Assembly (NCBI GenBank): GCA_030645915.1
Contig: JAUSNO010000017.1
Span: 124,001-188,000, forward strand
DNA: 64,000 nucleotides
Source: Undibacterium sp.
GTDB taxonomy: Bacteria > Pseudomonadota > Gammaproteobacteria > Burkholderiales > Burkholderiaceae_D
Reading direction: 5' to 3'
The notes below the pieces were generated by a model. The model did no database searches. It saw only the letters and a list, made by a program, of their open reading frames with translations, and was not told where the DNA came from. Below are positions 1-64,000 of the stretch, in pieces. A program made the translations under genes and the position numbers. The number at the start of each line of letters is the position of its first letter. Positions within the stretch are counted from its first letter, which is position 1.

Positions 1-704
1 ATCTCGCCGGGAGCGCCGACTTGTAAAATACGGCCTTCGCTCATCACTGCAATACGGGTCGCCATACTCATGGCTTCATCCTGATCATGCGTCACCATGA
101 CGCAGGTGACACCTACCTGCTCGATGATATTGACCAGCTCTATCTGAGTACGTTCGCGTAGTTTTTTATCCAGTGCGCCAAGCGGCTCATCGAGCAGCAA
201 AAGCTGAGGACGTTTCGATAGACTGCGTGCAAGCGCAACGCGTTGCTGCTGGCCACCAGAAAGTTGGTGCGGCTTGCGCTTACCGTAGCTGCTGAGCTGA
301 ACCAGGTTCAGCATTTTTTCTACGCGTGCGGCGATTTCATCCTTGGGCATACCATCACGACGCAGACCAAAAGCGACGTTATCCCACACTGACAAATGGG
401 GAAACAACGCGTAGGACTGAAACATCATATTGATCGGCCGCTGGTACGGCGGCACATTGACAATGTCTTGCCCGGCCAAAGAAATCTGGCCTGAAGTCGG
501 CGTTTCAAAACCAGCCAACATCCGAAGCAAAGTTGATTTTCCGCAACCTGAACTGCCCAATAAAGCGAAAATTTCACCTTTATTAATCGTGACAGAAATA
601 TCGTCTACGGCGCGTACGCCGCTAAATTCCTTGACTAAATTACGTATCAAAAGAAATGGTTGGCTCGCATTTGATGCAACCGTTGAAGCAGTTTGTGCAG
701 TCAT
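1..704 (-). CDS. potG: Polyamine ABC transporter ATP-binding protein (PotG/SpuF-like), 3' end cut by window edge
   Basis: Energises putrescine/spermidine import at the inner membrane. The reading frame starts at the ATG at 704 and stays open to the left edge, so only the first 234 or so codons are present. Visible motifs: Walker A GSSGCGKST, signature LSGGQQQR, Walker B LLLLDEP followed by LGALD, and the H-loop VTHDQDEA. These are typical of the PotA/PotG/CysA group. It is last in a same-strand run spuA-spuB-spuC-potF, and permease genes (PotH/PotI type) would be expected beyond the edge. Assignment to polyamines rests on the neighbouring binding protein; the ATPase alone would be ambiguous. 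Confidence 0.9.
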   Translation of the reverse strand, partial: MTAQTASTVASNASQPFLLIRNLVKEFSGVRAVDDISVTINKGEIFALLGSSGCGKSTLLRMLAGFETPTSGQISLAGQDIVNVPPYQRPINMMFQSYALFPHLSVWDNVAFGLRRDGMPKDEIAARVEKMLNLVQLSSYGKRKPHQLSGGQQQRVALARSLSKRPQLLLLDEPLGALDKKLRERTQIELVNIIEQVGVTCVMVTHDQDEAMSMATRIAVMSEGRILQVGAPGE

Positions 705-814
705 ATCAGCAATAATAATTTGGAGAACGCAAGGAAAATGGCTAGCGAATATCACCCTCGGCATGGACTGAGGGTGACCTGATGAATCATCACTAGTGGA
801 CTTACACCGTGAAA

Positions 815-1960
815 TTAAATCCCGGTTTTAAACTTCGTGTAAACCCGTGTCATCGTGCGACGGATATCTGCACTCAAAGGTTCCGGGACAACCATCTTCT
901 TTTTATCTTCATCGGTTAGATAAATCGTTTTATTTTCAGCAACCGACTTGACGACAAATTTTGTCGCGGCGGCATTCGGATTGGCATAAAACACCTTATT
1001 ACTTAAACTCGCATGAACTTCAGGGCGCAAGATGTAATTGATGAATGCATGCGCGTTGCCTGGATGCGGTGCATCGACCGGTATTGCCATCGTGTCGAAG
1101 AACAAAGTCGCCGTCGTTTTTGGAATCAGCGCAACAATATTATTCCCGTTCTTGGCATCAATGGCACGCTGGCGGGCAATGTTAATATCGCCTGAAAATC
1201 CCAGAGCCATACAAAGCGATCCATTCGCCATGTCGTTGATATAGCCGGAAGAACTGAACAAGGTGACATAAGGACGAATGGATTGAAGCAAGCGACTGGC
1301 ATCTTGGTAGTCGGAACTATTTTTGGAGTAAGCTGGCTTGCCTAAATATTGCAAGGCTGGCGGCAGGATTTCAGACGGTGCATCCAGAAGAGAAACGCCG
1401 CAAGACTTTAACTTTGAAATATATTTTGGATCAAAAACCAGATCCCATGCATTGTCAGGCATGGGCATGCTGCCCAACGCCGCCTTGACTTTATCCACAT
1501 TGATACCAAGTGTTGTATAGCCCCAGAGCCATACAACCAAATGTTTGTTATCCGGATCTAATTTACCAATTTGCGCTTGTAATGCGGGATCGAGATTGAC
1601 GAGATTGGGTATTTTGCTTTTATCGAGCTGACGTAACACCCCACCGTCAATCTGCATGCGACCCCAGTTGGACGATGGCACCACAATGTCATAACCTGTT
1701 TTCCCTGCGACTAACTTGGCATGCAAGATCTCGTTATTATCAAAGGTATCGTAACGCACCTTGATGCCGGTCTCTTTCTCAAAATTCTTGATCGTATCTT
1801 CTGCGATGTAATCGGACCAATTATAAATATTCAGTACTTTCTCTTCCTGCGCCTGCACAGCAGACATCGTCACCAGAGACACTGCTGTGGCGGCGAACAA
1901 TGTCGAGACACTGCGCGTGAGCCGTTTTTTCAACTGCAAGGCTTTGATTGATACCATCAT
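815..1960 (-). CDS. potF: Periplasmic putrescine/polyamine-binding protein (PotF/SpuD-like)
   Basis: Solute-binding component of the polyamine ABC importer. The 381-residue product has a Sec signal peptide with a basic start, a hydrophobic core and a probable cleavage after VQA (residue 37). The mature N-terminus continues LNIYNWSDYIAEDT, which is the hallmark of the PotD/PotF family, and later SSNWGRMQIDGG and YINDMANGSLCMALGFSGD match ligand-pocket regions of PotF. Two adjacent ATG codons follow an AGGGGA ribosome site; the first was taken. It lies about 100 bp downstream of spuC and 110 bp upstream of the ATPase gene. Putrescine versus spermidine preference cannot be read from sequence alone; PotF/SpuD-type is favoured by the catabolic neighbours. 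Confidence 0.92.
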   Translation of the reverse strand: MMVSIKALQLKKRLTRSVSTLFAATAVSLVTMSAVQAQEEKVLNIYNWSDYIAEDTIKNFEKETGIKVRYDTFDNNEILHAKLVAGKTGYDIVVPSSNWGRMQIDGGVLRQLDKSKIPNLVNLDPALQAQIGKLDPDNKHLVVWLWGYTTLGINVDKVKAALGSMPMPDNAWDLVFDPKYISKLKSCGVSLLDAPSEILPPALQYLGKPAYSKNSSDYQDASRLLQSIRPYVTLFSSSGYINDMANGSLCMALGFSGDINIARQRAIDAKNGNNIVALIPKTTATLFFDTMAIPVDAPHPGNAHAFINYILRPEVHASLSNKVFYANPNAAATKFVVKSVAENKTIYLTDEDKKKMVVPEPLSADIRRTMTRVYTKFKTGI

Positions 1961-2061
1961 TTTTATCCCCTATCGAATCAGATTGAATTGGTTATTACTA
2001 CTTCACATTAATACAACGCTTTTTATACGACTGCACTGCCCTACTGTCAAGCTAGCAATAA

Positions 2062-3513
2062 CTATACCCAGCCACGCCCTTGCAAATCCATCAGCGTTTG
2101 ATCAAGACAAGAACGAATCAGCTCAATCATTTCATCTATCTGAGCCACCGTCATGCACAGCGGGGGCGCAATGATCATCCTGTCACCCACGGCACGCATA
2201 ATCATGCCGTTATTGAACATGTATCCACGGCAGATCATTCCCACACTTTGCGCATCATCAAACAACACACAATCGTGCACCACATCGGCTTTTTTTCGCA
2301 CCAAATTCAAGCCTGCCACAAAGCCGATGGAATCGGCATAACCGACCAGTGGATGCGTTGCCAAAGTAGCGAACTGCCGCTTCAGATACGGGCCTGTTTC
2401 AGTAGCGACTTTCTCGACCAGTTTTTCCTGTTCGATGATGCGAATATTTTCCAGCGCGGCGGCGCACGCCACCGGATGACCGGAATAGGTAAAACCATGA
2501 TTGAAATCACCGCCTTTTTCTATCAATACATCGGCCACACGATCGCCAACCAGCACGCCGCCCAGCGGGATGTAACCTGAGGTCACGCCCTTGGCAAAAG
2601 TGATCAAATCAGGTTTGAACCCCATCAGTTCGGAACCGAACCACTTACCCAAACGCCCGAAACCGCAAATGACCTCATCGGCAATCAGCAAGATGCCGTA
2701 TTTGTCGCAGATACGCTGAATCTCCGGCCAGTAATTCGCCGGTGGAATAATCACGCCGCCCGCACCCTGCACGGGTTCACCGATGAAGGCGGCGACTTTT
2801 TCGGCACCGACTTCAAGGATTTTCTCTTCCAGCCAGGAGGCCGCTTTTAGGCCGAATTCTTCTTCCGTCATGCCACGACCGGCTTCGAAATAGTTCGGCT
2901 GACCGATATGTACAATGCCGGGAATCGGCAAGCCGCCTTGCTCATGCATGCCGCTCATGCCGCCGAGCGAAGCGCCGGCGACCGTGCTGCCGTGATAGGC
3001 GTTGTGGCGACTGATGATGACGTGACGTTCTTTATAACCGAGCAGATCCCAGTAGCGCCGCACCATGCGCAAATTGGTGTCATTGCCTTCAGAACCGGAG
3101 CCGGTGAAAAAAACGTGATTAAATTGCGGTGGTGAAATTTCCACCAGCTTGGCCGCCAGTTGTACAGCCGGGACATTGGTGGTGTTGAAGAAGCTGTTAT
3201 AAAAAGGCAGCGTCTCCATTTGCTTATAGACCGCTTCTGAAATACTGGTGCGACCATAACCGACGTTGACGCACCACAGGCCAGACATGCCGTCGAGTAT
3301 CTTCTTACCCTCAGAATCCCACAGATAAATTCCCTGCCCCCTGACCATCACACGGGCTCCTTTTTGGTTCAGGTCTTTAAAGTCAGTGAACGGATGAAGG
3401 TAATGCGCCGAATCTAATTTCTGTATCGCTTTAGTATCAAAAACTTGTTCTTTTGCGGCTTGTTTGACCGACGCCACGAGAGTGACGCTGGGCGTCAAGG
3501 AGTTGGAATACAT
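2062..3513 (-). CDS. spuC: Putrescine-pyruvate aminotransferase, class III (SpuC)
   Basis: PLP-dependent class III aminotransferase predicted to convert putrescine and pyruvate to 4-aminobutanal and alanine in the cytoplasm. The 483-residue product is of normal length. It shows the SGSEGNDTNLRMVRRYW region, the FIGEPVQGAGGV and IADEVICGFGRLG motifs that hold the cofactor, and the PLP lysine in FAKGVTSGYIPLGG. The ATG at 3513 is preceded by AGGATCATC. A 105-bp inverted-repeat element separates it from spuB upstream. Related omega-aminotransferases acting on beta-alanine or other amines cannot be excluded, but the gene order spuA-spuB-spuC-transporter matches the Pseudomonas polyamine operon. 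Confidence 0.9.
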   Translation of the reverse strand: MYSNSLTPSVTLVASVKQAAKEQVFDTKAIQKLDSAHYLHPFTDFKDLNQKGARVMVRGQGIYLWDSEGKKILDGMSGLWCVNVGYGRTSISEAVYKQMETLPFYNSFFNTTNVPAVQLAAKLVEISPPQFNHVFFTGSGSEGNDTNLRMVRRYWDLLGYKERHVIISRHNAYHGSTVAGASLGGMSGMHEQGGLPIPGIVHIGQPNYFEAGRGMTEEEFGLKAASWLEEKILEVGAEKVAAFIGEPVQGAGGVIIPPANYWPEIQRICDKYGILLIADEVICGFGRLGKWFGSELMGFKPDLITFAKGVTSGYIPLGGVLVGDRVADVLIEKGGDFNHGFTYSGHPVACAAALENIRIIEQEKLVEKVATETGPYLKRQFATLATHPLVGYADSIGFVAGLNLVRKKADVVHDCVLFDDAQSVGMICRGYMFNNGMIMRAVGDRMIIAPPLCMTVAQIDEMIELIRSCLDQTLMDLQGRGWV

Positions 3514-3563
3514 GATGATCCTAAATTCTATAAAAAATATAAATGCAGATGCTTCAGCTGACT

Positions 3564-3668
3564 ATTCCGCTTTGTATTAAACGCGAGAACAAGGCACGAC
3601 GCCGACGACAGTGCTTTAGCACGGCAAGGCTAAGTAACGCCGTTATCGCGTTTAATACGAAGCGGAAT
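3564..3668. mobile_element. MITE-like inverted-repeat element between spuB and spuC
   Basis: Arms at 3564-3586 and 3646-3668 are 23-bp inverted repeats with a single mismatch (ATTCCGCTTTG against ATTCCGCTTCG, both continuing TATTAAACGCGA). They enclose about 60 bp with a central hairpin GTGC-TTTA-GCAC at 3611-3622. The right arm reaches into the spuB stop codon (3668-3670), so the element begins exactly where spuB ends. It carries no reading frame of note. Size, terminal inverted repeats and central palindrome fit a non-autonomous miniature transposable element. In the transcript it would form a long stem that could act as a processing or termination signal between spuB and spuC. Confidence 0.6.
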
Positions 3669-5038
3669 TAGACGTGTAGCAGCAAATGCTCCCGTTCCCA
3701 AGGGCTGATCACGGTCATGAATTCCTGATGTTCCAGATCCTTGATAGCGGCATAGACATCGATGAAACGTTCACCCAACACACTGCGCAATTTATCTTCA
3801 GCGCGCAGGGCATGCAGCGCTTCCGGCAAACCCTGCGGCAATTCAAATTTCAGATCGTAAGCACTGCCCACTGTCATCGGCGTAGGTTCCAAGTGCTCAA
3901 TCATTCCCAGATAGCCACATGCCAGAGTCACCGCCAGCGCCAGATAAGGATTGGCATCCGCGCCGATAATGCGGTTCTCCACGCGGCGATCCTGCACACC
4001 GGATTCCGGTACGCGGAAACCCACGGTACGATTGTCCAGGCCCCACTGGATATTGATAGGCGCGGCAGTGTGGCGCACGATACGACGATACGAATTCACA
4101 TACGGCGCAACGATCGCCATGGCGGCAGGCATATAGCGCTGCAAGCCGCCGATGTAATGCTTGAAGATCGGTGCCGCTGAACCATCTTCATTGCTAAAAA
4201 TATTCAGGCCGGTTTTGGAATCCACCACGCTCTGATGTACGTGCATTGCCGAGCCTGGTTCGCCCGCCATAGGCTTGGCCATGAAGGTCGCATACATATC
4301 GTGCTTGAGCGCAGCTTCGCGCAGGGTGCGCTTGAAGAAAAACACTTTATCGGCGAGGCCCAGGGGATCGCCGTGCAGGAAGTTAATCTCCATCTGGCCG
4401 GCGCCGATTTCATGAATCAGGGTATCGACGTCCAGGTTCATCAAATCGCAATAGTCGTAGATATCTTCAAACAGCGGATCGAATTCATTGACCGCATCGA
4501 TGCTATATACCTGACGACTGGTTTCGGATCTGCCGCTGCGGCCAATCGGTGGTTTCAATGGAAGATCAGGATCGATATTTTTTGCTGTCAGATAAAACTC
4601 CAGCTCAGGGGCGACCACCGGTTTCCATCCCTTGTCTTCGTACAGTTTAAGCACGCGGCGCAGTACCGAACGCGGCGCAAAATCGACCAGTTTTCCATCG
4701 GCAAAATAACAATCGTGTATCACTTGCGCGGTAGGGTCTGTCGCCCATGGCACCATCGTGATGGTGGTCGGGTCGGCCTTTAGGATCATGTCCCTGTCAG
4801 TCGATGAAATGGCCCTGTCGTAGGCATCATCGTCGGTAGGATAATTGCCTGTCACGGTCATGCCCAATACCGCTTCAGGTATGCGCATGCCGCGCTCTTG
4901 CGTGAACTTGCCGCGTGGCAGAATCTTGCCGCGTGCCACGCCGGTTAAATCTGGTACCAGACATTCAATTTCAGTGACTCTTTTTTCATTCAGCCACAGA
5001 TCCATATCGGTGTAGGTAAAATTTTCGCGGATTGCCAT
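3668..5038 (-). CDS. spuB: Glutamine synthetase-family gamma-glutamylpolyamine synthetase (SpuB/PuuA-like)
   Basis: Predicted to ligate glutamate to putrescine or another polyamine using ATP, the first step of the gamma-glutamylated catabolic route. The 456-residue protein has the glutamine synthetase fold: N-terminal beta-Grasp region (LTGVARGKILPRGKF), the catalytic segment PELEFYLT, GAGQMEINF, the ATP site GSAMHVHQS, and ANPYLALAVTLACGYLG near the end. It lacks the tyrosine adenylylation loop typical of GlnA. It sits between spuA and spuC on the same strand. Start ATG at 5038 follows AGAGAACAAG. The substrate is inferred from context, because PuuA, SpuB and ethanolamine-type ligases are hard to separate by motif. 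Confidence 0.88.
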   Translation of the reverse strand: MAIRENFTYTDMDLWLNEKRVTEIECLVPDLTGVARGKILPRGKFTQERGMRIPEAVLGMTVTGNYPTDDDAYDRAISSTDRDMILKADPTTITMVPWATDPTAQVIHDCYFADGKLVDFAPRSVLRRVLKLYEDKGWKPVVAPELEFYLTAKNIDPDLPLKPPIGRSGRSETSRQVYSIDAVNEFDPLFEDIYDYCDLMNLDVDTLIHEIGAGQMEINFLHGDPLGLADKVFFFKRTLREAALKHDMYATFMAKPMAGEPGSAMHVHQSVVDSKTGLNIFSNEDGSAAPIFKHYIGGLQRYMPAAMAIVAPYVNSYRRIVRHTAAPINIQWGLDNRTVGFRVPESGVQDRRVENRIIGADANPYLALAVTLACGYLGMIEHLEPTPMTVGSAYDLKFELPQGLPEALHALRAEDKLRSVLGERFIDVYAAIKDLEHQEFMTVISPWEREHLLLHV

Positions 5039-5156
5039 CTTGTTCTCTCTATTGTCTTGATCGTTGCGTCGCGTCTGAAATTACCGCAAGCGCTCTGGGG
5101 TTGTGCTGTTGGTGGTGGTCACTACGGAACCCGGCGTGCCCATCGCTCATAAGTTC

Positions 5157-5921
5157 TCATCCCAGTTTCCCCCGCTTTGCCTGATAGTCGCGACAGGCTT
5201 GACCAAACGCGTGGAACAATTTGACTGAATCCGGATTCTCGGCCATGCGCCATTCCGGATGCCACTGCACTGCCAGCGCAAAAGAGCCAGCCTCACCAAA
5301 ACTGAAAGCTTCAACCAGGCCGTCATCGGCGCGCGCCTCAACCCGCAAGCCCGGCGCCAGTTGCGCCACGCCCTGACCATGAAGAGAGTTCACCATGATC
5401 TGCCTGATACCGCCAAGAATCGCCGCCAGACGGCCGGATGACTCCAGCGTAATACTGTGCACCGGTGCGTACTGCTCATCCAATGAAAGTGACTTAATCT
5501 CACGGTGATCCTGCATGCCTTCAACCTCTTGCACCGCCTGATGCAAACTGCCGCCAAGCGCAACGTTGACTTCCTGAAAACCACGGCATACTGCAATCAA
5601 GGGAATGCCGCGTTTGAGTGCGGCGCGGATCAGGGGCAAGGTGGTGGCGTCACGCGCGGCATCTTGCGGCAATGCCGGGTTATGCACTTCTTGTGCGTAA
5701 TGACCAGGATGCACATTCGATGGCGAGCCCGTCAGCATCACACCATCCGCCACAGCCAGCACCGCATCAAAATCGGTCTCGCTGCCAAATGCAGGCAGCA
5801 CCAGCGGCAGGCAAGTCGCGCCGCGCAGCACAGCATCAACATATTTCATTTGCGCCACATGATAAGGATGCGCGCCAATTTGAGCTGTACAGGCGGGAAC
5901 AATAACGATGGGACTATGCAT
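5157..5921 (-). CDS. spuA: Gamma-glutamyl-gamma-aminobutyrate hydrolase, class I amidotransferase (SpuA/PuuD-like)
   Basis: Predicted to release GABA from gamma-glutamyl-GABA, completing the glutamylated putrescine pathway. The 254-residue product is a stand-alone class I glutamine amidotransferase domain. The nucleophile is Cys112 in AVCRGFQEVN, and the His221/Glu223 pair lies in QWHPEWRM. The oxyanion segment GVMLTGSPSNVHP is also clear. It is the first gene of the polyamine run and is transcribed away from the MocR-type regulator at 6152. The ribosome site before the ATG at 5921 is weak. About 118 bp separate it from spuB, with no obvious gene in the gap. Confidence 0.9.
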   Translation of the reverse strand: MHSPIVIVPACTAQIGAHPYHVAQMKYVDAVLRGATCLPLVLPAFGSETDFDAVLAVADGVMLTGSPSNVHPGHYAQEVHNPALPQDAARDATTLPLIRAALKRGIPLIAVCRGFQEVNVALGGSLHQAVQEVEGMQDHREIKSLSLDEQYAPVHSITLESSGRLAAILGGIRQIMVNSLHGQGVAQLAPGLRVEARADDGLVEAFSFGEAGSFALAVQWHPEWRMAENPDSVKLFHAFGQACRDYQAKRGKLG

Positions 5922-6151
5922 AAGTGATGTATTAAAAAATCAGCATTAATGAGGCATTGGAACAAAAAATCAAACTAAATATTAATATAACTAGATCCAC
6001 TTGAAAAGTATTAAATATTCTGCGATGCACCAATTAACCTAGTGTAAGTTTTCTTTTTTCTTGGGGATCAAAAACTAAATACAGCTTAATTTGAATTTGG
6101 TATTATTGCGAGTGCCACTTCATTAATTTAAATAGAACCACTTATTAATCT
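5922..6151. promoter_or_regulatory. Divergent promoter region of spuA and the MocR regulator, with CCACTT direct repeats
   Basis: This 230-bp AT-rich gap holds three direct copies of CCACTT at 5997-6002, 6115-6120 and 6138-6143. The last two are 23 bp apart and are followed by closely similar ATTAAT blocks, just before the regulator's start codon. MocR/GabR-type regulators are known to bind direct repeats, so these are candidate operator sites. A possible extended -10 (TGGTATTAT, 6098-6106) could serve the regulator. All of this is inference from sequence pattern. Confidence 0.4.
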
Positions 6152-7648
6152 ATGTCACCCGCTTCTGATTTACTTGCAAATACGCTGGCGCAAACCGATT
6201 TCCATCCCGGCCTGCCGCAGCAGCGCCGCCTGTATGAAGCTGCGAAAGCGGCTATTCACCAACACCTGTTAGGTGCGGGTAACAAGTTGCCTTCCAGCCG
6301 CGACCTGGCGCGCGACCTGTCTGTTGCGCGCAACACTGTCATTGCCGCTTTCGAGCAATTGGCCGCAGAAGGCTATGTCACCAGCACGCTAGGCAGCGGC
6401 ACCTACGTCGCCGATATTCAAACCCTGACCCCGGTTGGGGCAAAAACGACAGTACGAGCAGCAACCAGCGCTACAATAAATGCACCACCCCTATCCAAAC
6501 GCGGCATGCAAATTACCGAATTCGCGGCTGGCCCGCGCTTCGAGATTCAGCCATTTGTACCAGGCGATGCCGATTTCAGCAGCTTCCCATTCAAGCTATG
6601 GCAGCGCCTGCAAAACCGCGTCTGGCGCGAGGCACGCTCCGAGTTGCTTGACTATGGCGATTCCGGCGGGCATCTGCCTTTGCGTCAGGCCATCGCCGAA
6701 TATCTGCGCATCTCGCGCTCGGTCAAGGTATCGGTAGAGCAGATCATGATTACCTCCGGCACCCAACAATCGCTGGATCTGTGCGCCCAGCTATTGGCCG
6801 ATGTCGGCGATACCGCCTGGGTAGAAGACCCCTGCTACTGGGGCGCACGGCGCGTGTTCGAAGCCTGCGATCTGGTGCTGCACCCGATCACGGTAGACGC
6901 CGACGGCATGGCGCTGGAAGCGGCAGACCTAGCCACCAATCCTAGACTGATTTATGTCACGCCATCGCACCAATATCCAACTGGTGCCGTGATGAGCCTG
7001 GCGCGCAGGCGCGAGCTGCTCGACGTCGCCGTGCGCAAAAATGCCTGGATACTGGAAGATGACTACGACAGCGAATTCCGCTATACCGGCCGGCCGCTGG
7101 CAGCGCTGCAAGGCCTGGATACCGGCGACCGCGTGGTCTATATGGGCACGTTTTCCAAGGTGCTGTATCCGGGCATCAAGGTAGGCTATATGGTGGTACC
7201 ACCGGCCTTATCCGAATCCTTCAAGATCGCGCTGTACGACTTGCAGCGCCCCGGCCAGCTGATGGTACAGGCGGCGCTGGCGGATTTTATTTCACTAGGC
7301 CACTTCACTACGCACATCAGAAAAATCCGCCAAATTTACGGCAGCAGACGCGAGCTCTTGCGCAAGACATTGGTAAATCAATTCGGCCCGCAACTGAGCC
7401 AGCGCGTGACCATCTCCAGCGAAGAATCCGGTCTGCATCTGGTGGTGGAATTACCCGAGCATGTCGATGACGTAGCGCTGGAAAAACTGGCGGCAGAATC
7501 GGGCATGGCAGTCAAGGCGCTGTCCACCTACTATCTGGCACCACCGGTAAGGCGCGGCCTGCTGGTCGGCTATGCCTATGTCACACCAGATAAGATCGCC
7601 TATTACGGCAAACTGCTGGCATCGGTAATTCAGTCTGGCGTGCGGTAA
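6152..7648 (+). CDS. MocR-family (GntR-aminotransferase) transcriptional regulator
   Basis: Fusion of an N-terminal GntR-type winged helix-turn-helix (about residues 15-85, including KLPSSRDLARDLSVARNTV) to a fold-type I aminotransferase domain that binds PLP as a sensor. The cofactor region shows WILEDDYDSEFRY and the PLP lysine in GTFSKVLYPGIKVGY. Length (498) is normal for MocR, GabR and PdxR proteins. It is transcribed divergently from spuA, so control of the polyamine/GABA genes is the simplest proposal, possibly with GABA, 4-aminobutanal or an external aldimine as effector. PdxR is a less likely alternative because no vitamin B6 synthesis genes are adjacent. Confidence 0.88.
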   Translation: MSPASDLLANTLAQTDFHPGLPQQRRLYEAAKAAIHQHLLGAGNKLPSSRDLARDLSVARNTVIAAFEQLAAEGYVTSTLGSGTYVADIQTLTPVGAKTTVRAATSATINAPPLSKRGMQITEFAAGPRFEIQPFVPGDADFSSFPFKLWQRLQNRVWREARSELLDYGDSGGHLPLRQAIAEYLRISRSVKVSVEQIMITSGTQQSLDLCAQLLADVGDTAWVEDPCYWGARRVFEACDLVLHPITVDADGMALEAADLATNPRLIYVTPSHQYPTGAVMSLARRRELLDVAVRKNAWILEDDYDSEFRYTGRPLAALQGLDTGDRVVYMGTFSKVLYPGIKVGYMVVPPALSESFKIALYDLQRPGQLMVQAALADFISLGHFTTHIRKIRQIYGSRRELLRKTLVNQFGPQLSQRVTISSEESGLHLVVELPEHVDDVALEKLAAESGMAVKALSTYYLAPPVRRGLLVGYAYVTPDKIAYYGKLLASVIQSGVR

Positions 7649-7819
7649 GCAAACCGAATTCCTCAAAGTGACTGCGAAAATACGCAAGCAAGCGAACCTC
7701 CAAATATTGTCGATAAACTTTACACATGGTAAGTAGATACTACTGCAAACCGTGATGCCAATTAATTTAAGTCATTGATTTATTGGAATTTTTTATCGAA
7801 ATCTTCATAAAATTTACAC

Positions 7820-7835
7820 TGGCACAAAATTTGCT
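7820..7835 (+). promoter_or_regulatory. Sigma-54 (RpoN) -24/-12 promoter of the PEP-CTERM gene
   Basis: TGGCAC-AAAAT-TTGCT fits the RpoN consensus TGGCAC-N5-TTGCW at every informative position except the weakly conserved G after TGGCAC. The gene starts at 7898, giving a leader of about 50-60 nt. PEP-CTERM genes in exosortase-carrying bacteria are known to be controlled by the PrsK/PrsR two-component pair with RpoN, so this site fits its downstream gene well. Confidence 0.75.
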
Positions 7836-7848
7836 ATTTCACGTTCAC

Positions 7849-7869
7849 GAAGCTTTGTCGAATCGGCAA
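7849..7869 (+). promoter_or_regulatory. Small hairpin in the 5' leader of the PEP-CTERM gene
   Basis: CTTTGTCGA at the left and TCGGCAAAG at the right form a near-perfect stem with almost no loop between the predicted sigma-54 start and the ribosome site. Its role is unknown; mRNA stabilisation is one possibility. Confidence 0.3.
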
Positions 7870-7897
7870 AGAGATTTCATGACCTTGGAGTAATACA

Positions 7898-8536
7898 ATG
7901 AAAATTAACAAGTTTCTAACTACAGTAGGCCTGTTGTTCGGTATCGCGATGGCACCAGTTGCACAAGCGACGATCATCACCTTTACCGGTGGCACTGTTT
8001 CAGGTGGCGGTAACGTCTACGAAGAAAATGGCTTTCGCATTGAGGCAATCGGTGGTGGCGCGTCCTTCGGTGATTACTACGGTGTTGGCAACAACGTGAT
8101 TCACGGTCACTGGCAAAATGGTTGCTGCGGCAATATGACCAAAATTCTTGTCACGAAGATTGACGGTTCAGCATTCGACCTTAATTATTTTATTCTGACA
8201 TCAAACACCAACACAGGTGGTGGTCGTGCTGACGGTACAGAGAAAGCATACATCCACGCTTCTTCAGATGGCGTGGCTGACGATTACTCGCAGCTGTTGC
8301 CTCCTGAAGATTGGGGCTTTCCAGCCAGCCAGATATTTCTGGGTTCGCAGTTCGACAGTGTCAAAGCATTCTGGTTTACACAAAATTCCGGCGTGGATTG
8401 TTTCGGCATGGACAGCTTCTACATCAACGAAGTTGCTCCGCCAAATCCAAATGATGTTCCTGAGCCAGCCACATTGGCTTTGGTCATGATCAGCCTGCTT
8501 GCGTTTGGCGCAAGCCGTCGCCGTAATATCAAGTAA
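7898..8536 (+). CDS. PEP-CTERM sorting domain-containing secreted protein
   Basis: Secreted protein of 212 residues with a signal peptide (MKINKFLTTVGLL..., probable cleavage near AQA, residue 25). The C-terminal tripartite signal has the motif VPEPATLAL at about residue 186, a short hydrophobic helix and a basic tail SRRRNIK. That tail is cleaved by exosortase (EpsH/XrtA) during export to the cell surface or matrix. The middle is Gly/Asn-rich with several cysteines (NGCCGN, VDCFGMD) and has no recognised fold. A GGAG ribosome site precedes the ATG. The gene stands alone, with its own sigma-54 promoter and terminator. It implies that the genome encodes exosortase and a matrix-export locus elsewhere. 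Confidence 0.9.
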   Translation: MKINKFLTTVGLLFGIAMAPVAQATIITFTGGTVSGGGNVYEENGFRIEAIGGGASFGDYYGVGNNVIHGHWQNGCCGNMTKILVTKIDGSAFDLNYFILTSNTNTGGGRADGTEKAYIHASSDGVADDYSQLLPPEDWGFPASQIFLGSQFDSVKAFWFTQNSGVDCFGMDSFYINEVAPPNPNDVPEPATLALVMISLLAFGASRRRNIK

Positions 8537-8557
8537 AAAATAGAAAACCACTGATTG

Positions 8558-8592
8558 AGCGCTGCATGGGAGAGCCCATGCAGCGCTTTTTT
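8558..8592 (+). terminator. Rho-independent terminator of the PEP-CTERM gene
   Basis: Perfect 13-bp stem AGCGCTGCATGGG / CCCATGCAGCGCT with loop AGAG, followed by six T residues. Confidence 0.93.
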
Positions 8593-8702
8593 CATTGCGA
8601 CCTGCATCCCCAAGCCAAGCATATCGATGCTCTGATCCGATATCCAAACCAATCGCGCTATTCCCGCTTATCCTAAAGCATGAATTTAACAATAGTTTTC
8701 AA

Positions 8703-8732
8703 CAAAAAAAGCCCGCATTCGCGGGCTTTTTT
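8703..8732. terminator. Bidirectional terminator at the 3' end of ssb
   Basis: Stem GCCCGC-ATTC-GCGGGC with an A-run on the left and a T-run on the right, so it can act on both strands. It lies 34 nt beyond the ssb stop codon. Confidence 0.85.
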
Positions 8733-8765
8733 ACTTGCTTTCTACAAAATCCAAAAACGTACTAT

Positions 8766-9254
8766 TTAGAACGGAATATCGTCATCCATATCGGAGAAGT
8801 TCGGTGCAGGGCGTGAAGCTGGTGCCTGGCGCGGTGCCGGTGCTGCGCTTTGACGTGGCGCTGATGGTGCGCCGCCACCGTAGGACTCATCGTCCATCGG
8901 TGCACCGCCACCCATGCCTTGACGGCTGCCGAGCATCTGCATGGTGTCTGCCTTGATGTCGGTGGCGTATTTTTCTACGCCGTCTTTATCAGTGTACTTG
9001 CGCGTGCGCAGGCTGCCTTCTACATAAACTTGCGAACCTTTTTTCAGGTACTGGCCGGCGATTTCTGCCAACTTGCCGAAGAAAGTGATGCGGTGCCATT
9101 CTGTCTGCTCTTTCTTTTCACCGGTGTTTTTATCTTTCCAGTTCTCGGTGGTAGCCACGGTAATGCTGGTCATGGCGTCGCCGCTAGGCATGTAGCGGGT
9201 TTCCGGATCACGTCCGAGATTGCCGATGATCTGGACTTTATTGAGTGATGCCAT
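8766..9254 (-). CDS. ssb: Single-stranded DNA-binding protein
   Basis: Binds and protects single-stranded DNA in replication, recombination and repair. The 162-residue protein has an N-terminal OB fold ([22 protein letters not shown], then [21 protein letters not shown]). A Gly/Pro/Ala-rich linker from about residue 115 leads to the acidic tip DMDDDIPF, which recruits partner proteins. The start ATG at 9254 is preceded by AGGAGAAATGC. It lies downstream of the MFS gene on the same strand and opposite uvrA, an order conserved in Burkholderiales. No LexA box was recognised upstream. Confidence 0.97.
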
Positions 9255-9300
9255 GCATTTCTCCTAAATTTCTGTGTGTCAATAGTTCAAAACTGATCGT

Positions 9301-10548
9301 TTAGACCTGAGCTGCGGCTACTGTTTTAGCGCGGCGCGGCAGCTCAGGCATTTTGCTAGCGATTATAAGCCAGAAGAGCGTCAATGCGGCGGTCACAATG
9401 AAGACTACCGCTGCGCCAGCGTGCTGATTGAGCCAGCCGCCCAGCAAGCCGCCGCAAGCCAGGCCCAAGGCCTGCAAAGTGTTATACACGCCCAGAGCCG
9501 CGCCTTTGGCGGCAGGCGGTGCCAGACGCGACACCAAAGATGGCTGACTCGCTTCAAGAATATTAAATGCCAGGAAAAAAGCGAACAGCAAGCCGATCAG
9601 CATCGCCGACTGATCCAGATATTGCCAAAATCCCAGTTGCACCAGCAATAGCAAAGCGATGGCAAAGATAAACACCTGTTTCATCTTGCCTTGTTTTTCG
9701 CCGATGAAAATCGCCGGCAACATGGCGATGAAGGAGCCGACCACGACAGGCAGGTAGACTTTCCAGTGATCGGGTAGCGGGATGTGGGCGTATTGCACCA
9801 GCGCCGACGGCACCACGACAAACATCGCCACCTGGCTCAAGTGCAGCACGAACACGCCTAGATTAAGGCGCATTAATTCTGGATTTCTCAACACCACACT
9901 CAAAGGTATTTTCTCTTCTTGCAACATCTTTGGTGACGCAGGTGTCACCCAGACAACGACAGCAATGGCCGCGACTGCGAGAATGGCAGTCAGCATGAAG
10001 ATGCCATTCATGCCTATGCCCTGATACAGCTTGGGCGCCGCTACCAGCGACAGGGCGAAGGTAATGCCGATAGAGCCGCCAACCATGGCCATCGCCTTGG
10101 TTCTGTGCTCTTCCCTGGTGGAATCGGCAATCAGCGCCGTCACTGCGGCCGAGATTGCTCCTGCGCCCTGCACCGCACGCCCCAGCATGATACCCATCAC
10201 CGTAGTCGATGCTGCAGCGATCAGCGCGCCCAAGGCAAACAGGATCAGGCCGATCACGATGATGCGTTTGCGGCCGAATTTATCCGAAGCGATACCGAAG
10301 GGGATTTGGAAGCAAGCCTGGCTCAGACCGTAAATGCCCATGGCCAGACCGACCAGCGTCATGTTGCCGCCGTCTGGCAGTGTTTTTGCGTGCAGCGCAA
10401 AAATCGGCAAAATCAGGAACAAGCCCAGCATGCGGAGGGCGAAAATCGATGCCAATGAGGTGCTGGCAAGAATTTCCTTGCGACTCATGCCCGCAGAGCC
10501 GGCGGATTCATCTTCGCTCAATGGTTTAGGGGTCGATGTTGCAATCAT
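9301..10548 (-). CDS. MFS transporter
   Basis: Inner-membrane major facilitator of 415 residues with about 12 hydrophobic helices. The loop 2-3 motif is GIASDKFGRKRIIVIG, and GRAVQGAGAISAAVTALIAD matches the helix 4-5 motif of drug:H+ antiporters (YajR-type). It lies between ssb and uvrA, divergent from uvrA, as in many Betaproteobacteria. The substrate is unknown; resistance or efflux is suggested only by family. The N-terminus is a short polar cytoplasmic stretch. The start at 10548 is the only in-frame ATG before the first helix. Confidence 0.85.
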   Translation of the reverse strand: MIATSTPKPLSEDESAGSAGMSRKEILASTSLASIFALRMLGLFLILPIFALHAKTLPDGGNMTLVGLAMGIYGLSQACFQIPFGIASDKFGRKRIIVIGLILFALGALIAAASTTVMGIMLGRAVQGAGAISAAVTALIADSTREEHRTKAMAMVGGSIGITFALSLVAAPKLYQGIGMNGIFMLTAILAVAAIAVVVWVTPASPKMLQEEKIPLSVVLRNPELMRLNLGVFVLHLSQVAMFVVVPSALVQYAHIPLPDHWKVYLPVVVGSFIAMLPAIFIGEKQGKMKQVFIFAIALLLLVQLGFWQYLDQSAMLIGLLFAFFLAFNILEASQPSLVSRLAPPAAKGAALGVYNTLQALGLACGGLLGGWLNQHAGAAVVFIVTAALTLFWLIIASKMPELPRRAKTVAAAQV

Positions 10549-10699
10549 AGTAAGACAAAAACCGGATCAGGAAACAAAGCAGGCAGGTCGCCCGCGTCAA
10601 ATTTCAAAAACCCGTTATAGTAGCAGGTTGCTTGCCCCGAAATCATAAATAGGGGACGCTTTACGAATAGCAACATGCCATACCTTGCGGAAAAATCAC

Positions 10700-13639
10700 A
10701 TGACACAAACCAAAGCCAAATCCTCCAAAAAGGCCAAACCTGCTGAAATCGACTTCGGCACCCATGACCTGCCTTTGGTAAAAAAAGACGAAATCCGCAT
10801 ACGCGGCGCGCGCACGCACAATCTGAAGAACATCAATCTCGATTTGCCGCGTAATAAGCTGGTGGTCATCACGGGTCTGTCCGGCTCGGGCAAGTCTTCG
10901 CTGGCGTTTGATACCTTGTATGCCGAGGGCCAGCGCCGCTATGTTGAATCGCTGTCTGCCTATGCGCGTCAGTTTTTGCAGCTGATGGAAAAACCCGACG
11001 TCGATCTGATCGAAGGCCTGTCACCGGCCATCTCAATCGAGCAAAAAGCCACCTCGCACAATCCGCGCTCCACGGTCGGCACCGTCACCGAGATCCACGA
11101 TTACCTGCGCCTGCTATACGCGCGCGTCGGCACGCCGTATTGCCCCGATCATCCCGAGAATCCATTGGCAGCGCAATCAGTCTCGCAAATGGTCGATACC
11201 GTATTAGCGATGCCGGAAGACACCAAGCTGATGATCCTCGCGCCTGTGGTGAGCAACCGCAAGGGTGAGCACGTCGATCTGTTCGAGCAAATGCAGGCGC
11301 AGGGTTTTGTGCGCTTTCGCGTGCAGAGTGGCACCCATCCTGCCAAGATCGTTGAAGTTGATGATCTACCGAAACTCAAGAAGACTGAGAAGCACACCAT
11401 TGACGTGGTGATCGACCGCGTCAAAGTAAAAGAAGAAATCAAGCAACGCCTGGCAGAATCGTTTGAGACCTCATTGCGCATTGCCAACGGACGCGCCCTG
11501 ATCGTCGATATGGATAGCGGCCACGAGCAACTGTTCTCGAATAAATTCGCCTGCCCGACTTGCGGTTACAGCCTGCAGGAACTGGAGCCGCGCCTGTTCT
11601 CGTTCAATAATCCTATGGGCGCCTGCCCCGAATGCGATGGCCTGGGTCACATAGAATTTTTTGATCCTAAGCGCATCGTCGCCTTCCCAAATCTCTCGCT
11701 GGCGAGCGGCGCAGTGAAGGGCTGGGATAGACGCAATCAGTTCTATTTCCAGATGCTGTCTAACCTGGCGGCCTTCTATGAATTTGATATCGATACGCCG
11801 TTTGAGCAGCTGACGGAAGACGCGCAAAAAGTGATCTTGTACGGCTCGGGCAAGCAACAGATCCCATTCACTTACATCAATGAAAAAGGTCGCACCGTCA
11901 TCAAGGAACATACCTTTGAAGGCGTGATCGTGAACCTGCAAAGACGCTATCGCGAGACCGATTCGATGGCAGTCAAAGAAGAGCTGGCCAAGTTCATCAA
12001 CGAAAAACAATGTCCGTCCTGCCACGGTGCGCGCCTGCGCATAGAGGCGCGTTACGTCAAGGTCGGCACTGGAGCACAAGAGAAGCCAATTTATGAAATC
12101 AGCGCCCTGCCCTTAAGGCAAACCCTGAGCTTTTTTGAACAGCTCAAACTGGTCGGTGCCAAGCGCGATATCGCGGACCGCATCATCAAGGAAATCAGCT
12201 CGCGCCTGACGTTTTTAAATAACGTCGGCCTCGATTATCTCTCGCTGGACCGCAGCGCCGATACGCTTTCGGGCGGCGAAGCGCAACGGATACGCCTGGC
12301 CTCGCAAATTGGCTCCGGCCTGACCGGCGTGATGTATGTACTTGATGAACCGTCGATCGGCCTGCATCAGCGCGACAATGACAGGCTCATCGAAACCCTG
12401 CGCCACTTGCGCGACATTGGCAACAGCGTCCTGGTGGTCGAGCACGATGAAGATGCGATACGCTGCGCCGATTTTGTAGTGGACATGGGCATCGGTGCCG
12501 GCGTGCATGGTGGCGAAGTCATCGCGCAAGGTACGATAGACGACATCATGAAAAGCGAGCGCTCGCTGACGGCAAAATACCTGTCGGGCGAACTCAGTAT
12601 CGCCGTGCCAAAGCAGCGCACGCCGTTCAATAACGAGAAACAATTCGTCATCAGCGGTGCCAGCGGCAACAACCTGAAAAAAGTCACGATGAAGCTGCCG
12701 GTAGGCTTACTGACCTGCGTGACAGGCGTCTCCGGCTCAGGCAAATCCACGCTGGTCAACGACACGCTCTACCTTGCTGCCTCGCGCCATCTGTACGGGT
12801 CACAAGCCGAACCTGCAGCGTTTGAAAGCATCAGCGGTCTGGAACATTTCGACAAAGTCATCGCGGTAGATCAGGCACCAATCGGCCGCACGCCGCGCTC
12901 TAACCCTGCCACTTACACCGGCTTGTTCACGCCAATCCGCGATTTATTTTCGACGGTGCCAGTCGCCAAGGAACGCGGCTATAGCGCCGGACGCTTTTCG
13001 TTCAACGTCAAGGGCGGCCGCTGCGAAGCCTGTCAGGGTGATGGCGTGATCAAGGTCGAGATGCACTTCCTGCCGGACGTGTATGTACCCTGCGACACCT
13101 GCCACGGCAAGCGCTACAACCGCGAAACCCTGGAAGTGCAATACAAGGGCAAGAACATCACCGAAGTGCTGGGCATGACGGTGGAAGACGCTTATGAATT
13201 CTTCAAACCAGTGCCGCTGATCGCACGAAAGTTGCATACGCTATTGGACGTGGGCCTTGGCTACATCCGCCTCGGCCAAAGCGCCACCACGCTATCGGGC
13301 GGCGAAGCGCAAAGGGTAAAACTCTCGCTGGAATTATCGAAACGCGACACCGGCCGTACACTGTACATTCTGGATGAGCCGACCACCGGTCTGCATTTCC
13401 ACGACATCGATTTATTACTTAAAGTCATCCACAGATTGCGCGATCAGGGCAACACTGTCGTCATCATCGAACACAATCTGGACGTCATTAAAACCGCCGA
13501 CTGGATAGTCGATCTGGGACCGGAAGGCGGCGCTGGCGGTGGCTTGATTCTGGCGAGCGGTACGCCGGAAGAAGTGGCAGCCAATCCGGAAAGTGTGACG
13601 GGGAAATACCTCGCGCCTTTGTTAAAGCATAAGAAGTAG
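10700..13639 (+). CDS. uvrA: Excinuclease ABC subunit A (UvrA)
   Basis: DNA damage-recognition ATPase of nucleotide excision repair, working with UvrB. The 979-residue product has two ABC modules. Module I has Walker [10 protein letters not shown] and signature [12 protein letters not shown]. Module II has GVSGSGKST and [12 protein letters not shown]. There are two CxxC...CxxC zinc fingers (CPTCGYSL...CPECDG and CEACQGDG...CDTCHG). The ATG at 10700 was chosen because GCGGAAA precedes it; an in-frame TTG five codons upstream lacks a ribosome site. It is divergent from the MFS gene. A palindromic element begins 11 bp after the stop codon. Confidence 0.97.
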
Positions 13640-13650
13640 TTAAAATAAAT

Positions 13651-13710
13651 ACGCAATATCCATGCGGCTTGTGGCAGCATTTAGGCTTGAAAGGCGCATG
13701 GATAGTGCGC
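13651..13710. repeat. Dispersed palindromic element, copy 1
   Basis: Arms ACGCAATATCCATGCG (13651-13666) and CGCATGGATAGTGCGC (13695-13710) pair at 14 of 16 positions around a 28-bp loop. The same arm sequences recur in five other places in the window (15839, 17710, 22343, 23563, 46355). Position just after uvrA suggests mRNA 3'-end stabilisation or termination, but no T-run follows. Confidence 0.7.
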
Positions 13711-13756
13711 AATAGGTTTTTAATAGGTTTTAAATTTCAGTGAAATCGAACGGTGA

Positions 13757-13790
13757 GCGGTGGGTTACGGCTGCGCCTAACCCACCCTAC
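13757..13790. repeat. GGTGGGTTA/TAACCCACC inverted repeat
   Basis: GGTGGGTTA at 13759-13767 pairs with TAACCCACC at 13778-13786 around a 10-bp GC-rich loop. Short elements with this stem are common between genes in Betaproteobacteria. It is part of a 489-bp gene-free stretch between uvrA and pth that is packed with repeats. Confidence 0.6.
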
Positions 13791-13809
13791 GATTTACGGT
13801 TGTTTTGAA

Positions 13810-13843
13810 GTTGATGTTGATGTTGATGTTGATGTTGATGTTG
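13810..13843. repeat. GTTGAT hexanucleotide tandem repeat
   Basis: Five complete GTTGAT units plus four bases of a sixth. The unit length preserves frame, so antisense frames read as alternating Gln-His or Ser-Thr, but no gene can be supported here. Copy number could vary by slippage. Confidence 0.9.
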
Positions 13844-13875
13844 CCTCTGCTTTTGAATTAAGAATTCCGCTTCTG

Positions 13876-14056
13876 AGCTGCCGTTTGTGCGGGGCAGAAA
13901 ACGGAACAAGAAGTGTCCTTGTCTGAGCCGAAGGCGAGTTGTGGACACTTCCCGTTTTTTGCTCTGCACAGACGGGAACCCGAAGGGCAGCGAAGTGCGG
14001 TCGCACCTCGGCGGCCCCCTTTCTTTTCTTACATTTTCTTGGCGAAGCAAGAAAAG
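13876..14056. repeat. Long imperfect hairpin repeat upstream of pth
   Basis: The outer arms at about 13881-13904 (CCGTTTGTGCGGGGCAGAAA...) and 13952-13975 are complementary with a few mismatches. An inner perfect pair GAAGTGTCC (13910-13918) / GGACACTTC (13943-13951) encloses a 24-nt loop. A second hairpin TTTTCTTG-GCGAAG-CAAGAAAA occupies 14034-14055. Frames through it look protein-like, but there is no ribosome site or conserved start. Similar sequence recurs between genes in Burkholderiales genomes (from memory). It is best read as a dispersed structured repeat. Confidence 0.55.
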
Positions 14057-14128
14057 TAAGTAGCAGCCGGTCTACCACCGGCCAGTAATCGAAAAATAAC
14101 GTAATAGACCAAATAAATAACGAGCCCC

Positions 14129-14722
14129 ATGTCCATCCGACTAATAATAGGCCTAGGCAATCCAGGCCCAGAATACGAACAAACCCGCCACAACGCCGGC
14201 TTCTGGCTAGTCGATCAGCTCGCTAAAAACGGCTTGCAGCGCGACAAAAATTTCAACGCACTGCTCGCCAAAGTAAAAATCGCGGCGGAAGACGTCTGGC
14301 TGCTGCAACCGCAAACCTTCATGAATCGTTCTGGCCAGTCAGTCGGCGCGCTCTGCCGCTTTTACAAAATCACGCCGGATCAAATCCTGGTGGTGCACGA
14401 CGAACTCGATCTGCTGCCGGGCGTTGCCAAGCTGAAAAAAGGCGGCTCGTCCGGCGGCCATAACGGCCTGAAAGACATCACGGCGGCACTCGGTACGCAG
14501 GATTACTGGCGCCTGCGCATAGGCATAGGCCATCCACGCAGCCTGAACCTGAATCAGGGTGTGGCTGATTTTGTCCTGCACCGGCCGCGCAAGGAAGAGC
14601 AGCCTTTGATCGATGAAGCCATTGCCTACAGCCTGGATATCATCCCGCTGATGGTGGAGGGGAATTTCAACGAGGCGATGCTGCGCTTACATACTAATGC
14701 CAACGGCAACGCGTCAAAATGA
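14129..14722 (+). CDS. pth: Peptidyl-tRNA hydrolase
   Basis: Recycles peptidyl-tRNA released from stalled ribosomes. The 197-residue protein has the standard N-terminus [20 protein letters not shown] with catalytic His21, the FMN segment holding Asn66, and HDELDL with Asp94, matching E. coli Pth residues His20, Asn68 and Asp93 in order. The stop codon overlaps the start of the patatin-like gene (ATGA), so the two are translationally coupled. In most Betaproteobacteria pth lies next to ychF; here 6.4 kb of other genes separate them. Confidence 0.96.
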
Positions 14723-15822
14723 GTTCGCCACTACAAATACATGCGGGGAAAATTGCGCTGGCGCATATTCGCGAACATGGTTTGCAGGCCAGGGATATCG
14801 CCGTCATTCCGGCAGCGGCGGGCGGCCCCAAGGGCTTGATTTTGCAAGCGCTGGATCAATGGATCTTTGGCGAATGGCTACCGAAGGCACCGCGTGAGCG
14901 CAGCCTGATCGGTGCCTCGATAGGTGCCTGGCGCATGGCGGCGGCCAGCCATGCCGACCCGGTGGCGGCGTTCCAACGACTGGGCGATTTGTATTGCGGC
15001 CAGCGCTATCCGGCCAAACCCAGTCCGGCGCGCGTCACCGAAGAAATCCACGGCCTGCTGCAACATTTTATCGCCGGGCACGAACACGAGATCGTCAACC
15101 AGCCACAACACCGTCTGCACGTGCTGGCAGTACATGGGCGCGGCCTGCTGCATACGCCGCAGAGCGCGCTGGCCAGCAAACTGGGATTCACGGCAGCGGC
15201 GCTCGCCAACATCGCCTCACGCGACTATCTGGCACGCCACATCGACCGAGTGGTGATAGGCGACAGGCGCGACTCTCTGCTGTGGATGAAAGATAAATTC
15301 GATGATTTCAAGACGCATTTCGCTACCCTGACCACTGACAATCTGCTGCCCGCCCTGCTGGCATCGGGCACGCTGCCGCTGATCATGCAACCGGTACGGC
15401 ACATCGCCGGTGCGCCCGACGGAACGTACTGGGACGGTGGCATCATCGACTACCACCTGGCCTTCCCCTACTCCCGTCTGAACGACAGCACACAAGGCAA
15501 TCTGGTGCTATACCCGCACTTCACCGATCACATCATCCCAGGCTGGCTGGACAAGGCGTTGCCGTGGCGCCGCGCCGGTAGGGGCAAGCACGCTCACTGG
15601 GTCGATAACGTCATCATGATTTCGCCGTCACCTGCGTTTGTGCGCACGCTGCCGCGCGCCAAGCTACCCGACCGCAAGGATTTTTTCTACTACGGCGTCA
15701 ATCATGATGAACGCATCAGAAACTGGAAAATCGCCATGGCCGACAGCGAACGCATGCGCGATGCCTTTGCGGCATTTGTCGCCAAACCGGATCTGTCGCA
15801 GGTCATCCCTTTAAATTTCTAG
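14719..15822 (+). CDS. Patatin-like phospholipase family protein
   Basis: Serine hydrolase of the patatin/RssA type, probably a lipid acyl hydrolase. The 367-residue protein shows the Gly-rich oxyanion segment AAAGGPKGL (residues 32-40), the nucleophile elbow GASIG with Ser67, and the second catalytic residue in DGG (Asp239). No signal peptide is seen, so it should act in the cytoplasm or at the inner membrane face. It starts in the stop codon of pth. Its last eight codons (ending VIPLNF) lie in a 112-bp segment that is repeated at 17668, downstream of the histidine kinase. Confidence 0.85.
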
Positions 15823-15908
15823 CAGGCACGTGGCCTGACACGCTATGTTCATGCGGGTTTGCGGGCACATCGTGCCAGTAGGCGCATGAATAGTGCGTGC
15901 TGGCATGG
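15797..15908. repeat. 112-bp direct repeat, left copy (contains patatin 3' end and palindromic element)
   Basis: Begins CGCAGGTCATCCCTTTAAAT inside the last codons of the patatin gene and ends at CTGGCATGG. The segment at 17668-17779 repeats it with about six substitutions and no indels. The copies start 1,871 bp apart and bracket a MITE-like element, the PAS histidine kinase and a gene fragment. Confidence 0.92.
15839..15899. repeat. Dispersed palindromic element, copy 2
   Basis: Arms CACGCTATGTTCATGCG (15839-15855) and CGCATGAATAGTGCGTG (15883-15899) form an imperfect stem. The loop contains GGCACATCGTGCC, which can form its own small hairpin. It lies just after the patatin stop codon, inside the left 112-bp direct repeat. 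Confidence 0.75.
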
Positions 15909-15925
15909 TGCCTTTTTAAAAACAA

Positions 15926-16106
15926 TTAACCCAGATTTTCCATTAGGATTTGCGCTGATGACGGATGCACTTTTCGAGATAGTTTTGATGCGAATGAGGC
16001 GCCAATAGCTAGCTATTGGCAACGAAGAGCCGCAAAAGTAGCCGAAAATGCGCCGTCAGCACGCCAATAGCACCGCAGGTGCGCCTAATGGAAAATCTGG
16101 GTTTAA
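15926..16106. mobile_element. MITE-like element upstream of the histidine kinase
   Basis: Terminal inverted repeats AACCCAGATTTTCCATTAGG (ending at 15947) and its perfect complement (starting at 16084) enclose about 136 bp. The centre is a perfect 20-bp palindrome GCCAATAGCTAGCTATTGGC at 16001-16020. The outer flanks are TTAA on the left and TTTAA on the right. No coding capacity is seen. The overall plan and the central palindrome resemble the element at 42229-42396. Confidence 0.7.
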
Positions 16107-16236
16107 TGCCTACGGCAAAAGCGCAGCGACGATTGCGTGCTGGCATGTGTTGTTGCCGACATATAAATTTGTTTACCCTGCGCAATTTTTGTCCAATCCA
16201 GGTCTATGATCACACACCTGGGCAGCGGAGCGATCA

Positions 16237-17490
16237 ATGGATACGACCAAGCGATTTCAACATCTGGAGGTGGACGAGTTTTTAACCTCTCTCGATTTTC
16301 TGCCTATCGGCATGAGCATCGTCGACACGCATTTACAGCTGCGCTACTGCAATACCGCATTTATCGAACTCCTCGATTTCCCCGAAAACCTGATCATCCC
16401 CGGCATGAGCATGGAAGCCTTGTTTCGCTACAACGCGCAACGCGGCGACTATGGTCCTGGCGATGCCGACGAACAGGTGCAAAGCAGGATGGCACTCTCG
16501 GCCAAATTTGAACCGCACCAATTTACCCGTACCCGCGGCGACGGTCGTATTCTTCAAATCATCGGTCGCGTGATGTACGACCAGGCGGGCCAACCTATCG
16601 GCTTTGTCAGCCTATATGAAGACATTACCAAAGAAAAAATCTACGAACAAAAACTGGAAAAGCAGCATCAGGAGCTCAGCCTCGCATACGAAGACCTGAA
16701 GCAAACCCAACTGGCGCTGTTGCAAGCGGAAAAAATGGCCACGGTCGGCCATCTGGCCGCGGGTATCGCGCATGAGATCAACAACCCTATCGGTTTTGTC
16801 ATCTCTGGCGAAAATGCGCTGGAAGGCTACCTGAACGATTTACTCAGCCTGGTCGCGCATTATGAACAATTGGAAACGCATTATCCCGAGCAATCTCGCC
16901 AGCTCATGCAAAGCAATAAAGACCAGGTGGAACTGGCGCTGATCCGCGAAGATGCGCCCGCGCTGCTCAAGGAAATCCGCCATGGCTTAACGCGCGTCAA
17001 GGAGATCGTCGGACAGCTCAAGGTATTTGCTTTTGACCAGCCCAATCAGACAGCGGCAGCCGACCTGCGAGAGGTCGCTGACCGTGCGCTGGCCATCGCC
17101 GTCCACGGGTTTGGCCAGCAGATCAGCATACACAAAGACTACGCAGAGATCCCGCTGATACAGTGCAGCGCCGGCGAACTGGCGCAAGTATTTCTGGCGC
17201 TCTTCAGCAATGCCGGGCAAGCCATCTCAGGCGCGGGGCAAATCAGCATCAGGATCGCACAACAAGAGCAGAGCGTACGCTGCGACATCAGCGATACCGG
17301 CAGCGGTATCAAGACGGAACATCTGGCGCATATCTTTGATCCCTTTTTCACCACCAAAGCGGTAGGCAGCGGCACCGGCATGGGGCTGGCCGTGGCCTAC
17401 AACAGCATCAAGCAGCAAGGCGGAAAAATAGAAGTGAAAAGCACGCCCGGCCTGGGCAGCTGCTTCAGCATTTTTCTGCCCTTGAGTTAA
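16237..17490 (+). CDS. PAS-domain sensor histidine kinase (orphan)
   Basis: Soluble two-component kinase of 417 residues. A PAS domain occupies about residues 15-135 (NAQRGDYGPGD and the exit motif VSLYEDITKEK), followed by a short coiled coil. The HisKA segment MATVGHLAAGIAHEINNPIG has phospho-acceptor His179. The HATPase domain shows the N box LALFSNAGQAI, G1 DTGSGI and G2 GTGMGLAVAY. There is no transmembrane segment and no adjacent response regulator. GGAG lies 8 nt before the ATG. The gene is bracketed by 112-bp direct repeats and preceded by a MITE-like element, so it may be a late insertion at this locus. Confidence 0.9.
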   Translation: MDTTKRFQHLEVDEFLTSLDFLPIGMSIVDTHLQLRYCNTAFIELLDFPENLIIPGMSMEALFRYNAQRGDYGPGDADEQVQSRMALSAKFEPHQFTRTRGDGRILQIIGRVMYDQAGQPIGFVSLYEDITKEKIYEQKLEKQHQELSLAYEDLKQTQLALLQAEKMATVGHLAAGIAHEINNPIGFVISGENALEGYLNDLLSLVAHYEQLETHYPEQSRQLMQSNKDQVELALIREDAPALLKEIRHGLTRVKEIVGQLKVFAFDQPNQTAAADLREVADRALAIAVHGFGQQISIHKDYAEIPLIQCSAGELAQVFLALFSNAGQAISGAGQISIRIAQQEQSVRCDISDTGSGIKTEHLAHIFDPFFTTKAVGSGTGMGLAVAYNSIKQQGGKIEVKSTPGLGSCFSIFLPLS

Positions 17491-17546
17491 ATGTGTTTAT
17501 TCTTCAGCCCGGGCTGAATTCGCGCATATCTGTTACCGACAAAATC

Positions 17547-17672
17547 TTAGATTTGTATCGTTTGCGCCTGCGTTGATTCCGCCAGCAAGATGCGGGTGAA
17601 TCTGAGAGCGCCTTTGCCCGTATGAATAGGCGTTTTGGTGGCGAGCGTAGCCTCAAGCTCGGCGATGCGCAG
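17547..17672 (-). pseudogene. 3' fragment of an unidentified minus-strand gene
   Basis: Reading right to left from the edge of the repeat at 17668, about 40 codons stay open and end at a TAA (17547-17549). They include IAELEATLATK, HTGKGALRFTRILLAE and STQAQTIQI. The composition is protein-like, but there is no start: the frame runs straight into the duplicated patatin tail. The GKGALRF motif faintly recalls the C-terminus of DUF1801/YdhG-type proteins, which is only a guess. It is probably the stump of a gene cut by the event that made the 112-bp duplication. Confidence 0.35.
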
Positions 17673-17779
17673 GTCATCCCTTTAAATTTCTAACAGGCAC
17701 ATGGCCTGACACGCAATGTCCATGCGGGTTTGCGGGCACATCGTGCCAGCAGGCGCATGAATAGTGCGTGCTGGCATGG
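17668..17779. repeat. 112-bp direct repeat, right copy
   Basis: Second copy of 15797-15908. It still contains the final patatin codons (now ending in TAA instead of TAG), although no patatin gene lies in front of it. It also contains palindromic element copy 3 (arms at 17710-17726 and 17754-17770). Confidence 0.92.
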
Positions 17780-17837
17780 CGTGTTTTTAGGTTTCACGCA
17801 GACCTAATCGATGCTGCCTGCAACTACCTCGTTGAAA

Positions 17838-18170
17838 TTAGGTGACACGACCAAGATAGAAATAGGATGACGTCACAGCAACCAGAATTGGTACAACAAG
17901 AACTAAAACTGGCGCCAAACCTTCGTTAAGTGTAGAGGAGGTCCACGGAAATGGAAGTGCTGCGAGGAGCACAATGCTCACAGCAGAAGCCAAGAGAATT
18001 GCCCAACCACAGAATTGATTAGCACGGTACCAGATGCCGGTGTCAGCTAGCGTGCGAGCTGTCCGAAACCCGTAGATTCGGTTCGGGGGAACCCACTTGA
18101 AAATAAGTGGCAGAGCGACAAGTGCCAGGACGGACGACGTAATTAGTAGTTGCAGAGTTAGAGAAGTCAT
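17838..18170 (-). CDS. SdpI-family membrane protein
   Basis: Small inner-membrane protein of 110 residues with three hydrophobic helices. The signature PPNRIYGFRTARTLADTGIWYRANQFCGW between helices 1 and 2 is diagnostic of the SdpI/YhfL family (named after the immunity protein for the Bacillus SdpC toxin). No toxin gene is adjacent, so an immunity role is not supported here. The ATG at 18170 was chosen; a TTG just upstream is less likely. AGGATAGATTG precedes the start. It stands alone between the repeat region and the RHH gene. Confidence 0.8.
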   Translation of the reverse strand: MTSLTLQLLITSSVLALVALPLIFKWVPPNRIYGFRTARTLADTGIWYRANQFCGWAILLASAVSIVLLAALPFPWTSSTLNEGLAPVLVLVVPILVAVTSSYFYLGRVT

Positions 18171-18267
18171 CAATCTATCCTTGAATATTTAACAAAATTG
18201 AGGCACCCGCATTTGGTTTGGTCAACTGCAACATAACTGTATGATTCATTTTAGCCCAAATGACAGC

Positions 18268-18453
18268 TTATTCTTTACTGTCAGGATCAGCCGCCTCCGG
18301 CAGCTTGCGGCCGCGCTGCTGCAAGGCCTGGCGCAGCAGATATTCGACTTGCGCATTGGCGCTGCGCAGTTCCTGCGCCGCCATGCGCTCTATCTCGGCC
18401 CACAGGACGGGATCGATACGCAGGGGGAAGGATTTTTTACCCGGGCTAGCCAT
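18268..18453 (-). CDS. Ribbon-helix-helix (Arc-like) DNA-binding protein
   Basis: Sixty-one residues with the RHH pattern: a beta strand [12 protein letters not shown], then helix [13 protein letters not shown] and helix [16 protein letters not shown], followed by a short polar tail. Such proteins dimerise and bind short palindromic operators. It starts 30 nt after the stop of the SPFH gene on the same strand, with no promoter visible between, so the two form an operon. It is a candidate autoregulator of that operon, whose promoter contains a 12-bp perfect palindrome. A toxin-antitoxin role is possible but no toxin-like partner is present. Confidence 0.75.
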
Positions 18454-18483
18454 TGCTCTGTAATCGTAAAAGATAGAAAGGCA

Positions 18484-19410
18484 TCAATTGTAAAGCGTAC
18501 CGGTATTGATGATGGGCTGCGTCTCCTTGTCGGAGCACAAGACCACCAGCAGATTGCTGACCATGGCCGCCTTGCGCTCATCATCGAGATGCACGATGTT
18601 GCGCTCGGATAAACCTTGCAGGGCTTCCTCCACCATCGTGACCGCACCGTGCACGATTTTTTTACGCGCGCTGATGATCGCTTCGGCCTGCTGGCGGCGC
18701 AACATGACCTGGGCGATTTCTTGTGCATACGCGAGATGGGTCAGCTTGGCGTCTTCCACATCAATACCGGCGGCGGCAAATCGGCTATGTAATTCCACCC
18801 GCATGGCGTTCGCCACTACGTCCATCCCGGCGCGCAGCGTGGTCTCGCCTTCGTGCAGGTCTTCACCATCGTCGTAGGCATATTGCGATGCCAGATGACG
18901 CAGCGCCGCTTCGGCCTGAACGTTGACGAAACGCTCGAAATCATCGACGTTATAGATCGCCAGCGCGGTTTCTTCCACGCGCCAGACGATGGCGGCACCG
19001 ATCTCGACCGGATTGCCGCGCTTGTCATTGACTTTCAGCGGTGGCGTGTTCAGGGTGCGGGCGCGCAGGCTGAGTTTGCGCTTGCTGAAGAAGGGGTTAG
19101 CCCAGCGCAGGCCTTCGCTGCGGTCGGTGCCCTTGTATTGGCCGAATAACGACAGCAAAGCCGCTTCGTTCGGTTGTAGCATATACAAACCGGATAACGT
19201 AAAAACACCGAGTACCATCATCCCCACCCGCAGCAGTACGGCGGTAAATGGCGCTTCACCAATGCTCGCGGCAAACAGCGTGACCAGCAAGTAGATGCCG
19301 CCGATGATCAGGGCCACGCCTATCGCTATCATCAGATAACCGTCCATCGAGGTGCGTATACGCTCTTGTATCAGCTTTCTGACAGGGCTTTGTTTATTCG
19401 CTGCGTTCAT
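18484..19410 (-). CDS. SPFH/band 7 domain membrane protein
   Basis: Stomatin/prohibitin-type scaffold protein of 308 residues. Two hydrophobic helices lie near the N-terminus (about residues 27-47 and 57-77). The SPFH domain follows (LQPNEAALLSLFGQYKGT, NPFFSKRKLSLRARTLN, AAIVWRVEETALAIYNVDD) and then an Ala/Glu-rich helical region (AYAQEIAQVMLRRQQAEAII). These proteins organise membrane microdomains or control membrane proteases. The ATG at 19410 is preceded by ACAGGAGATGA; an ATG 12 codons upstream has no ribosome site and lies within the promoter leader. It is followed by an RHH protein gene. Confidence 0.88.
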   Translation of the reverse strand: MNAANKQSPVRKLIQERIRTSMDGYLMIAIGVALIIGGIYLLVTLFAASIGEAPFTAVLLRVGMMVLGVFTLSGLYMLQPNEAALLSLFGQYKGTDRSEGLRWANPFFSKRKLSLRARTLNTPPLKVNDKRGNPVEIGAAIVWRVEETALAIYNVDDFERFVNVQAEAALRHLASQYAYDDGEDLHEGETTLRAGMDVVANAMRVELHSRFAAAGIDVEDAKLTHLAYAQEIAQVMLRRQQAEAIISARKKIVHGAVTMVEEALQGLSERNIVHLDDERKAAMVSNLLVVLCSDKETQPIINTGTLYN

Positions 19411-19456
19411 TTCATCTCCTGTGAATTGATTCTTTGGCTTGATCATGTGAAATCAA

Positions 19457-19494
19457 AGTGATATCACTATAGGATCACTTTTGGGCTTTGTCAA
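19457..19494 (-). promoter_or_regulatory. Strong sigma-70 promoter with overlapping palindromic operator, SPFH-RHH operon
   Basis: Read on the minus strand: -35 TTGACA (19489-19494), 17-bp spacer, -10 TATAGT (19466-19471). The perfect palindrome AGTGATATCACT (19457-19468) overlaps the -10, and further GTGAT and ATTTCAC half-sites flank it. A repressor at this palindrome would block polymerase directly. The RHH protein encoded in the operon is the obvious candidate, but this is untested. Confidence 0.7.
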
Positions 19495-19627
19495 GCAGGT
19501 TCCATTTCGCTTCCCGGTACCAAAAAACGGTTAATTATTTTTCCAGCGAACATCAATTGATCCGCAACATCACGCCATCGGTTAAGATGCCAGACGATAA
19601 AAAAAGCACTAATGCACTAATACGCAA

Positions 19628-21028
19628 ATGAAAACCAAAATCAGCACTGAAGCTGCCGCGCTCTGGCAACTGGCCTGGCCCGTACTGATCGGGCAACTGG
19701 CTACCGTCGGCATGTCGGTGGCGGACGTCGCCATGACGGGCCACCTCAGCGCCGAAGATCTGGCCGCTGTCGCACTGGGCACTTCACTGTGGGCCATCGT
19801 GCTGGTGACAGTGATGGGCATCATGATTGCCATCAATGCAGTGGTCGCGCATGAAGTCGGCGCCAGCGCGTTTGAGCGCATCCCGCACATCATGCGGCAA
19901 TCGATGTGGATGGCGTTTGGGGTTGGCTTGCTGGCCTGCCTGACGCTCAATCTCTCCACGCTGGTATTTGACTATCTGCAGCTGGAAGCCGGCGTGCATG
20001 CCAAGGCCGCGCAATTCGTCCATGTAATCAGCATCGGCATGCCCGCCTTTGCGATGTACCGCGCGCTCTACAGTTACACCACCAGCCTGAATCAGACCAA
20101 GCCCATCATGGTGATTGCGCTGGGTGGCCTGGTGTTTAACATTATCGTCAACTGGTTGCTGATTTATGGCCACTGGGGCTTCCCTCAGCTCGGCGCGACC
20201 GGTTGCGCGGTAGCGACTGGCCTGGGTTTATGGCTGATGCTGGGCGCCATGGCATGGTGGATACACCGCGCACCGGCCTACCACCAGACTTTCCCCTTCA
20301 CGCACCGTGAAGCACCACACTGGCCCGAAATACGCAAGATGCTGCGCATCGGCCTACCTATCGGCGTGACTTACTTTGCCGAAGTGTCGGCCTTCTGCGC
20401 GGTCGGTTTACTGGTGGCGCGTTTTGGCAACGTGCCTATCTCTGCCAATCAGATCGCACTGAATTTTTCGTCGCTGGTATTCATGGTGCCATTAAGCCTG
20501 GGCATTGCCCTGACCACCCGGGTCGGGCAAACCCTGGGCGAAGGTGACTTTGTCAAAGCGCGTTTTGTATCGTGGGTGGGGGTAGGCCTGTCGCTGGCTT
20601 TCGCGGTGCTGTCGGCGGCATTCATTGCGCTGTTCCGGCATCAGATTGCGGCCGCTTACACTTCCGACCAGGCGGTGCAGGAGATGACGGCGACCTTGTT
20701 GCTGTTTGCCGCCATTTTTCAATTGTCCGACGCCACCCAGGTCGCGGCCTCATGCGCCATACGCGGCTACAAGGTCACCCGCACGCCGATGCTGATTCAT
20801 CTGATGGCATTTTATGGCGTTGCCTTGCCGGTCGGCTGCGCATTGGGCCTGGGCATGGTGCCCGACTCGATGAGCTGGCTACCGCAACAACCCATGGAAG
20901 CGGCCGGATTCTGGATCGGCCTGGTCCTCGGCTTGACGGTCGCCGCCTTGCTGCTGGTGGTATTTTTACAGCGCCTTTCAGCAAGTAGGATCAATTTCGC
21001 TGCTGATTCCGGTAAAATAGCGGGCTAA
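19628..21028 (+). CDS. MATE-family efflux transporter (NorM-like)
   Basis: Inner-membrane multidrug and toxin extrusion antiporter driven by H+ or Na+. The 466-residue protein has about 12 helices in two halves, starting LWQLAWPVLIGQLATVGMSVADVAMTGHL. That segment contains the N-lobe Asp typical of NorM. GLPIGVTYFAEVSAFCAVGLLVARFG marks the start of the second half. It lies between the SPFH operon (divergent) and ychF. The ribosome site before the ATG at 19628 is weak. Substrates cannot be predicted. Confidence 0.9.
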   Translation: MKTKISTEAAALWQLAWPVLIGQLATVGMSVADVAMTGHLSAEDLAAVALGTSLWAIVLVTVMGIMIAINAVVAHEVGASAFERIPHIMRQSMWMAFGVGLLACLTLNLSTLVFDYLQLEAGVHAKAAQFVHVISIGMPAFAMYRALYSYTTSLNQTKPIMVIALGGLVFNIIVNWLLIYGHWGFPQLGATGCAVATGLGLWLMLGAMAWWIHRAPAYHQTFPFTHREAPHWPEIRKMLRIGLPIGVTYFAEVSAFCAVGLLVARFGNVPISANQIALNFSSLVFMVPLSLGIALTTRVGQTLGEGDFVKARFVSWVGVGLSLAFAVLSAAFIALFRHQIAAAYTSDQAVQEMTATLLLFAAIFQLSDATQVAASCAIRGYKVTRTPMLIHLMAFYGVALPVGCALGLGMVPDSMSWLPQQPMEAAGFWIGLVLGLTVAALLLVVFLQRLSASRINFAADSGKIAG

Positions 21029-21095
21029 TCAAGGTACTTAGAGCTTGTTCATCTCAGTTTCCTACTCATTTCAAACCATTTAAGCAAAGATCACC

Positions 21096-22187
21096 ATGAG
21101 TCTCCAATGCGGCATCGTCGGCCTGCCTAACGTCGGCAAATCTACCCTTTTCAACGCCCTGACTAAAGCAGGCATCCCGGCTGAGAACTATCCGTTCTGC
21201 ACGATAGAACCGAATGTCGGCGTGGTGGAAGTACCCGATCCGCGCCTGGCGCAACTCTCTGCCATCGTCAAGCCTGAGCGCATCCAGAACGCCATCGTCG
21301 AGTTCGTCGACATCGCCGGTCTGGTTGCCGGTGCCTCCAAAGGCGAAGGCCTGGGCAACCAGTTCCTCGCGCACATCCGCGAGACCGACGCCATCGTCAA
21401 CGTGGTGCGCTGTTTTGAAGACGACAATGTGATTCACGTGGCAGGCAAGGTCAGCCCGCTGGACGACATCGAAGTCATCCAGACCGAGCTGGCACTGGCC
21501 GACATGGGCACGGTAGAAAAAGCCATCCACCGCGAGAACAAGAAAGCCCGTTCCGGCGACAAAGATGCGGCCAAGCTGGTCGCCATTTTAGAGCGCATCA
21601 TGCCGGCGCTGAACGAAGCCACGCCGGTACGTGCGCTGGGTCTGGATGCAGAAGAGATGCTGCTGATCAAGCCACTCTGCCTGATCACTGCTAAGCCAGC
21701 CATGTATGTGGCTAATGTCTCTGATACCGGCTTCACCGACAATCCCTTGCTCGATCAGCTGACCGCCTACGCCGCATCACAAAACGCCCCCATCGTCGCG
21801 ATCTGCGCTTCTATCGAATCCGAGATCGCCGACCTGGAAGACGCCGACAAGGCTGAATTTCTGGCCGACATGGGCATGCAGGAACCTGGCCTGGATCGCC
21901 TGATCCGCGCCGCCTACAAACTGCTCGGCTTGCAAACCTACTTCACCGCCGGCGTCAAGGAAGTGCGCGCCTGGACCATCCACGTCGGCGACACCGGGCC
22001 GCAAGCGGCAGGCGTGATCCACACTGATTTTGAACGCGGCTTCATCCGCGCCCAGACCATCGCCTTTGACGACTTCATCCAGTTCAAGGGTGAAGCCGGC
22101 GCCAAAGAAGCGGGCAAGATGCGCGCCGAGGGTAAGGAATATGTAGTCAAAGACGGCGACGTCCTTAACTTCCTGTTTAATGTTTAA
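21096..22187 (+). CDS. ychF: Redox-regulated ATPase YchF (Obg-like)
   Basis: Ribosome-associated Obg-family NTPase that prefers ATP, implicated in translation and oxidative stress response. The 363-residue product has the G1 loop [14 protein letters not shown], switch and G3 [17 protein letters not shown], and a C-terminal TGS domain ([30 protein letters not shown]). Length and ends match the family. Its stop codon is the first unit of a 7-bp tandem repeat, and a strong terminator follows. In many relatives ychF directly follows pth. Confidence 0.97.
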
Positions 22188-22219
22188 GATCTAAGATCTA
22201 AGATCTAAGCTCTAAGGTC
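22185..22219. repeat. TAAGATC 7-bp tandem repeat at the ychF stop codon
   Basis: Three exact TAAGATC units and two variants (TAAGCTC, TAAGGTC) run head to tail. The first TAA is the stop codon of ychF, so gain or loss of units leaves the protein unchanged. Confidence 0.9.
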
Positions 22220-22251
22220 TGATTAGACCAAGACGCCAGAACTCGGCAAAC

Positions 22252-22283
22252 AAAAAAGGCTCCGTCATCCGGAGCCTTTTTTT
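22252..22283 (+). terminator. Rho-independent terminator of ychF
   Basis: Stem AGGCTCCG / CGGAGCCT with a five-base loop, an A-run before and seven Ts after. It can also act on the minus strand. Confidence 0.93.
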
Positions 22284-22342
22284 GTTTTACGCATCATAAC
22301 CTCTGTTGATGATCAAAAAATTGCAACCAGGGCATGCCCTGA

Positions 22343-22402
22343 CACGCACTGTTCATGGGGGTTTCCAGCCACATGCCTGAAAACCCGCATGGATAGTGCG
22401 TG
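22343..22402. repeat. Dispersed palindromic element, copy 4
   Basis: Arms CACGCACTGTTCATG (22343-22357) and CATGGATAGTGCGTG (22388-22402) pair with few mismatches. It lies between the convergent ychF and GNAT genes. Confidence 0.7.
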
Positions 22403-22451
22403 CTGGCGGCATGATTTGATTCCAGGTTTAACTGCTGGCTCAGGAATTAGT

Positions 22452-22961
22452 CTACATAAGCTTCAGAACCATGCCCTGTGACAGCGCGGCGCTGCCCGCG
22501 CGGATCGGCTCTTTGGCACCACAGTCCGCGAACCCGGCACGCTGATACAGCCTGGCGGCAGGCGTATCACCGACCGCAACACCCAACCCGACACGGTGCG
22601 CGCCAGATTGCCTTGCCCACTGTAGAGCTGCCTGCAGCAACGCATCACCGACGCCACGGCCGCGCGCTTCCGGTGCGACCCACATTTGGAATAAGTTAAC
22701 GGTGCGGGGATCGCTGGCATCAGCCTTGGCCCAGACTACACCGCACGCTGCACCATCCATCTCAGCGAGCAGGACACAATCATGACCCGAAGCGACGGCA
22801 TTGCGCAGGCGCTCAGCCCAGACTGCGTCAGGCCGCTGCGACTCCAGATCCAGCGTGCTACCGAAAGCCATGGGCGAATCCTCAAGCGAGCGCAACCGCA
22901 ACGCCTTGTAGATGGGCCACTCATCAAGCTTGAAATTACGAACGAGGGTCTGCTTTGTCAT
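22452..22961 (-). CDS. GNAT-family N-acetyltransferase
   Basis: Acetyl-CoA-dependent acyltransferase of about 169 residues from the ATG at 22961; a longer TTG-started version is less likely. Motif A is clear: FQMWVAPEARGRGVGDALLQAALQWARQSGA, containing the pyrophosphate-binding RGRGVGDA. It is followed by the motif B region GVAVGDTPAARLYQRAGF. No neighbours suggest a substrate; amino-group acetylation of a small molecule or protein is all that can be said. Confidence 0.85.
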   Translation of the reverse strand: MTKQTLVRNFKLDEWPIYKALRLRSLEDSPMAFGSTLDLESQRPDAVWAERLRNAVASGHDCVLLAEMDGAACGVVWAKADASDPRTVNLFQMWVAPEARGRGVGDALLQAALQWARQSGAHRVGLGVAVGDTPAARLYQRAGFADCGAKEPIRAGSAALSQGMVLKLM

Positions 22962-23138
22962 ATTTTTTTGATGATTAATGCTAACCGAAACTACGCACAA
23001 CGTGCAGAAGACAAATAACGGAAGATTGAAATAAGAAGAAACAACAAAAAATCTATTTGCGCAATTTATGAGTAAAGGGACAGGTTAAGATTTTTAATGC
23101 TCATTCAAATTGCAACCACATCCATTGCAAGTCGTATT

Positions 23139-23160
23139 AAAAATGCTACGTGGCATTTTT
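23139..23160 (-). terminator. AT-rich hairpin after the 56-residue membrane protein gene
   Basis: Stem AAAAATGC / GCATTTTT with a six-base loop, ending in Ts on the minus strand 29 nt beyond the stop codon at 23189. The low GC content makes it a weak terminator. Confidence 0.45.
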
Positions 23161-23188
23161 ATACCTAATACAGCGCCACCGTAAGATT

Positions 23189-23359
23189 TTATGTACCGCA
23201 ATGCGGACATCTAATACCGTATCCGACTAGTCCTGAAGCTACCACGATGCCAAAAAAAAGAAAGTCAAAATAAATCCAGTTCGATAAAAATATTACGGTT
23301 ACACCCATCATAAAAATGGCCGTTAGCAACACAAGTAAATATTTTTGGTAAGGCGTCAT
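23189..23359 (-). CDS. Small membrane protein with C-terminal CPHCG motif (56 residues)
   Basis: Short frame starting ATG at 23359 and ending TAA at 23189. Residues about 7-25 and 30-48 are hydrophobic helices (YLLVLLTAIFMMGV..., YFDFLFFGIVVASGLVGYG). The C-terminus is IRCPHCGT, one knuckle of a zinc ribbon, too short to be complete unless the protein dimerises. The helices, charge placement and a terminator-like hairpin downstream argue for a real gene. The ribosome site is poor. It may be a truncated or stand-alone member of small zinc-ribbon membrane proteins. Confidence 0.5.
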   Translation of the reverse strand: MTPYQKYLLVLLTAIFMMGVTVIFLSNWIYFDFLFFGIVVASGLVGYGIRCPHCGT

Positions 23360-23777
23360 AGTTCTTGGCGCCTAAAGTGATTTAATTTTCATTTTGCAAA
23401 GATAACCGAGCAAGCCCAAATAGGCAATTTGTTTTAAATTTCTTGAAAGTCGCACGGATATCGTCTTTGAGCCGGGTACGATTATTATCAGTGAGGCAAA
23501 AGGCGATACCATGCGCAGCCCTTTGGATGCATCGGCTTAAATTCTCAACGAATGCCAGGCCCGACACGCAATACCCATGCGCCTTGCAGGCCAGATAGGC
23601 TGGAAAGGCGCATGGGTATTGCGTGTCAGGCTTGCCTAGTTTTTTATTTCTTCGATCGTATCGCCAGATAAACATGACTGGACCAGCCACCCGCATACTA
23701 ATGCGGTCATCACCGAGCCACGATAAAGCGGTAAGATATGCTCTTGTCATATTCGCAAACTAAAGCCCACTTCTGTC
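23360..23777. other. Gene-poor stretch between the small membrane protein and the MOSC gene
   Basis: No gene is supported here. A plus-strand frame of about 38 codons ending at 23540 (with EPGTIIISEAKGDTM) looks protein-like but has no start codon, so it may be a 3' remnant. A 122-codon minus-strand frame reads through the palindromic element and is rejected. The main feature is palindromic copy 5 at 23563-23627. Confidence 0.5.
23563..23627. repeat. Dispersed palindromic element, copy 5 (perfect 23-bp stem)
   Basis: Arms GACACGCAATACCCATGCGC... at 23563-23585 and their exact complement at 23605-23627 form a perfect 23-bp stem around a 19-bp loop. It is the best preserved copy in the window. 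The loop core CAGGCCAGATAGGCTG is shared with the copy at 46355. Confidence 0.9.
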
Positions 23778-24650
23778 ATGCCGACCATTACCGCCCTCAC
23801 CCTTTACCCGGTCAAATCTTGCGCCGGCATGGCGCTGCAAGAGGCGATGGTGACTGACGCGGGTTTGTCGCATGGCCCGGTCTGCGACAGGGAATGGATG
23901 CTGGTCGATAGCGATGGGCAATTCCTGACGCAGCGCGAGCACCCTAAGATGGCGCTAATACGGCCATCGCTAGCAGGCGGGCGGCTGGTCTTGCAAGCGC
24001 CTGGCGTCGCACCATTAACCCTGGCCTTGGAGCGGCGCGATGCTGCACAAATGCGCACCGTACAGGTGCAGGTGTGGGACGATATCTTGCAGGCTAGCGA
24101 TGAGGGCGAAAGTAGCGCGCGCTGGTGTAGTGATGTCCTCGGCGTTGCATGCCGGCTGGTGCGTTTTCACTCCGATGCCCGCCGTGTGGCCAATAACAAA
24201 TGGACCGCTGGCCGGGATGTGCCGACGCGCTTTTCCGATGGCTACCCCTTACTGTTGATCTCCGAAGCCTCGCTGGCAGATTTGAATCAGAAATTATTGG
24301 CGAACGGGCAAAGCGCCGTGCCTATGAATCGCTTTAGACCGAATATCGTGATTGACGGCATCGAGGCTTTTGAAGAAGATTATGCCGAGTCGCTGAATAC
24401 GGACCGTGGCGGAACAAAGGAAGAGATGATCTGCCTCAAGCCTATCAAGCCTTGCCCGCGTTGCCCGATGCCGGCGGTGGATCAGGTGACGGCGGAGGTT
24501 GGCGTCAATCCTGTCGATACGCTGCAAAGCTATCGCTCGAATGCCTTGATGGACGGTGCCGTGACGTTTGGCATGAATGTCATCGTCAGCCAGGGTGCAG
24601 GACAATTTTTGCATGTCGGAGATGCGCTAGAATTGCATCTGGCCTTTTGA
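23778..24650 (+). CDS. MOSC domain-containing protein (YcbX-like)
   Basis: Molybdenum-cofactor sulfurase C-terminal-type protein of 290 residues. The N-terminal MOSC_N beta barrel starts ITALTLYPVKSCAGMALQEA, and the MOSC domain follows with NRFRPNIVIDG, the conserved CPRCPMPAVDQ and the closing GVNVI-like segment. Such proteins bind molybdenum cofactor and, like YcbX, reduce N-hydroxylated compounds. E. coli YcbX has an extra C-terminal 2Fe-2S ferredoxin domain that is absent here, so an external electron donor would be needed. It stands alone on the plus strand. Confidence 0.85.
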   Translation: MPTITALTLYPVKSCAGMALQEAMVTDAGLSHGPVCDREWMLVDSDGQFLTQREHPKMALIRPSLAGGRLVLQAPGVAPLTLALERRDAAQMRTVQVQVWDDILQASDEGESSARWCSDVLGVACRLVRFHSDARRVANNKWTAGRDVPTRFSDGYPLLLISEASLADLNQKLLANGQSAVPMNRFRPNIVIDGIEAFEEDYAESLNTDRGGTKEEMICLKPIKPCPRCPMPAVDQVTAEVGVNPVDTLQSYRSNALMDGAVTFGMNVIVSQGAGQFLHVGDALELHLAF

Positions 24651-24733
24651 ATTGCTGTTGTAAAAAATTTGCTGAAGGGTTGACCGGACATGCATAGCCA
24701 ATCTACTGCACCTGCTGTTATGGACAAAACACC

Positions 24734-25879
24734 ATGAATAAAGCGTTTACCAGACCGACGCTCAGCATGACAAATGAAGAGCTGCTTAAAGAAAACTGCT
24801 TGCTGCGTGATCAGCTGCAAGATTTCCTCGAGCGCGCGCATCAGAATCAGCAGATCATGTCGCGCCACCAAAGTCTGGATCTCAAACTGATAGGCGCAAA
24901 CAGCTTTCGCGAGCTGATCATCACTATTTTCACCACCCTGCCGGAAACATCCGATCTGGATATCGTCACCTTGAGTTTGATCGATCATAAAAGCAGTTTG
25001 CGTGAAGTGCTCATCGATTTAAAACTGGATCTGAATGAATTTCCCCATCTGGTATTTGTCTCCAATGTGCAAGAGCTGGGGGCACTGGAAAGAGGCTTAA
25101 GCAAACCTCTGCTCGGGGCCTACAAAGAGCATGCACACGCCTCTTTCTTCGCTACCTGCGCAAAAAAACCGGGCAGCATGGCAATTATCCCGCTGATCAG
25201 GCACAACAAGCTGATCGGCTGTTTAAATCTGGGCAGTGCCGATCCGATGCGGTTTAACCCGAGCATGGCGACAGATTTCATCGAGAATCTGGCATCGATC
25301 ATCGCCATTTGCCTGGAAAACGTCATCAATAGCGAACGCCTGACTTACATAGGCTTGACCGATGCGCTGACCAATGTCAGCAACCGTCGCTTTGTTGAGC
25401 AACGCATGCTGGAAGAAATCAGCCGCGCCAGACGTCAGCAATACAGCATCACCTGCATGTACATGGATATCGATTTTTTCAAAAAAATCAATGACCAATA
25501 TGGGCACCAGAGCGGCGATGATGTGTTGCGCGAGGTGGCAAGCCGGATCAAGGCGGAACTACGCCTGAGCGATACCTTGGGACGTTTTGGCGGCGAGGAA
25601 TTTGTCGTCATTCTGGTCAATGCCAATTTGCATGAGGCATTTCAGGTAGCGGAACGGATACGCATCAGTATCGCGAGCAAAACTTTTCTGCTCAGCATGG
25701 CAGGCGCCTGTGATACCAGCATTTCAATTGGGCTCTCGACACTCAACGAGGCCAATAATCAGGGCGATATCAGCACCGCAGCGCACGAGTTGTTGTGGCG
25801 TGCCGATCGCGCCTTGTATGATGCAAAGGAACAGGGAAGAAATCGCGTTTGTCATTCTGAAGAACGCGCGCCGACTTAA
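24734..25879 (+). CDS. GAF-GGDEF diguanylate cyclase
   Basis: Predicted to make cyclic di-GMP. Residues about 15-45 form a coiled coil (NEELLKENCLLRDQLQDFLERAH). A GAF/DUF484-like sensor follows to about residue 205 (AIIPLIRHNKLIGCLNLGS). The GGDEF domain starts at DALTNVSNRRF and has an intact active site GGEEF in RFGGEEFVVIL. No transmembrane segment is seen. An I-site RxxD five residues before GGEEF is not evident, so product inhibition may be weak. It is convergent with the ferredoxin gene. Confidence 0.92.
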   Translation: MNKAFTRPTLSMTNEELLKENCLLRDQLQDFLERAHQNQQIMSRHQSLDLKLIGANSFRELIITIFTTLPETSDLDIVTLSLIDHKSSLREVLIDLKLDLNEFPHLVFVSNVQELGALERGLSKPLLGAYKEHAHASFFATCAKKPGSMAIIPLIRHNKLIGCLNLGSADPMRFNPSMATDFIENLASIIAICLENVINSERLTYIGLTDALTNVSNRRFVEQRMLEEISRARRQQYSITCMYMDIDFFKKINDQYGHQSGDDVLREVASRIKAELRLSDTLGRFGGEEFVVILVNANLHEAFQVAERIRISIASKTFLLSMAGACDTSISIGLSTLNEANNQGDISTAAHELLWRADRALYDAKEQGRNRVCHSEERAPT

Positions 25880-25885
25880 GCTGCG

Positions 25886-26152
<267 letters not shown>

Positions 26153-26641
26153 TTATTCGTCTAGTGCAGCTACTTTTTGCTTGAGCCATTTATCCACTGA
26201 AGGAAAAACGAATTTAGAGACATCGCCGCCAAACATGGCGATCTCACGCACGATGGTGCCTGAGATGAATTGGTATTGATCAGAAGGTGTCAGGAACAAG
26301 GTTTCGACATCCGGCAATAGATAACGGTTCATCCCCGCCATCTGGAATTCATATTCGAAATCTGAAACCGCACGCAAACCACGCACAATCACGCGTGCAT
26401 CATTTTTGCGCACAAAATCCTTGAGCAATCCGGAGAAGCTCTCCACCCGCACATTCGGATAATGGCCAAGCACTTCATTGGCGATCGTCAGACGTTCGTC
26501 CAGGGAAAAGAAAGGCTTTTTATTCTTGCTATCGGCCACGCCAACCACCAGCGTATCAAAAAGGCCGGACGCACGACGCACCAAGTCTTCATGACCACGA
26601 GTCAGTGGATCAAATGTTCCCGGATAAACGGCTGTGACCAT
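26153..26641 (-). CDS. coaD: Phosphopantetheine adenylyltransferase
   Basis: Fourth step of coenzyme A synthesis: adenylates 4'-phosphopantetheine with ATP. The 162-residue protein is full length. It has the N-terminal nucleotide motif [19 protein letters not shown] (T/HxGH), [21 protein letters not shown], and the ISGTIVRE segment with the ISSTxVR-type signature. It lies between rsmD and the ferredoxin gene on the same strand. rsmD-coaD pairing is common in bacteria. Confidence 0.97.
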
Positions 26642-26695
26642 CTTTGCTCCCTTTTTTACTTACCAAATATGGATATGCACCAAATCGAACGGGCA

Positions 26696-27346
26696 TTATG
26701 CCTTAATTTCGGGCGCTTCATGTGCCAAAATATTGCGTTGCAATATATGAAAGTACACGCTGCCAGCCTTGTCCGCGCGAATCACATCCCAACCCGCAAA
26801 CGCCTCTTCCAGCATGAAGTCCGGTGTCAGCGCCTGCTCTGCCTCGACATAGAGCAAACCGCGCGCCGACAGCAGCTTCGCGCAAGATGGCAAGATTTTT
26901 TGCAAAACACCCTGATTAAAGGGTGGATCAAGAAAAATGAGGTCAAAGCGTTGTTGTCGCGCAACCATGCCAGATACCACAGTCAGCGCATCGCCACGAA
27001 TGAGTTCTGTCTGGTCTGCGCCCAGTTTTTGCCTGACCTGCTCCAACTGCCGGAACGCAGGCGTATGAAACTCCACCATCGTGACATGTGCAGCGCCTCG
27101 GCTGGCGGCCTCAAACCCTAGAGCACCGCTGCCAGCGAACAGATCAAGGCAACGCAGCCCCTGCCAGTTGGCATCGCATAAATGATTCAGCCAGTTAAAA
27201 ACAGTTTCACGGACACGATCAGGAGTCGGCCGCAATCCTTCTGCGGTAATCACGGTGAGGGGAGTGCGTTTCCAGACTCCGCCGATCAGACGCACCTGAT
27301 GTGCTGGGCGGCTGCTGGCGACGGCCTTTTTGCTTTGTGCTTTCAT
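26696..27346 (-). CDS. rsmD: 16S rRNA (guanine(966)-N(2))-methyltransferase RsmD
   Basis: S-adenosylmethionine-dependent methylation of G966 in 16S rRNA. The 216-residue product shows the N-terminal RIIGG-like region VRLIGGVWKRTPLTVI and PTPDRVRETVFNWL. The SAM-binding motif is CLDLFAGSGALGFEAASRGA and the catalytic motif is LDPPFNQG. It is followed by coaD after 54 bp. It is divergent from ftsY, with about 190 bp between them. Confidence 0.95.
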   Translation of the reverse strand: MKAQSKKAVASSRPAHQVRLIGGVWKRTPLTVITAEGLRPTPDRVRETVFNWLNHLCDANWQGLRCLDLFAGSGALGFEAASRGAAHVTMVEFHTPAFRQLEQVRQKLGADQTELIRGDALTVVSGMVARQQRFDLIFLDPPFNQGVLQKILPSCAKLLSARGLLYVEAEQALTPDFMLEEAFAGWDVIRADKAGSVYFHILQRNILAHEAPEIKA

Positions 27347-27538
27347 TCAGGGGAATATAGCTGGTACGGTAAATTTACCAACATGGGTCTGTTAGAATGC
27401 AGCATTCTAAGTCCATTTATGACTCAAACGTGTACTTTGTTGTCGCTTACGGCCACTAAAGTTAAGCGATGCACCGATGCTGTGCGCACATTTGAAGCAA
27501 GAACGGCATAACCTTACCGAACTCATTCACAGCCTCCG

Positions 27539-28555
27539 ATGTTTAGCTTTTTCAAGAAAAAACCCAAAGATGAGCCTGCTGTACCAGCAGAACCCCTCAC
27601 GGCAGTGATGCCACCCGCTGAACCTGAGGTTCAAACAGTCGCCGCTTCAGCACCTGAACAACGCTCCTGGTTTAACCGGCTGAAAGCCGGGCTATCAAAA
27701 ACCTCATCGAGCCTGACAAGCTTATTTGTTGGCGCAAGAATTGACGAAGATCTCTATGAAGAACTTGAAACTGCGCTGTTAGTATCTGACGCAGGCGTAG
27801 AAGCGACCCAATTTTTGCTCGATGGTTTAAAACGCAAGGTCAAGGAAGAAAAACTGACTGAAGCCGAACAAGTGAAATCCGCTTTAAAGACCCTGTTGCT
27901 AGATTTACTTACGCCATTACAGAAGCCTCTTGAGCTGGGACGCCATCAACCTCTGGTGATGATGATTTCGGGCGTGAATGGCGCGGGGAAAACCACCACA
28001 ATAGGCAAACTTGCAAAACATCTGCAGCAACATCAACAATCGGTGATTCTTGCCGCTGGCGACACCTTCCGTGCAGCTGCGCGCGAACAACTGACGATCT
28101 GGGGTGAGCGCAATAACGTCACTGTCATCGCACAGGAATCAGGTGACCCGGCAGCGGTCGCTTTTGACGCAGTTGCATCAGCCAAAGCACGCGGAACCAA
28201 TGTGGTGATGGTTGATACCGCAGGACGTTTGCCGACCCAGTTGCATTTGATGGAAGAACTAAAGAAAATTAAACGCGTGATCGCCAAAGGTATGGATGGT
28301 GCGCCGCAAGAAATTTTGCTTGTTATCGATGGCAATACGGGACAAAACGCCCTCGCCCAGGTAAAAGCTTTTGACGAAACACTGGGGCTCACCGGTCTGA
28401 TTATCACAAAACTCGATGGCACGGCAAAAGGTGGGGTGCTGGCGGCAATCGCCAAAACGCGCCCGGTACCGGTTTATTTTATTGGCGTAGGTGAACAGAT
28501 TGAGGATTTGCAACCGTTCAATGCAAAAGAGTTTGTTGATGCCTTGTTCGATTAA
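27539..28555 (+). CDS. ftsY: Signal recognition particle receptor FtsY
   Basis: SRP receptor GTPase that delivers ribosome-nascent chain complexes to the Sec translocon. The 338-residue protein has a short acidic A domain rich in Pro/Glu, an N domain (WFNRLKAGLSKTSSSL), and a G domain with GVNGAGKTTTIGKLA, DTAGRLPTQ, TKLDGTAKGG and the closing motif GVGEQIEDLQPFNAKEFVDALF. It is first in the classical run ftsY-ftsE-ftsX-rpoH. The A domain is shorter than in E. coli, as is usual in this class. Confidence 0.97.
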   Translation: MFSFFKKKPKDEPAVPAEPLTAVMPPAEPEVQTVAASAPEQRSWFNRLKAGLSKTSSSLTSLFVGARIDEDLYEELETALLVSDAGVEATQFLLDGLKRKVKEEKLTEAEQVKSALKTLLLDLLTPLQKPLELGRHQPLVMMISGVNGAGKTTTIGKLAKHLQQHQQSVILAAGDTFRAAAREQLTIWGERNNVTVIAQESGDPAAVAFDAVASAKARGTNVVMVDTAGRLPTQLHLMEELKKIKRVIAKGMDGAPQEILLVIDGNTGQNALAQVKAFDETLGLTGLIITKLDGTAKGGVLAAIAKTRPVPVYFIGVGEQIEDLQPFNAKEFVDALFD

Positions 28556-28613
28556 TTTCACCTGCCCCGTCATATCGCCAACTAAGGCAATTCACCTAGT
28601 CAATTAGCGGACC

Positions 28614-29291
28614 ATGATTGAATTCAAAAACGTGTCTAAAGAATTTTCACGCGAGGTCTATGCCTTGCGAGAAATCTCATTGTCTATCGCCGATGGCGAG
28701 TTAATTTTTTTGGCCGGCCCTTCTGGCGCTGGCAAATCTACCTTGCTCAAGATGATCGCAGGCATTGAGCGTCCGAGCAGTGGGGCTGTTTTCGTCAATG
28801 GACAAGACGTCAGCAAGCTTAAAGTGGGGAGCCTACCCTATCTGCGCCGTAAGCTTGGCCTGATCCTGCAAGGACAAGGCTTGCTGACCGATAGAAATGT
28901 ACTTGCCAATGTAATGCTGCCACTGATCGTTGCTGGCGCTACCAGTGCTGAAGCAGAAACGCGCGCGCGCACCGCATTGGAAAGAGTCAATCTGGCGGAT
29001 AAAGCAGAGGCTTTGCCGTTGACGCTGTCTGGTGGCGAACAGCAACGCGTTGCTATCGCTCGTGCCATCGTGAATCGGCCTCAGATCATTTTGGCCGATG
29101 AACCCACTGCCTTCCTCGACCGAGACAATGCCAATAAGGTTATCAGCGCCTTGAAAGCATTCCAAAGCGCAGGAGTGACCTGCATTATTTCCAGCCACGA
29201 TGAGCAATTTTTGGATCAGGCCAGCCGAGTTATTTATCTCAGCAAAGGATCGGTTACCGATTCTTGGAAATCTACCCCGATCGCAGGATAA
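28614..29291 (+). CDS. ftsE: Cell division ATP-binding protein FtsE
   Basis: ATPase of the FtsEX complex, which links the divisome to cell wall hydrolase activation. The 225-residue protein has Walker A GPSGAGKSTLLKM, signature LSGGEQQRVAIARA and Walker B IILADEPTAFLD, with IISSHDEQ as the switch. The start follows GCGGACC. It ends 6 bp before ftsX, implying coupled translation. Confidence 0.96.
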   Translation: MIEFKNVSKEFSREVYALREISLSIADGELIFLAGPSGAGKSTLLKMIAGIERPSSGAVFVNGQDVSKLKVGSLPYLRRKLGLILQGQGLLTDRNVLANVMLPLIVAGATSAEAETRARTALERVNLADKAEALPLTLSGGEQQRVAIARAIVNRPQIILADEPTAFLDRDNANKVISALKAFQSAGVTCIISSHDEQFLDQASRVIYLSKGSVTDSWKSTPIAG

Positions 29292-29297
29292 GGAAGG

Positions 29298-30212
29298 ATG
29301 ACTATGTGGTTTCGTCAGCATGTGTATGCATTTAAGAGTGCGCTCTCCCATCTAAAGCTTAGTCCGGGAAATTTCCTGTTCAATGTTCTTGTCGTCGCTA
29401 TTGCTCTGGCGCTGCCGATTGCCGGCCTGACCATCATTGAAAATATTCGTCCAGTTTCAGCGCAACTCTCGATAGAACCTGAAATCAGTATCTTCCTGAA
29501 CCCATCAACACCACATGAAGATGCGACTGCACTATCTGCCCCTCTGAAACAATTACTAAAAAATGCGAACGTAACAGCAAAAGTCAGTTTTATCACCAAG
29601 GACAAAGCCTTGGCCGCAATGGAAGAAACATCCAGCCTCGCTGAAGTACTCGCAACATTAGGTGGAAATCCCCTGCCGGATGCCTATGTATTGTCGCTCT
29701 CCAACGCAGACGCAGGCCGTGTAGATGGGTTGGTACAGCAACTCAAGACATTGCCAAATGTGGACGTTGTGCAAGTTGACTCGGCTTGGGTCAAGCGCCT
29801 TTCTGCGTTGGTGCACGTATTGCAGATGGCGCTTTTGTTTTTAGCCGTTGCGCTCAGTGGCGTGGTCGTTGTCGTGGTCTTTAATGCCACCCGCTTGCAA
29901 GTGATTTCGCATCAGGCGGAGATCTCCATCACGCGCCTATTGGGCGCAACCAATAGCTTCATCCATAAACCTTACTATTACACGGGCGCTTTGCTTGGAT
30001 CGCTGGCGGGTAGTTTGGCCTTGGCAATCGTTGCGATTTCATTACATCCGCTGAATCAATCGATAGCGGAATTTGCCAAATTGTATGCCTCCGAGTTTCA
30101 TCTGACGCCTCTTGGTATTTTGCCTAGTCTTGCCTTAATTATGCTAAGTGTCGGATTGGGCCTCTGTGGCGCCTTTCTGTCCGTCCGTAGACAACTTTCA
30201 CGCATCAATTAA
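29298..30212 (+). CDS. ftsX: Cell division protein FtsX
   Basis: Membrane partner of FtsE, with four predicted helices. After the first helix (about residues 23-45) there is a periplasmic domain of roughly 120 residues (LSIEPEISIFLNP..., SFITKDKALAAMEE, LPDAYVLSL). The remaining three helices form the FtsX domain (VVVFNATRLQVISHQAEISITRLLGATNSFI). At 304 residues it is normal for the family. A promoter region with a CIRCE element lies between it and rpoH. Confidence 0.95.
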   Translation: MTMWFRQHVYAFKSALSHLKLSPGNFLFNVLVVAIALALPIAGLTIIENIRPVSAQLSIEPEISIFLNPSTPHEDATALSAPLKQLLKNANVTAKVSFITKDKALAAMEETSSLAEVLATLGGNPLPDAYVLSLSNADAGRVDGLVQQLKTLPNVDVVQVDSAWVKRLSALVHVLQMALLFLAVALSGVVVVVVFNATRLQVISHQAEISITRLLGATNSFIHKPYYYTGALLGSLAGSLALAIVAISLHPLNQSIAEFAKLYASEFHLTPLGILPSLALIMLSVGLGLCGAFLSVRRQLSRIN

Positions 30213-30301
30213 CTCGGGACATGAATTCTCACGAATTTCTGCAACTTTTCTCCTTATTAACGCTCTAATTATTATAGTTAAAGCAAATTGCACCCTGTTA
30301 T

Positions 30302-30331
30302 TTGATAGCAGTTTCACACGTTATCTATATA
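30302..30331 (+). promoter_or_regulatory. Probable sigma-70 promoter of rpoH
   Basis: TTGATA (30302-30307), an 18-bp spacer and TATATA (30326-30331) lie just upstream of the CIRCE palindrome, placing the palindrome at or just after the transcription start. Confidence 0.5.
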
Positions 30332-30342
30332 AATACAGAGTA

Positions 30343-30369
30343 TTAGCACTCAATCCCATAGAGTGCTAA
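30343..30369 (+). promoter_or_regulatory. CIRCE operator (HrcA binding site) upstream of rpoH
   Basis: TTAGCACTC-N9-GAGTGCTAA is a perfect match to the CIRCE consensus recognised by the heat-shock repressor HrcA. It lies 78 bp before the rpoH start codon. HrcA control of rpoH has been proposed for Betaproteobacteria from comparative genomics, so this fits the inferred taxonomy. Confidence 0.95.
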
Positions 30370-30446
30370 TATAAGAACTTATGTGATTGATTTAATCAAA
30401 ATTTTATTTTTCGCAGTGACATAGCAATAGAAAATCAGGAGGAAAA

Positions 30447-31346
30447 ATGACTTATTCATCGACACAAACCATCATGCCATCTTCGGAAAGTACGGCGCTA
30501 GCGCTAGGCTTTACCGGCAGCCTTGGTAACATTGATGCGTATATTTCGGCTGTCAACCGCCTGCCGATGCTGACGCACGAACAAGAAATCAATTTGGCAA
30601 ATCAGCTACGCCAAAACAACGACCTCAATGCAGCGCAACAATTGGTTATGTCGCATCTGCGCCTGGTTGTTTCGATTGCTCGCGGTTATCTTGGCTATGG
30701 CTTGCCGCACGCAGACTTAATTCAAGAAGGCAATATTGGCTTAATGAAGGCAGTTAAACGCTTCGATCCTGATCAGGGTGTGCGTCTGGTTTCCTATGCC
30801 ATGCATTGGATCAAGGCAGAGATGCACGAATACATCCTGAAAAATTGGCGTTTGGTGAAAGTTGCCACGACCAAAGCGCAGCGCAAGCTATTCTTCAATC
30901 TGCGCAGCCACAAAGAAGGCCTGGACTCGATGTCGTCCAAGCAGATCGACGCGCTTGCTACAAAGCTGGACGTAAAGCGTGAAGAAGTGATCGAAATGGA
31001 AATGCGTTTATCAGGTCGCGATGTCGCTATGGATGCTCAGAGTGATGATGAGGATGATAAATTTGCCCCTATCGCTTACCTCAAAACGGAAACCGAAGAG
31101 CCAACACGGGTCATCGAGGCGCAGCAATACGATCGCCTGCAAAGCGAAGGTTTGGAAACAGCGCTGTCAAAACTGGATGATCGTTCACGTCATATCATTG
31201 AGTCGCGCTGGCTCAAGAATGATGATGGATCTGGGGCAACTTTGCATGAACTCGCGGCGGAATACGGCGTTTCCGCTGAGCGTATTCGTCAGATCGAAAG
31301 TGCCGCACTGAAAAAGATGAAGGGCACGTTGGCCAGTTTTACTTAA
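30447..31346 (+). CDS. rpoH: RNA polymerase heat-shock sigma factor RpoH (sigma-32)
   Basis: Directs transcription of chaperone and protease genes. The 299-residue protein shows region 2 (SHLRLVVSIARGYLGYGLPHADLIQEGNIGLMKAVKRFD), the RpoH box KAQRKLFFNLR that separates sigma-32 from other group 3 factors, and region 4 ending LAAEYGVSAERIRQIE. A strong AGGAGGAAAA ribosome site precedes the ATG. It is preceded by a perfect CIRCE element and followed by a strong terminator. Dual control by HrcA and by sigma-32 stability would link the two heat-shock circuits. Confidence 0.97.
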   Translation: MTYSSTQTIMPSSESTALALGFTGSLGNIDAYISAVNRLPMLTHEQEINLANQLRQNNDLNAAQQLVMSHLRLVVSIARGYLGYGLPHADLIQEGNIGLMKAVKRFDPDQGVRLVSYAMHWIKAEMHEYILKNWRLVKVATTKAQRKLFFNLRSHKEGLDSMSSKQIDALATKLDVKREEVIEMEMRLSGRDVAMDAQSDDEDDKFAPIAYLKTETEEPTRVIEAQQYDRLQSEGLETALSKLDDRSRHIIESRWLKNDDGSGATLHELAAEYGVSAERIRQIESAALKKMKGTLASFT

Positions 31347-31360
31347 GCTGGTGTAAATAT

Positions 31361-31391
31361 AAAAAAGGCACTCCCCGGAGTGCCTTTTTTA
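31361..31391. terminator. Bidirectional terminator between rpoH and the SCO gene
   Basis: Stem GGCACTCC / GGAGTGCC with A-run on the left and T-run on the right, placed between convergent genes, so it can stop both transcripts. Confidence 0.93.
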
Positions 31392-31402
31392 TAACCGCAA
31401 GA

Positions 31403-31993
31403 TTACTTCAATAAAATTCTTAAGTCATGCGCAATCGGATCGGGACCTTGCCCATGGCGCAAGAATAAGCGGATACGACCTTCCCGATCAAAAACATAGC
31501 TTCCTGCAGTGTGATCGACAGTATATGAATTGGCGGTCTTTCCCGGCACCTTTTGATAGAAAATTTTGAAGTCCTTTGCTGTTTTTTCTGTCGCCAAACG
31601 GTCACCATACAAACCTAAAAATCGCGAATCAAAGTTCGGTACATAGGCCGCAAGCAAGGCTTGCGTATCCCGCTCCGGATCTACAGTCACAAACAAAACC
31701 TGCACCTGATTCGCCAGATCACCCAACTGCTTCATTACCAATGCCATCTCTGCCATCGTGGTGGGACAGACATCAGGACATTGTGTATAGCCAAAGAAAA
31801 CAACAACCGCCTTACCTTTAAAGTCGGCCAATGTACGTGCCTTGCCATTCTGATCAGTCAACGCAAAATCCTTTGCATAGTCGAGACCAGTTAAATCCGT
31901 GTTGACGAATTTTTCAGCGGAATTCGTGCATGCGCCCAAGCTCAATAAAAGCGCCAAACTGACGAAAGCCATTCGAAGAAAAGAGAGATTCAT
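31403..31993 (-). CDS. SCO1/SenC family copper chaperone
   Basis: Membrane-anchored thioredoxin-like protein that delivers copper to the CuA site of cytochrome oxidase subunit II. The 196-residue product has a lipoprotein-type signal ([11 protein letters not shown], lipobox Cys22) and the metal-binding motif [13 protein letters not shown]. The distal His is in the sequence [10 protein letters not shown]. It overlaps the end of ctaB by 4 bp and is the last gene of the oxidase assembly run. Confidence 0.94.
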
Positions 31994-32874
31994 AATTTAA
32001 TATAGTGATCGACCAGCAAGGCTGCGAACAATAAAGACAAATAGATAATGGAAAAAGTAAATGTTTTACGTGCAAGAATATCATCATAATGACGATAAAT
32101 ACGCCAGGCAAAAGCAAGGAAAATTGCATCTAAAATCACGGCACTGACCAGATAAATCAGGCCGCTCATGTGCACGGCATAGGGCAACATTGTCGTTGCA
32201 GTCAAAGCAATGGTATATAACCAGATATGAAACCGGGTCAATTCAGGACCATGTGTTATTGGCAGCATTGGAAGTCCGGATTTTGCGTAATCATCTCGCC
32301 GATACATCGCCAGCGCCCAAAAATGTGGTGGAGTCCAAATAAAAATAATCAATACCAGTAACCATGCCTGCATTGGAACGTCATTGGCAATTGCGGCCCA
32401 ACCCAAAGCCGGTGGCATTGCACCTGAAAGCCCCCCTATTACAATATTTTGCGGTGTCGCAGGCTTCAATATAATGGTGTAAATAACTGCATATCCGACA
32501 AAAGTAGCAAAAGTCAGCCACATCGTCAGCGGATTAACCATGCTGTACAGTACCCACATGCCCGCACCGCCAATAACGGCAGAAAATAACAAAATTTGAC
32601 GTGGGGTAATTTCTCCGCTGGCGCTGGCACGGCGTGCAGTGCGCGCCATACGAGCGTCAATCTCACGTTCAACCAGGCAATTAACGGCAAATGCAGCTCC
32701 TGAAAGTAGCCATATTCCTACCGTAGCAGCAACAACCAAACGCCAGGCTGGCAATTCCGGGGTAGCCAGAAACATACCGATCACTGCACAAAACACCGCC
32801 AGTTGCGTAACGCGAGGCTTTGTCAGAGCCATATATTGAGCAAAGCGATTAGGGGATATACTTAAAGTTGTCAT
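31990..32874 (-). CDS. ctaB: Protoheme IX farnesyltransferase
   Basis: Converts heme B to heme O for the oxidase. The 294-residue integral membrane UbiA-family enzyme has about nine helices. The first Asp-rich motif is [18 protein letters not shown] (D-x3-D type) and the second region is [20 protein letters not shown]-terminal MTKPRVTQL-like segment [13 protein letters not shown] is typical of CyoE/CtaB. It lies 5 bp downstream of ctaA and overlaps the SCO gene start. Confidence 0.95.
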
Positions 32875-32879
32875 GACAA

Positions 32880-33944
32880 TCAGATTACTGCGGCGCGCCG
32901 AACTCGGTAGTTTAGCATGGTGAGCAATAGCACGAGCAAAGCCGCCCCGGCATTATGCAAGACAGCAATGAGTAACGGCCAGGAAAAATACACTGTCGAG
33001 ATGCCGGTCAACAATTGTATGAAAAGAACGATCAATATTTTATTTCCCAAATCTGCGAACGCGGGGATTTTTCGTGCCTGGTATACCGTAACAGCTACTG
33101 AAACAAACACCAGCCAGGCAAATGTTCTATGCACCCATTGAATGGCAACCAACGCAGAAAAAGGCAAAAAATCACCATTTGCCTTTTGACCTAAATGTCG
33201 CCATAAGGTAAATCCATGTTCAAAGTCCATTTCGGGAGCAAAAACACCATTGCACAAAGGATAGTCATGACACGCCAAAGCTGCGTAATTAGTACTTACC
33301 CAGCCTCCCAGGGCTATTTGCACACCAAGCATTACCAAGGCTAATGTCGCCAATGGAATTAGGTTTGTAGAAGCATGCCTTGGTCCATTTAAAGTCTGCA
33401 TTTCGCGCGCGAATGACCAAGTCAGCAAACCCAATAATCCCATCCCCAGAAGCAGATGAATCGTGACAATTACTGGCTGCAGTTTTAAGGTTACAGTCCA
33501 TGCGCCAAATGCGCCTTGCAAGCAAATGAAAAAGAACAGGAACGTCGGCAACCATGGAGAATGCTGTAGTTTCTGACGCTGCCACCAGGCTATGAGCATT
33601 TGTGACATGACCAACACTCCAACACTCATCGCCAAATAACGATGGATCATCTCTATCCAGGCTTTTTTTAAGGTCACAGGCCCTGTAGGCATCAAGTCTT
33701 GAGCTGCTTTGATCGCTGCATGAGATTGAAACGGATTTGCTTCGCCATAACATCCGGGCCAATCAGGACAGCCTAGTCCAGAATCAGTAAGCCGAGTAAA
33801 TGCACCAAATATGATCAGATCAAAAGTCAGAAATAAAGTAATCGAAATCAACTTACGATATTTACTTGAATCTCTAGATGCCCAGACTAAACTCAGCGGC
33901 AATAGCGCAATTAGAAAAGCAGTGATGGCGAGCTGTATCCACAT
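32880..33944 (-). CDS. ctaA: Heme A synthase (COX15/CtaA)
   Basis: Oxidises heme O to heme A for the aa3 oxidase. The 354-residue membrane protein has eight helices. The hallmark segment after helix 1 is [22 protein letters not shown], with two Cys, and conserved helix histidines appear in [28 protein letters not shown] and [12 protein letters not shown] second Cys pair lies in [11 protein letters not shown]. It lies between the thioredoxin-like protein gene and ctaB. Confidence 0.95.
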
Positions 33945-33955
33945 CTTTCAAGCAC

Positions 33956-34570
33956 CTATCCAATCGCAGATGCACGCAACAACTTCGCGATATCTTTTTT
34001 CATCTTTTGAGGGTCCGCGCCCTTAGGAAATCGCATCATCAGATTGCCGAGCGGGTCGATCATGTAAATATGATCACTTACTTGCGTATCCGTCTCAGCG
34101 GGCAACCAGGTTTTCAATATGGCAGCATTCACTTTTACGATATGCATGCCGTCATATTTGCGTATTAATGTGGTATCTACTGCCTGCTCATCTGTAAGCA
34201 GCCAAACTCGCTCGACTCGCTCCATTTCCTTACCCTGAGTCAGACGTAATTGCCGCATATCATACAATTTTTTTTGACATGTTTCGGGGCATGTACCGCT
34301 ATCGACCTGAAGCATGACCCATTTGCCGTTGTAGGCATCGAGTTCTTTTTTCTCTCCGCCGAGTAAAGTCCCTTCCAATTTTGGCATGGGGTAGAGGCGC
34401 GGATCCAGTATGGTTCCATAGTTGGTACGTCCACTCGGCTTAATGACGTAATACGACAGATAAGAAAAAACCATAGGGGCAGCGCAAACCGCCAATACAG
34501 CAAATAGCTTCCAACGACCTGCAGAGGTTCTTTTATTCACTTTTTCCACGACGAAATCCTGTAACAACAA
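33956..34570 (-). CDS. Membrane-anchored SCO-like protein of the oxidase cluster
   Basis: Protein of 204 residues with one N-terminal helix (about 22-42) and an outer domain with the thioredoxin-type motif DSGTCPETCQKKLYDMRQLR. This resembles the CxxxC copper site of SCO proteins but with different surroundings. A conserved gene of this type sits between SURF1 and ctaA in Burkholderiales and is usually left as hypothetical. It probably helps oxidase metallation or thiol reduction. Its start overlaps the 3' end of the SURF1 gene by 38 bp, implying coupling; a GTG seven codons in is an alternative start. Confidence 0.8.
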   Translation of the reverse strand: MLLQDFVVEKVNKRTSAGRWKLFAVLAVCAAPMVFSYLSYYVIKPSGRTNYGTILDPRLYPMPKLEGTLLGGEKKELDAYNGKWVMLQVDSGTCPETCQKKLYDMRQLRLTQGKEMERVERVWLLTDEQAVDTTLIRKYDGMHIVKVNAAILKTWLPAETDTQVSDHIYMIDPLGNLMMRFPKGADPQKMKKDIAKLLRASAIG

Positions 34571-35249
34571 AAAAAATAACTGCCATTAAAGACAGCGCAA
34601 ACCATTGAAAGGCATAGGCTTTATGCTTATCGGCACCAGCTGATGGCAAGGGCCAATCGCGCTGCAAACCATCTGCTGAATCACTCGTTTGGTCCAAAAC
34701 AAAATCAACCATCTTCAGTCCGGTTTTCTTAGATACATCAGCAAGATCTAAGTTCTGTAAAATAACGCCAGACCGCATCGGTTCGTTCAACCCCAATTGC
34801 ATCACTTTATCCAAACTCAACCTCACAACACCCTCTACTTTGATATTGCCTTCAGGCGTCTTAAGCACAGGCATCTGGGTACGGGCAACGGGGTTTCTTG
34901 GCTGCCAACCGCGAGCAATCATGACATATTGCTCAGTGCCATTAATCTTGAACGGCATCAAAACATAAAAACCTGCCACCCCGTGCAGAGGCCGATTATC
35001 CAAATACAAGGGCCAATCGCGAATAAACTGTCCACTAATCGTCATTCGCCGAAAAGCGATATCTTTCGGCGCACGGTTAAGATCGACAGATGTGAGCTCA
35101 GGCATTTGCCCTCGCTGCAAAATCGCATATGCGATAGCTTCTTTTTCTGCCGCGCGCCGAGTTTGCCATTGTCCAAGAGCAATGCCAAGAACGCACAATA
35201 CTAATGTACTCAGCAGTGGTATCAAGCGAAAACGAAAGGATTTAGGCAT
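34533..35249 (-). CDS. SURF1-family cytochrome oxidase assembly protein
   Basis: Inner-membrane protein that promotes heme A insertion into subunit I. At 238 residues it has an N-terminal helix (about 8-27, LIPLLSTLVLCVLGIALGQWQ) and a C-terminal helix (about 212-231). Between them are typical segments WQTRRAAEKEA, GQFIRDWPLYLDNRPLHGVAGFYVLMPF and ARGWQPRN. It is transcribed with ctaA, ctaB and SCO. It is preceded by a DUF2909 gene of opposite orientation. Confidence 0.93.
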   Translation of the reverse strand: MPKSFRFRLIPLLSTLVLCVLGIALGQWQTRRAAEKEAIAYAILQRGQMPELTSVDLNRAPKDIAFRRMTISGQFIRDWPLYLDNRPLHGVAGFYVLMPFKINGTEQYVMIARGWQPRNPVARTQMPVLKTPEGNIKVEGVVRLSLDKVMQLGLNEPMRSGVILQNLDLADVSKKTGLKMVDFVLDQTSDSADGLQRDWPLPSAGADKHKAYAFQWFALSLMAVIFFVVTGFRRGKSE

Positions 35250-35282
35250 TACAATAGAGTTTTTCTGATTAGGTTCGCTGGT

Positions 35283-35483
35283 ATGAAAATTCTTGTAGCT
35301 ATCGCCTTTTTACTGATTTTTTTCAGCCTCGGCTCCGCTTTGGTCTATCTGATGAAAGACAAAGGTAAGAGCAATCGTACCGTTAAAGCATTAGGATTTC
35401 GGGTTGGATTCTCTATTGCCCTTTTCATTCTGATTTTGATTGCCTATCACTTTGGTTTAATCCAGCCAACAGGAATACGCTAA
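35283..35483 (+). CDS. Twin-transmembrane protein (DUF2909)
   Basis: Sixty-six residues with two hydrophobic helices (about 2-23 and 40-60) joined by a basic loop MKDKGKSNRTVKALGFRVG. This small family is found beside cytochrome oxidase genes in Beta- and Gammaproteobacteria, commonly on the opposite strand as here. Function is unknown. It is convergent with ctaE and shares a bidirectional terminator with it. Confidence 0.85.
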   Translation: MKILVAIAFLLIFFSLGSALVYLMKDKGKSNRTVKALGFRVGFSIALFILILIAYHFGLIQPTGIR

Positions 35484-35513
35484 CTTTTTTGATATCACTT
35501 TTACACCTATAAG

Positions 35514-35541
35514 GAAAAAGCCGCACACAGTGCGGCTTTTT
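35514..35541. terminator. Bidirectional terminator between DUF2909 gene and ctaE
   Basis: Stem GCCGCAC / GTGCGGC with loop ACA, A-run before and T-run after. Confidence 0.9.
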
Positions 35542-35578
35542 CTATTACTTCTGGCGATGTTCAGGGATCAATATCAAA

Positions 35579-36439
35579 TTAGAGCCAATAGACAACCACG
35601 TACAAACCAAGCCAAACGACGTCGACAAAATGCCAATACCAGGCGGCACCTTCAAAGGCAAAGTGTTGATCTGGTGTAAAGTGACCCTTCAAAACACGAT
35701 ATAAAACAACCGACAACATGATTGCCCCCATCGTAACGTGAAAGCCATGGAAGCCAGTCAACATAAAAAATGTCGATCCGTAAATACCAGATGTCAATTT
35801 CAGATTCAGTTCGCTATATGCATGCATATATTCATAGACCTGAAAACCCATAAACACAGCACCCAGCAATACTGTTGCGAATAACCATATCGCCGTCTTA
35901 GCGCGATGTCCTTCACGCAATGCATGATGAGCTATGGTCAAAGTAACACCAGAGGTCAATAGCAACGCCGTATTGATCGTCGGGATTGGGAAAGGTCCCA
36001 TTGTCTTAAAGGCGTCAACCGTTCCTGCAGGGCCGATATTACCCCACTGCGCTGCAAAGTCCGGCCACAGGACTTTATGATCCAGATCAGCCAACCAAGG
36101 CATGCTGATGCTGCGTGCGTAAAACAAAGCGCCGAAAAATGCCGCAAAAAACATTACTTCAGAGAAAATAAACCAGCTCATGCTCCAGCGGTACGACACA
36201 TCTACTCTAGCGTTGTATTTGCCCGCTTCAGATTCAGCGATCGCATCCCCAAACCATTTATACAGAACAACTAACGTTAAGAAAATACCTGCAAAGTTGA
36301 GGTATGCACCCCAAGTTATACCATTCACCCAAGCAGATGCTCCGAGCATGGTGATTAACAAACTTGCTCCACCAAGTACCGGCCATTGTGATGGGTTGGG
36401 TACAAAGTAGTAGGGTGCTTTAGCGCTGTGAGAACTCAT
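35579..36439 (-). CDS. ctaE: Cytochrome c oxidase subunit III
   Basis: Seven-helix subunit III of the aa3-type oxidase, 286 residues from the ATG at 36439. That start was chosen because GGGAG lies 6 nt before it; a TTG and an ATG further up also stay in frame. Landmarks: MSWFIFSEVMFFAAFFGALFYAR, TINTALLLTSGVTLTIAHHAL, GSTFFMLTGFHGFHVTMGAIML and the end WYWHFVDVVWLGLYVVVYWL. It follows cox11 and DUF2970 on the same strand. Confidence 0.95.
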   Translation of the reverse strand: MSSHSAKAPYYFVPNPSQWPVLGGASLLITMLGASAWVNGITWGAYLNFAGIFLTLVVLYKWFGDAIAESEAGKYNARVDVSYRWSMSWFIFSEVMFFAAFFGALFYARSISMPWLADLDHKVLWPDFAAQWGNIGPAGTVDAFKTMGPFPIPTINTALLLTSGVTLTIAHHALREGHRAKTAIWLFATVLLGAVFMGFQVYEYMHAYSELNLKLTSGIYGSTFFMLTGFHGFHVTMGAIMLSVVLYRVLKGHFTPDQHFAFEGAAWYWHFVDVVWLGLYVVVYWL

Positions 36440-36475
36440 TTCCATCTCCCGATACAATTTTTAAACTAAATTTCT

Positions 36476-36697
36476 TTATTTTGCTACGATACTTTTAACA
36501 ATAACAATCAGTGTCGTAATGAATATTAACGCACCTATTACGCCAGCGATAATGACATGGATCGGGTTGAGTTGCGCCGCATCCTTTTCATAATCGCTCT
36601 TTTTTCGAATCCCCAGAAACGACCAAAATACCGCTTTAAGCGTCGCGGCAAACGAAGCTTTCCGCTTAGTAACCTGCTTTGATTCTTCTGTATCCAT
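36476..36697 (-). CDS. DUF2970 family small membrane protein
   Basis: Seventy-three residues with a charged start, the conserved ATLKAVFWSFLGIRKKSDYEKD segment and one C-terminal helix (about 47-70). DUF2970 proteins occur almost only beside oxidase genes in Betaproteobacteria; their role is unknown. It begins 3 bp after the cox11 stop codon and is followed by ctaE. Confidence 0.85.
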   Translation of the reverse strand: MDTEESKQVTKRKASFAATLKAVFWSFLGIRKKSDYEKDAAQLNPIHVIIAGVIGALIFITTLIVIVKSIVAK

Positions 36698-36699
36698 AC

Positions 36700-37302
36700 T
36701 TACGTGCCTTCGCCGATAGTCTTCGGTTTTACACCTACCTCAAAAAAAGTATATGACAAAGTGATCGTTTTTACATCTTTAGGCAAACTTGGATCAATAT
36801 AAAATACCACCGGCATTTGCCTTGCCTCGTTTGCTTCCAAGGTTTGTTGCTTGAAGCAAAAACATTCCATTTTTTTAAAATAACCTGCTGCCTGCTGTGG
36901 CGCATAACTAGGAATTGCTTGCGCATCCATTTTGTATGATTGCTTATTCACCACTTCATACATGACTTGGGTCATCTCACCCGGATGCACCTTCATACTA
37001 GATACCGTTGGGCGAAACCGCCAAGGCCCCTGAGTATTAGCATCGAACTCTATCGTGATTTCACGGCTTCTATCTATTTGTGAATTAGAAATTTCTTTGA
37101 GGGAAATATCTTTGGGAGTAAGAATGTTTACACCCGTCAACTCACAAATTTGCTTATAGATAGGCACCAGCGCATAACCAAAACCAAACATCACAAGTGC
37201 AATCACCAACAATTTGCCGAGCATGGTGGCATTTAATTTCTTAACGCCTGACTGCTCCTGCTTTGAATCTTGCTGTGAATCTTCCAACATCTGATCTTTC
37301 AA
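36700..37302 (-). CDS. ctaG: Cytochrome c oxidase assembly protein CtaG/Cox11
   Basis: Copper chaperone for the CuB site of subunit I. The 200-residue protein has one N-terminal helix (about 26-46) and a periplasmic immunoglobulin-like domain. The copper motif CFCF appears in KKMECFCFKQQTL, and MPVVFYIDPSLPKD and the closing TLSYTFFEV are family hallmarks. It lies between the 35-residue assembly protein and DUF2970. Confidence 0.95.
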   Translation of the reverse strand: MKDQMLEDSQQDSKQEQSGVKKLNATMLGKLLVIALVMFGFGYALVPIYKQICELTGVNILTPKDISLKEISNSQIDRSREITIEFDANTQGPWRFRPTVSSMKVHPGEMTQVMYEVVNKQSYKMDAQAIPSYAPQQAAGYFKKMECFCFKQQTLEANEARQMPVVFYIDPSLPKDVKTITLSYTFFEVGVKPKTIGEGT

Positions 37303-37309
37303 ATCTATT

Positions 37310-37417
37310 TCAGCGGAACAATGTCTGCTTTACAAACACGCCAATAAAAAAAACTAGCACGACAGAAAACAGCATTAACGCAGTTCTCAAATTATTGGGG
37401 TTTTTCTCGTTTTTCAT
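37310..37417 (-). CDS. Cytochrome oxidase small assembly protein (35 residues)
   Basis: Short frame between ctaD and ctaG: a polar, basic start MKNEKNPNNLRTAL, one hydrophobic helix MLFSVVLVFFIGVFV and the tail KQTLFR. Burkholderiales carry a similar 35-40 residue single-helix protein at exactly this place. It stops 7 bp before ctaG. The ribosome site is poor, so its translation may depend on the ctaD message. It is often missed because of its length. Confidence 0.75.
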   Translation of the reverse strand: MKNEKNPNNLRTALMLFSVVLVFFIGVFVKQTLFR

Positions 37418-37429
37418 TTTTTTGATGAA

Positions 37430-37450
37430 AGCCCGATTAGAGATCGGGCT
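37430..37450 (-). terminator. Stem-loop after ctaD (attenuator-like)
   Basis: Inverted repeat AGCCCGAT / ATCGGGCT with a five-base loop lies 11 nt after the ctaD stop codon. Only a short T-run follows on the minus strand, so partial termination or mRNA protection within the operon is more likely than a full stop. Confidence 0.55.
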
Positions 37451-37461
37451 TCCTATTCAGT

Positions 37462-39066
37462 TTATTTAACTACCGGCGGTTCTTCAAAGGTATGGAAAGG
37501 TGCCGGGCTAGGAACTGTCCATTCCAATCCTTCTGCACCATCCCAAGGCTTAGCTTCCGCTTGCTTGCCGCCCTTAATGCACGGAATCACCACAGCCAGG
37601 AGGAAATACACCTGCATCAAACCAAAACCGAAACCACCGATAGTCGCCCATTGATTGAAGTCCGTAAATTGCGCAGGATAGTCAGCGTAACGACGCGGCA
37701 TACCGGCCAGACCCAAAAAGTGCATAGGGAAAAAAGTGATGTTGAAAAAGATCAAAGAACCCCAGAAATGGATCTTGCCGCGCAATTCGTTGTACATGAA
37801 GCCAGTCCACTTTGGACTCCAGTAGTAAAACCCGGCAAACAACGCAAATAACGAACCGGCTACCAATACGTAATGGAAGTGAGCAACGACATAGTAGGTA
37901 TCCTGCAACTGAATATCAATCGGGGTAACGGCCAAAATCAGACCGGTAAAGCCACCCATGGTAAATACGAAAATAAAGCCGACCGCAAACAGCATTGGCG
38001 TCTCGAAAGTCATCGAACCTTGCCACATCGTTGCCACCCAGTTAAATACCTTCACGCCAGTAGGAACCGAGATCAGCATCGTTGCATACATGAAGAACAA
38101 TTGTGCAGTCACTGGCATGCCTGTGGTGAACATGTGATGCGCCCAAACGATGAAAGACAAAATCGCGATGGATGAAGTTGCATACACCATTGACGCATAG
38201 CCGAATAAAGGCTTACGGGCAAAAGCGGGAACAATCTGCGACACGATACCGAACGCTGGCAAAATCATGATGTACACCTCTGGATGTCCGAAGAACCAGA
38301 AAATATGTTGATACATCACAGGATCACCACCGCCAGCAGCATTGAAGAAAGAAGTGCCGAAATGACGATCGGTTAAAGTCATGGTAATCGCGCCGGCCAA
38401 CACTGGCATAACAGCGATCAACAGATAAGCGGTAATCAACCAAGTCCAGCAGAACATCGGCATTTTCATCAAAGTCATGCCTGGTGCGCGCATGTTCAGA
38501 ATGGTTGTAATGATATTGATTGAACCCATGATAGAAGAAGCGCCCATGATATGAATAGCGAAAATCGCCATATCCATACCAGGTCCCATCTGCGTGGACA
38601 GAGGTGCGTAGAGCGTCCAACCGGCAGCAGTAGCACCGCCAGGTACCCAGAATGAAGCCATCAACAGTATCGCTGCTGGCGGCATAAGCCAGAACGAGAA
38701 GTTATTCATACGGGCAAATGCCATATCGGAAGCACCGATTTGCAGAGGAATCATCCAGTTAGCAAAACCAACGAATGCCGGCATGATTGCGCCAAAAACC
38801 ATAATCAAACCATGCATGGTTGTGAGTTGGTTAAAGAACTCTGGTTGCATCAATTGCAAACCTGGCTGAAACAGTTCACTACGAATCAACAATGCCATTA
38901 CGCCGCCGGTCATCAGCATCGTAAAAGCAAAAATCAAATAAAGGTTGCCGATTACCTTATGGTTAGTGGCGAACAAATATCGCTTCCAACCATGTGGTTC
39001 ATCGTGACTGTGGTCATCGTGACCATGAGAATGATCGTGTGCGTGATCGACTGCTGTGGTGCTCAT
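37462..39066 (-). CDS. ctaD: Cytochrome c oxidase subunit I
   Basis: Catalytic subunit with heme a and the heme a3-CuB centre, 12 helices, 534 residues. Key sites are present: [25 protein letters not shown] (CuB His and the cross-linked Tyr), [11 protein letters not shown] (two CuB His) and the heme ligands in [11 protein letters not shown]. The N-terminus is unusual: residues 8-24 ([18 protein letters not shown]) are almost all His and Asp before the normal [14 protein letters not shown]. It lies directly after ctaC with 17 bp between them. Confidence 0.97.
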
Positions 39067-39083
39067 CTCAATCTCCTGTTCAA

Positions 39084-40259
39084 TTACTTACGCGCAGCCA
39101 GAACTTCGGCTGGCTGGACGATATTTTCTGCGGACTTGTTCGACCAGTTGTTGCGGGTATATGTAATCACCGCGGCAATTTCTGTATCAGACAAAGTGGC
39201 CTTCCAAGCTGGCATTGCATTTTTTCCGTTGAGCAACATATCAATCTGAGCCGCTTTTGGACCTGCAACAACAACCGAACCATCCAGTGCAGGGAATGCT
39301 CCTGGAACACCCTTACCAGTTGCCTGATGGCAAGCAACGCAATTGGCCGAATAGACCTTCTCACCACGCTGCTTTAACTCATCAACAGTCCATACCTTGC
39401 TAGGATCGTCAGCATTGGCTGCCATTTCCTTCTTTTTGGTATCTACCCATTTCGTATAGTCATCAGCTGAAACAACGTTGACCACGATAGGCATAAACGC
39501 ATGTTCTTTACCGCATAACTCTGAACACAGGCCGCGATAAGTGCCAATTTTCTCTGCCTTAAACCAGGTATCGCGAACAAAACCAGGAATTGCATCCTGT
39601 TTCACGCCAAATGCAGGAATCGACCAGGAATGGATCACATCATTGGCGGTGGTGATGAGACGAATTTTTTTGTTTACCGGAACGAATACCTCATTATCGA
39701 CTTCCATCAGATAATTATCGCCACGCTCTTCCGTTGGCAATACACCTGGAGCGCCAACCTGAGTTCTCGGTGTTTTCAAAGTTGACAGGAAAGAAATTCC
39801 TTCTCCATCACCCTTCAGATAATCGTAGCCCCATTTCCACTGCATACCCGTTACTTTAATCGTGATATCAGCGTTTGAGGTGTCTTTCATTGATACTAAA
39901 GTCTTGGTTGCCGGCAAAGCCATGCCGATAACGATAATAAATGGAACGATAGTCCATAAAATTTCAACTGTTGTACTTTCATGAAAAGTTGCTGCTTTGT
40001 GCCCGCGTGATTTACGGTGTTTTAGAATTGAATAAAACATCACGCTGAACACGGCAACAAAGATTACCAAACAAATTACCAGCATCAAATTATGCAAGGA
40101 ATAAATTTGCTCTGCGATCTGCGTCACTGGTGTTTGCAAGTTCAACTCACGCACAGCAGGACCACCCTGAATATCTTTTACTGCCGCCCAAGTTGGCAAG
40201 CCTGCTGCCATGAGCGAAGCACCCAGCATTAACGACTGTAATCGCTTAGCATCTTTCAT
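39084..40259 (-). CDS. ctaC: Cytochrome c oxidase subunit II with fused cytochrome c domain
   Basis: Accepts electrons from cytochrome c through CuA. The 391-residue precursor has a signal peptide, two helices, the CuA domain ([15 protein letters not shown], then [14 protein letters not shown] with the CuA ligands) and a C-terminal cytochrome c domain with heme motif CVACH and axial Met in [10 protein letters not shown]. The ATG at 40259 was chosen because GGGGAAATC precedes it; an in-frame ATG 17 codons upstream has no ribosome site. It is the first gene of the oxidase operon. Confidence 0.95.
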
Positions 40260-40334
40260 GATTTCCCCAAAACCCTGTTTAAATTTTTTATTAGAAGTGT
40301 CTAAAAACACATTAGTAACTTCTGCAACTGCGAG

Positions 40335-40364
40335 AGTATAAGGTGTAAAGCTGCTCTACATCAA
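40335..40364 (-). promoter_or_regulatory. Probable promoter of the cytochrome oxidase operon
   Basis: On the minus strand: -35 TTGATG (40359-40364), 18-bp spacer, -10 TATACT (40335-40340), about 75 bp before the ctaC start. The 11-bp word CTTGATGTAGA that carries the -35 recurs in inverted orientation at 40457-40467. There it extends to TTGAT-GTAG-ATTAA, close to an FNR/ANR box (TTGAT-N4-ATCAA). Confidence 0.5.
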
Positions 40365-40467
40365 GAGAAAATCAAGCAGAATAAATACACATTAACCATG
40401 ATCCACCTCAATCATCAGCTAAATGAAGTGATCAGAAATTGAGTTAATCTAAAAATCTTGATGTAGA

Positions 40468-41385
40468 TTAAAGTTGCTTTTTGGGAAAATTCACATGGAT
40501 AATGGATTCGCCAGAAGCAGTTTTTCTGAGAACAGGTCGAAAAGCGTGGCCGTAAATTACCTCAAATGTCAGCGGGATACGCCCTTCCTGATTGCGCATC
40601 GTCTCTAGTGCTTCGCAAACCCGGCGGTAATCGTGCTTGCCGAGCATGCCATGGCGACGGGTCAATAAGGGATTGCCGCCCAAAGCGCGCGCATCGGCAA
40701 ATAATTTATCCACGCTTTCATAAGTCAGCGTCAATTTTTCCATATCCATGACTGGTGTAGAAAACCCGGAATTGACCAGCATGTCGCCAAAATCATGCAT
40801 ATCGACAAAAGGCAAGGTATGCGGAGATTGGTCAATGACGGCGAATGCCTGCCGCAACTCCTGCATGGTGTCCGGGCCAAAGCATGAAAACATCAACAGT
40901 CCTTCGGTACGCAAAACCCTGCGCCATTCAGCAAATACCACATCAGGCTGAGGGTGCCAGTGCAGCGCCAAATTTGACCAAACGACGTCTACACTGCTGG
41001 AACCTAACGGCAGGCGGGCAAAATCGGCACAGGCCAGACCATGCTTTAATTCAGTGCGCAATGCGGAAGGTAGCCACTTATCCAAAAAACGACTGACGCT
41101 ACCGGTCGCTGCCTGCAGCTTTAATGTTGCAGATACCAGCATCGCTGCAGAAGCATCAATGCCGACAATGTGTGATTCAGGAAAATAATCCTGCAACTGC
41201 ATCAAGTCATTGCCTTCACCACAGCCTGCATCAAGTAGTCGCAACGGGTGAATTTTTACGAGTTCAAGCTTGTCTCGCATACGTCCGGCGATTTCGCGTC
41301 GCAAAAAATTAGATCCGTCGATACGGTCTGGATGTAAAAACAGTCGGCGAACAAGTTGCAAGTCAATCGGGGCGCTAAGCATCAT
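40468..41385 (-). CDS. bioC: BioC-like malonyl-ACP O-methyltransferase
   Basis: SAM-dependent class I methyltransferase of 305 residues, predicted to methylate malonyl-ACP at the start of pimeloyl (biotin) synthesis. Motif I is LRLLDAGCGEGND, followed by IVGIDASAAML, ADFARLPLGSSSVDVVWSNLALHWHPQPD and FSCFGPDTMQELRQAF. The last block is typical of BioC. It is divergent from comF, as in many Betaproteobacteria. Other biotin genes are not in the window, so the role rests on family features. Confidence 0.8.
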   Translation of the reverse strand: MMLSAPIDLQLVRRLFLHPDRIDGSNFLRREIAGRMRDKLELVKIHPLRLLDAGCGEGNDLMQLQDYFPESHIVGIDASAAMLVSATLKLQAATGSVSRFLDKWLPSALRTELKHGLACADFARLPLGSSSVDVVWSNLALHWHPQPDVVFAEWRRVLRTEGLLMFSCFGPDTMQELRQAFAVIDQSPHTLPFVDMHDFGDMLVNSGFSTPVMDMEKLTLTYESVDKLFADARALGGNPLLTRRHGMLGKHDYRRVCEALETMRNQEGRIPLTFEVIYGHAFRPVLRKTASGESIIHVNFPKKQL

Positions 41386-41491
41386 AAAATAAAGGTTTAC
41401 TGTTCAAACACACACAAAGTCAGAATGCGATAATGCACCAGTTTACACGCTTGCCTCTGATATTTGTTTCGCTCGCCCTTTAACTTGTCAC

Positions 41492-42232
41492 ATGCCAACC
41501 TTCAGACACCTCTGCGCACAATATTTCGACACAGGGATGGCAGCATTGCTGCCGTCTTTTTGTGCGCTTTGCGGAAAAAATGAAAATAAACTGATTTGTC
41601 TTGGCTGTCATCAGCAATTTTTTACTCCCTCTACAGCGCGTTGCATCCAATGCGCGATTCCCTTAGCGTCGCATGATCGCCAGCGGCTCTGTGGTGAATG
41701 CCTGAATAGTCCGCCATACTTTGATCACACCGTGACTGCCAGCAATTACGCAGCACCCGTCGACCAGCTTATCCTGGCACTCAAATTTGGCCATCGCCTG
41801 GCACTCGCGGGCTTGCTCTCCAATATGTTGCGAGATGCCATATTGCAAGAGCCTCAACAATATTTACCCGACTTGTTATGCCCAGTACCTCTGGGTCGGC
41901 AACGCTTGCAGGAACGCGGGTTCAATCAATCGCTGGAGATTGCAAAACCTTTATCTGTCCACTTAGGTGTCGAACTACATCCGCAACTCGTACGGAGAAA
42001 CAGGGAAACTGCTCAACAGAGCAGCCTGCATCCGGATGACAGGCATAAAAATGTGCACAACGCGTTCATCCTCAACGACACTGCGATCAATCTGATCAAA
42101 GGCAAACATATTGGTGTGGTAGACGATGTCATGACTACCGGTACAACTTTAAATGAAATTGCCAGTTTACTTAAACGCTTTGGTGCTGCCAAAGTAACCA
42201 ATTATGTTGTCGCCAGAACGCCACTTCACTAG
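41492..42232 (+). CDS. comF: ComF-family phosphoribosyltransferase-like protein
   Basis: Competence-associated protein, 246 residues. The N-terminal zinc-binding segment CALCGKNENKLICLGCHQQF and CIQCAIPLAS...CGEC is followed by a PRTase fold with VDDVMTTGTTLNEIASLL, the PRPP loop. GFNQSLEIAK and RRNRETAQQSSL are typical of ComF/GntX. It may link DNA uptake to nucleotide use; the precise role is unsettled in the family. Its stop codon TAG lies in the CTAG that borders the MITE-like element at 42229. Confidence 0.9.
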   Translation: MPTFRHLCAQYFDTGMAALLPSFCALCGKNENKLICLGCHQQFFTPSTARCIQCAIPLASHDRQRLCGECLNSPPYFDHTVTASNYAAPVDQLILALKFGHRLALAGLLSNMLRDAILQEPQQYLPDLLCPVPLGRQRLQERGFNQSLEIAKPLSVHLGVELHPQLVRRNRETAQQSSLHPDDRHKNVHNAFILNDTAINLIKGKHIGVVDDVMTTGTTLNEIASLLKRFGAAKVTNYVVARTPLH

Positions 42233-42396
42233 CAGCCTGTCGGACTTAGGAGTTGTCGGCTGCAAAATCACCTGGACGGTGCATATTTCACCAGCTTTTT
42301 GGTCAATATCTAGATATTGACGCTGCAAATCGGATGAAATCTGCCCTCGCCCAGCCGATTTTTCGCTTCGACACCCTAAGTCCGACAGGCTGCTAG
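42229..42396. mobile_element. MITE-like element abutting the comF stop codon
   Basis: Perfect 22-bp terminal inverted repeats (42229-42250 and 42375-42396). Each has CTAG outermost followed by CAGCCTGTCGGACTTAGG or its complement. The element spans 168 bp. The centre is a perfect 20-bp palindrome GTCAATATCTAGATATTGAC at 42302-42321. The outer CTAG could be a 4-bp target duplication, and CTAG fits the YTAR target of IS5-group elements. No coding capacity. Confidence 0.8.
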
Positions 42397-42516
42397 ATTG
42401 CAATATCATTTCTTACATTTTTCCGTATAAATTGAGGCAATAACAAGCACACCATTATCCTCAGTTATCATTACGCCCTTATTCATTCAATTAAATCAAA
42501 AAAGAAGGAAACCATC

Positions 42517-42987
42517 TTGTTTCATGTTGTCCTAGTCGAACCAGAAATTCCGCCAAACACAGGGAATATTATTCGCCTGTGCGCTAACACTGGCGCTCAG
42601 CTACATCTGATTGAGCCATTAGGCTTCCCTCTGGATGATAGCAAAATGAAACGTGCTGGCTTGGATTATCACGATTATGCCACCATGAAAGTGCACAAAA
42701 ACTGGGCCGCTTTTTTGGCGGCAGAACAACCAAATCTCGAACGCATGTTTGCCATGACCACGCATGGCTCTTCAGGCTTTGCATCCATCGCATTCAAACC
42801 CGGTGATTTTTTTGTTTTTGGTGCAGAAACACGGGGACTGGCGCAGGAAATACGAGAGTCGTTTCCCGTCACGCAACGCATTCGTTTACCCATGCGGCCA
42901 GACAACCGCAGTTTGAATTTGTCCAATGCTGTCGCTGTGGTGGTTTATGAAGCATGGCGTCAAAATGATTTCTCTGGCGGCGCATAA
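42517..42987 (+). CDS. trmL: tRNA (cytidine(34)-2'-O)-methyltransferase TrmL
   Basis: SPOUT-class enzyme that 2'-O-methylates the wobble base of leucine tRNAs. The 156-residue protein has VLVEPEIPPNTGNIIRLCANTGAQLHLIEPLGF, the knot motifs FVFGAETRGLAQEI and IRLPMRPDNRSLNLSNAVAVVVYEAWRQ. The start is a TTG, supported by AGAAGGAAACC just upstream; no ATG lies near. It stands downstream of comF and the MITE-like element. Confidence 0.95.
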   Translation: MFHVVLVEPEIPPNTGNIIRLCANTGAQLHLIEPLGFPLDDSKMKRAGLDYHDYATMKVHKNWAAFLAAEQPNLERMFAMTTHGSSGFASIAFKPGDFFVFGAETRGLAQEIRESFPVTQRIRLPMRPDNRSLNLSNAVAVVVYEAWRQNDFSGGA

Positions 42988-43298
42988 ATAACGCAGCAAT
43001 GGATCGACGCGGGCAATCACTCGCGGCAGTTTTCGCAATAAGAAAATCCTGACTCACTTGCGCATTAGCGCAAGCGTATTGTCTCAATCCACCCAGGATG
43101 CTGGTGACAACAGCAACAAAAAGCTTTATCGCTGAAGCGCTTTATGGTGAAATAGCATTCAACTCATGCTAAAACAGTTTCTTTTGACCACTTGTTTTTC
43201 ATGATTCCGCATTTCAACAGCCGCATTTCTACTTCCTGGCACCACATGGACTTGGGACATATGATCCGAGAACTGCCTATAAAACTGCTGGTATCGTC
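42988..43298. other. Gap between trmL and the PAS-GGDEF-EAL gene
   Basis: A perfect hairpin CTTGCGC-ATTA-GCGCAAG lies at 43057-43074, without a T-run. A 33-codon frame (43201-43302) begins ATG ATT CCG and its TGA overlaps the ATG of the next gene; it may be a leader peptide, but its ribosome site is weak. No other feature is seen. Confidence 0.35.
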
Positions 43299-45788
43299 AT
43301 GAGCGACTGGGCACAGCAAGCATTTGAAGACGACAATGCCAACCTGTGCGCGTTGCTGGATGCCCTGCCGATTTGCGTCTCGTATGTAGATAGCCAATTG
43401 CGCTACCAATTTGTCAATAAAACCTTTCTGACCTGGTTTCATCTGGAGAAATCGTCAGTCATCGGCAAGCCCGTCTCAGCAATTATCGGATCCGCCGCAT
43501 TCGAACAAATGTATGCCGATATAGAGCGCGCTTTTTCCGGGCAACGCGTCTCCTACGAAGCACGCCTGCAGCATGTGATAGGAGGAGTGAAAGACGTTGC
43601 TGTAGCGTTATCGCCAGCCATGTCTGTCAACGGTTCGGTGGTGGGTTGTTACGCCATGATTCAAGACATATCACAAAGAAAGCACAATGAAATAGAGCAC
43701 CGTGCCAACGAAGAACGATGGCAGCTGGCATTGGAAAGTGCCGGCGATGGCGTATGGGACTGGTACCCGCAAACAGGGGTGGAAATTCTATCCAGAAGAC
43801 TCAAGGAGATTTACGGTTACGCCGAAGACGAGATTGCCGATCTGCCTGAGGAATTGGATCGTCGCACGCATCCTGATGACATCGCGCAGATGCATAAGGA
43901 CAGACAGGCCCATTTTGATGGATTAACGCCTATTTACAGCAATGAACATCGGGTTCAGTGCAAAGATGGCCGATGGAAATGGATCTTGACACGCGGCACT
44001 GTCATTCAGAGGGACGACGCCGGCAAACCCGTCAGAGTCATCGGCACACATACCGACATTTCGGAACGTAAACGCGCCGAAGTGGCGGTACATGAAAGTG
44101 AAGAACGCTTACGCATGGCACTTTCGGCAACCCATCAGGGACTGTATGACCTGAACGTACAAACGGGCGTAGCTATCGTCAATAGCGAATACGCCAACAT
44201 GCTTGGATTCGCGCACGACAGCTTTCAAGAAACCCATGACGCCTGGAAAGCAAGATTACATCCTGACGACGCCATCATCACCACGCATGCATTTGCCGAT
44301 TACATCGCCGGAAAAACGGATGAATACCGCGTGGAATGCCGTCAGCGGAAAAAAAATGGCGAATGGATCTGGATACTTTCTGTCGGCGCCCTGGTTGAAT
44401 ATGACCCCCAGGGGCAGCCGCTGCGCATGCTGGGTACACATCTTGATATCACCGAAAAAAAGAAATCAGAAGCGCTGATTTGGCAACAGGCAAATATTGA
44501 TGCACTGACTGGTTTGCCAAATCGCCGTATGTTTAACGACAGACTGGAACACGATCTGCAACGAAGTCGCCGTACCGGCTTGCCGCTAGCCGTCTTATTC
44601 ATCGATCTTGATCATTTTAAAATAGTCAACGACACGCTTGGACACGCCATTGGGGACGCCTTACTGGTCGAGGCAGCGCGCCGGCTGCAAACCTGCGTCA
44701 GAGAATCCGACACCGTGGCTCGTCTGGGCGGGGATGAGTTCACCGTGTCCTTGCCGGAACTGCATGGAAACGAGCACGTAGAAACCATCGCCGAAAACAT
44801 CATCGAGCGCATGTCCGAACCATTCACATTGGGCAATGAAGACGTCTTTCTTTCGGCCAGTATCGGCATTACCCTGTTTCCTGGCGATGCAGAAAATCTC
44901 GATGAGTTATTGCGTCACGCCGACCAGGCAATGTATTGCGCCAAAGACAGCGGGCGCAATCGCTTTAGTTATTTCACGCCGAAGTTGCAGGCCGCCGCAT
45001 TGGCGCGCATGCGGCTCACCAGCGAACTGCGCATTGCCATCGCCGAAAAACAATTGCAGGTGTATTTCCAACCGATAGTTGATCTCAGCACCGGACGCAT
45101 ACGCAAAGCTGAAGCCCTGATACGCTGGCCACACGCCGAGAGGGGATTTATCAGTCCGATGGAATTTATTCCCATTGCTGAATCAAGTGGAATCATTAGC
45201 CATATCGGCGACTGGGTTTTTCAAGAAACGGTGCGCTGGGTGCAGCACTGGCGTGAGAAATATATTGCCAGTTTTCAGGTCAGCATCAATCAATCTCCGG
45301 TCGAGTTTCAAGGTGATGGGGATCGCTATGCAAAGTGGATTGCACAATTGAAGCAACTCGGTTTGCCAGGACAAGCAATCACGATAGAAATTACCGAGGG
45401 ATTATTACTCGATGCCAGCGAAAAAATTGTGGCTAAACTGCTGCAATTTCGTGATGCAGGCATCCAGGTCTCGCTGGACGATTTTGGCACCGGCTATTCA
45501 TCACTATCGTATCTTAAGAAATTTGACATCGATTATCTTAAAATCGATCAGTCCTTCATCCGTAACCTGACCACCGACAAGAGCGATATCGCCTTATCCG
45601 AAGCGATCATCGTCATGGCGCACAAGCTCGGTTTAAAAGTGATTGCCGAAGGGGTGGAAACGGTAGAACAAAAAGAAATCCTGCGGCTGGCGGGCTGTGA
45701 TTATGCGCAAGGTTATCTGTTTGCCAAACCAGTGCCGCCGGAAGAGTTTGAACTACTCCTGCAACGGCAATATACCTTATCCCTGTGA
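43299..45788 (+). CDS. PAS-PAS-PAS-GGDEF-EAL cyclic di-GMP enzyme
   Basis: Cytoplasmic protein of 829 residues with three PAS domains (about 15-130, 140-260 and 265-390; PAC ends RVIGTHTDISERKRAE and RMLGTHLDITEKKKSE). A GGDEF domain follows (DALTGLPNRRMFNDRL, intact RLGGDEFTVSL), then an EAL domain (RKAEALIRWPH, ITEGLLLD, DDFGTGYSSLSYLKKFDIDYLKIDQSFI, IAEGVE). Both catalytic signatures are intact, so the enzyme could make and degrade cyclic di-GMP under PAS control. Its 3' end overlaps rfaE2 on the other strand by 12 bp. Confidence 0.93.
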   Translation: MSDWAQQAFEDDNANLCALLDALPICVSYVDSQLRYQFVNKTFLTWFHLEKSSVIGKPVSAIIGSAAFEQMYADIERAFSGQRVSYEARLQHVIGGVKDVAVALSPAMSVNGSVVGCYAMIQDISQRKHNEIEHRANEERWQLALESAGDGVWDWYPQTGVEILSRRLKEIYGYAEDEIADLPEELDRRTHPDDIAQMHKDRQAHFDGLTPIYSNEHRVQCKDGRWKWILTRGTVIQRDDAGKPVRVIGTHTDISERKRAEVAVHESEERLRMALSATHQGLYDLNVQTGVAIVNSEYANMLGFAHDSFQETHDAWKARLHPDDAIITTHAFADYIAGKTDEYRVECRQRKKNGEWIWILSVGALVEYDPQGQPLRMLGTHLDITEKKKSEALIWQQANIDALTGLPNRRMFNDRLEHDLQRSRRTGLPLAVLFIDLDHFKIVNDTLGHAIGDALLVEAARRLQTCVRESDTVARLGGDEFTVSLPELHGNEHVETIAENIIERMSEPFTLGNEDVFLSASIGITLFPGDAENLDELLRHADQAMYCAKDSGRNRFSYFTPKLQAAALARMRLTSELRIAIAEKQLQVYFQPIVDLSTGRIRKAEALIRWPHAERGFISPMEFIPIAESSGIISHIGDWVFQETVRWVQHWREKYIASFQVSINQSPVEFQGDGDRYAKWIAQLKQLGLPGQAITIEITEGLLLDASEKIVAKLLQFRDAGIQVSLDDFGTGYSSLSYLKKFDIDYLKIDQSFIRNLTTDKSDIALSEAIIVMAHKLGLKVIAEGVETVEQKEILRLAGCDYAQGYLFAKPVPPEEFELLLQRQYTLSL

Positions 45789-46256
45789 CCGCACTTTTGC
45801 CAGCAGCTTGCTGGTAGAACGGTCATGCTCAAAGTCGATGGCGACTGCCTGGCCGCCATACGCCAGCACTGCCTGGCCTTCTGGGATTGCGGCCATATCG
45901 TAATCGCCGCCCTTGACATAAATATCGGGATGCACCGCCTGTACCGCCTGCAAGGCGGTGTCTTCATCGAATTCAAGCACTAGACTGACCGACTCCAAAG
46001 CTGCCAATACCGCCATGCGGTCGGCACAAGAATTAAGTGGGCGGTCGTCCCCTTTGCCCAGACGCTTTACCGATGCATCGGTATTCACCGCCACCACTAA
46101 CGACGCACCTATCGCTCTGGCCTGCGCCAGATAAGTGACGTGACCACGGTGCAAAATATCAAACACGCCATTGGTCATGACGACAGGTTTGGGCAGACTG
46201 GCAATACGTTGTTGCAGCGAGGCGCGATCACTCAGTTTGTTTTCAAAATTTGGCAT
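45777..46256 (-). CDS. rfaE2: D-glycero-beta-D-manno-heptose 1-phosphate adenylyltransferase (RfaE2)
   Basis: Makes ADP-heptose for lipopolysaccharide core. The protein of about 159 residues has the nucleotidyltransferase motif TNGVFDILHRGHVTYLAQA and NTDASVKRLGKGDDRPLN. It corresponds to the C-terminal half of E. coli HldE; a separate RfaE1 kinase must be encoded elsewhere. Starts at 46271 and 46256 are both possible and neither has a clear ribosome site; the shorter form (MPNFENKL) resembles relatives. Confidence 0.92.
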   Translation of the reverse strand: MPNFENKLSDRASLQQRIASLPKPVVMTNGVFDILHRGHVTYLAQARAIGASLVVAVNTDASVKRLGKGDDRPLNSCADRMAVLAALESVSLVLEFDEDTALQAVQAVHPDIYVKGGDYDMAAIPEGQAVLAYGGQAVAIDFEHDRSTSKLLAKVRSQG

Positions 46257-46354
46257 GGTGGAAAATATCATTGTTCAGGAAAGGTGCGGGCACCAACTTC
46301 CTCTATTTTAAGTGAAACCGGCAACGAGCGACGGTTTAAAAACATGCACGCCCA

Positions 46355-46417
46355 ACACGCAATGCCCATGCGCCTTACAGGCCAGATAGGCTGTAAACCC
46401 GCATGGATACTGCGTGT
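46355..46417. repeat. Dispersed palindromic element, copy 6
   Basis: Arms ACACGCAATGCCCATGCG (46355-46372) and CGCATGGATACTGCGTGT (46400-46417) pair with a few mismatches. The loop shares CAGGCCAGATAGGCTG with copy 5. It lies between the divergent rfaE2 and glutathione peroxidase genes, so it is not confined to gene ends. Confidence 0.75.
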
Positions 46418-46523
46418 CTGGCTTGCCTGATTTTTTTCTTACATCCAGCGCAGTAAAAGCTTCCAAGCACGCGCTTGTTCGGAATACGCTAAGATGATTC
46501 CCTTCATTTTCTCGGGAATCATC

Positions 46524-47087
46524 ATGTCTTCTTTTCAAAAATTTGTTTTTGTCTTCGGCCTGGGCGTACTCGGCAGCGTAACGAATGCGATGGCGGCAAC
46601 CGCCAGTTGCCCTGATGTGCTTAAGCATAGCTTCAAACGCCTGCAAGATGAAGCGCCGCAAGATCTTTGCCAGTACAGCGGCAAGGTCGCGCTGGTGGTG
46701 AATACCGCAAGTTACTGCGGCTTCACCAATCAGTACGAGGGCCTGGAAGGTTTGTATGCCAAATACCAAAGCAAGGGCCTGGTGGTGCTGGGTTTTCCAT
46801 CCAATGATTTTGGCAAACAAGAACCGGGCGACAGCAAACAGATCGCGGATTTCTGCTTCAATACTTACGGGGTAAAGTTTCCGATGTTTGCTAAATCATC
46901 GGTCAAAGGTGCCGATGTGAATCCGCTGCACGCCGCCCTGATCAAGGCGACAGGCAGCACGCCGAAATGGAACTTCCATAAGTATCTGATCGACCGTCAG
47001 GGCAAGGTGCTCGCGGCCTATCCCAGTGACACGGCGCCGAACGATAAGAAACTGGTGGCCGATATAGAAAAAGCCCTGGCGCAATAA
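46524..47087 (+). CDS. Glutathione peroxidase, exported
   Basis: Peroxidase of the Gpx/thioredoxin fold, 187 residues from the ATG at 46524 (preceded by CGGGAATC); an upstream ATG would spoil the signal peptide. A signal sequence ends near TNAMA (about residue 25), so it should act in the periplasm. The active site has Cys in NTASYCGFTNQYEGL, with partners in GFPSNDFGKQEPG and WNFHKYLID. The substrate may be thiol-reduced by thioredoxin-type partners rather than glutathione, as in most bacterial Gpx. Confidence 0.9.
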   Translation: MSSFQKFVFVFGLGVLGSVTNAMAATASCPDVLKHSFKRLQDEAPQDLCQYSGKVALVVNTASYCGFTNQYEGLEGLYAKYQSKGLVVLGFPSNDFGKQEPGDSKQIADFCFNTYGVKFPMFAKSSVKGADVNPLHAALIKATGSTPKWNFHKYLIDRQGKVLAAYPSDTAPNDKKLVADIEKALAQ

Positions 47088-47100
47088 GACAGTATTTTGC

Positions 47101-47526
47101 CTAGGTTTTCTTAAAGGCTGGCAATGTCTGCGCCAGCCTGGCACCCATCTCCGCCCCCAATGCCTGGAGACCGCTCAAGGGTCTGACCATCACTTCGAAT
47201 TCGACGATTTTACCGTCGAGATCGAATTGAATCAGGTCGATACCCTTGAGCTGTTTACCGCCCACCGTGGCGCTAAATTCCAGCACCACGTTCAAGCCGT
47301 CTTCTGACGCCAGCTCGCGGTGATAGCTGAAGTTCTCAAACACCCCCATCACCGTATTCAAAATCAGCACCACCGCCTGCGCGCTGGCATAAGGCTGATG
47401 CGCCATCGGCGAGCGAAACACCGCATCGGCATGCACCATCGCCGGCAAGTCGCTAAGGTTTTTTGCGGCGATCATCTTGTGCCAGGTGGCGATGGCATTG
47501 GCGACTTTTGGCTGTAATTGTGTCAT
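47101..47526 (-). CDS. NTF2-like (SnoaL-type) domain protein
   Basis: Single-domain protein of 141 residues with the cone-shaped NTF2-like pattern: helices in the first 45 residues (VANAIATWHKMIAAKNLSDLPAMVHADAVFRSPM), then strands FSYHRELASEDGLNVVLEFSATV and KGIDLIQFDLDGKIVEFEVMVRPLSG. The ATG at 47526 has a clear AGGAGAG ribosome site. It is likely an enzyme or ligand binder of unknown substrate. It starts 25 bp after the dienoyl-CoA reductase gene on the same strand, suggesting a common transcript. Confidence 0.8.
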   Translation of the reverse strand: MTQLQPKVANAIATWHKMIAAKNLSDLPAMVHADAVFRSPMAHQPYASAQAVVLILNTVMGVFENFSYHRELASEDGLNVVLEFSATVGGKQLKGIDLIQFDLDGKIVEFEVMVRPLSGLQALGAEMGARLAQTLPAFKKT

Positions 47527-47551
47527 TGCGCTCTCCTCGGTATTAGCTTTA

Positions 47552-49693
<2,142 letters not shown>

Positions 49694-49713
49694 TCAAGTC
49701 TGCTCAAACACCC

Positions 49714-50241
49714 ATGTCCCTGCAACACGCCCTGCTCACCTCGCTCATCGAAAAACCCTCGTCCGGCTATGAACTGGCACGGCGTTTTGACAAATCCATA
49801 GGCTATTTCTGGAATGCCACGCATCAGCAAATTTACCGCGAACTGGCGCGCATGGAAGAAAAGGGTTGGGTAAGATCGAGCGAAGACGAAGGCGGCCGGC
49901 CAGGCAAACGCAGGTTTCAGGTGCTGCCATCCGGCAAGGAAGAATTAACAATGTGGGCCAGCACATCAAGCGACCCGATAGAATTGCGCGATGAAATGAT
50001 GGTCAAGCTACGCGCCGATGCCGCGATAGGCCCGATCGGACTGGCAGATGAAATCAGCCGTCGCCTGGCATTACATCAGGAAAGACTGCGTTCGTATCAA
50101 GAGATAGAAGTACGCGATTTTAGCCAAGCGTCGTTGTCGCGTGAGGCGCAAATCCGGCACCTGATACTCAAGGCCGGCATTGCGTTTGAAGAAGGACGGA
50201 TCGCCTGGTCAAAAGATGCCCAGGCGATCCTGCAACAATAA
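49714..50241 (+). CDS. PadR-family transcriptional regulator
   Basis: Repressor of 175 residues. The N-terminal winged helix is ALLTSLIEKPSSGYELARRFDKSIGYFWNATHQQIYRELARMEEKGWV. The wing has GRPGKRRFQVLPSGKEEL, and a C-terminal helical dimerisation domain of the VirR type follows. It is transcribed away from fadH across a region with two symmetrical operators, so it probably controls fadH and itself. The inducer is unknown; an acyl-CoA or phenolic ligand would fit the family. Confidence 0.9.
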   Translation: MSLQHALLTSLIEKPSSGYELARRFDKSIGYFWNATHQQIYRELARMEEKGWVRSSEDEGGRPGKRRFQVLPSGKEELTMWASTSSDPIELRDEMMVKLRADAAIGPIGLADEISRRLALHQERLRSYQEIEVRDFSQASLSREAQIRHLILKAGIAFEEGRIAWSKDAQAILQQ

Positions 50242-50243
50242 AA

Positions 50244-51008
50244 CTACTTGGGTGTGGCGCGCTTGGCTGCTGCCTTAGGTGCAGCTTTTTTTGCCACCGT
50301 CTTGGGCGCGGCTTTGGCGCGCGACTTCGCCGGTGTTTTGGTCACTGCAGTCACTGCAGTCGCTGCAGTGACTGCAGTTCCTGCCGCTGCACGCGGTTTG
50401 GCAACGCTAGCCTCCGGCTTGGCCTTATTGCCAGGTACTGCAGCCGATGCGACCGTTGGATCGCCTTCCATCGCCTTGCTTACCGCCTGCTTAAACTGGT
50501 CTTGCAACAAACCCCACCACGCTGCCGGATTGGCAAACGGTGCCGCAGGTTCAGCCGACCCCGCGCTTGCCTTAGCTGCGGGCTTTGCCGGTTCAGGTTC
50601 AACTTTTTTTACGGGTTCAGGCGCTTTTTCTGCCGCCGGAGTCGCTGCCGGCATAGGCCAGGCTGCATTCGATTTTTCCTCTTTCGGTTCTGCCGCAAAT
50701 CCACCCGATGTCGAGGCACTTTTCATCTGCTGGGCAAAACTGTCGCCCATCGATTTCAAGGTAGAAATCGTGGCACGTTGCACTTCCAGCGCTTGTATCG
50801 TGCCACGCAGCATGTTCATATTGACGGTCAGCCAGGATTCAACGGTTTGCAGATCCTTGATTTTCTTGTCCAGCTCGTCGATAGAGACGGTAGGCGTCAC
50901 CATGCCGGGCAAGTGCATGTCGCCCCAGAGTTTTTTGACAAAACCCAAAGGATCATTCATGGACCCCATGCCGGGGATTTCAGCGCCTTGGAAAGGGGAA
51001 TTCATCAT
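50244..51008 (-). CDS. phaM: PhaM-family polyhydroxyalkanoate granule regulatory protein
   Basis: Links PHA granules to PHA synthase and to the nucleoid. The N-terminal part (about 1-100) contains the family signature DPLGFVKKLWGDMHLPG and SIDELDKKIKDLQTVESWLTVNMNML. The middle is Pro/Ala/Glu-rich, and the C-terminal 60 residues are a Lys/Ala-rich tail (AKSRAKAAPKTVAKKAAPKAA) resembling histone H1 and able to bind DNA. A short Ala-Val-Thr repeat before the tail is encoded by clustered CTGCAG sites. GGAGTCAC precedes the ATG. It is convergent with the PadR gene. Confidence 0.88.
   Translation of the reverse strand: MMNSPFQGAEIPGMGSMNDPLGFVKKLWGDMHLPGMVTPTVSIDELDKKIKDLQTVESWLTVNMNMLRGTIQALEVQRATISTLKSMGDSFAQQMKSASTSGGFAAEPKEEKSNAAWPMPAATPAAEKAPEPVKKVEPEPAKPAAKASAGSAEPAAPFANPAAWWGLLQDQFKQAVSKAMEGDPTVASAAVPGNKAKPEASVAKPRAAAGTAVTAATAVTAVTKTPAKSRAKAAPKTVAKKAAPKAAAKRATPK
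50345..50378. repeat. CTGCAG-containing short repeat in phaM
   Basis: Four CTGCAG palindromes at 9-bp spacing (CACTGCAGT-type units) encode the run TAVTAATAVTAVT just before the basic tail of PhaM. The unit length keeps the frame, so copy number changes would only lengthen or shorten the linker. Confidence 0.75.
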
Positions 51009-51196
51009 GTGACTCCTTTAGTGATAAGTAATAACAATGCAGTCAATACGGACAGCCGCCATCAATAGCGATGTTCATCTTGCATCAGCCAAGCTAAGCC
51101 GTCAATCTCAATTGAAAATCCTTCCGGCAGAAAACGCACTTCCAGCAGCACAGCGATGTCATCGCAAGGATGCTGCAGAACGTTTACACTGACATC

Positions 51197-52351
51197 ATGA
51201 CGTCAAGCTCGCTAACCCATTCCGTGAAAAAACTGCCGATCAAGCGCAGGAGCTTTGTGTTTATTGTCGCAACGCTCCTCTTGCATGTGCTGGCCTGGCA
51301 ATCCACCGGATGGAAGGACTGGTCTGCAAGCACGTCGCCAGGCACCGAAAATATGATTACGGTGAGCATGCGTACCATGCCAAACGCAGTCACGCCGGCA
51401 GCAATAATAGCGTCGCCCGATAAATTGACCGACGCTCCAGAACCTGAAACAAAAGTCGTCAAAAAAAATGCGCCAGCCATCCTGCATGAACCCGATTCGC
51501 CAATAGAAACAGCGCCAGGCAAAATAACTGCAGTGTTGCCAACTGAAAACGAAAGCCCGCCCGCTACGGTCTTGCAAGAAGAAGCAAGCAAGGAAGCGAC
51601 GGCACCGGCTACCGAGCTTGCACCAGGCGATACTGCAGACGCGGTAACTCACCCTGATCAGGTGCGATATGCGATCAGGGCGCCAGAATCAGTGCAGATC
51701 GCCATGACACTGGTACGGACCAAACCAGATTCCAACCCGACATACGGCGTCGGGAGTATTTACTGGGAGGTAAGTAATGGCAAATACAACATGCGCATAG
51801 AGGCCGGAATAGACATGCTGATCACGTCCATTAACCTCTACAAGCTCAGCAGCGAAGGGCGTTTAGACAGTTTTGGAATTACCCCCGATATCAGTACAGA
51901 AGCACGACTGACCCGCGCATCCACCGCCACCCACTTCAACTACGAAGATAAAACCATTCGTTTTTCGTCCTCAAGCAAGACCGTCGCCATGAGCGATGGA
52001 GCTCAGGATAAGGCAAGCTTTTTGATGCAGCTGGCGGCGATTGGTTACGCTGACGAGCGGCAATTTATTCCCGGTCAGGAAATTCGCCTGCAAGTTGCAG
52101 AGGAAAGGGACGCTACTCAGTTTCAATTTATGGTATCGGGCAAAGAAGAAATCCAGACTACACTTGGCACCATTCTGACCTGGCATCTGGTACGCGCACC
52201 GCGACCCGGTTCGTATAATTCACAGCTCGATATCTGGCTTGCACCGACCTTAGGCTGGTATCCGGTACAGATCCGCAATACAGAGAGCAACGGTACAGTG
52301 ACGCTACAGACGGCAACAAAAATCAACCAAAAACTTAACGCGGAAAATTAG
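51197..52351 (+). CDS. DUF3108 domain protein with N-terminal membrane anchor
   Basis: Protein of about 384 residues. An uncleaved helix near the N-terminus (RRSFVFIVATLLLHVLAWQ) is followed by a long Pro/Ala/Glu-rich periplasmic spacer of some 130 residues, reminiscent of TonB-like spanners. The DUF3108 domain then begins near IYWEVSNGKYNMRIEAGID and includes SEGRLDSFGITPD and DIWLAPTLGWYPVQIR. The start at 51197 is favoured over an in-frame ATG nine codons earlier, though neither has a good ribosome site. Function is unknown; it is paired with a second DUF3108 gene 2 bp downstream. Confidence 0.8.
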   Translation: MTSSSLTHSVKKLPIKRRSFVFIVATLLLHVLAWQSTGWKDWSASTSPGTENMITVSMRTMPNAVTPAAIIASPDKLTDAPEPETKVVKKNAPAILHEPDSPIETAPGKITAVLPTENESPPATVLQEEASKEATAPATELAPGDTADAVTHPDQVRYAIRAPESVQIAMTLVRTKPDSNPTYGVGSIYWEVSNGKYNMRIEAGIDMLITSINLYKLSSEGRLDSFGITPDISTEARLTRASTATHFNYEDKTIRFSSSSKTVAMSDGAQDKASFLMQLAAIGYADERQFIPGQEIRLQVAEERDATQFQFMVSGKEEIQTTLGTILTWHLVRAPRPGSYNSQLDIWLAPTLGWYPVQIRNTESNGTVTLQTATKINQKLNAEN

Positions 52352-52353
52352 CA

Positions 52354-53127
52354 ATGCCATCCATTTACTCGCCGTTCATCAAGCTCTGCCGACTCTGCTT
52401 ATTAAGCAGCCTCGCAGCAAGTCCGTTCGCGCTTGCCGGCAATAGCGCCGCCCCGCCACCGTCAGCAGAACTGCATTACAGCATCAAGGCAAAACAAAAA
52501 GGCATACCCGTCAGCGGAGAGGCCAATGTCAAATGGCAACTAGCTAACGTCAATAGTGCAAATAATGCCAACACCAAGCAAAGCTACAGCGTCATGACAG
52601 AAACGCGTGTCATGCTTTTTGGCAAAATCCTTGACGCCAGCAGCTACGGCAACATTGATGAATATGGGCTGGCACCGGATAAATTTGTCGAGAAACGCTT
52701 TGGCAAGGCAGAAAGCGTTACCCGCTTTGACCGCATAAAAAAGACCATACAATTTACCGAATCAGCTGAAACCTACCCCATTAAAGGAGGCGAACAAGAC
52801 CGTACCAGCGCCACCTGGCAACTGGTGGCGCTGGCAAGAGCATCAGCCGATAAATTTATCGCGGGCAGCGAATGGAAAATGTTCGTCGCCGGCCGACGCG
52901 ATGCCGAGCCTTGGTCGTTTAAAGTGGCCGGCACCGAAGACCTTGCCACGCCTTTGGGTGAACTTGCCACCATCCATATCATCAAAGCGCCGCCGCCGGA
53001 TTCCAAAGGTCAGCAACTGGAAATATGGCTGGCGCCCAAGCTCGATTGGTATCCGGTGCGCCTGAAGTTTAGCGATGCAGATGGAGACCAGGTAGATCAG
53101 CTGATCAGCTCAATGCGCAAACAATAA
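52354..53127 (+). CDS. DUF3108 domain periplasmic protein
   Basis: Exported protein of 257 residues: signal peptide (LCRLCLLSSLAASPFALAG, cleavage near residue 28), then a single DUF3108 domain covering most of the mature protein (YSIKAKQKGIPVSGEANVKW, LDASSYGNIDEYGLAPDKFVEKRFGKAESVTRFD, EIWLAPKLDWYPVRLKFSD). It aligns with the C-terminal domain of the preceding gene, so the pair arose by duplication. The two genes are tightly linked and should be co-transcribed. Confidence 0.85.
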   Translation: MPSIYSPFIKLCRLCLLSSLAASPFALAGNSAAPPPSAELHYSIKAKQKGIPVSGEANVKWQLANVNSANNANTKQSYSVMTETRVMLFGKILDASSYGNIDEYGLAPDKFVEKRFGKAESVTRFDRIKKTIQFTESAETYPIKGGEQDRTSATWQLVALARASADKFIAGSEWKMFVAGRRDAEPWSFKVAGTEDLATPLGELATIHIIKAPPPDSKGQQLEIWLAPKLDWYPVRLKFSDADGDQVDQLISSMRKQ

Positions 53128-53219
53128 GCGCAGCACAGGGTTACAATCGCAGACAGTGCCGAGATTACTCATCCAATACTCAAAAACACCTATTAAAATT
53201 CAACAAAATAGGGGAGTAT

Positions 53220-53264
53220 ATGAATAAATATCCAAATGACGCACGTATTACCTTTGTGTTTTAA
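53220..53264 (+). pseudogene. Fourteen-codon frame with strong ribosome site upstream of queC (possible remnant)
   Basis: ATG at 53220 follows GGGGAGTAT, a good ribosome site, and reads MNKYPNDARITFVF before a TAA. Phage and host proteins of the A1S_2505 type often begin with a similar ARIxFVF segment continuing into GSNLAGxHG (from memory). This may be the truncated start of such a gene, or a leader peptide. Nothing else is recognised in the 170-bp gap before queC. Confidence 0.3.
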
Positions 53265-53297
53265 TAAATTAATATCATACTCACTCCCAGTATCATC

Positions 53298-54008
53298 ATG
53301 AAAAAAAACAATGACAGCGCCCTGGTTCTCTTTAGCGGCGGGCAAGATTCCACCACCTGCCTGGCATGGGCCCTATCGCGCTACCGCCATGTCGAAACCA
53401 TCGGCTTTGATTACGGCCAGCGCCATGCGATCGAGCTGACAATGCGCCCTAGCCTGCTGCAAAAAATCCGTACATTTTCAGATGACTGGAACAGCAAGCT
53501 CGGCGAGGATCACATCATCGATCTTGGCCTGATCTCGCAGCTGTCGCACACCGCGATGACCGAAGATATTGAAATCACCATGCAGGAAAACGGTTTGCCG
53601 AACACCTTCGTGCCTGGCCGCAACCTGATGTTCATGATGGTGGCGGCCACGCTGGCCTACCGGCGCAGCATGAATGTGCTGGTCGGCGGCATGTGCGAAA
53701 CCGATTTTTCCGGCTATCCCGATTGCCGCGACGACAGCATGAAAGCCCTGCAGGTAGCGCTCAACCTCGGCATGGCAACCCGCCTGAAACTGGAGACGCC
53801 GCTCATGTGGATCGACAAGGCGGAAACCTGGCAATTAGCCGAGCATCTGGGCGGATCAAAACTGGTCGATCTGATCCGCGCCGACACCCACACTTGCTAT
53901 CTTGGCGAACGCGGCACCCTGCACCCGTGGGGGCATGGCTGCGGCACCTGTCCGGCCTGCGCGCTGCGGGCGCGCGGCTATGCAGAATATGTAGCCAGCC
54001 GTTTGTAA
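53298..54008 (+). CDS. queC: 7-cyano-7-deazaguanine synthase (QueC)
   Basis: ATP-dependent conversion of 7-carboxy-7-deazaguanine to preQ0 in queuosine synthesis. The 236-residue protein has the PP-loop [40 protein letters not shown] and the zinc-binding C-terminus with CYLGERG...[16 protein letters not shown]. Other queuosine genes (queD, queE, queF) are not in the window. It lies upstream of a metallophosphoesterase gene with a 57-bp gap. Confidence 0.96.
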
Positions 54009-54065
54009 GCCTACCGTTAGTTTCACCGACTAAAATCAGATGATTAACACTCACCACCGCCCGCC

Positions 54066-54809
54066 ATGCTCATTGCTTTTCTGACTGACCTGCACGCCAA
54101 CCGGGAAGCAGTCAGCGCCTGCCTAGCCCACGCCCAAGAACAAAAGGTGACGCAATATGCCTTTTTAGGGGATCTGGTCGGTTACGGAGCAGACCCTGCC
54201 TGGGTGCTTGATACCGTCATGGAATACGCCAGCCGCGGCGCGCTAGTGCTGATGGGCAATCACGACATCGCCTTGCTGGAAGAAGACCGGAAAGGCATGA
54301 ATCCGGTGGCGTACCAGGTAGTCGATTGGACCCGCTCGCAACTTGATGCCAGGCACCTCGCTTTTATCCGCAATCTGCCTTATCGCATCGAGCTTCAGGA
54401 CATGCTGCTGGTGCATGCCAACGCCTGGGCACCGGAAAAGTGGGAATACATAGACGGCACCATGGAGGCAACGCGCAGCATGCACGCCACCAAAGCACAG
54501 ATCACTTTTTGCGGCCACGTTCACATGCCGACCCTGTATCACATGACACTCACAGGGAAAACCGGTGAGTTCCTGCCGACACCGGAAAACAGCATACCGC
54601 TCAGCAAACAACGCCGCTGGCTGGTCATACCCGGCTCTGTTGGCCAGCCGCGCGATGGCAATCCCGCAGCCTGCTATGCCACCTATGACACCAACACACT
54701 AGACTTGACCTACTACCGGGTACCCTACGACGCCGAAGCGGCAGCAGAAAAAATCATCACTGCCGGCTTGCCAGCAAGCCTGGCACTGCGCCTGATCACA
54801 GGAGACTGA
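54066..54809 (+). CDS. Calcineurin-like metallophosphoesterase
   Basis: Binuclear metal phosphatase of 247 residues. Motifs in order: FLTDLHANREAV (metal Asp/His), GDLVGYGADP, MGNHDIALLE, LVHANAW and CGHVHMPTLYH. The domain (YfcE/MJ0936 type) resembles phosphodiesterases and protein phosphatases. It lies one base before the Ser/Thr kinase-Usp gene, so both are made together. A paired phosphatase for that kinase or a linked nucleotide signal is a reasonable proposal but unproven. Confidence 0.9.
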   Translation: MLIAFLTDLHANREAVSACLAHAQEQKVTQYAFLGDLVGYGADPAWVLDTVMEYASRGALVLMGNHDIALLEEDRKGMNPVAYQVVDWTRSQLDARHLAFIRNLPYRIELQDMLLVHANAWAPEKWEYIDGTMEATRSMHATKAQITFCGHVHMPTLYHMTLTGKTGEFLPTPENSIPLSKQRRWLVIPGSVGQPRDGNPAACYATYDTNTLDLTYYRVPYDAEAAAEKIITAGLPASLALRLITGD

Positions 54810-54810
54810 T

Positions 54811-56253
54811 TTGAGCGCAGCCATACAGCCGATTCAACAACGTCTGCAAGTGGGGATGGAATTTGACGGTTACCGCTTAGAGGAGAAACTTCATGTAGGC
54901 GGCATGGCCGCCTTGTGGCGCGTCACCGACCTGAGAAACCGTCATCAAAAAGAAGGCGAAGACCCGCTCCCGCCCTTGATCATGAAGGTGCCGCTGCTGT
55001 TTTCCACCGATGACCCGACCGCGATCGTCGCCTTTGAAGTCGAGCAAATGATCATGCCCAAACTCAAGGGCACGCATGTTCCACGCTATTTTGCGGCGGG
55101 CGATTTTGATGCGCAGGCTTACATCGTCATGGAACAAATTGCCGGTGTCTCGCTGCGCAGCCGCTTTGATGCGGCCCCCCTGCCGGTCGAGGAAGTGGTA
55201 AGTACCGGCATCAAAATTGCCCACGCATTGCAGGACTTGCACCGTCAGCATGTCATCCATCTCGATATCAAGCCCAGCAATATCATGTTCCGTCCGGATG
55301 GCGACGCTGTACTCATCGATTATGGCCTCTCACGCCACGATAAGTTACCTGATTTGCTCGATGAGGAATTTCGCCTGCCGATGGGAACCGGGCCCTACAT
55401 CTCGCCGGAGCAAGTGCTGGGCGTGCGCAATGAGCCACGCAGCGACCTGTTTGCCCTTGGCGTCCTGATGTATCACCTGGCCACCGGTGAACGTCCCTTC
55501 GGCCATCCGACATCGGTTTCCGGTTTGAAAAAACGGCTATATCGCGATCCCATTCCGCCACGCAGCCACAATCCGGGCATTCCCAATTGGCTGCAAGAAG
55601 TCATTTTGCGCTGCCTCGAAGTCGAACCTGCCGCACGTTTCGATACTGCCGCCCAGCTTGCCTTCCTGTTGCAAAATCCGGAACAGATACAGCTGACGGC
55701 GCGCGCCGCCAAAACCGGCCAGGACGGTTACATGGCCGTGCTAAAACGCCGGTTTCATGCTGCAGGCGCCGAACCCGGCGCGCCGCTGAGCGTCTCGGAG
55801 CAGTTGTCGCAAGCGCCCATCATCGTGGCAGCTCTGGATCTGACAAATGGATCAGTCGCGCTGGCCGAGAACTTACGCAACATCACGCGCCGCATGCTGC
55901 AAACTGAACCTGGTGCGCGCCTGGCCTGCGTTACGATACGCAAGACCAGCCGGATTGGCATGGATGAGAGCATTGTTCAGCAAGGACAGAACATGCATGT
56001 GAAGCAGCTAGTCGAACTCAAACACTGGGCTCGTCCTTTGAATCTTAGCCCGGACAAAATCACGTTTCACGTCCTCGAAGCGCATGATCCGGCGGCTGCC
56101 ATCATCGACTACGCGCGCAATAATCGCGTCGATCACATCATCATAGGATCACGCGGCACCTCAAGCATTCGCCGCTATCTGGGCAGCGTCTCGGCGCAAG
56201 TGGTCGCAGAGGCGGAATGTACCGTAACCGTGGTGAAATCGCATAACAAGTAA
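54811..56253 (+). CDS. Ser/Thr protein kinase fused to a universal stress protein domain
   Basis: Cytoplasmic fusion of 480 residues. Kinase part (about 18-290): glycine loop region HVGGMAALWRV, Lys59 in LIMKVPL, catalytic loop HLDIKPSN (Asp152, Asn157; HLD in place of HRD), DYG in place of DFG (Asp170) and MGTGPYISPEQ. A Usp domain (about 335-480) ends IIIGSRGTSSIRRYLGSVSAQVVAEAECTVTVVK, with the ATP-binding G-x2-G-x9-G(S) pattern. Unlike many bacterial kinases it has no membrane helix. The start is TTG with AGGAG upstream. Confidence 0.9.
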   Translation: MSAAIQPIQQRLQVGMEFDGYRLEEKLHVGGMAALWRVTDLRNRHQKEGEDPLPPLIMKVPLLFSTDDPTAIVAFEVEQMIMPKLKGTHVPRYFAAGDFDAQAYIVMEQIAGVSLRSRFDAAPLPVEEVVSTGIKIAHALQDLHRQHVIHLDIKPSNIMFRPDGDAVLIDYGLSRHDKLPDLLDEEFRLPMGTGPYISPEQVLGVRNEPRSDLFALGVLMYHLATGERPFGHPTSVSGLKKRLYRDPIPPRSHNPGIPNWLQEVILRCLEVEPAARFDTAAQLAFLLQNPEQIQLTARAAKTGQDGYMAVLKRRFHAAGAEPGAPLSVSEQLSQAPIIVAALDLTNGSVALAENLRNITRRMLQTEPGARLACVTIRKTSRIGMDESIVQQGQNMHVKQLVELKHWARPLNLSPDKITFHVLEAHDPAAAIIDYARNNRVDHIIIGSRGTSSIRRYLGSVSAQVVAEAECTVTVVKSHNK

Positions 56254-56280
56254 GGGCAAGCGTTTGCAGATCTGCGCGAT

Positions 56281-56919
56281 TCAGCCGGAATTTTTCGCCA
56301 AGCTCAGCGTATCGCCAGTGGGAATTCCATCGGTCTTCCAGCGATCGAATTCAGTTTGTATCGCGGCTAGCGTTTGCTGACTGATTTCTGGCAAAGTGCC
56401 ACCCAGAATATCTGCCGCTTCTTTAAAACCTCGCTCGACGGCGGCACGCACCTTTTCCAGCTTGGCAGGGTCATCCCCGATCGCTGCCTTGGCAAAACCA
56501 AGAATGCGCTCGGCAGTTTTTTGTACGCCGAATTCGCCATCAGCTGCAATCGCAGCCTTGGCCGCTTCAATCGCTTTCGGATCAGCCGTGAGTTTCTGTT
56601 CGCCGCTGACCACCTTGGCCAGATTCAGTCCTTGCTGCTCAACCAAGGGCAAGATCAGGTCGACGATGGCCTGCGCCTTGCGATTCGACTCCTCCAGCAA
56701 GGCCTCCAGATCTGGTTTTTGGCTAGCTTGCGTCAGGCGAGGATCGGTATAGGTCAGGTCAGCCTTGACGCCGGTATTCAACGCCACTGTATCTTCGGCA
56801 GGTTGCGGCACTGCAATGTTTTTGGGTGGAACTGCTGATGGTGCACTCTCGCGTGCCTTAAGCGGTGCGATGGCTGCGGGCATGGGGGTGACTACGGCAC
56901 TGGGGATACGGATATTCAT
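56281..56919 (-). CDS. Uncharacterised Ala-rich helical protein, 212 residues
   Basis: No signal peptide. The N-terminal 60 residues are Pro/Ala-rich and disordered-looking (PMPAAIAPLKARESAPSAVPP). The rest is helical, with EALLEESNRKAQAIVDLILPLVEQQGLNLAKV and ERGFKEAADILGG-LPEISQQTLAAIQTEFDRW. The last block faintly resembles DUF5610-type domains, but this is a weak impression. The ATG at 56919 has AGGAGTGCAGC before it. It is convergent with the kinase gene. Confidence 0.7.
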   Translation of the reverse strand: MNIRIPSAVVTPMPAAIAPLKARESAPSAVPPKNIAVPQPAEDTVALNTGVKADLTYTDPRLTQASQKPDLEALLEESNRKAQAIVDLILPLVEQQGLNLAKVVSGEQKLTADPKAIEAAKAAIAADGEFGVQKTAERILGFAKAAIGDDPAKLEKVRAAVERGFKEAADILGGTLPEISQQTLAAIQTEFDRWKTDGIPTGDTLSLAKNSG

Positions 56920-57046
56920 GCTGCACTCCTCTTTCTTTGGGGCAAACAAATCGGGTACTGCAATACGTACCCACGCTGATATTTAATAGTATCGACCAAT
57001 TCGCTGAAAAGTGAAGGTCAAAATGAAAGTCGAATACGCGATGCAG

Positions 57047-57052
57047 TATAAT
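57047..57052 (+). promoter_or_regulatory. -10 element of the riboswitch transcript
   Basis: Perfect TATAAT; the -35 at 17 bp spacing (TGAAAG) is weak. The predicted start near 57059 is just before the riboswitch core. Confidence 0.55.
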
Positions 57053-57067
57053 TGCGCCTCATATTCA

Positions 57068-57195
57068 TTGGGGAGTAGCCTCTTTCAGCGTATTTTCAAG
57101 CAGCTGAAAGAAACGCGTCAACATACTTGGCCATCCGGTCATGGTGCGTTTGATCAATTCAGTGTTTTACCTGTGTTGATTTGGCAAGACTTTTG
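57068..57195 (+). ncRNA. yybP-ykoY manganese riboswitch
   Basis: Conserved blocks of this class are present in order: GGGGAGTAGCC at the 5' side, an extended variable hairpin (CTTTCAGC...GCTGAAAG), ACTTGGCC with CCGGTCATGG in the middle, and TTGGCAAGACTTTT at the 3' side. It precedes a TMEM165/GDT1-family gene, a well-known target of this Mn2+ sensor. Between it and the start codon a 10-bp stem GGATGGGGCA (about 57219-57228) / TGCCCCATCC can form and may be the expression switch. Confidence 0.9.
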
Positions 57196-57218
57196 ATATA
57201 TGCGTTTCCGCTACCCAA

Positions 57219-57264
57219 GGATGGGGCAGGAGACGTGTGTATCATTGTCAGTTTGCCCCATCCT
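57219..57264 (+). promoter_or_regulatory. Expression-platform stem of the manganese riboswitch
   Basis: GGATGGGGCA and TGCCCCATCC are perfectly complementary over 10 bp around a 26-nt loop, directly after the riboswitch core and 11 nt before the start codon. No T-run follows, so control of translation start is more likely than termination. Confidence 0.6.
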
Positions 57265-57274
57265 GCACAAAATC

Positions 57275-57847
57275 ATGGAAGCATTCCTCGTCTCTACCCT
57301 CGCTGTTGCCGTTGGTGAAATTGGTGACAAAACGCAGTTGCTCGCCCTGTTGCTGGCTGCACGTTATAAAAAACCCATCCCTATCGTACTTGGCATCCTG
57401 GTTGCCACACTGGCCAATCATGCTTTGGCCGGCTTGCTCGGTCAATGGGTCGTCAGCCACATCTCATCGGATTTGCTGCGCTGGGGATTAGGCTTGTCTT
57501 TCCTGGCCATTGCGGCCTGGACCATCAAACCTGACGAGATCGGGGATGAAGGCATCAATGAAGGTCGCTATGGCGTATTTTTATTGACCTGCGTGACATT
57601 TTTTCTTGCGGAAATTGGCGACAAAACACAACTCGCAACGGTCGCTTTAGCCGCCAAATACAGCAACCTGACTTTAGTCATTGCAGGCACAACCTTGGGT
57701 ATGATGATTGCCGACGTACCCGCAGTCTTTCTGGGGAAAATTGCTGCACCCAATTTCCCTTTTCATATCGTGCGCTGGATTGCTGCCGCTGTCTTTGCGG
57801 TGCTGGGCGTACTGGTATTACTCGGCATCGGTGAGAAATTTTTATGA
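57275..57847 (+). CDS. TMEM165/GDT1 family manganese exporter (MneA-like)
   Basis: Membrane protein of 190 residues with six helices in two homologous halves. Each half carries the E-x-G-D-[KR]-[TS] motif: EIGDKTQLLALLLAARY and EIGDKTQLATVALAAKY. These acidic motifs form the Mn2+/Ca2+ path. The ATG at 57275 gives the usual N-terminus MEAFLVSTLAVAVGEIGDK; the frame is open upstream but within the riboswitch. A Mn2+ riboswitch in its leader supports manganese export as its role. Confidence 0.93.
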   Translation: MEAFLVSTLAVAVGEIGDKTQLLALLLAARYKKPIPIVLGILVATLANHALAGLLGQWVVSHISSDLLRWGLGLSFLAIAAWTIKPDEIGDEGINEGRYGVFLLTCVTFFLAEIGDKTQLATVALAAKYSNLTLVIAGTTLGMMIADVPAVFLGKIAAPNFPFHIVRWIAAAVFAVLGVLVLLGIGEKFL

Positions 57848-57881
57848 ACAGAAATACAATAATAAGTAAGAAAGTAACGAC

Positions 57882-58691
57882 ATGAGTGCATTTATCTTAA
57901 CGGCAGGAACCATCGTTAAATTTGGAACGATTTCAACCGCACTTTACCCCATCTTCCGCCATGGAATACCAGCCGATACGCCCAGACAAGGCTTTCAACA
58001 TGGCGAAGAAACGCCAGCAGTATCGAACGGCATTTATGTCGGTGAACTGATGGCGTACTATGCTGCGTGTGCCGCCTTTTGCAATGCCACCAGCGCCTTG
58101 CATGCGGCAAACCAGGAAGTGCTATCCCAGTTCGTTACCCAGTTGCAAAATGCCCATGGCGAAAAACCGCGTATGGCAGAACTGGAAGACATCGCGGCGC
58201 AAGCAGGCTTGCCCGTCGTCTTGGAAATCACCCTGGAAGAAGACTGCCTCTTGCAGGCCGACGATCATTTTATCGATGACGACAATGCAGATAAAAGCTG
58301 GAAGCTATGGCGCAGCGGAAGTCTGCGGCGTCCGAGCGGCATACCGGCAAGCTGGATTAAAAAATTCTACTTTCCGCGCTTGCTTGATTATCGCGATGTT
58401 GGCAGCGCGAAAAATCCACGGGTACTGGAACAAACCACAGACAGCGCCCTGATGGTCGGTGGCCTGATGCAATCGTGGCACAAAGATACGCCTGGCGACT
58501 TGTTGGTGGCGTTTAAAAAGCAGTATGGCCGGATTAATTTTTCTCAGTCCAGCAATTTTGACGAGACCGCTCTTGAGCGGTTCTTTAATCTTAATGCGAT
58601 GCTTGATCCTGCAATGCGCCTGCTCAATCAGATGTCGATATGGCAGGACATTGATGCACTGGCGAAGAAGCAGGAAATACCGCTCAGCTAA
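57882..58691 (+). CDS. Uncharacterised protein, 269 residues
   Basis: No family recognised. Features: N-terminal FILTAGTIVKFGTISTALYPIFRHGIPADTP, a segment suited to an enzyme active site (GIYVGELMAYYAACAAFCNATSALH), an acidic run ITLEEDCLLQADDHFIDDDNADKSW, and a C-terminal helical part. No signal peptide or membrane helix. It starts 34 bp after the manganese exporter gene on the same strand and may share its riboswitch-controlled transcript. Composition and length support a real protein. Confidence 0.65.
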   Translation: MSAFILTAGTIVKFGTISTALYPIFRHGIPADTPRQGFQHGEETPAVSNGIYVGELMAYYAACAAFCNATSALHAANQEVLSQFVTQLQNAHGEKPRMAELEDIAAQAGLPVVLEITLEEDCLLQADDHFIDDDNADKSWKLWRSGSLRRPSGIPASWIKKFYFPRLLDYRDVGSAKNPRVLEQTTDSALMVGGLMQSWHKDTPGDLLVAFKKQYGRINFSQSSNFDETALERFFNLNAMLDPAMRLLNQMSIWQDIDALAKKQEIPLS

Positions 58692-58692
58692 A

Positions 58693-59337
58693 TCAAGAAG
58701 CGGGGTTGCGCTTGACAAAAAAGAGTGCAGTCCCGATCGCCATTAAGACTCCACCAAAAAAGCGATTCTGCTTTTTCAACAAACGCGGATCACGAAAGAA
58801 ACGCTGCATGCGAGAAGCGGCAAATGCATAGCTATGCATCACGACCAGATCAACCAGACACATGGTCACCCCGAGTATCAGCAATTGCGGCAGCAATGAT
58901 GCGTCAGGACTGATGAATTGCGGCAGCACAGCCACCATGAAGATAATTCCTTTTGGATTCGTCGCATTGGTAAAAAAACCGATCAGAAACCGCCTGCGCC
59001 AGCTCGGCAAAACTGCTTTCGCCAAACCTATACCGGTATCACTTGCCAGTTCGACTTTGGCACGCCATTGACTGATACCGAGATAGATCAGGTACAAGGC
59101 ACCGACTGTCTTGATGACATTGAATGCGCCTTCCGAAGCCATCAATATGGAACCGACTCCGGCTCCCGCAATCACCAGTATCAGCAGCAAACCTGCCTGC
59201 AAGCCCATAATGGTACCGGTGGTTTTTTTCACACCGTAAGAAAGTCCGTGCGACATCGACAACACTGCACCAGATCCTGGTGAAATGGCAATAACGCAGG
59301 CGGCAACGAAAAAAGTGAACCAGGTAGCAAAGGTCAT
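58693..59337 (-). CDS. LysE/RhtB-family amino acid exporter
   Basis: Inner-membrane exporter of 214 residues with six hydrophobic segments. The first helix region TWFTFFVAACVIAISPGSGAVLSMSHGLSYGVKKT contains the conserved ISPG. Other hallmarks are LYLIYLGISQWRAK and FLIGFFTNATNPKGIIFMVAVLPQF. The ATG at 59337 fits the family N-terminus; a further ATG 15 codons upstream is less likely. The substrate (homoserine, threonine, lysine or other) cannot be told. Confidence 0.9.
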   Translation of the reverse strand: MTFATWFTFFVAACVIAISPGSGAVLSMSHGLSYGVKKTTGTIMGLQAGLLLILVIAGAGVGSILMASEGAFNVIKTVGALYLIYLGISQWRAKVELASDTGIGLAKAVLPSWRRRFLIGFFTNATNPKGIIFMVAVLPQFISPDASLLPQLLILGVTMCLVDLVVMHSYAFAASRMQRFFRDPRLLKKQNRFFGGVLMAIGTALFFVKRNPAS

Positions 59338-59421
59338 GACAGAAGAAAAAGAGTAGATGAAGGCCGCTAAGTTTAACAGCAAAATCTGTCATGGATTCGG
59401 CCTGTTTTTATACGTGCCGAC

Positions 59422-60993
59422 TTACCGCCTTATCATCGCCGCCACCAATTGACTCTTCAAGGTCTTGATCAACGCAGTCTCATCGGGCGGCACGCCTTCA
59501 TCAGCGGTCACGATGCGGTCGGCATAAAAAAAGCCCAGCGTTTTTTTCTGCACCACCAATGGCAATACGATGAAGCTGCGCGTATCGGGCAACAGATCCT
59601 TATGCCATTGCGGTAGTAATTTTTGTATCTTTGGCACCATCGCATCAGAAATCATCAGATCGGCATTGTTGTTCATCGCCAGATGAAAAAGCGTATTTTC
59701 TTCTGTCGACGGAAAAACAAATCCCTTTTGTCGCTCTGCGTAATTCTCGCCAATGGCGACGCGGGCCATGAACCGCGCATTTGGCGCATCACGCAGACAT
59801 GCTGTCGCGAACCTGAAGCCCATGGCGCTGTAAAGCGTTTCGAGTACCAATAAAATCAGGTCGCTCAACCGGCTCTGATCTGAAACCAACATTTGTGTCA
59901 CGTCCTGCACACCGGCTAACAGCAGGTCGCGCGCATTCGTCGGCTTGCCACTGGGATAGCGTTTAATCTCCTGGGCTTGATCAGAATCGAAACTTGCCAG
60001 CATGAATTCGCTCAGCGTGTCGGTATCGGTTATGTGTCCCTGTTCCGCCTCATGTGTGATTAAAGGCATCACAAGATCCATGCTGTTAGCCAATTGCCTG
60101 GTTTCGCTCTCAACTTTCCGTAAAATTTGTTCCAGCTGCGGCTGATCGATTTCCAGCGCCCTGCCAAATTTTTTCATCAACGGTTCACATCTCTGCGCCA
60201 TGGTCTGTTGCACATATTGCGGATCGCCGTTAACCACTATATCGGCTAGTGCATCACTAAAGCTGGCCACCTGCTTGAGCCAGTCACTGCGATGCGCCGC
60301 TTTCTTCAATTCACCGCCATGCACTGGAGCGAGCGCCTGAATGATGGTGTCAGGAATTTGCCATTCCTGAAGCACAGCATCACTGAAGCGTTCATAACTG
60401 CATCCGAGCAAGCTTGTCACTGCATCGTGCGCCGCGCCAGAATCACTTGCCTGCCTGAGCTGAATTTGTTTGTATAGGTGATGATCAAAAGAGGCCACTA
60501 ACACGCGCCCGATGTTTTTAAACAAGGCGGCCACCGCAACTTCTTCTGCATCGGGATATTTACTGTACTGTGATAATTCGCGTGCCATGATGCTGGCGCA
60601 CAAAGCATGAATCAGCTCTTTACGCACGCTTTGCGCTTGTTTCTTATCTTCAAAACAATCTACCAGCAACATCGCCAAAGCACTGGTCTTTACCGCGTTA
60701 AAGCCGAGAAGGAATATGGCGCGTGAGATTGTCGTCACCGGGACGCCAGCTGCGGTACGGTAATGTATCGTATTGGAAAGCCGCAATATCTTCTGTGTCA
60801 GACCGACATCCGACAAGATGAAGTGTGCCAGGTTAGCAACCGAATCTTCACCTGATGAGGTAATTTCCACTACCTTGGAAATAGCGGCGCCCAAAGTAGG
60901 CAAACCTTTATCTTCCTTAATTTTTGCCAGCAATCGCTCGCGTGCTGCCAATGGTGCAGGCTGGTCGTTTTTTTCGGCAGGAGAAGTGTGCAT
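59422..60993 (-). CDS. HDOD domain signalling protein
   Basis: Protein of 523 residues. The HDOD domain covers about residues 25-230 (LPTLGAAISKVVEITSSGEDSVANLAHFILSDVGLTQKILRLSNT, ALFKNIGRVLVASF). A linker helix follows, and a GAF-like C-terminal part covers about 350-515 (ETLYSAMGFRFATACLRD, FIVLPLVVQKKTLGFFYADR). HDOD is a non-catalytic relative of HD phosphohydrolases used in regulation. It starts 4 bp after the receiver-TPR gene on the same strand, so the two are co-expressed. Confidence 0.88.
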   Translation of the reverse strand: MHTSPAEKNDQPAPLAARERLLAKIKEDKGLPTLGAAISKVVEITSSGEDSVANLAHFILSDVGLTQKILRLSNTIHYRTAAGVPVTTISRAIFLLGFNAVKTSALAMLLVDCFEDKKQAQSVRKELIHALCASIMARELSQYSKYPDAEEVAVAALFKNIGRVLVASFDHHLYKQIQLRQASDSGAAHDAVTSLLGCSYERFSDAVLQEWQIPDTIIQALAPVHGGELKKAAHRSDWLKQVASFSDALADIVVNGDPQYVQQTMAQRCEPLMKKFGRALEIDQPQLEQILRKVESETRQLANSMDLVMPLITHEAEQGHITDTDTLSEFMLASFDSDQAQEIKRYPSGKPTNARDLLLAGVQDVTQMLVSDQSRLSDLILLVLETLYSAMGFRFATACLRDAPNARFMARVAIGENYAERQKGFVFPSTEENTLFHLAMNNNADLMISDAMVPKIQKLLPQWHKDLLPDTRSFIVLPLVVQKKTLGFFYADRIVTADEGVPPDETALIKTLKSQLVAAMIRR

Positions 60994-60996
60994 AAA

Positions 60997-62631
60997 TCAG
61001 CTATGAATATTTTTTCTGGCAACGTCAATGCCGTATTTTTTCTGTAAATCATCATATAAACCGCGTATCGCCTTTAAGCGCGGATTCATAGGATCGAGTC
61101 TGGCGGCTGACTCGATTAACTGTCTCGCCTGTACGCCCGTTTGTTGATCCCACCCTAGATTTTCCAGGCATTTTAGCGATGCCAGTGCCGCATTCATCAC
61201 AACCTGTAAATTATCGGGAGACTTGCGTGCTGCCGATGTCATTAGTTCAACCGAGCCACGGAAATCACCTTGTTTGGCTTTTTGCACACCCAATGCCACC
61301 AGATCCATGACTTCTTTCTGGCTCCGTTCAGCCAACTCTTTACCCAGATGCCCTTTACCTGCACTTTCGAACACGCCCATCGCACGTGACACCGCTTCTT
61401 TGTTTGGCGCATTGCGCATCACATCCATGATGACTTCGGAGGCGGCGTCTTCCAGATCATTCTCGAGGCAACGCTTGGCCAAGCCCAGCTTCATGTCAGC
61501 GGATAATCCACCATGTTCACGACTAGCCGTCACGGCGTTACCCAATTCTTGATTCAAGCGGCTATCGCCGGTACCCGCATGCAGCATGGCCGCAGAAATC
61601 GCGCGGCAAGCCTCGGTCTTTTTTATTCCCACCATACTTTTTTCAAGATCGCGAATGACAGCCTTGGCCTGATCATGATCGCCCTTTTGGACCAAGGCAT
61701 TCACCAGATTGACGTGATCTTCCGGGTCTCTGAATTCAGAATATTTGGCTTTGCTGACCACTTTTTTCAATACCGTTTCTGCAGTTTCAATGTCCCCCGT
61801 TTTCAGGGCTATTTCACCCAATTTACGCAGGCGACGCACCGCATGCGGCGATACCGTCACGGCGGTATCCAATACCACCTTAGCTTCAGGCAATTCGCCC
61901 ACGGCTTCGTGCGTCTTTGCCAGCCAATCGTAAGCATCCATATACTTATCGTTTTCGCTCACCAGTATCTTCAAAAGATCTTCTGCCTCCTGAAACTTGC
62001 CTTGCATGAACAGGGTTTTTGCCAGACCTAATTTAGCCCAGGCAACGGCCTTCATTTCAAACAATAATTTATACAATTCTTCCGCCTCAGCGGCTTCACC
62101 GAGTATCACATGCAGCTCGGCCCGAAAACGCATGAAGTCGATGGCGTATCTTGGATATTTTGTCTCTCCATCAATGCAGGCAGCAATCGATTCACGTAGC
62201 GCACCCTGCTCCATCAATGTGTAAACTTGCATGAAGGCCTTGCGCTTCTCGATGGCCTTCATCACCCGCTCCAGCAGCATATCGGCAGTAAAGGGCTTAA
62301 GCAGATAATCGGAAGGGGCCAATTCGGCAGCGCTAACTACCTTGGCGTAGGCGCGCTCGGCGGTCACCATGATGAAGATGGTGGATAGAGGGGTGAGCTT
62401 GTGATGCCGTACGTCTTCCAGCAATTGCTGACCGTCCTGCCCGACGCCCAGATCATATTCGCACAAGACAAGATCAAACACCTTGCTCTGGATGGTACGT
62501 GCTGCTGTGCCTGCAGTCAGTGCGTGCTCTATTTTTGTAATGCCGCATAAATTGAGCATGTTATGCAAACTGACCCGCATGCCTGAATTTGGCTCAATCA
62601 GCAATGCTCTAAGTTCACTCAGATCGCTCAT
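60997..62631 (-). CDS. Receiver-TPR protein with Glu at the phospho-acceptor site
   Basis: Protein of 544 residues with an N-terminal CheY-like domain (1-125) followed by about ten TPR-like helices. The receiver keeps Thr90 (IMVTAE) and Lys112 (LLKPF), but the phospho-acceptor position in VLCEYDLGVGQDGQQLLED is Glu58, where relatives have CDYNLG. The acidic pocket is also reduced to Glu13 (LIEPNSG). It may be locked in an active-like state or not be phosphorylated. The TPR part should bind partners, perhaps the HDOD protein encoded next. Confidence 0.9.
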   Translation of the reverse strand: MSDLSELRALLIEPNSGMRVSLHNMLNLCGITKIEHALTAGTAARTIQSKVFDLVLCEYDLGVGQDGQQLLEDVRHHKLTPLSTIFIMVTAERAYAKVVSAAELAPSDYLLKPFTADMLLERVMKAIEKRKAFMQVYTLMEQGALRESIAACIDGETKYPRYAIDFMRFRAELHVILGEAAEAEELYKLLFEMKAVAWAKLGLAKTLFMQGKFQEAEDLLKILVSENDKYMDAYDWLAKTHEAVGELPEAKVVLDTAVTVSPHAVRRLRKLGEIALKTGDIETAETVLKKVVSKAKYSEFRDPEDHVNLVNALVQKGDHDQAKAVIRDLEKSMVGIKKTEACRAISAAMLHAGTGDSRLNQELGNAVTASREHGGLSADMKLGLAKRCLENDLEDAASEVIMDVMRNAPNKEAVSRAMGVFESAGKGHLGKELAERSQKEVMDLVALGVQKAKQGDFRGSVELMTSAARKSPDNLQVVMNAALASLKCLENLGWDQQTGVQARQLIESAARLDPMNPRLKAIRGLYDDLQKKYGIDVARKNIHS

Positions 62632-63101
62632 GTCAGCCTTAGTTATAATAATTATATTTAAACGATTTGTCGTAATTGCAACAAGGTTCTACTTCTTATT
62701 TCCGTTTTTCTCATTATAGGCATCTCAACGCCAATCGAGTCGTATTCTTTAACTCCCAAGCTGCCGCCTGCCCTTGCGTATTGATAGATTGACGGTGTCA
62801 ATGACATGAAACTTTAACGCATTTAATAAGCGCATTTCACCACACCAGTGTATTGAGGAAAATTTTTTATCCCGTTTGCTTTGGCGCGACGCCAGCAGCG
62901 CCTGCCGAGCGGATTGAGACACCTGTCTGTGACAGATCCAGGCCCAGACCTGGGCCACAACCGGCGGCAGCGTGCCGTTCATCCTGACGCATGTTCGGTA
63001 GCGCACATACGCACCGGAATAATCACCTTAGAGTGCTGTCATCCGAACTGTCTGTTCGATCGTCGGGCTGTCCGGGCGAAGGTCATTCCTGGGAGCGTTC
63101 T
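62632..63101. other. Divergent intergenic region between receiver-TPR and CHASE genes
   Basis: Near 62651-62656 a minus-strand TATAAT lies about 20 bp upstream of the receiver-TPR start, too close for a normal leader, but it sits in an AT-rich promoter-like stretch. GGCCCAG-AC-CTGGGCC (62941-62956) is a 16-bp dyad and TCTGT-G-ACAGA (about 62926-62936) a smaller one; both could be operators or stems. An 86-codon minus-strand frame here lacks recognisable features. Nothing else is seen. Confidence 0.4.
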
Positions 63102-64000
63102 ATGCAAAAAATATTTCACCGCGTGCGTTTCTCGGTCTCGGTCTCGGCGTTAATTACGCTGTTGATCGGTTTCAGTCTCACTTTGCTCTTGTTCGCCTCG
63201 GTACGCCAGGTAGAATCAACCCGCCAGAACGTGCAGTTTCAGCAAAACGCCAAATTACGGATGATCGCGGTGACAAGTGGTTTGCAAGACGCCGTCGAAC
63301 AAGTGGTAGTACTAAATCAAGTATTTCGCACCGTAGGCGTGATCAGCCGTCAGCAGTTCCATGTCTTCACAACACCTTTGCTGGAACGTTATCCGCAAAT
63401 CCAGGCGCTCAGTTTCCAGCGCGTGATCATGCATGCCGATCGCCAGGCGTACGAAACGCAAATGAAACATCGCCATCCCGACTTCATGATTAGCGAAATC
63501 GTTAACGGTGTACAACAGCGCGCCGCCAATCGCGATCATTACAATGTCGTTGACTATATCGAGCCGATGGCTGGCAACGAAGCCGCGTTGGGGCTCGATA
63601 CCGCCATTGCCAAAGATCAGGTGCCGGCAAGAATTGCATCACGCGCCAGCGGTCAGGTAGCAGCCACGGGCCTGCTTTCACTGGCCCAGAACAAGGGCTG
63701 GCACACGGGGTTCCTGGTACTGGCACCGGTATATCTTCAAGGGGCGCCACTCGACACCGTGGCCGCACGCAATCGCTCTACCATTGGCGAAACTGCTGCG
63801 GTGTTTCGTGTTGAGCATTTGCTCGAAGCCATACTGGGCAAAGCCGGCTTTCTCAATGTCCCTGGCATGACTATCAGTATTTTTTCCAGTCCAGACGCAG
63901 AACCGGCACATCTGGCATTTCGTCATGGCGAACCACTCACTGCGCCGGACAACAGCAAGCTGTTTCCACACTGGTTCTGGTTCGACTCGTCTGCTCCAGC
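63102..64000 (+). CDS. CHASE-domain membrane sensor, 3' end cut by window edge
   Basis: First 299 codons of a larger gene. The start ATG follows TGGGAGCGTTCT. One N-terminal helix (about residues 12-33) leads into an extracytoplasmic CHASE domain (LLERYPQIQALSFQRVIMHADR, DHYNVVDYIEP, LGLDTAIAKDQ, TGLLSLAQNKG, FLVLAPVYLQG). In the family this domain is followed by a second helix and a kinase, GGDEF or EAL output, which lies beyond the edge. A TCGGTC triplet repeat occurs in the first helix codons. The ligand is unknown. Confidence 0.88.
   Translation, partial: MQKIFHRVRFSVSVSALITLLIGFSLTLLLFASVRQVESTRQNVQFQQNAKLRMIAVTSGLQDAVEQVVVLNQVFRTVGVISRQQFHVFTTPLLERYPQIQALSFQRVIMHADRQAYETQMKHRHPDFMISEIVNGVQQRAANRDHYNVVDYIEPMAGNEAALGLDTAIAKDQVPARIASRASGQVAATGLLSLAQNKGWHTGFLVLAPVYLQGAPLDTVAARNRSTIGETAAVFRVEHLLEAILGKAGFLNVPGMTISIFSSPDAEPAHLAFRHGEPLTAPDNSKLFPHWFWFDSSAP

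Follow-up and report, generated by a model that had tools for sequence, protein, structure and literature searches.

Integrated elements that carry att repeats in the 3′ ends of genes regenerate the gene's 3′ end within direct repeats. The locus analysed here lies in a 64,000-nucleotide stretch (the window) of the draft genome of an Undibacterium species, which is assembled in 39 contigs. In this locus, direct repeats containing the 3′ end of a patatin-like gene bound an insert, as they do in a site-specific integrated element. In contrast to att-integrated elements, no integrase was found in the segment, relatives do not share the site, and the repeat includes a dispersed sequence family. This family consists of short palindromes present in tens of copies, as in extragenic palindromes of the REP/BIME type; such palindromes have a RAYT transposase as partner, whereas in this genome there are only candidate Y1_Tnp genes with no established link to the palindromes.

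Two further described systems resemble the locus. In Campbell-type single-crossover integration of circularised DNA with trimmed ends, the insert lies between direct repeats that duplicate part of the homologous locus, as it does here (PMC3240628). Of 60 clones from an E. coli experiment, 56 yielded the PCR product that marks partial duplication of the homologous end; 109-950 bp were duplicated in the 14 clones that were sequenced, which is explained by one crossover of a molecule that had been trimmed and had closed into a circle again (PMC3240628). The present case differs in that it is read from sequence, with a joint that lies in a gene fragment and has a short match. The second system, homology-facilitated illegitimate recombination (HFIR), uses homology on one side and a short-match joint on the other, a combination that this locus may have (PMC3240628). 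The inserts average ~1 kb, and in competent species the joint mostly contains 3-10 bp; of the four E. coli clones assigned to HFIR, three lacked homology there (PMC3240628). HFIR is described there as generally leaving a deletion of recipient DNA, whereas a duplication is found here (PMC3240628). Judged by title and opening of the abstract, none of the few papers listed for Undibacterium palindromes, for REPs of Burkholderiales associated with insertions, or for natural transformation in Undibacterium was relevant.

Results

The patatin tail is duplicated

The features of the locus are as follows (window coordinates, strand, identity).

14719-15822, plus strand: patatin-like gene, intact, 367 aa (Pfam PF01734)
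15797-15918, plus strand: copy A of the repeat, with the last patatin codons, stop, spacer and palindrome
15839-15905, plus strand: core of the REP-like palindrome in copy A (nhmmer model of 19 copies from this genome, excluding A and B)
15930-16101, no strand assigned: MITE-like element with inverted ends CCCAGATTTTCCATTAGG, 172 nt with the ends included, no long ORF, TTAA-like flanks
16134-16154, plus strand: possible relic of a palindrome right end (14 identical nt by repeat search, below the nhmmer threshold)
16237-17490, plus strand: sensor histidine kinase with PAS_7 and HATPase_c domains, 417 aa (Pfam)
17547-17681, minus strand: 3′ remnant of gene X, apparently shortened internally, cut at copy B
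17668-17789, plus strand: copy B of the repeat, a putatively displaced patatin tail with palindrome
17668-17681, no strand assigned: overlap of X homology and patatin tail, the candidate short match at the joint
17838-18173, minus strand: SdpI family gene (SdpI/YfhL; Pfam and genus comparison)
18268-18453, minus strand: small conserved ORF, near patatin in the loci of 16 of 26 relatives

By repeat search and alignment, copies A and B are 93% identical over 122 nt, with a spacing of 1871 and zero indels, and identity falls to the background level beyond both ends. The original prediction, that 15797-15908 recurs at 17668-17779 without indels, holds for the recurrence; these 112 nt contain five substitutions instead of about six, and the repeat extends to 122 nt, with eight mismatches and no identical run longer than 29 nt. 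A whole-genome search with the copy A region matched copy B at E 1.2e-47, which rules out a chance likeness. Copy A consists of the last seven patatin codons (QVIPLNF) with two bases of the preceding codon, the stop TAG, a spacer and the palindrome; copy B has the same seven codons and the stop TAA. Related patatin genes end similarly, for example at locus L038 (genome G010). An assembly artefact, to which a draft of 39 contigs is open, is extremely unlikely: such artefacts usually yield identical copies, but A and B differ at eight sites and their flanks are unrelated on both sides.

The repeat had been described as a patatin end plus a palindrome. Both parts are present, but only the left 42 nt (seven codons, stop and spacer) are specific to the patatin end, since the palindromic part belongs to a dispersed family. 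Among the 42 matches listed, the left 42 nt were seen at A and B only: besides these two, no listed match extends into query positions 1-23 (window 15790-15812), and just one starts before query position 34 (at 24). With 17488-17700 as the query, the one other place in the genome where the patatin tail was found is 15797-15829, if a 16-nt match at E 0.77 is set aside. The confinement of the tail to A and B therefore indicates a true segmental duplication, and the reading of the repeat as just two members of the palindrome family was dismissed. The polarity of the differences is mixed, since B has the commoner base of 19 other family members at 15844 and 15849 and A has it at 15909; thus, neither copy is simply the older one.

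The palindrome family and its predicted folds

The palindromes, whose consensus arms are GCACGCACTATCCATGCG and CGCATGGATAGTGCGTGC, are of the REP/BIME type in being palindromic and dispersed in many copies. With A and B counted, they occupy at least 40 places in the genome (of 195 candidates, 40 were scored; two of the 42 listed matches are the opposite strand of others). The nhmmer model built without A and B found six copies in the window, at 13651-13714, 15839-15905, 17710-17776, 22343-22408, 23565-23627 and 46356-46416, three of which are absent from the 42 listed matches. Three window palindromes sit directly behind, respectively, an ORF which we take to resemble uvrA, the patatin gene and the SdpI gene. 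Right before the kinase, 16134-16154 may be a relic of a third palindrome copy.

For copy A, the predicted fold is a single long hairpin (-52.8 kcal/mol, z -5.2) that has an outer stem and runs out into a U run. The predicted fold of copy B differs through changed outer bases and has lost the outer stem (-49.8 kcal/mol, z -4.1), so that the complete predicted hairpin with its U run is retained in copy A and not in copy B. On these models, the palindrome behind the patatin gene is probably its terminator, and copy A may have been kept in that role.

Copy B could also have arisen if a REP-type palindrome was mobilised, perhaps by a Y1 transposase, together with ~42 nt of patatin tail and landed in gene X. 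The dispersed family, with A and B among its at least 40 listed places, and the three Y1_Tnp matches in the genome speak for this. Nevertheless we consider it improbable: the patatin tail is absent from the other listed palindrome copies, and the 5′ part of X, which has a single match genome-wide, was not found beyond copy B. Within ~1.5 kb of the Y1_Tnp genes, moreover, the first has no palindrome motif, the second has one weak match, and the third, itself a partial match, has one clear motif ~0.8 kb away and one weak motif.

Content of the insert and its right flank

The kinase is the sole long ORF between A and B. No Pfam model for HisKA matched it at E 0.001. Its closest relative in the genus is 66% identical and lies at an unrelated locus of G026, with no shared flank; with this relative among unrelated neighbours, the kinase as a cassette moving with its flanks was dismissed. 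Among 294 genomes drawn from the family, searched at E 1e-100 with six candidates scored per genome, the kinase was found in this genome only. To the right of copy B, the SdpI gene is private to this genome among 43 genus genomes, save for a 37% match elsewhere in G041, and is probably a second foreign gene at the same variable site. The small ORF at 18268-18453 carries an RHH label by appearance, without a Pfam match.

A MITE-like element had been placed between the copies. It is present, at 15930-16101, as a multi-copy element of 172 nt that has near-identical copies in this genome and in relatives; its copies are ~70-98% identical in many Undibacterium genomes, among those listed. All seven other copies compared (four in this genome and one each in G032, G008 and G001) have the same kind of ends, and the element shows the terminal inverted repeats, small size, lack of a transposase and high copy number of a MITE. 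Five of the seven are flanked on both sides by a TTAA-like sequence and one by TTCAA, while one has unequal sides. We take the MITE beside copy A to be independent of the tail duplication.

Integrases and the att-site question

The original prediction had also likened the arrangement to what circles leave when they integrate at att sites, which here would be the 3′ end of patatin. The regeneration of the gene end by direct repeats is what such an event would produce, and within the genus sample SdpI is rare, as are kinases of this type. However, no recombinase was found among the long ORFs between the copies, where the kinase is the only one, and the search, which covered recombinases of the tyrosine type (Phage_integrase), found no such gene in the window; an enzyme acting in trans would be conceivable. 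All four Phage_integrase matches in the genome are outside it, the nearest on the same contig ~54 kb beyond its left edge. In addition, a second tail downstream is missing from all 30 further patatin loci compared (26 relatives and 4 records duplicating these; 284-5997 nt searched), six of which contain just 11-15 nt tail matches there. Because no tyrosine recombinase lies in the window and no other patatin locus compared repeats the tail, site-specific integration of a circle is not supported. The eight differences in 122 sites between A and B and the position of the joint, inside a broken gene X and not at the end of an element, also speak against it, and we regard it as very unlikely.

The patatin locus in relatives

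Patatin loci were compared for 26 of the 42 other genus genomes; matches in G039 and G040 were left out, and the other 14 had no listed match. The flanks examined behind the gene ranged from 284 nt (G034) and 631 nt (G032) up to ~1.6 kb, and within them neither the kinase nor SdpI was found behind patatin in any of the 26. Alignment with relatives had been proposed as a check, with a single-copy patatin-repeat-SdpI order as the predicted sign; SdpI being private to this genome in the genus sample but for the 37% match in G041, that order has no counterpart to be compared. Four relatives (G034, G014, G035 and G016) do have a single palindrome and no kinase in the flank, and in G014 the order patatin, palindrome, small ORF, SPFH is uninterrupted. 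The distance from the patatin stop to the palindrome is 21-93 nt in three of them and 154-217 nt in G016, while the remaining 22 have none at E 0.01 in a flank of up to 1.5 kb. Judged by its gene order, the G014 locus appears to be the nearest thing to an empty site. An insertion at the patatin 3′ end with a doubled tail is thus retained from the original prediction and its att circle is not. Across the content of 18 of the 26 loci and the named records, other relatives carry different ORFs or none; because the ORF content differs among loci, the site behind patatin is variable.

In trees, the patatin of this genome groups with those of G014 and G016 (support 100/97), and that of G032 forms a long, unplaced branch apart from it. 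The pth genes of this genome and G032, on the other hand, group at 94/79, slightly below the star threshold. No claim is made for a patatin transfer into this genome, whose own patatin goes with G014 and G016, the one from G032 being the long unplaced branch.

Gene X and the joint

Ahead of copy B, the original prediction had seen a truncated frame of another gene. The fragment is there and is the 3′ part of a minus-strand gene, which we call X; because the homology is on the minus strand, a plus-strand gene in this frame was dismissed. The remnant is 68% identical over 31 aa (window 17565-17657) to the C-terminus of a 178-aa orphan ORF of G032 (L030:69-605), which lies directly behind patatin and convergent with it. 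Gene X was found in two of the 43 genus genomes, this one and G032, and in each it follows patatin in antiparallel orientation, an arrangement that suggests an allelic origin. Since the patatin and pth groupings disagree, the adjacency of X and patatin in both genomes may not reflect simple shared ancestry; the trees suggest that the G032 patatin is a replaced allele beside gene X.

Among the 294 family genomes drawn, X was found in this genome alone, and in this genome the remnant is the single X match. Phages and plasmids gave no match at E 1. X had no convincing match in Pfam or PHROGs (best PHROG E 0.055), and the best Pfam match of the remnant was a coiled coil at E 0.13. By eye, the G032 protein contains two similar C-terminal segments, LSDQQILDIAHSGK.. 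and LSDEKIVKIAHATK...

At the joint, a further stretch of 14 residues, RDDLRIAELEATLA, gives a gapless alignment with X residues NDAIRIIELEVALA and extends 14 nt into copy B; the joint therefore resembles a short sequence match of gene X with the tail of patatin. None of 5000 residue shuffles equalled this alignment, and the DNA identity of 26/42 was reached in 3 of 2000 triplet shuffles; both counts are optimistic because the tested segment had been chosen by eye beforehand. Compared with G032 X, the remnant lacks ~89 residues between two matched parts, so it may be shortened internally or may come from a shorter X variant. Because these residues are missing and the ancestral bases at the joint are lost, the short match could be partly coincidence.

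Discussion

The arrangement is explained by known recombination routes. We put at about an even chance that foreign kinase DNA was added by an ordinary homologous crossover together with an illegitimate joint in gene X, which displaced the resident tail. The ancestor would have had patatin, its tail, one palindrome and the downstream genes. A donor fragment, derived from this locus in a close relative, would have carried patatin tail, palindrome, kinase and part of gene X. On the first side, homology within the 3′ end of patatin would have made the join; on the second, the join would have been illegitimate, at the short sequence common to gene X and the patatin tail, approximately GATGACCTGCG on the minus strand. 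The fragment may have closed on itself at this short match and then integrated through one crossover, or it may have annealed there in linear form. Both variants would leave an intact patatin gene, copy A, the cargo, a cut X and the displaced tail with palindrome as copy B, and the MITE would be a multi-copy element inserted beside copy A.

Several observations are consistent with the crossover and illegitimate joint. The genome has no other tail duplication among the 42 matches listed (the one 16-nt match at E 0.77 apart), G014 has the uninterrupted order, and four of 26 relatives have one palindrome and no kinase in the flank. Homology to X also reaches into the first part of copy B, where the candidate short match may mark the joint. 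The genome also has a ComEC-like competence gene, which is circumstantial for DNA uptake. Against the model, a donor genome with patatin tail, palindrome, kinase and X was not found among the relatives compared, and the visible homology of 122 bp is a short substrate for RecA, unless the donor had further patatin sequence in common. The deletion that HFIR usually leaves, its E. coli joints without homology, the discordant patatin and pth groupings and the 22 of 26 relatives that lack a palindrome in the flank searched also weigh against it.

The main rival, which is possible but rather unlikely, is a tandem duplication, at the short match, of the unit from patatin tail to mid-X, followed by deletion of most of the second unit. 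It would start from a lineage that already had patatin, tail, palindrome, kinase and X, and would leave only the tail and palindrome before SdpI. It accounts for the same joint with the same short match and makes a donor unnecessary; palindromic repeats are plausible deletion ends, and copy B ends near the right end of its palindrome. On the other hand, it requires two events, kinase DNA does not recur to the right of copy B within the window, and the X remnant is the sole X match in the genome.

A further reading, which is a long shot, makes the patatin tail with its REP-like palindrome an attachment site for mobile cassettes, at which a recombinase or RAYT encoded elsewhere inserts circles and rebuilds gene ends. 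If it were true, the variable content behind patatin across Undibacterium would be that of a cassette site.

With the crossover and illegitimate joint as the preferred reading, the locus would be a natural case in which a small variable segment that brings no mobile element along enters a bacterial genome. The traces left at the locus are the doubled tail of a neighbour, a passenger gene cut at the joint and a displaced copy whose predicted hairpin is incomplete. When a dispersed palindrome is part of the repeat, direct repeats that regenerate a gene end are insufficient to identify an att site.
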